The notes under the pieces: generated by a model
What the model was told of the DNA's origin: nothing
The model's database searches: none
Seen by the model: only the letters and a program-made list of their open reading frames with translations
DNA from: Bacillota bacterium
GTDB lineage: Bacteria > Bacillota > UBA4882 > UBA10575
Assembly (NCBI GenBank): GCA_012735135.1
Contig: JAAYHY010000134.1
Span: 1 to 32,081 of the forward strand
DNA: 32,081 nucleotides
Direction: 5' to 3'
Made by a program: the position numbers and the translations under genes
Shown here: positions 1 to 32,081 of the stretch, one piece after another
Position numbering within the stretch: the first letter of the stretch is position 1
Layout: each line of letters opens with the position of its first letter

Positions 1-117
1 GTCCTGGACGGGGCTTTTTTTTTGGATAAACCCGGCCCGTTGACGAGGAGAGAAGGGTGCTTTTTTGGGGTAAATATGGTAAAATAAAAGAGTTTAGTTC
101 TGGAAAGATGGAAGCAA
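1..117 (+). promoter_or_regulatory. Leader and possible promoter of smc
   Basis: No gene is visible here. The first 25 bases hold a G+C stretch followed by nine T, which could be the right half of a terminator whose left arm lies outside the window. At 77-85 the sequence TGGTAAAAT resembles an extended -10 box, but its -35 is weak. It could serve smc-ftsY; smc may equally be read through from upstream. Confidence 0.35.
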
Positions 118-144
118 TTGAAATTGTGTACAGGAGGGGCCCCT

Positions 145-3100
145 TTGCATCTTAAACGTTTGGAAATTCATGGTTTTAAATCCTTTGCCGACCGGATTAA
201 TCTGGTCTTTAAACCGGGGATCACGGCGATTGTCGGTCCGAACGGGAGCGGAAAGAGTAATATCGCCGATAGCCTCCGCTGGGTAATGGGGGAGGCCAAT
301 CTCCGTAATCTGCGGGGGACCAAATATGAGGATGTTATCTTTTCCGGGAGCGATGACCGGAAACCGTTAGGGATGGCCGATGTCACTTTGGTCCTGGACA
401 ATTCGGATCAAACCTTGCCGTTGGATTATACGGAAGTTGCCGTGACGAGGCGGGTTTACCGTTCCGGGGAGAGTGAGTTTTTGATTAACCGGGTTCCGGT
501 GCGGCTCAAAGACATTCAGGAACTTTTCTTCGATACCGGCTTGGGCAAAGAGGCCTATTCGGTGATTAGCCAGGGAAAGATCGATGCGATCCTTTCCGTC
601 CGCCCGGAGGACCGGCGGAGCATTTTTGAAGAAGCCGCGGGGATCATGCGTTACAAAGTAAAGAAAAATTTAACCATCAAAAAATTGGGGGAGACGGAGA
701 ATAATATCTTAAGAATCCAGGATCTGTTGGCAGAATTAAGAAAACAACTGGATCCCTTAGCGGATCAAGCGGAGAAGGCTACTTTATATTTGGAGATCCG
801 GAATGGACTTAAAGCTATCGAGATCAACCACGCTTACCAGGAAATGAGAGCGATTGAGCGGACGTTAAAAGATTTAACTGGGGAAGAACAGGTAAAACAG
901 CAGACCCTCGCGGCTTTAAAAGCGGAGGAGGAGAAGCTGGCCCAGGAAATGTTCGCCGTTAAACGGCAGGCGAACGAGCTTGAAACCCAGATCCAAACCC
1001 GGCAAAAATTACTGATGGACGGGATGGCCCAGCGGGAAAGGGCGGCGGGGGAATTAAATCTTTTCACCGAACGAAAGCGTTCCTTGGAGAACCGCCAACA
1101 AGAATTGACCATCCTCCTGACCACGCAGCGGGAGAAGATCGGAGCTTTGGAGCAAAAACAAGCCCAACTCCAGCAGAGCACGGCCGGAATTGCACGGGAG
1201 AAGGAAGAGTTAGCGGCTGAGGTCAAACGGCTGGAGGAAGTACTTACGGATAAAGAAGGGCAGATCAAAGCGGTCCGTGCCGAACTGGCGGCCAAGAAGG
1301 GGCTTTATACCGAGAAGCTGGAAGCGAATTCCCGTTTGAAACAACAGATTAGTGAGGAAGGGGCCCAGAAGGGATTTCGCCAGGAAAGAGAGGCGGAACT
1401 CCGGGCGGAGTTGGACCTGATCAACCACGAACTGGCAGAAACCCAGGCCCAAGGACAAGCGCTCCAGGCTAAATTGGAGGAGTTGCGGAAAGAAGCCGAA
1501 TCCAGCAAAGCGGAAGAACGTCGTTTAGCCGGGGAGTTGGAGAAGAGCCGGACCTATCTGGCACAGCGAAGCCAAAAAAACCAAGAACTGCGGGAACGTC
1601 TCCATGGCCTTGAATCAAAGATTACCGTCCTTTCTGAAATGGAGCGGAGTCACCAGGGCTATTTTCATGGGGTAAAAGCTTTACTCGAGGCGAAACAAGA
1701 GCCTTTCCACCGGGAAATTCACGGGGTGGTTGCCGATTTAATCCGTCCGGAGCCCGGTTATGAACTGGCTTTGGAAGTGGCGCTGGGTTCTGCCTTGCAA
1801 AACCTGGTAATTAATCATCACCGTCACGCCGGACAGGCCATTACCTATCTCAAGCAACACCGGTTAGGGCGGGCGACATTTCTTCCGTTGAACTTGATTG
1901 AAGAGAAACCCGACCGCATAAGCGAGTGGAAAGGGATCCTGGCCCAATTTAACTCAAAACCGGCCACCGAAGCGGTTTTTTACGACGGGCAATACCGGGC
2001 CATTGTCTCTTACCTGCTAAGTGGCACCTTGGTAGCGCCGGATCTAAAAACAGCGGTGGAATTAGCCGAAAAAACCGGGAAGCGCTTCCGGGTAGTGACT
2101 TTAGAGGGCGAGGTGATCGCCCCAGGGGGGGCCATCACCGGTGGTAATCTTGAACACCGGCAAGCCGGGTTGCTTAGCCGCAAAGGAGAGATCCGCCGGT
2201 TAACCCGGGAAAAGCAGGATTTATTGGCCTTTTTGCAGCGGGGGCTTACCGAGGAGCATAAATTACAGACGGAGATCCAGGAGCTTTCCCGGTTGTATGA
2301 AGAGAAACGGAACAGAGGCCAAGAAATTGCTTTTCTGCAAAATTCCACTTTAAAGGATCTGGAGGCGCTGAAGATCAACCACCAAAAGGCATTCCAACAA
2401 AGGGCCTTTTTAGAAAACGCGCTGCTGAAGATTGAAGAAGAGTTATCAACCAAAGACTTAACGGTCAACCAATTACAGGAAAGACAGCGCCTTTTCGACG
2501 CCGAGCTTGGCTTGATTGCCCAGGAGATAGGGTCTCTGGAGCAAAGGGAAGGGATCCTGATTCAAGAACGGGAACAGAGTTTACGGGAACTGTCGGTTCT
2601 TTCCTCACGATTGGCCGGGATTGAACAGGAATGGGTCGGAAAACAAGAGAATCTTGATGAATATACCATAACCATTGGGGAACTCCGGGTGGAAGCGGTA
2701 CGGCGGGAAAAGGAATTGGTTCAGCTTAAAGAGGAACTAGCCTCCTTGGAAGCAGAAAAGAAACAGCTGGAAACGGAAGTTGCCCAAGCGGCGCTGAGCT
2801 TGGCGGCGGAAGAGACGGAATTGGAAAGGATGCGGAACGCCTGGCAAGAAGCGCTGGACAAGGCCAACCAGATGGAGATCCGCTGGCGGGATCTGCAAAA
2901 AACCGAGAGTGAACTGCTGACCGAACTCCACCGGCTGGAATTACAGCTCAACCGGATAAAGATTAACCAGGATAATCTGACCGCTAATCTAAACGAGGCT
3001 TATGGGGAAGACTGGGCGCAAGAGGTGCAACCGGCCTATGTCCTTCCGCCCCATCCGCGCCAGGAGATTTTACGGTTAAAAACCCAATTGAAAGCCTTGG

Positions 3101-3702
3101 AACCGGTGAACCTCCAAGCCATTGAAGAATATCAAAATTTGAAGGAAAGGGTTGATTTCCTCTCCCGGCAGTTGGCCGATCTGACCGAAGCCCGCGAATC
3201 TTTGACCAAAGTCATTACCGAAATCGAAAAAACGATTAAGAAGCGGTTTACTATTACCTTTGAGCAGATCCGGAAGGAATTTATAGACCTTTTTGAACAG
3301 CTGTTCTCCGGGGGGAAAGCCGATCTGCAGCTGCTTGACCCGGATCAACCCTTGGAATCAGGGATCGAGATCTTCGCCCAGCCGCCCGGAAAGCGGTTAC
3401 AAAATCTATCCCTCCTTTCCGGTGGAGAACGGGCGATGACGGCCATAGCTTTACTCTTTGCCATTTTCCGGGTGAAGCCTTCCCCCTTTTGTATCCTGGA
3501 TGAGATTGATGCCACCTTAGACGAGACCAATGTCCAACGGTTTACGGAATTATTAAAGCTCTTCAGTAAAGATCTCCAGTTTATCGTCATTACCCACCGG
3601 CGGGGGACGATGGAAGTGGCGGATGTCCTTTATGGGGTGACTATGGAAGAGAAAGGCATTAGCAAGTTGATTTCGCTGGAATTGAAGAAACAGGCAAGTT
3701 AG
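145..3702 (+). CDS. smc: Chromosome segregation/condensation protein SMC
   Basis: SMC is the ATPase of the condensin-like SMC-ScpAB complex, which compacts and separates daughter chromosomes. The 1185-residue product has the full SMC plan: an N-terminal head with Walker A GPNGSGKS at about 31-38, a long charged coiled coil, a hinge at about 525-665 containing GGAITGGN, a returning coiled coil, then the signature LSLLSGGE at about 1088 and Walker B FCILDEID at about 1114. An in-frame TTG at 118 is possible, but TTG at 145 is preferred: AGGAGG at 132-137 lies seven bases before it, and the protein then begins MHLKRLEIHGFKSFADR as SMC proteins do. The stop overlaps the ribosome site of ftsY. The length is normal and no key motif is missing. 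Confidence 0.97.
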   Translation: MHLKRLEIHGFKSFADRINLVFKPGITAIVGPNGSGKSNIADSLRWVMGEANLRNLRGTKYEDVIFSGSDDRKPLGMADVTLVLDNSDQTLPLDYTEVAVTRRVYRSGESEFLINRVPVRLKDIQELFFDTGLGKEAYSVISQGKIDAILSVRPEDRRSIFEEAAGIMRYKVKKNLTIKKLGETENNILRIQDLLAELRKQLDPLADQAEKATLYLEIRNGLKAIEINHAYQEMRAIERTLKDLTGEEQVKQQTLAALKAEEEKLAQEMFAVKRQANELETQIQTRQKLLMDGMAQRERAAGELNLFTERKRSLENRQQELTILLTTQREKIGALEQKQAQLQQSTAGIAREKEELAAEVKRLEEVLTDKEGQIKAVRAELAAKKGLYTEKLEANSRLKQQISEEGAQKGFRQEREAELRAELDLINHELAETQAQGQALQAKLEELRKEAESSKAEERRLAGELEKSRTYLAQRSQKNQELRERLHGLESKITVLSEMERSHQGYFHGVKALLEAKQEPFHREIHGVVADLIRPEPGYELALEVALGSALQNLVINHHRHAGQAITYLKQHRLGRATFLPLNLIEEKPDRISEWKGILAQFNSKPATEAVFYDGQYRAIVSYLLSGTLVAPDLKTAVELAEKTGKRFRVVTLEGEVIAPGGAITGGNLEHRQAGLLSRKGEIRRLTREKQDLLAFLQRGLTEEHKLQTEIQELSRLYEEKRNRGQEIAFLQNSTLKDLEALKINHQKAFQQRAFLENALLKIEEELSTKDLTVNQLQERQRLFDAELGLIAQEIGSLEQREGILIQEREQSLRELSVLSSRLAGIEQEWVGKQENLDEYTITIGELRVEAVRREKELVQLKEELASLEAEKKQLETEVAQAALSLAAEETELERMRNAWQEALDKANQMEIRWRDLQKTESELLTELHRLELQLNRIKINQDNLTANLNEAYGEDWAQEVQPAYVLPPHPRQEILRLKTQLKALEPVNLQAIEEYQNLKERVDFLSRQLADLTEARESLTKVITEIEKTIKKRFTITFEQIRKEFIDLFEQLFSGGKADLQLLDPDQPLESGIEIFAQPPGKRLQNLSLLSGGERAMTAIALLFAIFRVKPSPFCILDEIDATLDETNVQRFTELLKLFSKDLQFIVITHRRGTMEVADVLYGVTMEEKGISKLISLELKKQAS

Positions 3703-3713
3703 GAGGAAGTGGA

Positions 3714-4628
3714 TTGGCCGACGGATTAGTCGCACGTTTAAAAGCAAGTTTAGATAAGACGCGCCGGAAATTTTTAGCCCCCTTGGAAGAGGCGGTTCAT
3801 TTTCATAAAAAAATAAGCCCCGAGTTTTACGAAGAGTTGGAAGAGATTCTGATCACCTCTGATGTGGGCTATAGCACCACGATGTTGCTGATGGAGAAGT
3901 TGAAAGCAAAGGTAAAAGAAGAAAGAGCAGAGGAGACCACCGTCGTCCAGGGGTATCTTCACGGGATTATTTCGGAAATTCTTTCGGTGGCGCCCCCGCC
4001 GGCGCTGGACGGGGATGAGCCCTTGGCGCTGCTGGTGGTGGGGGTGAACGGCGTCGGAAAGACTACTTCGATTGCCAAATTAACCCAACATTATTCAGCC
4101 CAAGGAAAATCCTGCCTGTTGGTGGCCGGAGATACATTCCGCGCCGCCGCCATTGATCAGTTGGCGATCTGGGCGGAGCGGACGGGGGTTAGCTTGGTTA
4201 GCCACCAAGCCGGAGCCGATCCGGCAGCAGTGGCCTTTGATGGAATTTCCGCGGCCAACGCCCGCAAGGTGGATGTGGCCATCTTTGATACGGCCGGCCG
4301 TTTACATACCAAGGTCAATTTAATGACGGAGCTAAAAAAGGTGCACCGGGTGATCACGCAACATTTAGGCCCAAGAAAACTGGTAAATTTGTTGGTTTTA
4401 GATGCGACAACCGGACAAAATGCCCTGGCTCAAGCCCGTGTTTTCCATGAAGCCATTGGGGTTGTCGGTATCATCCTCACCAAGATTGACGGGACAGCAA
4501 AAGGGGGAATTGTCCTCCCGATCGTGGCCGAATTGGGTCTACCCATCATTTGGCTGGGTATCGGGGAACAAGCCGGGGACTTACGCCGCTTTGATCCGCA
4601 GGAATTTGCCAACGCCCTCTTGGGTTAA
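3714..4628 (+). CDS. ftsY: Signal recognition particle receptor FtsY
   Basis: FtsY is the membrane-associated GTPase that receives SRP-ribosome complexes and passes nascent membrane proteins to the Sec translocon. The 304-residue protein is the short Gram-positive-type form with little acidic A domain. A helical N domain is followed by the NG GTPase: G1 GVNGVGKTTS at about 110, DTFRAAAIDQL, DTAGRLH at about 191, TKIDGTAKGG at about 255 and the closing GIGEQAGDLRRFDP. It starts with TTG; AGGAGG at 3701-3706 overlaps the smc stop, so the two genes are probably one transcript, as in many Bacillota (smc-ftsY). It converges with the DUF4363 gene and no terminator is visible between them. Confidence 0.97.
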   Translation: MADGLVARLKASLDKTRRKFLAPLEEAVHFHKKISPEFYEELEEILITSDVGYSTTMLLMEKLKAKVKEERAEETTVVQGYLHGIISEILSVAPPPALDGDEPLALLVVGVNGVGKTTSIAKLTQHYSAQGKSCLLVAGDTFRAAAIDQLAIWAERTGVSLVSHQAGADPAAVAFDGISAANARKVDVAIFDTAGRLHTKVNLMTELKKVHRVITQHLGPRKLVNLLVLDATTGQNALAQARVFHEAIGVVGIILTKIDGTAKGGIVLPIVAELGLPIIWLGIGEQAGDLRRFDPQEFANALLG

Positions 4629-4637
4629 GGAGGCCGG

Positions 4638-5018
4638 TTAAAAGATATTCTCCCAATTGAGACGGAGCTGATCGGGGATCCGGTAGATGATCTGTTTTAA
4701 TTCGGCAATTTCACTCATGGCCAAAACCGGCGCCTTATTTTCCAGATAGGCTTTGGTGCGTGCCAAGGCTACTTCGAAAGAGTCCAGATCATGGTGGTCA
4801 ATGAGCAAAACCCAAACATTACGGGCTTTGACCCACAACCGGTTGACTGTTTCCAGTTGGGCGGTGATTGCTTCCACGTCGGCCGCTTTAACATAAGTGG
4901 CCAGGTTTTCCAGTTGGGTAAGGATGGCATCCGCCTGGTCGGCGATGATCTTCTCCGTATACCAGCCCAAGATGGAAAAGATGAGGAAAAAGATGAGCAC
5001 ACCAACAAAGACTTTCAT
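4638..5018 (-). CDS. DUF4363 family membrane-anchored protein
   Basis: This 126-residue protein has one N-terminal membrane segment (VFVGVLIFFLIFSILGWYTE) followed by an all-helical, charged domain of about 100 residues, as in DUF4363 proteins of sporulating Firmicutes. The biochemical function of the family is not known to me. The start at 5018 is chosen over an upstream ATG at 5057 because AAGGAG sits eight bases before it. The ATG overlaps the TGA of the DUF421 gene (ATGA), a classic translational-coupling junction. DUF421 and DUF4363 genes often occur together, so the products probably act together in a membrane, with the helical domain outside the cytoplasm. Confidence 0.8.
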   Translation of the reverse strand: MKVFVGVLIFFLIFSILGWYTEKIIADQADAILTQLENLATYVKAADVEAITAQLETVNRLWVKARNVWVLLIDHHDLDSFEVALARTKAYLENKAPVLAMSEIAELKQIIYRIPDQLRLNWENIF

Positions 5019-5710
5019 CTTTTTTTCTCCTTTCCCGATGGAGGTTTGGTCTGACAATAAAAGCGTCCATCCGTATCAAGCATGGCGATTAAGACGGTGT
5101 GAGGATCTTTAATCCCCTGTTTCCTTAGTTCCGTTTGGAGCCATGGGATGGTCAACCCGGCGCGGGCCAAATTTTCCTTGACGATTTTCCCGTCAAGGAT
5201 CAGGGCCGTCGGCATCTGTTGGGGTCTGGTCTTCAGTTGTAAATCGCCCATAGTGACGGGGCGTCTTTCTGCTTTCGGGAGAACGGTCAAGCTTCCGTTC
5301 GTCTCCAAGAGGGCGTATTCCACCTCGGAAAGGTTGAAATATCCTTGTGAGCGTAATTGCTCGATTAAATCATTAACATGATAAAGATTGCTCCGCAATT
5401 CTTCCCAATTGATTTTGGCCTTTTCGATGATGGGACTGGGTTTTCCGCAAAGGATCCGGCGGAAGGTTTGACTTTTTAGGGACCAGAAGGAAAAGACGAC
5501 TTGGACGAGGAGCAGAGTAATGACGGGGATGACACCGCTAAATAAGGATAAACCCCGATCCTGCATCGGGACGGACACTAAATCGGCGATCATGATCGTG
5601 ATTACAAATTCATAGGGCTGTAGCTCACCGATTTGACGCTTCCCCATCAAACGGGTGACGATGACGACTAAAAGATAGAGGAAGAGCGTGCGCACAAAAA
5701 TGATGAGCAT
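5015..5710 (-). CDS. DUF421 (YetF-family) membrane protein
   Basis: The 231-residue protein shows the DUF421/YetF plan: three N-terminal membrane segments, with the family motif TRLMGKRQIGELQPYEFVIT between segments one and two, then a soluble domain of about 150 residues containing GKPSPIIEKAKINWEELR. Some family members in spore formers (YetF, 2Duf) affect spore membrane properties and heat resistance; applying that here is inference. A good ribosome site (AAAGGAGGG) precedes the ATG. It is the first gene of a two-gene operon with the DUF4363 gene, and a sporulation-type promoter may lie upstream. Confidence 0.9.
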   Translation of the reverse strand: MLIIFVRTLFLYLLVVIVTRLMGKRQIGELQPYEFVITIMIADLVSVPMQDRGLSLFSGVIPVITLLLVQVVFSFWSLKSQTFRRILCGKPSPIIEKAKINWEELRSNLYHVNDLIEQLRSQGYFNLSEVEYALLETNGSLTVLPKAERRPVTMGDLQLKTRPQQMPTALILDGKIVKENLARAGLTIPWLQTELRKQGIKDPHTVLIAMLDTDGRFYCQTKPPSGKEKKR

Positions 5711-5750
5711 GGTTGCCCTCCTTTTTCCGAATTGCCTAATCCTTTCTGTT

Positions 5751-5781
5751 TAGTATTGGCCAAGCGCCGGCTTGACTATAC
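5751..5781 (-). promoter_or_regulatory. Possible sigma-G-type promoter of DUF421-DUF4363
   Basis: Read on the reverse strand, GTATA (5777-5781) is followed after 19 bases by AATACTA (5751-5757), about 40 bases before the DUF421 start. The boxes resemble the forespore sigma-G consensus (GHATR, CATWMTA), although the spacer is a little long. The same AATACTA occurs before the SASP gene of this window. This is a pattern match, not proof. Confidence 0.4.
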
Positions 5782-5817
5782 TTTGTTTAAAAAGAGAGAA
5801 AAGAACCGGATATAAAT

Positions 5818-5830
5818 GTATACTATATAC
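5818..5830. promoter_or_regulatory. Small palindrome upstream of the gdhA promoter
   Basis: GTATA, CTA, TATAC form an inverted repeat 24 bases before the -35 box of gdhA, in the space between two divergent genes. It could be an operator, but AT-rich palindromes of this size also arise by chance. Confidence 0.2.
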
Positions 5831-5854
5831 TTTTTGTGATTCGGTGAATAAATA

Positions 5855-5884
5855 TTGACTTGGCAGCCTTTTTAAAGCTATGAT
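5855..5884 (+). promoter_or_regulatory. Sigma-A-type promoter of gdhA
   Basis: TTGACT (5855-5860), an 18-base spacer and TATGAT (5879-5884) make a good vegetative promoter. The leader would be about 30 bases, ending in a GGGGGG ribosome site. Confidence 0.7.
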
Positions 5885-5921
5885 TATGGAATAAACAGTT
5901 AATAAAATGGGGGGATTTGCA

Positions 5922-7169
5922 ATGGAAGAGATTAGTCCACTGGCCGTTGCCCGACGGCAATTAGATATGGCGGCGGAGAAACTTAATTTGGATCCGAATA
6001 TCCATGCGATCTTACGGGAGCCGGCGCGGGTGATGGAAGTGAATTTTCCGGTCCGCATGGATGACGGTTCGGTTAGGGTCTTCAAAGGATACCGTGCACA
6101 GCATAACAACGCCATCGGGCCAGCAAAAGGTGGCATCCGGTTCCATCCACAGGTAACGCTGGAAGAAGTAAAAGCCCTTTCCATGTGGATGACCTTTAAA
6201 TGTGGGGTTTTGGGTTTGCCCTACGGTGGCGGAAAAGGTGGGGTTGTGGTAGACCCGCGGACTTTATCCAAAGGTGAATTGGAACGCCTGAGCCGGGCCT
6301 ATATCAGCGCCATTTCCCCGATTATCGGTCCGGAGCAGGATATTCCAGCACCCGATGTCAACACCAACCCACAGATTATGGCCTGGATGATGGATGAATT
6401 CAGTAAAGTTAAAGGTGGAGTCACTTATCCGGGTGTAGTCACCGGAAAACCCATTATTGTAGGCGGATCCTTAGGCCGGAGTGAAGCGACCGGCCGGGGG
6501 TGTGTGATCATAATCCGAGAAGCGGCCAAACGTTTAGGGATTGATCTGACAAAGGCGACGGCGGTCATCCAGGGCCTTGGTAATGTGGGCGGCGCTACCG
6601 CCCGGTTTTTAGCCAGGGAAGGGGTTAAGATCATCGCCATTTTAGAGATTGACGGAGGAATTTATAACGAAAATGGAATTGACCCCGAGGACCTTTTGGC
6701 CTATCGCGAAAAAACCGGTACGATTACTACTTACCCTGGTTGCCGACCCATTTCCAATGAAGACTTCTTTGCTTTAGAGTGTGATATCCTGGTTCCGGCG
6801 GCTTTAGAGAACCAGATCACGCCAGCCAATGCGCCGGGGATTAAAGCGAAGATCCTGGCGGAAGCTGCCAACGGACCGACCACTCCCGAAGCCGACGAGA
6901 TCCTGGCCGAAAAAGGAGTCTTTTTAACTCCGGATATTCTGACCAACGCCGGTGGGGTTACCGTTTCCTATTTTGAATGGGTCCAGAATATAATGCATTA
7001 CTATTGGACGGTGGATGAGGTTAACGCCCGGTTAGAGCAAATGATGGTTGAAGCTTTTGCCTGTATTTACCGGATGAGTCAGGAATACAAGGTGGGGATG
7101 CGGATGGCTGCTTATATGTATTCCATTTCCCGCCTGGCGGAAGCCATTAAGGTGCGCGGCTGGGCTTGA
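5922..7169 (+). CDS. gdhA: Glutamate dehydrogenase
   Basis: The enzyme interconverts glutamate with 2-oxoglutarate plus ammonia using NAD(P)H, linking carbon and nitrogen metabolism. The 415-residue product matches the hexameric Glu/Leu/Phe/Val dehydrogenase family: the substrate-site lysine region AKGGIRFHP at about 67, PYGGGKGG at about 100, and the Rossmann motif GLGNVGGATA at about 216. Length is typical of RocG/GudB-type enzymes. An ATG at 5907 would add five residues, but the G-rich ribosome site at 5909-5914 fits the ATG at 5922. Coenzyme preference cannot be settled by eye. It has its own promoter and terminator. NfnAB, which makes NADPH, is encoded next, consistent with a biosynthetic role but not proof of one. 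Confidence 0.95.
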   Translation: MEEISPLAVARRQLDMAAEKLNLDPNIHAILREPARVMEVNFPVRMDDGSVRVFKGYRAQHNNAIGPAKGGIRFHPQVTLEEVKALSMWMTFKCGVLGLPYGGGKGGVVVDPRTLSKGELERLSRAYISAISPIIGPEQDIPAPDVNTNPQIMAWMMDEFSKVKGGVTYPGVVTGKPIIVGGSLGRSEATGRGCVIIIREAAKRLGIDLTKATAVIQGLGNVGGATARFLAREGVKIIAILEIDGGIYNENGIDPEDLLAYREKTGTITTYPGCRPISNEDFFALECDILVPAALENQITPANAPGIKAKILAEAANGPTTPEADEILAEKGVFLTPDILTNAGGVTVSYFEWVQNIMHYYWTVDEVNARLEQMMVEAFACIYRMSQEYKVGMRMAAYMYSISRLAEAIKVRGWA

Positions 7170-7170
7170 G

Positions 7171-7199
7171 AAAAAGAGCGGAGTATCCCGCTCTTTTTT
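7171..7199 (+). terminator. Intrinsic terminator after gdhA
   Basis: AAAAAGAGCGG and CCGCTCTTTTT form a hairpin with a six-base loop directly behind the gdhA stop, ending in a T run. Confidence 0.9.
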
Positions 7200-7250
7200 A
7201 TATCATTTATTTCTAGTTGGAGGGCAGGAAGATCCCGGTAATGGTAGCGA

Positions 7251-7300
7251 TTGCCTCTAAAGCGAATAATCATATAATGGTATAATGTTTGTAACCAAAC
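7251..7300 (+). promoter_or_regulatory. Promoter and possible operator of nfnAB
   Basis: TTGCCT (7251-7256), a 16-base spacer and TATAAT (7273-7278) resemble a sigma-A promoter. Just downstream GTTTG, TAAC, CAAAC (7287-7300) is an inverted repeat around the expected transcription start, a position suited to repressor binding. The -10 region (CATATAAT ... GTTTG) recurs in imperfect form at 7324-7348. The leader to the nfnA start is about 150 bases and I recognise no riboswitch in it. Confidence 0.5.
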
Positions 7301-7437
7301 TCCAACCGAACAAAGATGAGAAGCATATAATCGATAATATGGTTTGTGCAGGTGGTTTGCAAATTGAAGATTAAATGTTACAATAACTGATGAGCTTAAT
7401 CTACCTAAATACTAAATACACATTGGAGGAGAATAAG

Positions 7438-8268
7438 GTGAAAATACTTGACAAAAAACAACTTGCGCCAGAGATCGTAAAATTTGTGGTGGAAGCTCCT
7501 CTGATCGCAAAAAAAGCCCAACCCGGACATTTTATTATTTTGCGGTATAAAGAGAATGGGGAACGGATCCCGTTAACCATTGCCGACTTTGACCGGGAAA
7601 AAGGGACAATTACCTTAGTTTGTCAAGGAATCGGCAAGAGTACCCGGGAGATTAACCAGATGGAAAAGGGGGATTCCTTCTTGGATCTCCTCGGTCCTCT
7701 GGGAAAAGCTTATCCCGTCCAGAAGCTGGGGACGGTTGTCTGTGTGGCCGGGGGTTTAGGGGTGGCGCCCCTTTATCCCAAAGCCAAAGCGTTGCACGAA
7801 GCCGGTAACCGGGTCATCGGCCTGGTTGGCGCCCAACGGAAAGAGATGTTAATTATGGCAGAAGAGATGGCGGCGGTCTGCGATGAGTTGCAGTTCAGCA
7901 CCGATGACGGCAGCTTCGGACACCATGGTTTAGTCACCGAACCCCTCCGGGCCGTGCTGGCCAGAGAAAAAGTGGATGAAGTGGTGGCGGTGGGGCCGGT
8001 ACCGATGATGGCCGCCGCTGTGAAAGTGGCCACCGAATTTAACGTTCCGGTGGTGGTAAGTCTAAACGCTTTAATGGTTGATGGTACCGGGATGTGCGGC
8101 GGTTGCCGGGTCACGGTCGGTGGCCAAACAAAATTCTGCTGTGTGGACGGGCCCACTTTTGACGGAGCCGTCGTTGATTTCCACGAATTATTGATGCGGC
8201 AAAGATATTACCGGGATCAAGAGAAGGAAGCTCTGCACCGATGTAAACTTGAGGAGGCCGGAAAATGA
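7438..8268 (+). CDS. nfnA: NfnA-like ferredoxin:NADP+ oxidoreductase small subunit
   Basis: This 276-residue flavoprotein belongs to the ferredoxin-NADP reductase superfamily branch with a C-terminal [2Fe-2S] site. It shows the FAD motif RIPLTI, the nucleotide-binding GGLGVAPLYPKAK and the cysteine cluster GMCGGC...FCC near the C-terminus. In NfnAB the small subunit binds FAD and NAD(H); the complex bifurcates electrons between NADPH, NAD+ and ferredoxin in anaerobes. The GTG at 7438 is chosen because GGAGGA lies seven bases before it; an upstream ATG at 7390 has no such site. Its end overlaps the nfnB start by four bases (ATGA). Family members are also annotated as sulfide dehydrogenase subunit or dihydroorotate dehydrogenase electron-transfer subunit; the gene pair favours Nfn. 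Confidence 0.88.
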   Translation: MKILDKKQLAPEIVKFVVEAPLIAKKAQPGHFIILRYKENGERIPLTIADFDREKGTITLVCQGIGKSTREINQMEKGDSFLDLLGPLGKAYPVQKLGTVVCVAGGLGVAPLYPKAKALHEAGNRVIGLVGAQRKEMLIMAEEMAAVCDELQFSTDDGSFGHHGLVTEPLRAVLAREKVDEVVAVGPVPMMAAAVKVATEFNVPVVVSLNALMVDGTGMCGGCRVTVGGQTKFCCVDGPTFDGAVVDFHELLMRQRYYRDQEKEALHRCKLEEAGK

Positions 8269-9665
8269 GACAACAAATGCCTAAACAAGATCCGCAGACG
8301 AGACGGAGCAATTTTACGGAAGTAGCCCAAGGATTCACGGCCGAACAGGCCCAAGCAGAAGCCAAACGCTGTTTGAACTGTAAAAAACCGCTCTGTGTTG
8401 AAGGTTGCCCGGTTGAAATAGATATCCCCAAGTTTATTGCGCTCTTGGTGGACGGAAAACCGGATGAGGCTTTAGCGAAGATTAAAGAGAAAAAAAGTCT
8501 GCCGGCGATCTGCGGCCGGGGTTGTCCTCAAGAAAATCAATGTGAAAAGAATTGTATTTTAGGGCGGAAGGGAGAGCCGGTCGCGATCGGAAGTTTAGAG
8601 CGGTACTGCGCCGATTGGGGGCGGGCCCGCCAAGGGGAAGAACCGGCTTCTGCGACGCCGGCGCCGGTGAAAGGTAAAGTTGCGGTTGTTGGATCAGGCC
8701 CGGCCGGGTTAACCGCGGCAGCCGATTTAGCCTTGTTGGGCTATCAAGTTACGCTTTTCGAATCATTACATGCGCCCGGTGGCGTTTTACGTTACGGAAT
8801 CCCCGAATTCCGACTGCCGAAGGCCATTGTCGACTATGAAGTAGGCAATTTGATCAAATTGGGTGTGGAGATCAAAACCAATGTTTTGATTGGGAAAACC
8901 TTAACCATCGACGAGCTTTTCGCCACCGGTCACCAAGCGGTCTTCATCGGGACCGGGGCCGGACTCCCTTATTTCCTCGGGATTCCGGGGGAAAATTTGA
9001 ATGGGGTTTACTCGGCTAATGAGTTTTTGACCAGGGTTAATTTAATGAAAGCCTATCGTTTCCCGGAATTCGAGACCCCGATCCGTATTGGCAAACGGGT
9101 GGCGGTGGTCGGCGCCGGTAACGTGGCGATGGATTCGGCGCGGACAGCCTTACGCCTGGGCGCCGAAGAGGTTACGATTGTCTACCGGCGTTCCCGGGAA
9201 GAGATGCCCGCCCGCTTGGAAGAGATTGAAAACGCCGAAGAAGAAGGGGTTATCTTCCGGCTCCTTACCAACCCGGTCCGGTTGTTGGGGGATGAAAGCG
9301 GTAACGTGACGACGATGGTCTGTCAAAAAATGGCCCTGGGGGAACCGGATGCCTCCGGCCGGAGAAAACCGGTCCCGATCCCCGGTTCCGAGGAGGAACT
9401 CGCCGTCGATACAGTTATTGTGGCGATTGGACAAGGACCGAACCCCATTCTTTTGCAAGGAACCACCGGTTTGGCCTTGAACCGACGGGGTTATATTGAA
9501 GTCGATCCGGAAACGCTAATGACCAGTATTCCAGGGGTCTTCGCCGGTGGGGATATTGTCACCGGGGCCGCGACGGTCATTGCGGCCATGGGGGCCGGTA
9601 AACGGGCGGCCCGGTCGATTGATCAGTACCTGACCCGGCAGAAAGATTGCGGGGTTAACCCATAG
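8265..9665 (+). CDS. nfnB: NfnB-like NADPH-dependent oxidoreductase large subunit (GltD family)
   Basis: The 466-residue protein has an N-terminal double [4Fe-4S] domain (CLNCKKPLCVEGCPV at about 36, then CGRGCPQENQCEKNC), a first dinucleotide fold GSGPAGLTAA at about 142 for FAD, a second GAGNVAMDSART at about 282 for NADP(H), and a closing GGDIVTGAATVIAAMGAGK. This is the GltD architecture; next to nfnA it is best read as the NADPH-binding, bifurcating subunit of NfnAB rather than glutamate synthase, since no gltB lies nearby. The ATG overlaps the nfnA stop and is preceded by GAGGAGG. A strong terminator follows. Confidence 0.9.
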   Translation: MRQQMPKQDPQTRRSNFTEVAQGFTAEQAQAEAKRCLNCKKPLCVEGCPVEIDIPKFIALLVDGKPDEALAKIKEKKSLPAICGRGCPQENQCEKNCILGRKGEPVAIGSLERYCADWGRARQGEEPASATPAPVKGKVAVVGSGPAGLTAAADLALLGYQVTLFESLHAPGGVLRYGIPEFRLPKAIVDYEVGNLIKLGVEIKTNVLIGKTLTIDELFATGHQAVFIGTGAGLPYFLGIPGENLNGVYSANEFLTRVNLMKAYRFPEFETPIRIGKRVAVVGAGNVAMDSARTALRLGAEEVTIVYRRSREEMPARLEEIENAEEEGVIFRLLTNPVRLLGDESGNVTTMVCQKMALGEPDASGRRKPVPIPGSEEELAVDTVIVAIGQGPNPILLQGTTGLALNRRGYIEVDPETLMTSIPGVFAGGDIVTGAATVIAAMGAGKRAARSIDQYLTRQKDCGVNP

Positions 9666-9687
9666 AGCGTTGATCAGGGATTGCGTT

Positions 9688-9714
9688 AGAGCCCCTTCCG
9701 GGGCTCTTTTTTTT
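9688..9714 (+). terminator. Intrinsic terminator after nfnB
   Basis: AGAGCCCC, TTCC, GGGGCTCT form a perfect 8-bp stem followed by seven T. Confidence 0.95.
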
Positions 9715-9748
9715 GCCAATCGCCAAAATCCCTATCCATTCTTCATCG

Positions 9749-9856
9749 GGGTCGAAGGGTGTTTCCTTGCTTCAGTGAATTTCTTCGACTCTTCTAAACT
9801 AGGCTTCGGTTGATAGCCGGCCACCGCCTTCAAGGTTGTCGTCTCCGCCGGCTACC
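9749..9856. repeat. Intergenic element, copy A
   Basis: The core 9760-9831 aligns with 16045-16115 by eye at roughly 70% identity and one indel. Shared blocks in order are TGTTTCC, CAGTG, TTTCTT, GCTTCG, TTGA and ACCGC. GGGTCGAAG (9749-9757) can pair with CTTCGACTC (9783-9791). A second inverted repeat, GATAGCCGGC (9812-9821) with GCCGGCTACC (9847-9856), lies behind it. The element lies between converging genes and has no T run, so it does not look like a terminator. Short open stretches read on the reverse strand but are interrupted and unlike any protein I know. Confidence 0.6.
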
Positions 9857-9888
9857 GCTAGTGTGACTTCAAGGATGAGGCGATAAAA

Positions 9889-10920
9889 TCAAAGGCTATT
9901 TTCAAGGTACAAAGTAACCGGCTCCGTCCAGATGCTACTATTCCCGCCTTGGTCAAGACTGCTGAGGGCGTAAATCAAGCGGCCGTCGAAAAAATCACCC
10001 GGCGAGACGGTTTCCGTGAAGGAATGGGTATCTTTATCCACTTGGTGGTGGAGTTTGAGCACACCTTCCTGATTTGAACGGTAGATGTTATAAGCCAACA
10101 GATCATCTTCCGCCACCGGATCCCAACTGAGGTAAACTTGATCCGCAACCAAGTTGACGGTAAAGTTTTCCGGGGTAGCCGGGTTGGAGTCGATTACGGC
10201 GTTAATGATCAAGCCCGCATCAGATTCTAGAAAAACGGAGGTAACTTTTCCAGAACGGACATCAATAGTGCCATAGCGACAACCGTAGATAGCGCCGGTT
10301 ATTTGGGGGATATAAATTTCCGTTTCATAGGTTCCTTCCGCCAGCTTAATCTCCTTGCTGTTCTTGAGGTAACTGCCCTCTAAATGCAGGTCAAAAGGGG
10401 TTCTCCTGTTATTGCTCGGATCTTCATGAACATAAAACTTTCCACTGGTCACTGTATAACCTTTCTTCTGCAGAAGCGAGAGATCCACCGTGACCATAAC
10501 CCGTCCGGGTGTGGGTTTAATCATCAACACAGCTTCAACGGTCTTTCCCGGTGGAATCGACCGGGTGTCCTCGCCGTAGAAGATAATATCGTTTTCCCTG
10601 TCATAGCCGTTGACTTGAATCTTCCAGGTCCCGGGATACAAGGAATCAAAGGTCACCACATGATCCCCCTGGTAGGGTTGGATCACTTTCTTTTCGGATA
10701 ATTGCTTATTGGTGAGAATGACCTCTAGTTTCTCGATCTCACTATCCTTGGCCAGCAAAGAAAATTCCGGCCGGGTTTGGGCTTGTTCCGCCTTGCTGAT
10801 CCGAAGGTGGAGTCTTCCCGGGTCTTTTCCGGGAAAGTAGGGTTTGGGTAGACAGCCGCCGCTCATGAGCAGGCCGGTTACGAGAAAAGGGAGAAGAAGC
10901 GCCCATCTTTTTAAAACCAT
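9889..10920 (-). CDS. Putative lipoprotein with C-terminal fibronectin type III-like domain
   Basis: The 343-residue product begins with a basic, hydrophobic export signal ending MSGGC (cysteine at about 23), a slightly unusual lipobox. The middle is beta-rich and resembles carbohydrate- or surface-binding domains, with GTWKIQVNGYD at about 100. The last 95 residues, from PATPENFTVN through YLSWDPVAEDDLLAYNIYR, look like a fibronectin type III domain. I do not recognise a catalytic motif, so a specific function is not assigned; a surface scaffold or binding protein is likely. The ribosome site is weak (GGGGTG). It lies downstream of the reverse-strand amidase gene but is separated from it by a terminator, so it is probably transcribed separately. 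Confidence 0.7.
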   Translation of the reverse strand: MVLKRWALLLPFLVTGLLMSGGCLPKPYFPGKDPGRLHLRISKAEQAQTRPEFSLLAKDSEIEKLEVILTNKQLSEKKVIQPYQGDHVVTFDSLYPGTWKIQVNGYDRENDIIFYGEDTRSIPPGKTVEAVLMIKPTPGRVMVTVDLSLLQKKGYTVTSGKFYVHEDPSNNRRTPFDLHLEGSYLKNSKEIKLAEGTYETEIYIPQITGAIYGCRYGTIDVRSGKVTSVFLESDAGLIINAVIDSNPATPENFTVNLVADQVYLSWDPVAEDDLLAYNIYRSNQEGVLKLHHQVDKDTHSFTETVSPGDFFDGRLIYALSSLDQGGNSSIWTEPVTLYLENSL

Positions 10921-11027
10921 TATTTGACAAACACCCCATTTCTTAATAATAATATTACATAAGTATTTGACGTAAATTTGAAATCTCCTTTTCTTATTAC
11001 GACAGAATACCGGCCTGTAAATTTCAT

Positions 11028-11061
11028 AGAAAAAAGCGGATCCCGTAACCGGTATCCGCTT
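11028..11061 (-). terminator. Intrinsic terminator after the amidase gene
   Basis: On the reverse strand AAGCGGAT ... ATCCGCTT forms a stem, extended by an inner CC/GG, and runs into a T tract. It lies 44 bases behind the amidase stop. Confidence 0.85.
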
Positions 11062-11104
11062 GTCCAGACGAAGTTGGCATGGAAGTATTGGCTAACCAAT
11101 GGCT

Positions 11105-11740
11105 TTATTTTCCCATGTGGTCAACGATTCCTTTGTAAATATAAAAGGCTTCCCGCCAAAGATAACCCGGATCTCTTAACTTCTGCTCTTCTTTGGGGTT
11201 GGTGATAAAAGATGCTTCAGTTAGAATGGCCGGCATCTTTGTGTTCCGTAAGACATAAAAGTTGGCGGTATTAGCCCCTAAATCCCGGAGACCGGTCATT
11301 TGCAGCAAACGCTTTTGGACTTTGTTCCGTAAATCGTGGCTGCGGGCGCTCCCATTTGTTGCCGAATAGACCGCAGTTCCGTTATGGTTGGGATTGACGG
11401 AACCGTTATGGTGAATGGAGATGAAACGGTCGGCGCCACTCTCGTTGGCGATCTTAACCCGGGAGGCCAAAGAAAGGTAAACATCATTAACTCTGGTCAT
11501 TTCCACGGTGGCCCCGCCGTATTCTATTAGGCAGTTACGAAGGGCCTTCGCCACTTGTAAGTTAATCTCTTTTTCGGTCAGGCCGTTGCCGCCTACGGCG
11601 CCCGGGTCCCAACCCCCATGTCCGGCGTCGACCACCACCTTTATCCCTGCCAGCGGCGGGGAGGCGGCAGTGGTGGTGACCACTGTCGTAAAGAGTAGAA
11701 GCATTGTCAAGAATGGGGTGATTCTTTTCCTGTTGGCCAA
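11105..11740 (-). CDS. Secreted N-acetylmuramoyl-L-alanine amidase (Amidase_3)
   Basis: The enzyme cleaves the bond between N-acetylmuramic acid and the stem peptide of peptidoglycan. The 211-residue protein has a signal peptide (about 1-26) and a single amidase_3 domain. The usual zinc and catalytic residues are visible: H41 in DAGHGG, E56 in LTEKEIN, H110 in SIHHNGS and E175 in LTEASFITN. There is no separate wall-binding domain, so it resembles CwlD-like enzymes in size; whether it acts in sporulation or growth cannot be told. Only 25 bases separate it from the putative barrel gene upstream, suggesting one operon. Confidence 0.92.
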   Translation of the reverse strand: MANRKRITPFLTMLLLFTTVVTTTAASPPLAGIKVVVDAGHGGWDPGAVGGNGLTEKEINLQVAKALRNCLIEYGGATVEMTRVNDVYLSLASRVKIANESGADRFISIHHNGSVNPNHNGTAVYSATNGSARSHDLRNKVQKRLLQMTGLRDLGANTANFYVLRNTKMPAILTEASFITNPKEEQKLRDPGYLWREAFYIYKGIVDHMGK

Positions 11741-11765
11741 AGCTGATTCCTCCTTGGGATCTGGT

Positions 11766-12932
11766 TTAAAATACAGTATTAAACTGGATGACTAAACGGT
11801 TGTACCGGTGGAGGTTAATCTTGTCCACATCGGCTTCAAACCCGGAATCAAAGCCGAATTCTAAGTTGGTTGCGATGGAGAAGCTTTTCCGCAGCCGGCC
11901 AGAGAAAGTGAGTTGAGGACCGGTGAAAGTTTGCTCCGGAGAAAACAGAAGTCCGGCTTTTAGGGTTGTATCCCAATTATTTTCCAGTTTACGTTGTATT
12001 CCACCGCCGATGCCGTAGGAATTGTTGGCGAAGATCTCACCCTTTTCTAAAAAACTATCGTTCAATACCGAAGAGATGGGAGCAAAACCCTTCTCAAAAT
12101 ACCATGTACTAAAGGTGTAAGTTGTTGTGGCAACATTTTTATTCCAGACTGCTAAGCCGCCGAAAGCGCCATCATGTTTATAGGCTTGGAAACTCTCCGT
12201 CCCCGGTTTATACCAGGCTACTTCCGTTTGGAGGGCGCCACCGGCTATATTGGTAATAAAGTCGAGCCCAACGGCAGTTTCACTCAGGTCGCCGGCGGGA
12301 GTGGTAACCAACGTCATCCCCAGCAGATATTGGGGTTTGGGGAGGGCCATTCTGAAGCCGAATTGATCATCACTGGTAATGGCAATCTTTTCCTCATCGA
12401 TCTTGGCCGGATTCAAAAAAAGCCGGGAATAAAAACCGCCGACATAAAACTCGTGGTTACCGGTTTGGATGGCGAACCCTTGCAGCGGCGATGCGGAGTG
12501 ATCGGCGATGAGGCCAAGGGGATCCAGGGTAAACTTGAATTTCCCCAAGTCGATTAATAATTGGGGCGAACGGTAACGGACGGCCGCTTCGTTCACATAG
12601 AGTTGGTTGAGGTATCCGAAATTGTCATAGTGGGAAAGTAAAAGATAAAAATAGAAATTCCGGTCGATCTGCGCGTCGAGATAGAGGTTTAAATAGTTTT
12701 TCAGATCCGGGGTCCGGTACTCTTCAAAGGCCCGTTGCTTATATTCGGCGAGGAGGCTGAACTCTCCACCAAGTTGAAGATGGCCCCAGCGACTTTCCAA
12801 GTCAGTGAGGCGTTTGGTAATATTGTCCGTGGCGGCCTGGGTAGGGTTGAGTCCCAAAGGGCTTAGGAACAATAAAAGGGTAAATAGGAAGCAACACCAA
12901 AGATAAAGGGTGGGTTTGGTCAGGCGTAGCAA
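11766..12932 (-). CDS. Putative outer-membrane beta-barrel (porin-like) protein
   Basis: The 388-residue product has a clear signal peptide ending near TQAA (about residue 34). A short predicted coiled coil (ITKRLTDLESRWGHLQLGGE) leads into about 330 residues of alternating polar and hydrophobic strands rich in Tyr, Phe and Gly. It ends LVIQFNTVF, with alternating hydrophobic residues and a terminal phenylalanine, the usual recognition signal for barrel assembly by the BAM machinery. The coiled-coil-then-barrel order recalls porins of diderm Firmicutes such as OmpM, but no SLH domain is present. TTG at 12932 is chosen because GGAGGA lies seven bases before it; an ATG at 12947 would place that ribosome site inside the gene. 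A cell-surface beta-rich protein of a monoderm remains possible. Confidence 0.65.
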   Translation of the reverse strand: MLRLTKPTLYLWCCFLFTLLLFLSPLGLNPTQAATDNITKRLTDLESRWGHLQLGGEFSLLAEYKQRAFEEYRTPDLKNYLNLYLDAQIDRNFYFYLLLSHYDNFGYLNQLYVNEAAVRYRSPQLLIDLGKFKFTLDPLGLIADHSASPLQGFAIQTGNHEFYVGGFYSRLFLNPAKIDEEKIAITSDDQFGFRMALPKPQYLLGMTLVTTPAGDLSETAVGLDFITNIAGGALQTEVAWYKPGTESFQAYKHDGAFGGLAVWNKNVATTTYTFSTWYFEKGFAPISSVLNDSFLEKGEIFANNSYGIGGGIQRKLENNWDTTLKAGLLFSPEQTFTGPQLTFSGRLRKSFSIATNLEFGFDSGFEADVDKINLHRYNRLVIQFNTVF

Positions 12933-13116
12933 AGATGATTCCTCCATTTCTTTCAGCAGATTTTACAAGACTGGCCTAGATCGCCGTTTGCGCCTTTTGT
13001 TCCTTAAACTTCTCTAAATTAATAAAAATACCTGCTCAAGGCAGGAATGGAATTTATGGTAAACCCAAAAAGAGCGGAAAATCAGGACCGGAAGGATGAG
13101 GGGATCTTAAATTAAT

Positions 13117-13154
13117 AAAAGGATTAAGGGGTGTGGCGGCACACCCCTTAATCC
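13117..13154 (-). terminator. Terminator overlapping the SASP stop codon
   Basis: A perfect 15-bp stem, GGATTAAGGGGTGTG with its complement, closes a four-base loop. On the reverse strand it is followed by TTTTATTAATTT. The TAA stop of the SASP gene lies inside the stem. It may also stop plus-strand transcripts, since AATTTTT follows on that side. Confidence 0.85.
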
Positions 13155-13339
13155 AATTTTTGGGAGGCCATCAATTGTTCGGCTTTTTCGATTAAGCCGC
13201 GGACAATCAGGCCTGCTTCGCGGGTAGTGAGATTGCTGTAGTCGTAGCTATTTCCGTGCCGTTGAATACGATCTGCGAAACCTAACTCTTTTGCGATTTC
13301 GTATTTGACCTCGTCGGAAACGATACTACGTCGCGCCAC
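13148..13339 (-). CDS. Small acid-soluble spore protein, alpha/beta type
   Basis: Proteins of this family coat DNA in the dormant spore, protect it from UV and heat, and are degraded at germination by the Gpr protease. The 63-residue product begins MARRSIVSDEVKYEIAKELG. The segment YEIAKELG fits the Gpr cleavage-site region, and the C-terminal half (NLTTREAGLIVRGLIEKAEQ) matches the second conserved helix. The GTG at 13339 is chosen because GGAGG lies seven bases before it and because family members start MARR; an upstream ATG at 13384 would add 15 unlike residues. A possible sigma-G promoter lies just upstream. It is direct evidence of a spore former. Confidence 0.88.
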   Translation of the reverse strand: MARRSIVSDEVKYEIAKELGFADRIQRHGNSYDYSNLTTREAGLIVRGLIEKAEQLMASQKLD

Positions 13340-13357
13340 AGCTCCACCTCCCACTAC

Positions 13358-13386
13358 TAGTATTTCCGGACCGCCTTTGAACAAAC
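13358..13386 (-). promoter_or_regulatory. Possible sigma-G promoter of the SASP gene
   Basis: On the reverse strand GTTTG (13382-13386), a 17-base spacer and AATACTA (13358-13364) each differ by one base from the sigma-G boxes GHATR and CATWMTA. The leader would be short, with the ribosome site close to the 5' end. Forespore expression is what the gene's family would require. Confidence 0.55.
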
Positions 13387-13454
13387 GGGTTAAAAAAGGA
13401 TGAATAGGTAAACCGGTGAGATAGGGAGAATATTAAAAAATAGGGAGGGAATTA

Positions 13455-13655
13455 ATGATGAAAAATGACCGCTATCCGCTTAGTCAGCCGGAAAGAGCGG
13501 ATAATGCTGAAGAAAGCGTAAAATGTCCTTACTGTGGCACGATGATTCATCTGGGTTATGATGAGGATGAAGAGGTGGTGACCTGTCCGGTCTGTCAAGA
13601 ACAGGTCACCACCGTCGCGGAAGACCAACTTTATTCTTCGAACGAAGATTATTAA
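13455..13655 (+). CDS. Small zinc-ribbon protein
   Basis: The 66-residue acidic protein has two CxxC knuckles, CPYC at about 24-27 and CPVC at about 44-47, typical of a zinc ribbon that folds around one zinc ion. No further domain is present, so its partner or target (nucleic acid or protein) is unknown. GGGAGGG lies just before two consecutive ATG codons; either could start it. Its coding sequence contains a perfect 13-bp inverted repeat (13574-13586 with 13601-13613) around the second knuckle. It diverges from the SASP gene and has its own terminator. Confidence 0.75.
   Translation: MMKNDRYPLSQPERADNAEESVKCPYCGTMIHLGYDEDEEVVTCPVCQEQVTTVAEDQLYSSNEDY
13574..13613. repeat. Perfect 13-bp inverted repeat inside the zinc-ribbon gene
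   Basis: GGTGGTGACCTGT and its exact complement flank 14 bases. As mRNA this makes a very stable hairpin; as DNA it is a palindromic site. In protein terms it produces the near-mirrored VVTC and QVTTV around CPVC. Confidence 0.8.
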
Positions 13656-13664
13656 TGCGTGGTT

Positions 13665-13692
13665 TGAAGCCCGGAATGACCGGGTTTCTTTT
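13665..13692 (+). terminator. Terminator after the zinc-ribbon gene
   Basis: CCCGG, AATGA, CCGGG followed by TTTCTTTTT forms a short, plausible intrinsic terminator, ahead of the converging PII-like gene. Confidence 0.75.
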
Positions 13693-13698
13693 TACTTT

Positions 13699-14370
13699 TT
13701 AATCTTTCCGTAGTCCGTAAGTCTCTTCCACATTTTGGGTAAAGATAATCCCGTAACCCGGTTGGTCAATATGAAGTTGGGCCCGGATATGCGTGACAAT
13801 GCCTTCGGTGAGCTGATTTTCGCAGAGAATCAGAGCAATATCTTTTTCCGGCTCGATTTCCATGCCAAACAATTTAATGGACTTATGAATACCGGATCCT
13901 CGAGCGTGGATGATGGTTCCACCTTTAGCTCCCTTTTCTTTAGCCGCATCGATGGCTGCTTCGCCTTTTCCTTTATCCACAATGACAAAAATCGCGTTGT
14001 ACATGGGTTTCTTAACACCTCTGCTCTCTTTAAACGATTGGTCTGGAAAATCGTGGGATCCAAAAAAATTTACCACCGGGATGCTGAAGGCGATCCCATG
14101 GTTGGGTTTGTCCAAGGAGAAATCACTATTTATACCGATCAGCGCCTGCTTGGCTACGTTTTTCTCTGCCACCATCAACACAATTTCTTTACGGATTTCC
14201 GACAATGAAAGAAGATCCAAGAGGCGGCTGTGTACACTTCCTTTACCTAAGAGAATCGTTCCTCCGGTAACGCCGTAGTGCTTCGCACGGGATAAAATTT
14301 TACTGCCTTGACCATAATTGGCGATCACATAGATCAGAGAGAACTCCAGTGGTTCCCGTTGGTTATCCAT
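13699..14370 (-). CDS. Tandem PII-like signalling protein
   Basis: The 223-residue protein contains two copies of a PII (GlnB)-like fold. Each has a core strand run (SLIYVIANYGQGSKILSRAKHYGVTGGTILLGKGS in outline, then NAIFVIVDKGKGEAAIDAAKEKGAKGGTII) and a GGTI..(G/R)G nucleotide-loop motif. PII proteins bind ATP/ADP and small effectors and often gate a neighbouring membrane protein. Here the gene overlaps the end of a DUF1538 gene by eight bases, so it very likely regulates that protein. ATG at 14370 is better placed behind AAGGAGGGG than the TTG at 14379. The uridylylation-type T-loop of GlnB is not evident. Confidence 0.8.
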   Translation of the reverse strand: MDNQREPLEFSLIYVIANYGQGSKILSRAKHYGVTGGTILLGKGSVHSRLLDLLSLSEIRKEIVLMVAEKNVAKQALIGINSDFSLDKPNHGIAFSIPVVNFFGSHDFPDQSFKESRGVKKPMYNAIFVIVDKGKGEAAIDAAKEKGAKGGTIIHARGSGIHKSIKLFGMEIEPEKDIALILCENQLTEGIVTHIRAQLHIDQPGYGIIFTQNVEETYGLRKD

Positions 14371-15850
14371 TGGGATCAACCCCTCCTTGCGCAGATTTCA
14401 CTTTATAAATATAACCCAAAAGCTGAAGCGTGATCAAAGGAGTTAAGGCCACCATGGCGATGACGCCAAAGCCGTCAAGGAAGACATTGGCGCCCTCGGT
14501 TGCCTCCGCCACCCCTTGGGCAAAGGACAGGATAAAGGTGGCCGTCATCGGTCCGGAAGCTACACCGCCGGCATCAAAGGCGATGCCAACGAATAACTCG
14601 GGAACAAAATGGGTCAGGAGAATGGCGAGGAAAAACCCGGGTAACAGATAATGCCAGAGTTGGATGGCCGGGGTGATGATCCGGAGAATGGAAAGGGCGA
14701 CCGCCAAACCAACCCCGATGGAAAGGGCAACCAGGACCACTTTTCGCTTGACGTAACCGCTGGTTACTTCCTCGATTTGGGTGGTTAAAACGTAAACGGC
14801 CGGTTCAGCGATGACCGTGACCAAACCCAGAACTAAGCCGATGAATACTACCAAAGGCTGGCTAAGGGAAGCCAACCGGTAACCGGCTAAAATACCCACC
14901 TCTAAGAAACCCGCTTGGACACCTGTGAGAAAGAGGACTAACCCGATGAAAGTATAAAGCAGACCTTTGAGGATACGATGGGCGGCTTTTTTCGGGAGTT
15001 TAAAGATGAACTTGTCGCCGAAGTGAAAGAGAAGAAGGAGTGGAAAAAGGGCCAAAAAGGAATCCCAGGCGTTGGGCGGGAGTTTGGCCAGAAACGGGGC
15101 CAGCAGGGAAGTGGATTCCGTAATAGCCAGTGTAAGGCTGCCCACAATTCGGTCTGTATTGGAAAGAATGCTCGTGAGGGTAACTGCTATAATTGGACCG
15201 GCAGAGATAATACCGACTAAACCAAAACTTCCACTTTCGGAGGCCAGACTATCCTTGTTCAGAGAAGAGATTCCCAAAGCCAACGCCAGGACGAAAGGTA
15301 CGGTCAAAGCGCCGGTCGTCGCGCCAGAAGAATCAAAGGCAATGGCTAAAAACTCGGGAGAAGTATATAAGGATAAAAAGAAAATGACGGTATAGGCTAT
15401 GGAGAACACTTTGGATAAGGCAAAATTGTAGAGGGTTCTTATAAAACCGACGGCCAGCATGAGGGCGATACCCAGGGACACGACAACGACGATGGCCATC
15501 TTTGGGATCTGCCCCGCGGTAACCATGTCAACTTGTCCGGCTAAAACATGGAGATCCGGCTCGGCGATGGAGATCATAAACCCTAAAAGTAAGCCGGCGA
15601 CGATCACAACCTTTATTTTATTCGTTTTGGCCAAGGTTTCACCGAGCATCGAACCGATGGGAGTAATTCCAAGGTCGACCCCGAATAAAAAGATGGCCAA
15701 GCCCAAAATGATCAAAAAGGAGCCCAGGAGAAACCGGACGAGGAGCGGAGCCTCGAAAGGAGTAAGGGTGAAATGCAGGATGAGAACGATAATTGTAATT
15801 GGAAGTACCGTGGATAAAACTTCTTTAAATTTGGCGCTTAGTGCGTTCAA
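14363..15850 (-). CDS. DUF1538 family membrane protein, two repeats
   Basis: The 495-residue protein has many hydrophobic segments arranged as two related halves. Each half carries a motif of the type AEPxxxVLxxQVxxVT (AEPDLHVLAGQVDMVT in the first, AEPAVYVLTTQIEEVT in the second) and a second of the type AFDxxGxxxGxxT (AFDSSGATTGALT and AFDAGGVASGPMT). This is the DUF1538 duplication, probably an inverted- or tandem-repeat transporter. The substrate is unknown to me. The start is TTG with AAGGAAG ten bases upstream. The overlapping PII-like gene suggests control by energy or nitrogen state, by analogy with AmtB-GlnB and SbtA-SbtB. Confidence 0.87.
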   Translation of the reverse strand: MNALSAKFKEVLSTVLPITIIVLILHFTLTPFEAPLLVRFLLGSFLIILGLAIFLFGVDLGITPIGSMLGETLAKTNKIKVVIVAGLLLGFMISIAEPDLHVLAGQVDMVTAGQIPKMAIVVVVSLGIALMLAVGFIRTLYNFALSKVFSIAYTVIFFLSLYTSPEFLAIAFDSSGATTGALTVPFVLALALGISSLNKDSLASESGSFGLVGIISAGPIIAVTLTSILSNTDRIVGSLTLAITESTSLLAPFLAKLPPNAWDSFLALFPLLLLFHFGDKFIFKLPKKAAHRILKGLLYTFIGLVLFLTGVQAGFLEVGILAGYRLASLSQPLVVFIGLVLGLVTVIAEPAVYVLTTQIEEVTSGYVKRKVVLVALSIGVGLAVALSILRIITPAIQLWHYLLPGFFLAILLTHFVPELFVGIAFDAGGVASGPMTATFILSFAQGVAEATEGANVFLDGFGVIAMVALTPLITLQLLGYIYKVKSAQGGVDPNG

Positions 15851-15926
15851 ATAGGCATCACTTCCTTAATCAAAAATACTCTCTTCTGCTCATTTTCTCG
15901 CTTGGATCCAGATTTAGTTTTTATTT

Positions 15927-15955
15927 ATTATAACATAAACTCAAGCGTTGGATAA
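15927..15955 (-). promoter_or_regulatory. Promoter of DUF1538-PII operon
   Basis: On the reverse strand TTATCC, 17 bases, TGTTATAAT gives a perfect extended -10 box (TATAAT at 15927-15932) with a modest -35. The leader would be about 70 bases. Confidence 0.6.
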
Positions 15956-15998
15956 ATTTTTATTATTTGCCAGATTAATTCCATTAAATTCAATATTT

Positions 15999-16115
15999 AC
16001 TGGCGACGATCTTTATGTGGAGCCCAATGGCGGCGACAGGATGATGTTTCCGCACGCCAGTGCTTTTCTTGGTCTATTCTTAGCTCAGCTTCGTTGAAAG
16101 TAGGTAACCGCTTTC
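15999..16115. repeat. Intergenic element, copy B, with stem-forming sequence
   Basis: Positions 16045-16115 correspond to 9760-9831. GACAGG (16035-16040) can pair with CTTGGTC (16068-16074) at the same place as the stem in copy A. Alternatively, or as a pseudoknot, ACTGGCG (15999-16005) pairs with CGCCAGT (16055-16061) and TGTGGAG (16016-16022) with TTCCGCA (16048-16054). The wobble pairs work only in RNA read from the plus strand. Confidence 0.55.
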
Positions 16116-16217
16116 TGGATTAAATATGGCAAGTATGGATAAAATAAGTAATAAATTATGTTGACGGATCCCAATTAGCGGGAAAAGAAAGAAGCGGCCC
16201 TTTTCATAAAAGAGCTA

Positions 16218-16246
16218 TTGTTTTATTTAATTAAACGTCATAGAAT
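16218..16246 (+). promoter_or_regulatory. Promoter of murC
   Basis: TTGTTT, 17 bases, TAGAAT. Transcription would begin near 16253, which rules out the earlier in-frame start at 16218 and supports the TTG at 16296. Confidence 0.5.
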
Positions 16247-16295
16247 AGAAAATGTGGAAAAACAGGGAGGATTGGCCGAGAAAGGACGGATCAAC

Positions 16296-17666
16296 TTGAA
16301 ACCAGGTGATCATCTTTATTTTATTGGCATTGGTGGCGCACGCCTCAGCGCCCTAGCCAAGATTATGCTGGAAAGCGGTTACAAGGTTACCGGCTCGGAC
16401 CGGACGGCCGGGCATAATACGTTGGAATTAGAGGCTAAAGGCGTAAAAATCTTTTACGGACACAAGGCGGACCAGATCACCGATGATCTTGATGCCGTGA
16501 TTTATACCAACGCCGTCGGCGAAGAAAATCCGGAACTAGTGGCGGCTAAAGCGAAAGGGCTTCCTCTCTATGAAGGAGCAGAACTTTTAGGCGCGATCAT
16601 GAAGGAAAAAGGAATGGGGATCGCCGTCGCCGGTACCCACGGAAAAACCACGACCACGGCGATGATTGCTTTATTGTTGATTAAAGGTGGAAAAGATCCC
16701 ACTGTCGAGGTGGGCGGGGAGATGAAAGAGCTTCTGGGGAACCACCGGACCGGAAAGAGCCCATACTTTGTGGTAGAAGCCTGTGAATTTCGCCGTTCCT
16801 TCCTTTATCTATCGCCCCGGATCGCTGTCATTACCAACGTGGATTGGGATCATCCCGATTGTTTTCCGACGGCCGGTGCGGTGGTGGAATCTTTCCAGGA
16901 ATTCATAAGATTGGTGCCTCCCGATGGAAAACTGGTGTTCTGGCAGGATGATCCCCATTTAACGCAATTACTGACGGCGGCGCAAGCGCCGGTGACAACC
17001 TTCGGCCTTACCTCCGCTGCCGATTGGTATTGTACGGAGATTGAAGCAACCGCGCCGTTAGGCGTCAAAGGGAAACTGCACCGGAACGGAGTTTACCTAG
17101 GAGAGTTGATCCTGCAAGTCCCGGGTGAACATAATTTGCGGAATGCCATGGCGGCCTTGGCAGTGGCGACGGAAATAGGAATTCCGGTAGCCGACGGCCT
17201 TAACTACCTGAAAACCTTTACCGGCGTGCGGCGCCGTTTTGAAATAAAAGGGGAAGTCGGTGGTGTGGTGGTGATTGATGATTACGCCCATCATCCGGTG
17301 GCAATCCGGAATACACTGGCTACGGTAAAAAAACAATATTCCGCCGGCCGGGTTTGGTGCGTTTTCCAACCACACCTGTACAGCCGGACGAAACACCTTT
17401 TCCACGACTTCGCCCAGGCTTTTACTGATGCCGATATTTTGGTTCTGGCCGATATCTACGCCGCCCGGGAGGCCGATCCGGGGGATATCTCCAGCCGCCA
17501 TCTGGCGGAGGAGACCAGGAAATATCACCCGGATGTCCGCTATATCGGAGATCTGGCGGCTATTAAAGAGCATCTGATCGTCCAGACGCGACCGGGAGAC
17601 TTAGTGCTGACCATGGGAGCCGGGGATGTTTTTAAAGTGGGTGAGGCTTTTCTGGGAGCACGTTAA
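16296..17666 (+). CDS. murC: UDP-N-acetylmuramate--L-alanine ligase MurC
   Basis: MurC adds L-alanine to UDP-MurNAc with ATP, the first amino-acid step of peptidoglycan precursor synthesis in the cytoplasm. The 456-residue protein shows the Mur ligase plan: UDP-binding FIGIGGARLSALA near the N-terminus, ATP loop GTHGKTTTT at about 112, EACEFRRSFL, ITNVDWDHPD, DDYAHHP at about 327, FQPHLYSRT and the closing TMGAGDVFKVG. The usual IGGIGMS is IGGARLS here, a variant in the UDP site. TTG at 16296 with AAGGA upstream is preferred over starts 8 or 26 codons earlier. It stands alone, outside any division-wall cluster, so a second murC elsewhere or a dispersed gene are both possible. Confidence 0.9.
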   Translation: MKPGDHLYFIGIGGARLSALAKIMLESGYKVTGSDRTAGHNTLELEAKGVKIFYGHKADQITDDLDAVIYTNAVGEENPELVAAKAKGLPLYEGAELLGAIMKEKGMGIAVAGTHGKTTTTAMIALLLIKGGKDPTVEVGGEMKELLGNHRTGKSPYFVVEACEFRRSFLYLSPRIAVITNVDWDHPDCFPTAGAVVESFQEFIRLVPPDGKLVFWQDDPHLTQLLTAAQAPVTTFGLTSAADWYCTEIEATAPLGVKGKLHRNGVYLGELILQVPGEHNLRNAMAALAVATEIGIPVADGLNYLKTFTGVRRRFEIKGEVGGVVVIDDYAHHPVAIRNTLATVKKQYSAGRVWCVFQPHLYSRTKHLFHDFAQAFTDADILVLADIYAAREADPGDISSRHLAEETRKYHPDVRYIGDLAAIKEHLIVQTRPGDLVLTMGAGDVFKVGEAFLGAR

Positions 17667-17774
17667 GGGGGAAGGACTTATTTAAGAGCAAGTAAAAAAG
17701 GGGAGGCGCAAAAGGAGTCTTTCTGTTCTCTGGAGAATTTAACCGGAGAACTTTTCTGTAAATGGGGAAGATTG

Positions 17775-18893
17775 ATGACGACCATTGCCATTGCCCGTTG
17801 CTGTAGCTACCAGCGGCTGGAGGTAGAAAGCGCTGTCCGTCGATGCCTGCAAGAACTGGGGGGGCTTGATAACTTTGTCCGTTCCGGCCAAAAAGTGCTG
17901 GTTAAACCTAATCTCCTGGCGGCGGAACCGCCGGAACGGGGCGTGGATACCCATCCGGAGGTAGTCCGGGCGGTTTTAAAAGAACTGTTAACGCTTGGCG
18001 CCAAGCCTTTGGTGGGGGATAGTCCCGGGGTGGGTAGCCTTTCCTGGGTAGCGCAGAAGGCGGGGATTGCTGAGGTTTGCCGGGAACTGAATGTACCCCT
18101 GGGTGCTTTCAACCGGGAGATTACGGTCAAAGCGCCGGAAGGGAAGATTCTGAAGAGCTTTCCTCTGGTTGAAGAGATAACCCAGGTTGATGCGGTAATT
18201 AATCTGCCGCGTGTTAAGACCCACGGCCTGACCCGTCTGACCGGCGCGGTGAAGAATCTCTTTGGCTGTGTGGCCGGGTTACGTAAAGGGGAGATGCATT
18301 TCCGGCTGCAGGAGGCGAATGTTTTCCAAGAGATGTTAATTGATCTGGCTTTGACCGTCAAACCGGTTCTTACCGTTGTCGACGGTGTGATGGCGATGGA
18401 AGGAAATGGACCGCGTAACGGCAACTTGCGGCCCCTGGGGATAATTCTCGCCGGGGCGAATCCCTTCGCGGTTGATGCCATCATTGCCCGGGTGATCGGG
18501 TTATCGCCCTTGGAAGTCCCGTTGCTTACATTGGCGGCACAAAGAGGTATTCCGGGTTTGAGGGAAGAAGAGATCCAAATTCGCGGGGCGCAATTAACCG
18601 AGTTTATCCTTGCCGACTTTAAGGTTCCCCCGGCAACAACCACCATTAGTTTCCGGATTCCGAAGATCGTCACCAACCTCTTCCGCCGGTATGTTTCGGC
18701 TTATCCGGTCTTCAAGGAGAATTGTCTCCAATGCGGCATTTGTCTTCAAGCTTGTCCCGCCCAGGTAATCAGCAAGGGACGGCAGGGGATGACCATCGAC
18801 GACCGCCGGTGCATCCGGTGTTACTGCTGTCATGAGTTTTGCCCCCACGATGCAATTATGATAAAGCGACCCTTTTGGAGCCGTTTCCTCTAA
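17775..18893 (+). CDS. DUF362 protein with C-terminal 2[4Fe-4S] ferredoxin domain
   Basis: The first 300 residues match DUF362: KVLVKPNLL, THPEVVRAVL, VGDSPG, INLPRVKTHGLTRLTGAVKNLFG and VVDGVMAMEGNGP. The C-terminus carries two iron-sulfur motifs, CLQCGICLQACP at about 317 and CIRCYCCHEFCP at about 346. Such proteins are common in anaerobes and are presumed to be redox proteins; the substrate is unknown. ATG at 17775 follows GGGGAAG; a TTG one codon earlier is also possible. The stop overlaps the stop of the converging ypiB gene. Confidence 0.87.
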   Translation: MTTIAIARCCSYQRLEVESAVRRCLQELGGLDNFVRSGQKVLVKPNLLAAEPPERGVDTHPEVVRAVLKELLTLGAKPLVGDSPGVGSLSWVAQKAGIAEVCRELNVPLGAFNREITVKAPEGKILKSFPLVEEITQVDAVINLPRVKTHGLTRLTGAVKNLFGCVAGLRKGEMHFRLQEANVFQEMLIDLALTVKPVLTVVDGVMAMEGNGPRNGNLRPLGIILAGANPFAVDAIIARVIGLSPLEVPLLTLAAQRGIPGLREEEIQIRGAQLTEFILADFKVPPATTTISFRIPKIVTNLFRRYVSAYPVFKENCLQCGICLQACPAQVISKGRQGMTIDDRRCIRCYCCHEFCPHDAIMIKRPFWSRFL

Positions 18894-19432
18894 AGACTCT
18901 TTAGGATTTTAACCAAACGGTGAAACTCTTTCTTTTCCCTTTTGGCTAAAGCTTCATCGATTTGGGCTAAGAGTTTGTTTCTTTGCGCTTCGTTTTCAGC
19001 TTCGGCCAGTAGAAGCTGTAGTTCCAGGTCAATCTGGAGGCTTTTAATTTTTTCTGGGTCCAGCGGGAGCGGAATTTCTTCGAGGACATCGAGGAAAGGC
19101 AGGCAAGTATTACGATTGGGGAAATAAAAGGTTATATAAAGGTTTTCTTTTTTTAAGGTTCCGTAATATTCAATGATCCCGTCCGGATCGGTGAGGATCC
19201 GCTCGTAAGTTAAAAGATAAACCGGGGGCATCCCTGTGCCAAGACTGGAGACGACCAGCAAAGGACGGAGAAAACAACCTTGTTCGATGATTTTAATCTG
19301 TTTCAGAGTTGTGTCCTGTTGGAGAAGGGCGAGTAAGACCCGGCGGGGGCCTTCACCCCGAAATTCCCAATGCGTTAAGAACCATTTAATAAACTTTTTC
19401 TTGGCCAAAGGACTGACCAATGGTTGGTTCAT
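18890..19432 (-). CDS. reoY: YpiB/ReoY family protein (UPF0302)
   Basis: The 180-residue protein matches UPF0302/YpiB in outline: an N-terminal KKKFIKWFLTHWEF segment, a central beta-rich part and a C-terminal helical tail IDEALAKREKKEFHRLVKIL. In Listeria, ReoY (the YpiB homologue) works with ReoM and ClpCP to control degradation of MurA, the first committed enzyme of wall synthesis; applying this here is by family only. ATG at 19432 behind GAGGTG is preferred over a GTG three codons earlier. It faces the DUF362 gene with overlapping stops. Confidence 0.75.
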   Translation of the reverse strand: MNQPLVSPLAKKKFIKWFLTHWEFRGEGPRRVLLALLQQDTTLKQIKIIEQGCFLRPLLVVSSLGTGMPPVYLLTYERILTDPDGIIEYYGTLKKENLYITFYFPNRNTCLPFLDVLEEIPLPLDPEKIKSLQIDLELQLLLAEAENEAQRNKLLAQIDEALAKREKKEFHRLVKILKSL

Positions 19433-19542
19433 AACGGACACCTCGCTTTACCCCGTCGCCGGATAATTAATAAGGGGATTTCCTCCTTCTTTAATAACTT
19501 CGGCTCTTCCGGGGCTTTAATAAAGACTTCTATTCTATTCAT
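19429..19542 (-). CDS. Possible 37-residue leader ORF of ypiB/reoY
   Basis: An ATG-started ORF of 37 codons, beginning MNRIEVFIKAPEEPK and ending RRRGKARCPL, overlaps the ypiB start in an ATGA junction. It is basic and rich in Lys, Arg and Pro. No ribosome site is visible before its ATG, although a strong AAGGAGG lies inside it. It matches no family I know. It could be a translated small protein, a coupling leader or chance. Confidence 0.25.
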   Translation of the reverse strand: MNRIEVFIKAPEEPKLLKKEEIPLLIIRRRGKARCPL

Positions 19543-19639
19543 ATTAGCGATGATCCGGTCTGATGAACCCATTTTCAAAACTGGCCAAGGCTTCCGGGGA
19601 GCCTTTTGTTCAAGCCGGAAAGGAAAGGCAGGGAAAGAG

Positions 19640-20137
19640 GTGGCGACCATTAAACCAACAGCGACTCCGGTTTTGGTCAGCGCTTGTTTATTAGGGGAAA
19701 AATGCCGCTATAACGGGAAAGGTTATATTTTGCCCGGCTTCCGGGAGAGCCTTCAAGGTTATAATGTGATACCGGTTTGCCCTGAAGTTATGGGGGGGTT
19801 GTCTGTTCCCCGTCCCCCCTGTGAAATTAAAGGGGGTGACGGCAAGGAGGTTTGGCAAGGAAGAGCCGGTGTTTTTACCGACCAGGGCCGCGATCTGACG
19901 GAGGCTTTTCAGGAAGGGGCGTGGAAGACTCTTCAATTGGCGATCGACACCGGCGCCAAAACCGCCATCTTGAAGGAGCAAAGCCCTTCTTGTGGTTGCA
20001 ATATAATATATGATGGTTCCTTTGGGAACCGCTTGGTCCCCGGGGTAGGCGTAGCCGCCGCTCTCCTTAAAGCAAAGGGCATCGAGGTGCTGGCGGAAAT
20101 GGAATGGCTCAACAAAAGGAGGGACAACTTTGTCTAA
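19640..20137 (+). CDS. DUF523 / TudS-like protein
   Basis: The 165-residue protein has the conserved DUF523 motifs SACLLGEKCRYNG (C16), PVCPE (C47) and EQSPSCG (C118). In TudS, a member of this family, three cysteines hold a [4Fe-4S] cluster that removes sulfur from thiouracil; whether this protein acts on thiouracil is not known. The GTG at 19640 gives the usual length, with an AGGGA upstream; 72 codons of open frame before it show no family similarity and no ribosome site. The stop overlaps the start of the next gene by eight bases. Confidence 0.82.
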   Translation: MATIKPTATPVLVSACLLGEKCRYNGKGYILPGFRESLQGYNVIPVCPEVMGGLSVPRPPCEIKGGDGKEVWQGRAGVFTDQGRDLTEAFQEGAWKTLQLAIDTGAKTAILKEQSPSCGCNIIYDGSFGNRLVPGVGVAAALLKAKGIEVLAEMEWLNKRRDNFV

Positions 20138-20708
20138 AAAATATCCATGGTTAAAAATATCAGGAAGCTTATTACTGGTTGTCCTTTTTTTCCTGGTTTT
20201 AAATAGTTTTTTCCGCGAAAATATCCGTCTGTTAGACGAACGTAATACCTGGCAAGAGAAGGTGAAGGAACTAGAGGCCAAAGCAAGGGAATTTCAGGCT
20301 AAAAACGAGGAATTGGAGCGTATTCTGATGCCGGAACGGCGAGGATTGATTATTACCGATCTACGCTTTGAAACGCTTACTTTCAATAACAACCACCGGT
20401 TAACTTACAATTTAGCGCTGACCATTGAGAACCGGTTAACGCAAGCCCTTCCCGAGGGTGAGGCCCATCTCCTGTTGGCTTTTGCTTCTTCCGGAGTCTC
20501 TACTTTCCAACGGATTTCCGGCCAACGGGTGACGATCCCCCCTTTTCGGGCGGGCGAAGTGAAAACCATCTCATTCCCGGGGGCGATCGAAGCCACCCCC
20601 GGGGAGGAGATGCTTTTAGTTATTAGTCTGGATCAACAACCGGGCGTGGCAAAATTGCAGGTCCGGTTGGCGGATCCGGCCGAAAAGAAAAACTCCTCAC
20701 CACAATAA
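20130..20708 (+). CDS. Membrane-anchored coiled-coil protein, function unknown
   Basis: The 192-residue product has one N-terminal membrane segment (about 10-28, SGSLLLVVLFFLVLNSFF), a short predicted coiled coil (about 35-65, rich in Glu and Lys) and a beta-rich outer domain of about 120 residues. I recognise no family. TTG at 20130 follows AAAGGAGG. It overlaps the DUF523 gene and precedes the deaminase by 16 bases, so it lies in that operon. Confidence 0.7.
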   Translation: MSKKYPWLKISGSLLLVVLFFLVLNSFFRENIRLLDERNTWQEKVKELEAKAREFQAKNEELERILMPERRGLIITDLRFETLTFNNNHRLTYNLALTIENRLTQALPEGEAHLLLAFASSGVSTFQRISGQRVTIPPFRAGEVKTISFPGAIEATPGEEMLLVISLDQQPGVAKLQVRLADPAEKKNSSPQ

Positions 20709-20724
20709 AAAAGGGGGGAACTGG

Positions 20725-21222
20725 ATGAGCAGGCCCGATAAAGACCATTATTATTTAGATATTGCCGCGGCAGTGGCAAAACGTTCAACGTGCTTACGCC
20801 GGCACTTTGGCGCAATCATTGTCAAAGCCGACCAGATCATCAGTACCGGTTACGTTGGCGCCCCTCGCGGCAGTATCAATTGTCTTGATTTGCAAGATTG
20901 CCCCAGGGAGAAGGCGGGTATTCCTTCGGGGGAAAGATATGAGCTATGCCGTTCGGTTCATGCGGAGATGAATGCCATTATTCACGCGGCCCGTCCGGAG
21001 ATGCTCGGGGCTACCCTCTATTTAGCCTGTCTTTCACCGCAAACCGGTGAACGGGTGGTTGGCGTCAGGCCTTGTAAATTATGTACCCGGATGATCATTA
21101 ATGCGGGCATTGAGTGGGTTGTGGCCGATGGCCCCGACGGAGGAGTAATCCGTTATGCCGTCGCCGACTGGGTGCGACAAGACCGGGGGATCTGGGCAGA
21201 GGAGAATATCCACGGCTATTGA
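20725..21222 (+). CDS. dCMP deaminase-like protein (ComEB family)
   Basis: The enzyme family converts dCMP to dUMP, feeding thymidylate synthesis; ComEB is the Bacillus relative. The 165-residue protein shows the zinc deaminase signature VHAEMNAI (His and catalytic Glu at about 79-81) with PCKLC at about 116-120 supplying the zinc cysteines. A further cysteine-containing insertion (NCLDLQDCPREK) is typical of dCMP deaminases. A GGGG ribosome site precedes the ATG. The frame stays open for about 47 codons after its TGA stop (see findings). Confidence 0.88.
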   Translation: MSRPDKDHYYLDIAAAVAKRSTCLRRHFGAIIVKADQIISTGYVGAPRGSINCLDLQDCPREKAGIPSGERYELCRSVHAEMNAIIHAARPEMLGATLYLACLSPQTGERVVGVRPCKLCTRMIINAGIEWVVADGPDGGVIRYAVADWVRQDRGIWAEENIHGY

Positions 21223-21315
21223 GGATTAAACATAAGGTTTATAGGCTTTCGTAAGGAAGAGTTCGCCAACGCAGGCTTCCGCAGCTTAAGCCAAGGGAGG
21301 AAGAGGCAAAAGCCG

Positions 21316-21343
21316 GGGGAGTCGACAAAGAGCGTAGGCATTT
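21316..21343 (+). repeat. Short repeated element, copy 1
   Basis: GGGGAGTCG, eight variable bases, CGTAGGCATTT; the same arrangement occurs at 31493-31520. It lies 59 bases before the isocitrate dehydrogenase start. The codons in the frame of the preceding gene read GES, three variable residues, VGI and soon a stop. Confidence 0.6.
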
Positions 21344-21401
21344 GCGTAGGAATTTAGCAGGTATTTATAAATAGAGTTCAATTGGGGAAGGAGAGATTTG
21401 G

Positions 21402-22481
21402 TTGGCTTATCGCGTTACCCTAATCCCGGGTGATGGGACCGGGCCCGAACTGACCGCCGCTACGAAAAGGGTGATCGAGGCGACTGGTGTACCCATTGAA
21501 TGGGAGATCCAAGAGGCGGGGATCGATGTGCTGGCGGAGAAAGGAACCCCCCTCCCCGACGAGGTGCTGGCTTCGATTCGCCGGAATAAGGTTGCTTTGA
21601 AGGGGCCGATTACGACACCGATTGGAACCGGGTTCCGCAGCGTAAATGTGGCGTTACGGCAATCCCTTAATCTCTTTGCCTGCGTGCGTCCGTGTAAATC
21701 CTATCCCGGCGTGCGCTCCCGCTACACCGGTATTGATTTGGTTCTGATCCGGGAAAATACCGAAGACCTTTACGCCGGCGTCGAATTTGATACGGGCACC
21801 CCGGAAGCCAAAGCCATTATTAAGATGGCGCCAGCCGGGAAGATCCATCCGGAGGCTGCCCTTTCCATTAAACCGATTTCCCGGGCGGGAAGTGAACGGA
21901 TCATCCGTTACGCCTTCGAATATGCGCGCCGCCATGGCCGGCGGAAGGTGACGGCGGTGGCGAAAGCCAATATTATGAAATTCACCGACGGCCTTTTTTA
22001 CAAGGTCGGCCGGGAAATTGCCCAAGAGTATGCAGGGGAGATTGAATATAATGAAGTCCTGGTGGATGCCCTCTGTATGCAACTGGTCCAGCGCCCGGAG
22101 AATTTTGATGTCCTGGTCCTTCCCAATCTTTACGGGGACATTATTTCCGATTTATGCGCCGGTCTGGTTGGTGGCTTAGGCGTCGCGCCGGGGGCCAATA
22201 TTGGGGAGGAAGCCGCCCTCTTCGAGCCGACCCATGGCTCGGCGCCCAAATATAAAGGGCTGAATAAGGTGAATCCGTGCGCCATGATCTTATCCGGTGT
22301 TTTAATGCTAAGACACTTAGGGGAAACCGACGCCGCCGACCGTCTGGAACAGGCGGTGGCCGCCGTGATTCGGGAAGGCAAGGCGGTGACCTATGATCTG
22401 AAAACGGATCGGAATGATCCGACGGCGGTTGGGACCAGTGAAATGGCCGATGCCATCATTGCGAAATTAAAAGAAAACTAG
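21402..22481 (+). CDS. icd: Isocitrate dehydrogenase (short, isopropylmalate-dehydrogenase-superfamily type)
   Basis: The enzyme oxidises and decarboxylates isocitrate to 2-oxoglutarate. The 359-residue protein has IPGDGTGPE, the isocitrate-type phosphate motif SVNVALR at about 79, [23 protein letters not shown], the metal-site [13 protein letters not shown] and [15 protein letters not shown] at about 278. SxNxxLR argues for isocitrate rather than isopropylmalate. The coenzyme loop carries K and Y where NADP-dependent E. coli enzyme has K344/Y345 and NAD enzymes have D/I, so NADP use is suggested despite the short scaffold. A TTG start follows AAGGAG. The product is the substrate of glutamate dehydrogenase. 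Confidence 0.9.
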
Positions 22482-22504
22482 TTAAGCGGTCCAGGTTTTA
22501 CTTC

Positions 22505-22528
22505 CCCGGCGTTTGCCGGGTTTTTTTT
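22505..22528 (+). terminator. Terminator after icd
   Basis: CCCGGC, GTTT, GCCGGG and eight T. Between it and the capA end lie two small inverted repeats (CGCTCG 22546-22551 with CGAGCG 22567-22572; AGTTGT 22574-22579 with ACAACT 22585-22590) without T runs. Confidence 0.95.
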
Positions 22529-22591
22529 AGTTGAAATACGCCTGTCGCTCGTTTAACCAACATTTTCGAGCGGAGTTGTGCAGGACAACTA

Positions 22592-23770
22592 CTAGAAAAA
22601 GGGCGGTTGCAGTTGTTTAAGCCCCCCCGGCCAGCCCAAAAGGATACTTTCGGTATCGGCCCAAACCTCTTGGAATTTCTGGTGGTAGGAGGCGGGCAAG
22701 GAGGTAGTTTCAATTTCTTCCGGGGGTGGCACCCTCAGAACCCGGTAGCCGTTACGTTCTTTGGCCACCCACAGGGGGGTGCAGGCGAGAAGTTGGATCT
22801 CGATGCCCGGTTGGAGTAATTTTTTTTGTAAGCGCAAGGTGAGCATTAACCCACAGTCGCTGTAACGCCAGCGTTGATTGGAGAGGAAATTCCCCAGCGA
22901 ATAGGCGAGAATACAGGTTTTCAGATGATTACTGAAAGGATCCTTCACGACAACTTTTTCCAGGGGCCGGATCACATGCACATGGCTGCCGAGGATAATA
23001 TCGACGCCCAAGGCAAAAAGGCGTTTACAAAGCTGTTGATCGCCCGGGGAAGGATAACGTTGGTACTCTTCCCCGGTATGCAGCGCCATAATAATCCCGT
23101 CAACACCAGCATTTCTTAGTTGGAGGATCTCCCAAGCGATTTTATAATCGTTAAAGGTATTGAGGGCCCATTTTTGGTTGCGGGGCGGTGATAAACCATT
23201 GGTCAAGGTGGTGTAGGAAAAGAAGGCAAGCTTTAGTCCGTTGATTTCCACCAAGGAATAGGGTTTTTCTTTCACGGTGCGCCGTGTTCCGGTGGCTTTC
23301 AGGCCAGCCGCGTCCAAAGCGGAAAGGGTGTTGATAACCCCGCTAACTCCTTGGTCCAGGGAATGATTATGGGCGGTGAAGACTAAATCAAACCCAGCCC
23401 AACGGAGAGCCTCCGCCAGCGGAGCCGGGGTATGGAAACGGGGATAACCGGACAAGCGTTGATAATTGGTGGTCAGTACCGTCTCTAAAACACCGACGGT
23501 GAGATCGGCCGCCTCTAAGAGAGGTCTAATCTCCTGAAAAATGGGGCGAAAATTATAGTTTTGCTCCGCCACCGAAAAAGCGGAGTTCACGACCGGCATA
23601 TGCATGACCAGGTCACCGACAGCGGTCAGTGTGATGACGGGCGGGAACGGTTGATCCCGGCCGGCGGTGGCGAGGGGGGTAGTCGGGAGCAGATTTAGGG
23701 CGGCTACGGTAAGAAAAACGAAGAAAGCAAAGAGCCGGTGGTGTTGGGTTTTAGGACCGGATCGAATCAT
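22592..23770 (-). CDS. CapA/YwtB family exported metallophosphatase-like protein
   Basis: The 392-residue protein has an N-terminal hydrophobic export segment (LFAFFVFLTVAALNLL) and a CapA (PGA_cap) domain: TAVGDLVMH, FTAHNHSLDQG, LHTGEEYQ and GSHVHVIRPLE, the metal-binding histidine and aspartate clusters of this calcineurin-like fold. Members take part in poly-gamma-glutamate or capsule export, but many are of unknown role, and no pgsB/pgsC lies here. ATG at 23770 follows GAGGTG; a 69-codon upstream extension shows no family similarity. The 198 bases up to the next gene hold no recognised site. Confidence 0.87.
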   Translation of the reverse strand: MIRSGPKTQHHRLFAFFVFLTVAALNLLPTTPLATAGRDQPFPPVITLTAVGDLVMHMPVVNSAFSVAEQNYNFRPIFQEIRPLLEAADLTVGVLETVLTTNYQRLSGYPRFHTPAPLAEALRWAGFDLVFTAHNHSLDQGVSGVINTLSALDAAGLKATGTRRTVKEKPYSLVEINGLKLAFFSYTTLTNGLSPPRNQKWALNTFNDYKIAWEILQLRNAGVDGIIMALHTGEEYQRYPSPGDQQLCKRLFALGVDIILGSHVHVIRPLEKVVVKDPFSNHLKTCILAYSLGNFLSNQRWRYSDCGLMLTLRLQKKLLQPGIEIQLLACTPLWVAKERNGYRVLRVPPPEEIETTSLPASYHQKFQEVWADTESILLGWPGGLKQLQPPFF

Positions 23771-23968
23771 TCCGGCAATCACCTCGGACCAAGTTACTCG
23801 GGGTGAAGGGTAGTCGTTCTTTGCTAAAAAATTCGTCTTACCATAAAAGATTTCCTTTAATTTACGGAGAAAACAAGCGCTTTCTCCGCTCGGCAGGAGA
23901 GAGGAGGAAAAGGGCTTTTCCGGAAGATCGCGAAATGTAGGATTAATTCGTCTACGGGGGGTGGCAAA

Positions 23969-25180
23969 TTGCGCCAATTGCGCCAGTTACAGCAGGAAAT
24001 TATCGCCGCGAATCACCGGCGGGAAGAAATTTTACTTGCACCTTATGCCTGTGCAAGCAAAGAAGGGTTCCGCTTTGCGCCGGAAGCGGAGAAGGTTCCC
24101 GACACGGAAAATATCCGGCCGACCTTTTTTCATGATACCGATAAAATAATCCATTCGATGGCCTATACCCGCTATATTGATAAAACCCAGGTTTTTGCGT
24201 TATTTCAAAATGATCACATTACCCACCGGGTCTTACATGTTCAGTTTGTTTCAAAGATTGCCCGGGTGATCGGCCGTTGTCTACGCTTGAATGAGGATCT
24301 GATTGAGGCGATTGCCCTCGGTCATGATCTGGGGCATACCCCCTACGGCCATGACGGCGAGCGCTTTCTCAACCAACTCTGCGTCGAAGCCGGCATCGGT
24401 TACTTCTGCCACAACGCCCAGAGTGTACGCTTTCTGATGGAGATTGAACAGGGCGGACGGGGCCTCAATTTAACCCTCCAGGTTTTGGACGGGATTTTAG
24501 CCCATAACGGTGAGATTCTTAACGCCCGGTTGGTTCCGGATACCGGGAAAACACCCGCACAGTTTCTCAACGAGTATGAATCCTGTTTCAAAGTGAAGGA
24601 CTACCCAAAGAAAATTTACCCGATGACCCTGGAGGGTTGTGTCGTCCGCATCACCGATATTATCGCCTATATCGGCCGGGATATCGAAGATGCCATCACG
24701 GTGGGTTTAATCAAACGTTCCGACTTGCCGCCAAGTATTACCCGGGTGCTTGGGGATACCAACGACCGGATCATCAATACCTTGGCCTTGGATGTGATTG
24801 AGCATAGTTACGGAGAGCGTTACATCGGGTTCAGTCGGGAGATCTATAAGGCCTTACAGGATTTAAGAGCCTTCAATTTTGAATATATCTACCATAACCC
24901 AGTGGCCAAAAGAGAAAACCGGAAGATTGAAGGGTTATTCCGCTCCCTTTTTCACCGTTATGTCCAGGATATCAAAGATCATAATCATTCTTCGCCGATC
25001 TTCCGGTACTATCTTAAAAATATGAACGAACGTTACCGGACACAGACGGCGCCGGCCCGGATGGCGGCGGATTTTATCTCCGCGATGACGGACGAGTTTT
25101 TTAACCGCCAGTATAAAGAGTTGTTTTTCCCAAAGCGTTTCGGTTTAAAAATCGATGAGCAACGGGAGGAAGATCCTTGA
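23969..25180 (+). CDS. dGTPase-like HD-domain phosphohydrolase
   Basis: Enzymes of this family split dNTPs, notably dGTP, to nucleoside and triphosphate. The 403-residue protein has an HD domain: HSMAYTRYIDKTQVF at about 62, ITHRVLHVQ with H86, and GHDLGHTPYGHDGE with H119-D120. The central DII-YIGRDIEDA segment supplies the last metal aspartate. TTG at 23969 follows GGGGGGTGG. Substrate preference cannot be read from sequence. A role in nucleotide-pool control fits a position before the DNA-repair gene dinB, but dinB has its own regulated promoter. Confidence 0.88.
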   Translation: MRQLRQLQQEIIAANHRREEILLAPYACASKEGFRFAPEAEKVPDTENIRPTFFHDTDKIIHSMAYTRYIDKTQVFALFQNDHITHRVLHVQFVSKIARVIGRCLRLNEDLIEAIALGHDLGHTPYGHDGERFLNQLCVEAGIGYFCHNAQSVRFLMEIEQGGRGLNLTLQVLDGILAHNGEILNARLVPDTGKTPAQFLNEYESCFKVKDYPKKIYPMTLEGCVVRITDIIAYIGRDIEDAITVGLIKRSDLPPSITRVLGDTNDRIINTLALDVIEHSYGERYIGFSREIYKALQDLRAFNFEYIYHNPVAKRENRKIEGLFRSLFHRYVQDIKDHNHSSPIFRYYLKNMNERYRTQTAPARMAADFISAMTDEFFNRQYKELFFPKRFGLKIDEQREEDP

Positions 25181-25206
25181 CGAACATATGTTTGTCATGA
25201 GAAAAT
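25177..25206 (+). promoter_or_regulatory. LexA/DinR box overlapping the dinB promoter
   Basis: CGAACATATGTTTG (25181-25194) closely matches the Gram-positive SOS box CGAAC-N4-GTTCG and is the core of an 18-bp palindrome with one mismatch (25179-25196). It overlaps a TTGACG -35 box (25177-25182); GAAAAT (25201-25206), 18 bases on, is a possible -10. LexA binding here would block dinB until DNA damage. Confidence 0.85.
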
Positions 25207-25250
25207 AAAGAGGGAAATCATTAAACCGTTACCGGACAGGGGTGACGGGG

Positions 25251-26408
25251 ATGCGCAAGATTATCCATCTGGATATGGATGCCTTTTTTGCCGCCATTGA
25301 ACAACTGGACCACCCGGAGTACCGGGGAAAGCCGGTGATTGTCGGCGGACCGCCCCACGCCCGGGGTGTTGTTTCCACCTGTTCTTATGAAGCCCGGAAG
25401 TATGGTATCCGCTCGGCCATGTCTTTACGGGAAGCGGGGCGCCGTTGTCCCCACGGCATTTTTGTCCCCGGCCGGATGAAAAGGTACCACGAAGTATCTT
25501 TGGCGATCAGGAAAATCCTTTTTGAATACACTCCTTTGGTCGAGCCTCTTTCCTGTGATGAAGCCTTTCTGGATGTGACCGGTTCGGAAAAGTTGTTTGG
25601 CCCGGCCGAACAGATTGCCCGGGAGATTGTGGACCGGATTGCTTCCGAATTACAGCTTTCCGCTTCCGTGGGCGTTGCTCCCAATAAATTTCTGGCGAAA
25701 ATTGGATCCGATCTCAAAAAGCCAAAGGGGTTTGTCGTCATCCGGGAAGAGGAGGTCCTTTCTTTTCTGGCGCCCTTACCCATTAGCCGGTTGTGGGGAG
25801 TGGGACCGAAAACTACGGCCCAATTGGAAAAAATGGGGCTCAGAACCATCGGGGATCTCCAGCAATTATCCCTCGCTTTTCTCCGCGCCAACCTGGGTGA
25901 CCTTGGGATTGCGCTTTACCGCTTAGCCCGGGGGATTGATGACCGGCCTGTGGAACCTCTGGAGACGGTTAAAAGTATCGGTCATGAAACCACCTTCCAA
26001 GTAGATACCGATGACCGGGAGTTTTTAACAGAAACCCTCTGGCGCCTTTGTGAGCAAGTAGCCCGGCGTTTACGCCGTAAAGAACTGGTTGGTAAGGTGA
26101 TCACCGTCAAAATCAGAGACCATGGTTTTAAGACCATCACCCGCCGCGCCACCCTGTACCAACCGACCGATTTTGAGGAAGTAATCTTCCAAACTGCCTG
26201 CCGGTTGGCGGAAGACAACGATTGGGGCAGGAAACCCCTTCGCCTCATTGGCGTGAGCGTTTCCGGTTTGGAAAGGCGGGACAGTGTCCAGGAGCCGCTT
26301 TTTGCGGCCCCGGTGGAACAAGACCTCCGCCGTTTACATCAAACCATGGACCGGATTAAAGACCGGTTTGGCGAAAACGCTATCACCCGGGCCCGTTTTC
26401 TGAAATAA
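25251..26408 (+). CDS. dinB: DNA polymerase IV (DinB)
   Basis: DinB is the error-prone Y-family polymerase that copies past lesions. The 385-residue protein has HLDMDAFFAAIE with metal aspartates at about 8-10, SYEARKYGIRSAMS, the catalytic SCDEAFLDVT, the helix-hairpin-helix LWGVGPKT and the little-finger domain. QEPLF near the C-terminus fits a beta-clamp-binding motif. ATG at 25251 follows the G-rich GGGGTGACGGGG; a GTG three codons earlier is possible. The LexA box upstream makes it SOS-controlled. Confidence 0.95.
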   Translation: MRKIIHLDMDAFFAAIEQLDHPEYRGKPVIVGGPPHARGVVSTCSYEARKYGIRSAMSLREAGRRCPHGIFVPGRMKRYHEVSLAIRKILFEYTPLVEPLSCDEAFLDVTGSEKLFGPAEQIAREIVDRIASELQLSASVGVAPNKFLAKIGSDLKKPKGFVVIREEEVLSFLAPLPISRLWGVGPKTTAQLEKMGLRTIGDLQQLSLAFLRANLGDLGIALYRLARGIDDRPVEPLETVKSIGHETTFQVDTDDREFLTETLWRLCEQVARRLRRKELVGKVITVKIRDHGFKTITRRATLYQPTDFEEVIFQTACRLAEDNDWGRKPLRLIGVSVSGLERRDSVQEPLFAAPVEQDLRRLHQTMDRIKDRFGENAITRARFLK

Positions 26409-26496
26409 CCACCCCTTGTTCTTCAGTGCGGCCAAGAATAATCACCGCTCTCTTGGAGAGGATAAGTAGTTAGGATAGAATCCAACTAGGGGAGAG

Positions 26497-27597
26497 GTGG
26501 CCGGACTGAAACGGGCAATCCTGGTTATTATCTTCTGTTTCTCCGTATTGAATAGCGGGGTGGCGGCCGGTTCCGAAAGGGAGTGGTCAATCCGGATAAA
26601 CATCCCCGCTTGTACCTTGGAATTACTACGCCATGGTGAAGTGTGGCGCCGTTTTCCGGTGGCTGTTGGGAGGAAGGTGACCCCGACCCCGGTCGGGAGT
26701 TTTACCATTAAGAATATTATTAAGAATCCCACCTGGTACCCGGTGGGAAGAGACCCCGTTCCGCCGGGGGTTGACAACCCGCTGGGCGGTTACTGGCTGG
26801 GGTTGAGCATAAGCGGTTATGGTATTCATGGGAATAACAAACCTACCTCCATCGGGCACCCCGAATCCAATGGTTGTATCCGTATGCACAACCAGGATGT
26901 GGAACTTCTGGTCCGACTGGTTCAAGTGGGTACACCGGTGGAAATCCTCTACCGGACCGTGGAAGTAGAAGCGGTCAAGGATAAAATCTGGCTAACTCTC
27001 TATCCCGATCTTTACCAACGGGAATCCGGCGTGCAGGAAGAAGTGAGGAGTGCCCTTCAGGTAAAGACCTTACCCTACCCGGTCCATTGGGGAGCCCTTT
27101 GGCAGTTGCTTGACGGGGAACGCCCTTTAATCATCGAGATTCCCCGGGAACTTCCTTTAATCTTGGACGGGGAGGAATATCCGGAGTCCGCCTTTTTCTG
27201 GGGGGAACGGGTCTTTTTACCGGTTGCTTTAGCCGGATTGTGGGGGGAGGAAAGGGACCAACCCTTCATTGAATTATTGGAGTTTATGCGGTCCTATGCC
27301 GGACAGGTTTATGGCTTCTTTGACCAACAAGCGAAAACCATCAACCTGCATACCTTACGGATTTACTGTAACGGCCGGCTTTTTCCGCTCAGGGGCTGGT
27401 TTCAGGAGGAGCCTTGTCTCCCGCGGGAGTTGGTAGAGTTTATTTGGCAGGAAGCGGGCCCGCCGGTCCGGGACCTGCTGCCACCGGTGGCGGAAGGAGA
27501 GGAGCGTTGGGTTCCTTTATCAGTGCTGTCCGAGGGTTGGCCCCATCTTGAGTTGGACTGGGATGAAAAGGAGTGGGTGCTCCGGATTGGGATTTAA
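26497..27597 (+). CDS. L,D-transpeptidase (YkuD domain) with extra C-terminal domain
   Basis: L,D-transpeptidases make 3-3 cross-links or attach proteins to peptidoglycan. The 366-residue protein has a signal peptide (about 1-25) and a YkuD domain with the motif HG (H111) ... SIGHPESNGCIRM, catalytic C127. The C-terminal 200 residues include two segments (LDGEEYPESAFFWGERVFLPV and IYCNGRLFPLRGW in outline) resembling the copper-amine-oxidase N-terminal-like fold often found on clostridial wall proteins. The GTG start is directly next to GGGGAGAG, which is close; a CTG four codons on would be better spaced. An exported wall enzyme is likely. Confidence 0.87.
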   Translation: MAGLKRAILVIIFCFSVLNSGVAAGSEREWSIRINIPACTLELLRHGEVWRRFPVAVGRKVTPTPVGSFTIKNIIKNPTWYPVGRDPVPPGVDNPLGGYWLGLSISGYGIHGNNKPTSIGHPESNGCIRMHNQDVELLVRLVQVGTPVEILYRTVEVEAVKDKIWLTLYPDLYQRESGVQEEVRSALQVKTLPYPVHWGALWQLLDGERPLIIEIPRELPLILDGEEYPESAFFWGERVFLPVALAGLWGEERDQPFIELLEFMRSYAGQVYGFFDQQAKTINLHTLRIYCNGRLFPLRGWFQEEPCLPRELVEFIWQEAGPPVRDLLPPVAEGEERWVPLSVLSEGWPHLELDWDEKEWVLRIGI

Positions 27598-27695
27598 AAA
27601 TACTCTCGTTGCTTGATCTTGGTCACGGGTAGCGCGTAGAAATGATCGGCTTTGCTTGACTTCCACCGCCGGAACCGAATGGTGTTCTCCGGCAA
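27594..27695 (-). CDS. Possible 33-residue ORF overlapping a repeat-like region
   Basis: A TTG-started ORF of 33 codons reads MPENTIRFRRWKSSK and ends KIKQREYF; its frame is open upstream to about 27735. There is no clear ribosome site, and part of it coincides with a diverged match to intergenic elements A and B. It is given at low confidence because the open frame may be a by-product of that element. Confidence 0.15.
   Translation of the reverse strand: MPENTIRFRRWKSSKADHFYALPVTKIKQREYF
27618..27669. repeat. Possible diverged third copy of the intergenic element
   Basis: CTTGGTC, GGCTTTGCTTGA and CCACCGCC recall CTTGGTC, GCTTCGTTGA and ACCGC of copy B and GGCTTCGGTTGA, CCACCGCC of copy A, but spacing differs by up to 11 bases. 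A nearby inverted repeat GCCGGA (27668-27673) / TCCGGC (27688-27693) lies next to it. Confidence 0.3.
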
Positions 27696-27703
27696 CAGCG
27701 AAA

Positions 27704-27731
27704 GAACCGCCCTTTGTTCAAGGGGCGGTTC
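27704..27731 (-). other. Stable hairpin downstream of the SLH gene
   Basis: GAACCGCCC and GGGCGGTTC form a 9-bp stem about 50 bases behind the SLH-gene stop. The T run on either strand is weak (TTCTTT), so it is a poor terminator but could stabilise mRNA ends. Confidence 0.5.
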
Positions 27732-27783
27732 CTATAATGGTGTAAATGGCCGTTATTTACCGCTGAATACTCGGTTTTTTACC

Positions 27784-28980
27784 TTAGCTCAGAATTTTGC
27801 TTAAGGCCATGGCGGTCAGTTCAATCCGGGCATATTCTTTAATCATCTCCCAATCCCGGGCTAATATGGCTCCGCTTAAATCTTTGGTGATCCCCAGATA
27901 AGCGGAGAGGGCGCCGGCCAAGCGGTCCCGGCTGACGGTATCAAGATAAGCCCAGTCTTGAACGAGAATGGATTCGGCTTCTTCCGGCGTTAGCCCGAGG
28001 TTGAGCAATTGATTGTATAATTCGCCGTTAATTCCTTCCTTAACTTCATCCCAATTTCCCGCCAAAATTGCGGCGATCTGTTCAGGCGTCAGCTTTCCTT
28101 TCACCATGGCGCTTAACCGGCTGAGCAGGTCCTTTTGGTTTACTTCCCCGAAGGCCTTGACCACCGCCGGCTCTCCGTTACGGTTATAAACGATGGTAAT
28201 CTGGTCGTCTTTCATCAGCGCTTCGGGCGTGGTGGTGATGTTATTCCGAAAGACCACCGCTTCCGGGGGAACAACGGCGATCTGGATCTCGCCATCCCCT
28301 TCCGGCTGGATGGTGAGAAGACTGGTTCCGGCCTCCGGTTGGTCCAAAACTTGGCCGCGGACCGTTTTCAGGTTGCGTAATTGTTGAAGCATCCAGGCGG
28401 TATCGGCCCGGCTCGCTAACCGGGAAGGACCAAAATCGGGAGCATAATACCGGGGCAGCAGTCCTAATTTGGCGGCCAGTTCAATCTGGTAAAAAGCCCA
28501 GTGCTCTTCGGCCAGATCGGGATAGGTGGGTGCGAAATCGATAGTGTACTGCTCTTCTTCTGTACCTACTTTCAAGAGGCGGGTGAGCATCGCCACCATC
28601 TCCGCTCTGGTGATTGGCGCTTCCGGTTTGAATTTACCGTCAGGATAACCGGTAATAATTTCGGCTTTAGCTAAAGCGGCGATATACTCCTCCGCCCAGT
28701 GCTCTTCCGTATCGGAAAATTGAACTTTCCGGCCGGAAGGGTTAAACCCATAGGCGACAGCCAAAATTTTAGCCAGTTCAGCTCTGGTGATACTTTGGTC
28801 AGGCCGGAAGGAACCATCGGGATACCCGTTTAAAATTCCTTCCGCCATCAAGTTCTTTATACTATCTTCCGCCCAGTGGCCGTCGATATCGGCCGGCATG
28901 GCTTGGGCCAGCGGAGTAAGAAAGAAAAAGAGGAAAAGCAAAAGGGGATAAAGGATGTAACGGTAATTTAAAGAAAGCAT
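27784..28980 (-). CDS. SLH-domain cell-surface protein
   Basis: The 398-residue protein has a signal peptide (about 1-28) and three S-layer homology domains at about 30-75 (DIDGHWAEDSI, GYPDGSFRPDQSITRAELA), 88-135 (HWAEEYIAALAKAEIITGYPDGKFKP) and 150-195 (more diverged, EEHWAFYQIELAAKLG). SLH domains bind wall polymers and hold proteins on the cell surface. The remaining 200 residues have a beta-rich part and helical segments with repeated LTPEQIAAIL / LTPEEAESIL motifs and conserved W-D pairs, which I do not recognise. AAGGAG precedes the ATG. Its partner is not evident. Confidence 0.9.
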   Translation of the reverse strand: MLSLNYRYILYPLLLFLFFFLTPLAQAMPADIDGHWAEDSIKNLMAEGILNGYPDGSFRPDQSITRAELAKILAVAYGFNPSGRKVQFSDTEEHWAEEYIAALAKAEIITGYPDGKFKPEAPITRAEMVAMLTRLLKVGTEEEQYTIDFAPTYPDLAEEHWAFYQIELAAKLGLLPRYYAPDFGPSRLASRADTAWMLQQLRNLKTVRGQVLDQPEAGTSLLTIQPEGDGEIQIAVVPPEAVVFRNNITTTPEALMKDDQITIVYNRNGEPAVVKAFGEVNQKDLLSRLSAMVKGKLTPEQIAAILAGNWDEVKEGINGELYNQLLNLGLTPEEAESILVQDWAYLDTVSRDRLAGALSAYLGITKDLSGAILARDWEMIKEYARIELTAMALSKILS

Positions 28981-29142
28981 TGGTGTTCACTCCTTGGTTG
29001 GTCTTCAGGCGTCACACCCTCTGAATTCGTGAAGGATAATGGGTTTCCTTTATGTAAATCCTGGCCCAACTGGCAGGAGAAAAACGGAGAGGATTTTCCG
29101 ACCAGAGATGGAATTATTGAAGAAGAAAAGGAGCGGAAACCT

Positions 29143-30357
29143 TTGCCCGAAATTTTGACTGTTACCCAGGTTACCTTATACCTAAAACAATTGATCGAAA
29201 CGGACATCCTCCTGCAGAGGGTTTGGGTGCGCGGTGAGATCTCCAATTTTACCCTTCATTCTTCAGGACACATGTATTTCACCCTTAAAGACCAGGCTTC
29301 CCGCCTCCGGGCGGTCATGTTTAAAAGGGAAAATCAGTGGCTGAAGTTCCAGCCCTATGACGGGTTAGAGGTGGTGGCCGCCGGCCGGATCGCGGTCTAC
29401 CAAAAGAACGGCGAATATCAACTTTACGTGGAATTGATGGAAGCGGCCGGTCTTGGTTCCCTCTACCTGGCCTTCGAGCAACTGAAGAGCCGTTTGGCCC
29501 AGGAAGGTCTTTTTGCGCCGGAACGCAAAAAACCCATTCCTCTTTTACCGCGAAAGATCGGGGTGATCACCTCCCCGACCGGCGCGGCGGTCCGTGATAT
29601 CATCCGGATTCTCCACCGGCGTCACCCGCGGGTGGATATTCTGGTCATTCCCGCGCAGGTGCAGGGGGATACGGCCCCGGCCAGTTTGGTAAAGGCGCTG
29701 CAAATTGCCGGGGGTTTAAACGATCTTGATTTGGTAATTATTGGCCGTGGTGGCGGTTCGGCCGAGGAGTTATGGGCTTTTAACGATGAAGCGGTGGCCC
29801 GCGCCGTGGCGGCTTGTCCCCATCCGGTTATCTCCGGGGTCGGCCATGAAACGGATTTTACGATTACCGACTTTGTTGCCGATTTAAGAGCCCCGACTCC
29901 CTCCGGCGCTGCCGAGCTGAGCGTACCGGAGATTGCGGAAGTGGCGAACCGGATCAAACTTTATACCGGTAATCTGTGCGCCCTTTTTACCCGCCTATGC
30001 GCCCGGAAACGGGCCCACCTTGAACGGCTGGTTTTCCGTCCTGTTCTGCGCCAACCCGACCGCTTGATTGCCGTCCGCCGGCAACAGGTGGACGAGGGTA
30101 AAGAAGAGTTGATTCGGCGGATGAAAGTAATCTTGGAGGATAAACGGAAATCACTCCGGAAAGAGATGGCCCGGTTGGATGCCCTTAGCCCCCTGGCCGT
30201 GTTGAACAGAGGCTATAGTATCTGTTTCCGGGAAACCGATGGCCAAGTGGTGAAGAGAAGCGGTGAGGTGACCCCGGGGGAAGACATCCGGGTTGTCCTT
30301 GGTAGTGGGCAACTCCGGGCGAAAGTAGAAGCGGTGCAAGAGGATGTGAGTGGATGA
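29143..30357 (+). CDS. xseA: Exodeoxyribonuclease VII large subunit
   Basis: Exonuclease VII digests single-stranded DNA in both directions; XseA is the catalytic subunit. The 404-residue protein has an N-terminal OB fold (VWVRGEISNFTLHSSGHMYFTLKD), the catalytic domain with IGVITSPTGAAVRDI, IIGRGGGSAEELWAFN, SGVGHETDFTI and DLRAPTPSGAAEL, then a helical tail. Length is normal. TTG at 29143 follows AAAGGAG; the frame is open to 29029 but that part shows no family similarity. The stop overlaps the xseB start (ATGA). Confidence 0.96.
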   Translation: MPEILTVTQVTLYLKQLIETDILLQRVWVRGEISNFTLHSSGHMYFTLKDQASRLRAVMFKRENQWLKFQPYDGLEVVAAGRIAVYQKNGEYQLYVELMEAAGLGSLYLAFEQLKSRLAQEGLFAPERKKPIPLLPRKIGVITSPTGAAVRDIIRILHRRHPRVDILVIPAQVQGDTAPASLVKALQIAGGLNDLDLVIIGRGGGSAEELWAFNDEAVARAVAACPHPVISGVGHETDFTITDFVADLRAPTPSGAAELSVPEIAEVANRIKLYTGNLCALFTRLCARKRAHLERLVFRPVLRQPDRLIAVRRQQVDEGKEELIRRMKVILEDKRKSLRKEMARLDALSPLAVLNRGYSICFRETDGQVVKRSGEVTPGEDIRVVLGSGQLRAKVEAVQEDVSG

Positions 30358-30596
30358 ATGAGAAATTGACCGAGAAGACTTTTGAAGAAGCTTTGGCCCG
30401 TTTGGAACAGATCGTCAGCGAATTGGAAAATGGTGAGTTAAATTTAGAGGAAAGTTTAAAACTATTTGAAGAAGGGATTGCCTTAGCCCGTCACTGTAAT
30501 GCCAAACTGGACGAAGCCCAAGGCAAAGTTGAACTGCTGATCGGTGTGGAAAAGGGTGTCGCTGTGACTACCCAGTTTGTACCGGAGGAGGAGTAG
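30354..30596 (+). CDS. xseB: Exodeoxyribonuclease VII small subunit
   Basis: The 80-residue helical protein matches XseB: TFEEALARLEQIVSELENGELNLEESLKLFEEG followed by a second helix. Several copies bind XseA and are needed for activity. Its ATG lies in the xseA stop, so the two are translationally coupled. The terminal GGAGGAGGAG provides the ribosome site for ispA. Confidence 0.96.
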   Translation: MNEKLTEKTFEEALARLEQIVSELENGELNLEESLKLFEEGIALARHCNAKLDEAQGKVELLIGVEKGVAVTTQFVPEEE

Positions 30597-30598
30597 GT

Positions 30599-31480
30599 TT
30601 GTTCCTTCCCGAACTTCAACTTTATAAAGAACGGATTGAGGAGGGGCTTGATTCCTACCTCCCCGGTTCATCCTGTGTTCCGCAGAAATTACATGAAGCA
30701 ATGCGCTACAGTGTTTGCGGCGGAGGGAAACGGCTGCGGGGGATCTTGACCCTTCTTGCTTGTGAAGCGGCGGGGGGATGGTGGCCAAATGCGCTGCCGG
30801 CGGCTTGCGCCATTGAAATGATTCATGCCTATTCTTTGATCCACGACGATCTGCCCTGTATGGATGATGATGATCTTCGCCGCGGTAAGCCCACCAACCA
30901 TCGGGTCTATGGAGAAGCCATCGCTCTCTTGGCCGGGGATGCTTTATTCACCCAAGGAATCAAGACGATGGTAAGCTGTATCCCGTTGGGTTTGGAACGG
31001 GAGTACCACCAAGCTTTGGCAGAACTGGTTGCGGCCAGCAGTTCGCAAGGGATGATTGGTGGACAGGTCCTGGATTTGGCGGCGGAAGGAAAAAGTTTGG
31101 ATCTGAAGGAACTAATGGAGATCCACCGCCGGAAAACTGGTGCTCTGATCCGGGCAGCTTTACGGATGGGCGGGCTGATTGGCCGGGGAGACCCCGAGGT
31201 AATGGAAGCCTTGACCACTTTTGGGGAGGCCTTGGGTTTAGCCTTCCAGATCACCGATGATCTCCTGGATTTGGAAGCGGATCCGGAGGTATTGGGAAAG
31301 AATACCGGCAGTGACCTGAAAAAACAGAAAGCGACTTATCCCCGGCTGGTCGGGGTGGGAGAGGCCCACCGGTTGGCGGAGGAAGAAATTAACCGGGCCT
31401 GCCGGGCGCTGGCTCCTCTGGCAGAGAAAGGCAAACTCCTGGTGGCTTTGGCCGAAGCGGTGCTCACCCGGAACCATTGA
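30599..31480 (+). CDS. ispA: Farnesyl (polyprenyl) diphosphate synthase
   Basis: The enzyme joins isopentenyl diphosphate to allylic diphosphates, supplying precursors for undecaprenyl carriers and quinones. The 293-residue protein has GGGKRLR at about 41-47, the first aspartate-rich motif DDLPCMDDDDLRRG at about 83, GDALFTQG, GGQVLDLAAEG and the second motif DDLLDLEAD near 219. The two residues between the aspartate pairs (LPCM) are typical of bacterial farnesyl synthases. Start TTG follows GGAGGAGGAG. xseA-xseB-ispA is a standard Firmicute gene order, often with dxs next. Confidence 0.94.
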   Translation: MFLPELQLYKERIEEGLDSYLPGSSCVPQKLHEAMRYSVCGGGKRLRGILTLLACEAAGGWWPNALPAACAIEMIHAYSLIHDDLPCMDDDDLRRGKPTNHRVYGEAIALLAGDALFTQGIKTMVSCIPLGLEREYHQALAELVAASSSQGMIGGQVLDLAAEGKSLDLKELMEIHRRKTGALIRAALRMGGLIGRGDPEVMEALTTFGEALGLAFQITDDLLDLEADPEVLGKNTGSDLKKQKATYPRLVGVGEAHRLAEEEINRACRALAPLAEKGKLLVALAEAVLTRNH

Positions 31481-31492
31481 AAATTTGAAGCA

Positions 31493-31520
31493 GGGGAGTC
31501 GCCATACATCGTAGGCATTT
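31493..31520 (+). repeat. Short repeated element, copy 2
   Basis: GGGGAGTCG, eight bases, CGTAGGCATTT, as at 21316-21343. It lies 12 bases behind the ispA stop and 25 before the DUF212 start. In the ispA frame, past the TGA, it reads KFEAGESPYIVGIF then TGA. Confidence 0.6.
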
Positions 31521-31545
31521 TCTGAAGTAGAGAGGGAGAAAAGTC

Positions 31546-31995
31546 GTGAATAACTTCACTTCAAATACGGTTTTTTGGAGTGCTTTTTTTGCTTGGTTGA
31601 CCGCGCAGGTCTTAAAGGGATTATTGAACCTCTATAAATATAAAAAATGGGATTTTCGCCGGTTTGTCGGGGCCGGGGGTATGCCCAGCTCCCATTCGGC
31701 TTTTGTCTCCGCCCTGGCCACCGGGGTCGGTTTGACTGATGGCTGGGCTTCAACCAACTTTGCAATGGCCTTGGTCTTTTCGGCCATTGTGATGTATGAT
31801 GCCGCCGGGGTGCGTCTGGCCGCCAGCAAACAAGCGGCGACCTTAAATAAGATGGTAAAAGAGTTATTTGATGAACGGGAATTTCACCATGAGCGCCTTA
31901 AGGAATTGATCGGCCATACCCCGATTGAAGTAATCGTCGGCGCCTTGTTGGGTATTTTCATCGGTTGGTGGCTGGTGGGCGGAAAAAAAATTTAA
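31546..31995 (+). CDS. DUF212 (divergent PAP2-family) membrane protein
   Basis: The 149-residue protein matches DUF212/YuiD, a divergent branch of the acid phosphatase/PAP2 fold. It has about four membrane segments and the motif GGMPSSHSAFVSALATGVGL, with the S-H pair expected in the phosphatase core, then MYDAAGVR and the C-terminal GHTPIEVIVGALLGI. A lipid-phosphate substrate such as an isoprenoid diphosphate is plausible next to ispA but unproven. Start GTG follows GAGGGAG. The gap from ispA is 65 bases, holding a short repeated element. Confidence 0.88.
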   Translation: MNNFTSNTVFWSAFFAWLTAQVLKGLLNLYKYKKWDFRRFVGAGGMPSSHSAFVSALATGVGLTDGWASTNFAMALVFSAIVMYDAAGVRLAASKQAATLNKMVKELFDEREFHHERLKELIGHTPIEVIVGALLGIFIGWWLVGGKKI

Positions 31996-32020
31996 AAAAA
32001 GGCTGGATATATGTTATAAT
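31991..32020 (+). promoter_or_regulatory. Promoter near the right edge
   Basis: TTTAAA (31991-31996), 18 bases, then TGTTATAAT (extended -10, TATAAT 32015-32020). It would drive a gene to the right of the window; the remaining 61 bases hold no start of a recognised gene. Confidence 0.6.
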
Positions 32021-32081
32021 ATTATATGTCAAGAAGATGGTGTAGTATCCTAGTCGGAAATTCGTTTCGAAGACGGGCCTA

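Follow-up and report, generated by a model that had tools for sequence, protein, structure and literature searches.

The question raised by this locus is why two intergenic blocks that lie 6.3 kb apart should carry the same motifs in the same order. Both are located in the window, by which we mean the whole 32,081-nucleotide stretch of Bacillota DNA that was analyzed, and the initial annotation described them as a recurring unit of ~72 bases, about 70% identical by eye and too ordered for chance. Alignment of positions 9760-9831 (copy A) with 16045-16115 (copy B) bears this out: the 72 aligned columns contain one gap and are 70.8% identical, and the local score is 28, whereas none of 1000 dinucleotide-shuffled pairs scored above 15. 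The gene context had also been read correctly, with converging genes flanking copy A and diverging genes flanking copy B. The neighbors of copy B, at window 16218-17666 and 14363-15850, are a Mur ligase gene and a divergent DUF1538 gene. The extent of the unit was misjudged, because each block is only half of a 210-bp palindrome (Table 1).

When each block was used to search its own genome (2.56 Mb, 161 contigs), many more copies were found, and those on contigs C12, C32, C37, C49 and C67 reach ~210 bp. We refer to this unit, which consists of a left arm, a middle and a right arm, as LMR. Copy A is 80% identical to the full-length LMR on contig C32, and the block of copy B ends at 16119, where synteny with a relative restarts. 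In intact LMR, two imperfectly complementary arms, with outer ends CCGGGGCAGAATGGTGTT ... AACACCATTCTGCCCCGG, flank a conserved two-hairpin head. The ends of full-length copies form an inverted repeat (GCCGGGGCGGAATGGTGTT / AACACCATTCCGCCCCGGC) that is complementary at 19 of 19 positions in L002 and 17 of 18 in L003, and the arms of such copies are 94-100% complementary. Among 17 full copies, conservation is 91.8% in the head and 91.7% in the left inner arm, and ~80% at the outer ends. Short derivatives with identical ends form units of 61-125 bp (e.g., on contigs C161, C124, C140 and C53). There is no open reading frame shared across copies, and a coding palindrome like the Rickettsia RPEs was rejected on this ground.

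Table 1. LMR, R2 (a second hairpin repeat, see text) and associated features in the window.
Feature	Position	Strand	Basis
Copy A, left half of LMR palindrome	9743..9835	+	nhmmer 62.9 bits; covers 4-96 of the 212-position profile
Copy B, left half of LMR palindrome	16030..16120	+	nhmmer 56.4 bits; covers 6-98 of the 212-position profile
Terminator-like hairpin (GAGCCCC/GGGGCTC, then T run) at end of upstream gene; copy A lies just 3'	9690..9720	+	read from sequence
R2 left part, directly abutting copy A	9829..9897	+	profile match 34.1 bits
Second R2 hairpin copy; lacking in syntenic relative G006	21263..21328	+	profile match, gap alignment
Possible LMR outer-arm remnant, 36 bases, weak	27666..27701	+	nhmmer 11.1 bits, E 0.005
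LMR-free intergenic gap; G006 counterpart has full-length LMR, positions 2-212	22473..22593	.	synteny, gap alignment

Further copies were thus present both in the genome and in its relatives. At E≤1e-4, the own genome has 33 LMR matches; two genomes of the sister genus g2 have 31 and 28, the congener G006 has 16, and seven further members of the family have smaller numbers. Among the genomes searched, LMR is confined to this one family of uncultured Bacillota: 29 genomes of the class were searched, the thirteen outside the family had no match, and a wider set of 40 relatives kept to the same family limit. The LMR arm pattern gave 56 matches in the own genome vs 3 with the reversed control, and in the window it matches at 27669 with 1-3 mismatches. 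Plasmid, phage and viral collections contained no LMR match, and a phage or plasmid origin was set aside for this reason. In Rfam, no family matched either block, nor any part of the window at gathering score, and LMR itself drew no match at E≤1 in the ten loci examined. The L302 spacer (G006:C25, orthologous to the L086 site) is filled with tandem heptamer-like repeats (CGACGAG/TGACGAG), and many LMR right ends are trailed by similar strings, ACGAGCGACGAG.

R2 is a separate short hairpin of ~75 bp, GTAGTCGCTCACGCCGGCT ... AGCCGGGTGAGTCGAC, which starts with GTAG and has a ~30-base loop. Its left-arm pattern gave 50 matches in the own genome, ~135 in G012 and ~90 in G011, and the reversed control matched almost nowhere; G012 and G011 belong to genera that are poor in LMR yet rich in R2. 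In 20 cases R2 stands next to LMR in the same orientation (10 upstream, 10 downstream); no case on the opposite strand was seen. The two repeats form mosaics, which include copy A and the R2 that abuts it. In G001, the site of copy A (L178, G001:C119, near 102600-102900) holds a different insert, made up, in order, of an outer end resembling that of LMR, a pair of strong hairpins, each with GATAGGATG behind it, and R2.

Orthologous sites differ in what they carry. Across its 32 kb, the window is syntenic with G006:C29, which lacks copies A and B but carries a full LMR opposite the LMR-free gap of the window; R2 is found in two G006 gaps where the window has none. The syntenic stretch thus records both gain and loss of the repeats. 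At another site, a full LMR immediately follows the stop codon in G003, G004 retains no more than the right arm and its flank, and no LMR is found in G000, G001, G005 or G007. Halves can therefore result from the loss of an arm, which explains copies A and B. Most left halves end between profile positions 47 and 130 of 212, with only 1 of 31 extending past 130. LMR truncates near its center, losing one arm, and partial copies are commoner than full ones. On a tree, six of the seven full own-genome copies fall together, with weak support (82/83), and the own-copy label changes 2 times, compared with 6.5 when labels are shuffled, from which it follows that LMR spread within this lineage. A full-length LMR lies upstream of the glmS ribozyme (L018 1823-1976, 99.4 bits), in the spacer that separates glmS from the gene before it. 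The copy before glmS has an upstream flank in common with a G002 copy, so it shares its site with that copy and is older.

We then considered what the symmetry of LMR represents. Full-length LMR folds end to end into a long imperfect hairpin with the two-hairpin head (-73 kcal/mol, z -12), and the window copies alone fold no clearly better than shuffles (z -1.4 and -0.3). The initial annotation had proposed a local 7-bp stem in each block. Such a stem can be drawn in copy A and, bulged, in copy B, but it is not a feature of the family: across 26 own-genome left arms, 48.8% of cells were paired, within the 22.9-55.5% obtained when the same stem was slid by 1-3 columns, and its outer pairs fail in 19 of 24 copies. 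The arms that had been paired locally find their partners in the far arm of the palindrome. As the local stem is not shared by the family, the T-A to A-T swap offered as evidence of pairing is most likely a coincidence. In the long fold, by contrast with the local one, 93.3% of cells are paired over 61 pairs, and 20 pairs have changed on both sides, compared with 6.0 in shuffled and 2-6 in slid controls, in a set of copies that are related to one another. The RNAalifold covariation term is near zero (-0.33), and the argument for covariation therefore rests on the pair counts.

Covariation of this kind can be produced by DNA as well as by RNA, and the two were separated by the mismatches. A constraint on one RNA strand would tolerate G-T (as G-U) and not A-C. 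In LMR, the two kinds are equally frequent, at 26 and 30 cells (p 0.69) in 22 and 20 columns, a count that omits one fixed G-T column. The wobble pairs thus do not favor a plus-strand RNA, as had been suggested; their parity with A-C indicates strand-symmetric decay, which points to a palindrome of DNA and not to a selected RNA. The covariation may instead reflect the history of the source copies that spread, or correction between the arms.

Our best explanation, to which we assign a probability of about 0.7, is that LMR is a palindromic (fold-back) mobile DNA element, non-autonomous and mobilized in trans, of which A and B are decayed halves. The dispersed copies in the genome and in relatives support the original preference for a mobile or independent element over a leader of a single gene, and LMR is most likely a small passive mobile element. 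It would have spread by a transposase supplied in trans, which, by analogy with IS200/IS605- or REP-like chemistry, probably acts on hairpins of single-stranded DNA that replication forks expose. Insertion by IS200/IS605 elements leaves no target duplication. A route through single-stranded hairpins would explain the palindrome, an orientation linked to replication, and the lack of visible target duplication. The copies would now be drifting neutrally between genes, and any effect on host mRNA would be incidental.

The search for a mobilizing enzyme covered both Y1 transposases and transposons bounded by LMR. Y1 transposase (PF01797) is absent from the own genus and from g2, the LMR-rich species, and is present only in two other genera. 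The sole LMR carrier with PF01797 is G012, which has a single LMR copy and a broken IS200-like gene. This gene was rejected as a RAYT/IS200 partner, as it contains in-frame stops and the nearest R2 copy is ~1.2 kb away. No pair of LMR arms encloses a gene in the 1.5 Mb read, and an autonomous transposon with LMR ends was set aside because neither the arm pattern nor the arm-pair search in this 1.5 Mb found one; the genomes are drafts resembling metagenome bins, so a transposon could be missing from them.

Among the alternatives, we regard it as rather unlikely that LMR is kept as RNA, in the form of a long hairpin 3' of genes that stabilizes mRNA or marks cleavage, like BIMEs, Correia (NEMIS) and ERIC. 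This idea is favored by the covariation of the long fold and by the direction of the copies, since 71 of the 85 LMR and R2 copies at tandem-gene sites run with the genes and so follow the upstream gene. LMR is also often ≤20 bases from a stop codon, and occurs inside apparent operons, for instance in the spacers that precede dnaJ and the glmS ribozyme. However, equal G-T and A-C mismatches would not be expected of a constraint on one RNA strand; partial copies exceed full ones in number, and LMR is absent from orthologous sites. Moreover, orientation tracks GC skew even where genes converge or diverge: 22 of 30 copies at such sites follow the local skew (p 0.016), as do 20 of 24 where skew is >0.06. 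With four genomes pooled, 94 of 113 copies follow GC skew, a figure partly confounded with gene direction. Tandem sites at which gene direction and GC skew disagree split 7 to 4, and at most other sites the two are confounded, so that the link to replication is only suggestive. To this extent, the orientation of LMR, with the upstream gene and along the apparent leading strand, suggests replication-linked insertion.

We consider it unlikely that LMR and R2 constitute one modular fold-back system, inserting in fixed orientation to the fork, in which an enzyme unlike the known Y1 transposases would recognize the branched head and not the ends. A classic MITE, whose outer inverted repeats are recognized by a DDE transposase that makes target duplications, would fit the inverted ends and the size of LMR, as well as the shorter derivatives with the same ends. 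This reading is nevertheless improbable, given that the ends are less conserved than the head, that no arm pair encloses a transposase in the 1.5 Mb, that a GC-skew orientation bias is not expected, and that no target duplication was seen, at sites where orthologous intergenic DNA is too diverged to place exact junctions. Finally, a ~72-base small RNA or RNA motif built on the local stem is very improbable, as that stem, though drawable in A and B, is broken in most of the 26 copies, and the blocks, each half of a longer unit, fold by themselves no clearly better than shuffles.

Returning to the mobile palindrome, LMR accounts for the puzzling pair of intergenic blocks and provides an uncultured family of Bacillota with a lineage-restricted set of long palindromes that apparently has no name yet. 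It appears to be a new, apparently undescribed MITE/REP-like family of a well known kind. Because its orientation appears to follow the replication strand and no Y1 transposase is detectable, LMR offers a test case for the spread of palindromic repeats. It also carries a warning, in that covariation in palindromic DNA repeats can pass for RNA structure, and the count of G-T vs A-C mismatches separates the two.

Compared with known systems, LMR differs from structured RNAs of the Rfam type in matching no covariance model and in having no excess of G-U over A-C. Integron attC sites were considered because the copies follow co-directional genes, and were judged unlikely since LMR is dispersed among ordinary genes and not arrayed. 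The IS200/IS605 elements have subterminal hairpins, and IS608 and ISDra2, which likewise use hairpins, are documented to insert into the lagging-strand template (PMC6006769). LMR resembles them in that its orientation appears to follow the replication strand, and departs from them in that LMR-rich carriers have no TnpA and no autonomous copy with LMR ends was found. MITEs with long inverted arms, such as Correia/NEMIS, ERIC, QMITE and Chunjie, are noncoding, 100-400 bp long and have inverted ends; they are intergenic, include many truncated copies and can sit in transcripts (PMC10969869). Like them, LMR is short and noncoding, with terminal inverted repeats and many dispersed copies. Its head and inner arms (~92%) are better conserved than its outer ends (~80%), unlike a typical MITE, and it has no sequence match in Rfam or in plasmid or phage records. 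REPs are 20-40 bp long and associated with RAYT (Y1) genes, and the REP/BIME/REPIN repeats of the GTAG superfamily are abundant intergenic palindromes that lie downstream of coding regions, mostly between co-directional or convergent genes, and form mosaics (PMC3733652, PMC3116915). LMR differs from REPs in its length of ~210 bp, in having no unpaired GTAG tag, and in the lack of a RAYT (Y1) gene in LMR-rich species, and R2 has the GTAG but is ~75 bp long with a ~30-base loop. The mosaic habit of R2, its GTAG start beside a palindrome and the bias to co-directional and convergent spacers do, on the other hand, resemble those of REP/BIME sequences (PMC3733652).

Follow-up and report, generated by a model that had tools for sequence, protein, structure and literature searches.

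The gene examined here, on the minus strand of a 32,081-nt stretch of Bacillota DNA (the window), very probably codes for a porin of the outer membrane in a spore-forming diderm of the LPS type, and appears to form a transcription unit of its own under a σH-type promoter. Our computations revealed conservation of the protein family, a barrel-like model of the product, BAM, LPS and spore genes in the same genome, and a conserved promoter-like element upstream of the gene (Table 1). When growth ends and sporulation begins, σH (Spo0H) would transcribe the porin gene as a separate unit. The precursor would be exported via its signal sequence and escorted by Skp, and BamA would then fold it into the outer membrane through the strand that ends in the C-terminal Phe. 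There the porin would form a channel of some 16–20 strands for diffusion, either general or substrate-selective, through which small solutes pass the LPS outer membrane. What is known of such proteins in general is the basis for export, assembly by BamA and pore function, and we hold the export route, the membrane location and the pore function, taken jointly, to be highly likely.

Table 1. Positions and descriptions of the features discussed in the text. Coordinates are those of the window unless a contig and locus are given.
Feature	Position	Strand	Description
Porin gene	11766..12932	minus	TTG start at 12932, signal sequence, short helical stretch, predicted transmembrane β-barrel, C-terminal Phe
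Predicted barrel domain	11769..12785	minus	Residues 55-393 of the 393-aa reading; range aligned to porins and containing the model strands
σH-like element	13007..13035	minus	-35 GCAGGTATT (13035-13027), 11-nt spacer, -10 AGAGAAGTT (13015-13007)
GTTTACCATAAATTCCATT	13046..13064	minus	Shortly before the -35; unchanged in 5/8 same-genus genomes, with a single change in each of the remaining 3
Intrinsic-terminator-like hairpin	13121..13154	minus	15-pair stem where the SASP gene ends
α/β-type SASP gene	13148..13339	minus	Directly upstream of the porin gene; GTG start inferred, frame opens at 13384; PF00269
Exported N-acetylmuramoyl-L-alanine amidase (Amidase_3) gene	11105..11740	minus	25 nt downstream of the porin gene; PF01520, 178.9 bits
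Lipoprotein-like gene	9889..10920	minus	Next conserved gene, by position in relatives
Small exported one-SLH proteins	C29 (L079:1393-2091), C79 (L080:1078-1701)		Candidate envelope tethers

The probable porin gene, its product and the predicted fold

The program-made list of open reading frames gave the porin frame as 11766–12947 on the minus strand, with an ATG start and 393 aa. However, GGAGG lies 8 nt ahead of the downstream TTG codon, and on reading an alignment of eight same-genus genomes we found this TTG conserved in 8/8 and the upstream ATG in 2/8. The TTG is therefore the better start, in agreement with the gene end at 12932 that the original prediction had used, and the product then comprises 388 residues. 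The frame is not a chance one, as homologues occur in 28 of 61 genomes (own genome included). A scan of contigs returned eight relatives with 67–84% identity, from records titled as Bacillota or Firmicutes MAGs or as Hydrogenispora (the depositor's name). No significant match was obtained in Pfam, NCBIfam or the PDB sequences, and none at all among plasmid sequences; the best match of a 22-sequence profile, to a 50 kDa outer membrane protein, was non-significant (E 0.14). Weak matches to PII proteins and DUF5597 were treated as chance.

The original prediction had described the product as a BAM-assembled porin by four marks. A putative signal peptide was recognized by eye as a hydrophobic run followed by ...PTQA-A, and the C-terminal residue is Phe in 22/22 aligned homologues. 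The alternating β pattern occupied 24.2% of 10-residue windows, compared with 13.7 ± 4.0% in 500 shuffles (z 2.6, with a hydrophobicity threshold of our own choice). The BamA barrel from the same genome gave the same z of 2.6, and the window's amidase, lipoprotein, SLH protein and GDH gave z 0.1 to 1.5. When the test was applied to 15 of the 21 other aligned porin sequences, 14 fell at z 1.7 to 4.1 and the G029 member, at z 0.7, gave no signal of alternation. The fourth mark, a coiled-coil stretch, is present (DNITKRLTDLESRW) but extends over only about 15 residues.

AlphaFold, supplied with nine sequences that are 65–85% identical, predicted 20 strands across residues 58–392, at low confidence (pLDDT 54.4, pTM 0.53). 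A Foldseek search with this model returned 252 matches at E ≤ 0.001; among the best 50 of them, 47 were titled outer-membrane proteins and three were artificial metalloproteins (9j9n, 9j9o and 9j9l). The top match was the MOMP of Campylobacter (5ldt, E 4.3e-11), and OmpM1 of Veillonella was among the matches listed (8bym, E 2.1e-8). Alignment of the model with another MOMP structure (5ldv) by VIA-align gave Z 22.3 and rmsd 4.3 over 307 residues. MOMP and the OprD/Occ porins were thus the best fold matches, over residues 55–393, with an identity of 5–12% in the aligned rows and no significant sequence match. When the mature chain was folded in a second job, the model was worse than the first: helices at pLDDT 25–36 filled the first third, and strands, of which the later ones were mostly at pLDDT 59–89, appeared only from residue 121 on, being confined to the C-terminal two thirds to half. 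Structure prediction had been proposed as a check on the barrel; it yielded a low-confidence model (pLDDT 54) that matches transmembrane porins and so did not refute a barrel, with the reservation that the second fold has strands in part of the chain only.

Outer-membrane and spore genes of the host

A search of the genome for outer-membrane genes had also been proposed, with the absence of a BamA homologue as the result that would speak against the porin. No such absence was seen: an Omp85/BamA gene is present at C131:3, where the contig end truncates it, and a matching N-terminal part is found next to TamB at one edge of contig C59. In genome G006, the full-length relative combines two POTRA stretches with an Omp85 domain. 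The genome of the window also contains tamB, lpxC and Skp. One outer-membrane cluster holds OmpH/Skp, LpxD, an LptF/G permease and LptC-like and LptA-like proteins, and a second holds LpxB, LpxC, a FabZ-like dehydratase, an LpxA-like protein, LpxI, an LptA-like protein and an ABC ATPase that occupies the position of LptB. Together these include the lipid A genes lpxA (as LpxA-like), lpxB, lpxC and lpxD. A 733-aa gene at the expected place of lptD had no Pfam or NCBIfam match. Between Skp and LpxD lies a gene for a coiled-coil-like protein with no assigned family (L005:1570-2421, contig C131), which is also found in G006. Three further places in the genome belong to the Omp85 superfamily. On contig C83, ShlB-type POTRA and Omp85-type barrel pieces occur in two frames (L003:1776-2759 and 1255-1614) next to a small exported coiled-coil-like gene, an arrangement that resembles a split transporter of the two-partner-secretion type.

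These genes recur among related genomes, with LpxC in 17/18 and TamB in 18/18 (own genome included). Omp85 was found in 36 of 61 genomes, and the porin occurred in 28 of these 36 and in 0 of the 25 Omp85-negative genomes (Fisher p 1.6e-10, a descriptive value only, as the genomes are related). G017, a genome of the same class with 95% completeness, has Omp85 and TamB matches without an LpxC match or a porin homologue, and is possibly a diderm that has lost LPS, to judge by its gene content.

A soluble or surface β protein of a monoderm, with no transmembrane barrel, would agree with the low confidence of the model and with the lack of any family match. The outer-membrane gene set of the genome, the co-occurrence with Omp85, the invariant terminal Phe and the porin-fold matches argue against such a protein, and we regard this alternative as very improbable.

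By gene content (SASP and SpoIVA, the latter detected in 13 of 14 genomes, own included), the host is a spore former. The BAM and LPS gene set, the spore genes and the porin-like fold support the original proposal of an outer membrane in a spore former. The occurrence of such a membrane in spore-forming Bacillota is in itself already known. According to passages of two earlier papers, it is established for Limnochordia-type clades (PMC11456536, PMC11448272); passages of the first of these describe diderm lineages, mostly from mud and digesters, that carry an outer-membrane gene cluster, and attribute to Taib et al. (2020) the finding of that cluster in all 46 UBA genomes of Limnochordia. The likeness of our host to these lineages is one of gene set, and a record of the same genus was labelled Hydrogenispora by its depositor.

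Gene order and the promoter-like element upstream of the porin gene

A spore SASP gene had been noted in the same window, and its frame (13148–13384) indeed matched PF00269 with 25.8 bits (cut-off, 22). In 24/28 genomes the porin gene is preceded by a SASP gene on the same strand, as counted by a typed motif in six frames, with which Pfam agreed for 5/5 proteins tried. The SASP motif starts 308–848 nt ahead of the porin's open frame, and the adjacency reaches porins of 25–30% identity in another family of the class. In the four remaining genomes, the upstream sequence either reaches the contig edge within 104 nt (G010 and G024) or contains no SASP over 1.3 kb (G021) or 5.8 kb (G029). A terminator-like hairpin lies between the two genes, and inverted repeats resembling it were seen by eye in the same-genus alignment; the porin gene is therefore probably a transcription unit of its own.

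The amidase gene directly follows the porin gene in 15/28 genomes; among the 28, G020 and G023 have less than 300 nt of downstream sequence. Assignment of this amidase to the spore-cortex enzyme CwlD was rejected, since it scored 124 bits with TIGR02883 against a cut-off of 221.55; three other loci of the genome outscored it and were likewise below the cut-off. No significant Pfam or NCBIfam family was found for the lipoprotein-like gene. At positions 13699–15850 of the window, between murC and the SASP gene, a PII-like gene overlaps a gene for a DUF1538 membrane protein. The pair occupies this place in L041 and L045, and is absent there in L042, L043, L044, L046, L047 and L048.

Several loci of a distant family were found on reading to keep murC, the SASP gene and the porin gene side by side, and because murC is near in these, the SASP–porin linkage may be an old gene order. 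The protein could accordingly be an outer-membrane barrel that serves as a housekeeping porin, its SASP neighbour being an inherited gene order retained by slow rearrangement and the upstream element being a vegetative promoter or the site of another regulator. The terminator that divides the SASP gene from the porin gene is compatible with this alternative, which we consider rather unlikely on account of the upstream region described below.

σH promoters have a spacing of 11–12 nt between their two elements, and spoVG is a classical σH gene. In its hexamers, the element upstream of the porin gene resembles the promoters that σH (Spo0H) uses, for example, at spoVG and spoVS; the σH hexamers are given in PMC8510167 as RNAGGAWWW and RNNGAATWW. 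In the eight same-genus genomes, GTTTACCATAAATTCCATTCCTGCCTTGAGCAGG followed by a T-rich run precedes the porin gene with few changes. Across the class the left part fades, and the parts that remain are AGCAGG, the T-rich stretch and, at constant spacing, GAA. GCAGG-N18/19-GAA was present in 21/25 porin upstream regions, compared with 0.17 expected from dinucleotide shuffles and with 3/150 control regions upstream of other genes in the same loci; the 25 regions, which leave out G010, G024 and G020, are related by descent. Inclusion of G020 and a corrected start for G022, both of which read GAAT, brought the count to 23/26. G021 and G029 do not have the pattern, and G014 reads GAAGG. The looser AGG-N18/19-GAA occurred in 23/25 regions, with 4.0 expected.

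Scored with the full consensus, the signal was far less distinct, a point in favour of a housekeeping porin. The mean best score was 12.7 of 15 for the porin upstream regions, barely above the 11.5 of shuffles and the 11.8 of other genes, and in several genomes the top-scoring consensus site was not the GCAGG-N18/19-GAA element. The window's own copy agrees with 13 of 15 consensus positions (shuffle mean, 11.6), and misses the strict pattern GCAGGDWTTT-N13/14-GAAT because its -10 reads GAAG and not GAAT. This strict pattern occurred 71 times in 20 genomes, as opposed to 3 times for the reversed pattern. Of 70 places examined, 58 were outside open frames of at least 130 aa, and four preceded the porin gene (L127, L129, L131 and L135), to which G015:C108:114099 is added. 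It stood ahead of a Pfam-confirmed spoVG in two of the 20 genomes only. NAD kinase, shikimate dehydrogenase and GNAT genes (by Pfam), as well as xseA, isocitrate dehydrogenase and more (by eye), also followed the strict motif. The gene set is therefore broad, many other genes carrying the motif upstream, and its members without a tie to sporulation again fit a housekeeping role for the porin. The strict motif perhaps marks a broad σH-like regulon in this uncultured class, as far as its distribution indicates. A relaxed form of the motif gave 11 matches of mixed kind in 177 kb of sequence from the window's own genome.

Against a vegetative promoter stands the combination of σH hexamers, a fixed spacing, conservation throughout the class and the presence of the strict form before spoVG; furthermore, no σ70-like site was found in 12900–13500, where 1.1 were expected by chance. 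Taken together, the DNA makes it reasonably likely that σH controls the porin gene, and a σH-type promoter would imply that expression of the porin begins as growth ceases and sporulation sets in. A porin was not found among the σH targets in one search of literature listings. Just upstream of the -35, GTTTACCATAAATTCCATT is perhaps an activator site, and similar copies of this candidate occur in the family and, in part, in a genome of the same order. A CCTGC-CTTGA-GCAGG hairpin upstream of the porin gene was listed as a terminator by the scan. We disfavour this assignment because the left arm varies (CCTTC in L072 and CCTAT in L073) and the GCAGG and the T run are kept.

Tethering of the outer membrane and its possible link to sporulation

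OmpM is described as widespread in diderm Terrabacteria in passages of a study in which Limnochordia sequences are among those compared (PMC10628300). The protein studied here resembles VpOmpM1 of Veillonella parvula (8bym) in being a predicted outer-membrane porin of a diderm Bacillota member whose C-terminal barrel follows a helical stretch. By contrast, the SLH domain and coiled-coil stalk that the same passages ascribe to OmpM (PMC10628300) are both lacking in our porin. A Pfam search of the porin gave no SLH match, and the protein is therefore not a wall tether of the OmpM type.

Three SLH proteins are encoded in the genome, one of them being the 398-aa protein of the window (27784–28980). 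The other two, of 232 and 207 aa, combine an SLH domain with a coiled-coil-like stretch and have a hydrophobic C-terminal end. All three were read and none is barrel-like, so that no SLH-barrel (OmpM) was found in this genome. None was seen in 11 other genomes either, on the criteria of how long the frames are and how many SLH matches they contain; the SLH lists of this survey were complete, and a 945-aa frame of G029 and a 1045-aa frame of G019 were among those assessed by these criteria. Most SLH frames in these genomes have 200–285 aa, or 400–456 aa with two or three SLH matches, and a 459-aa frame of G029 and a 263-aa frame of G017 were found on reading to be of the SLH, coil and hydrophobic-end type. 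Similar SLH–coil–hydrophobic proteins were noted in G017 (L125) and G029 (L121; 452 aa, with a long coil). An OmpA domain was also considered as a tether, and was rejected for this genome, the single match being MotB, whose gene neighbours a MotA-like one. Proteins with an OmpA domain are more numerous in other families of the class, where they reach 8.

The porin might instead derive from an OmpM-type tether, of which it would be the barrel left after loss of the SLH domain, as the short helical stretch ahead of the barrel and the presence of OmpM1 among the fold matches listed would allow. MOMP and OprD-type porins outrank OmpM1 in these matches, however, and the SLH surveys of the own genome and of the 11 others yielded no protein that retains both parts. 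Such a descent is accordingly improbable.

In the open-licence literature, we found no porin family of this kind, combining a promoter like those of spore entry, a SASP neighbour and a genome without OmpM. Passages of Antunes et al. (2016, PMC5007114) propose that loss of the outer membrane was linked to sporulation and that OmpM had a role in this loss. For the present family we tentatively suggest, at somewhat below even chances, that the outer membrane is remodelled at the entry into sporulation, when σH would drive a dedicated porin, and that a different tether takes the place of OmpM, OmpA and Pal. The proteins composed of SLH domain, coiled-coil-like stretch and C-terminal hydrophobic end would be the candidates for this tether. 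If this is true, a porin with a promoter of sporulation entry would constitute a direct molecular link between the outer membrane and sporulation. A diderm family that has LPS and is without OmpM or Pal would make the holding or release of the outer membrane testable, which bears on how some Bacillota kept their outer membrane while most lost it.
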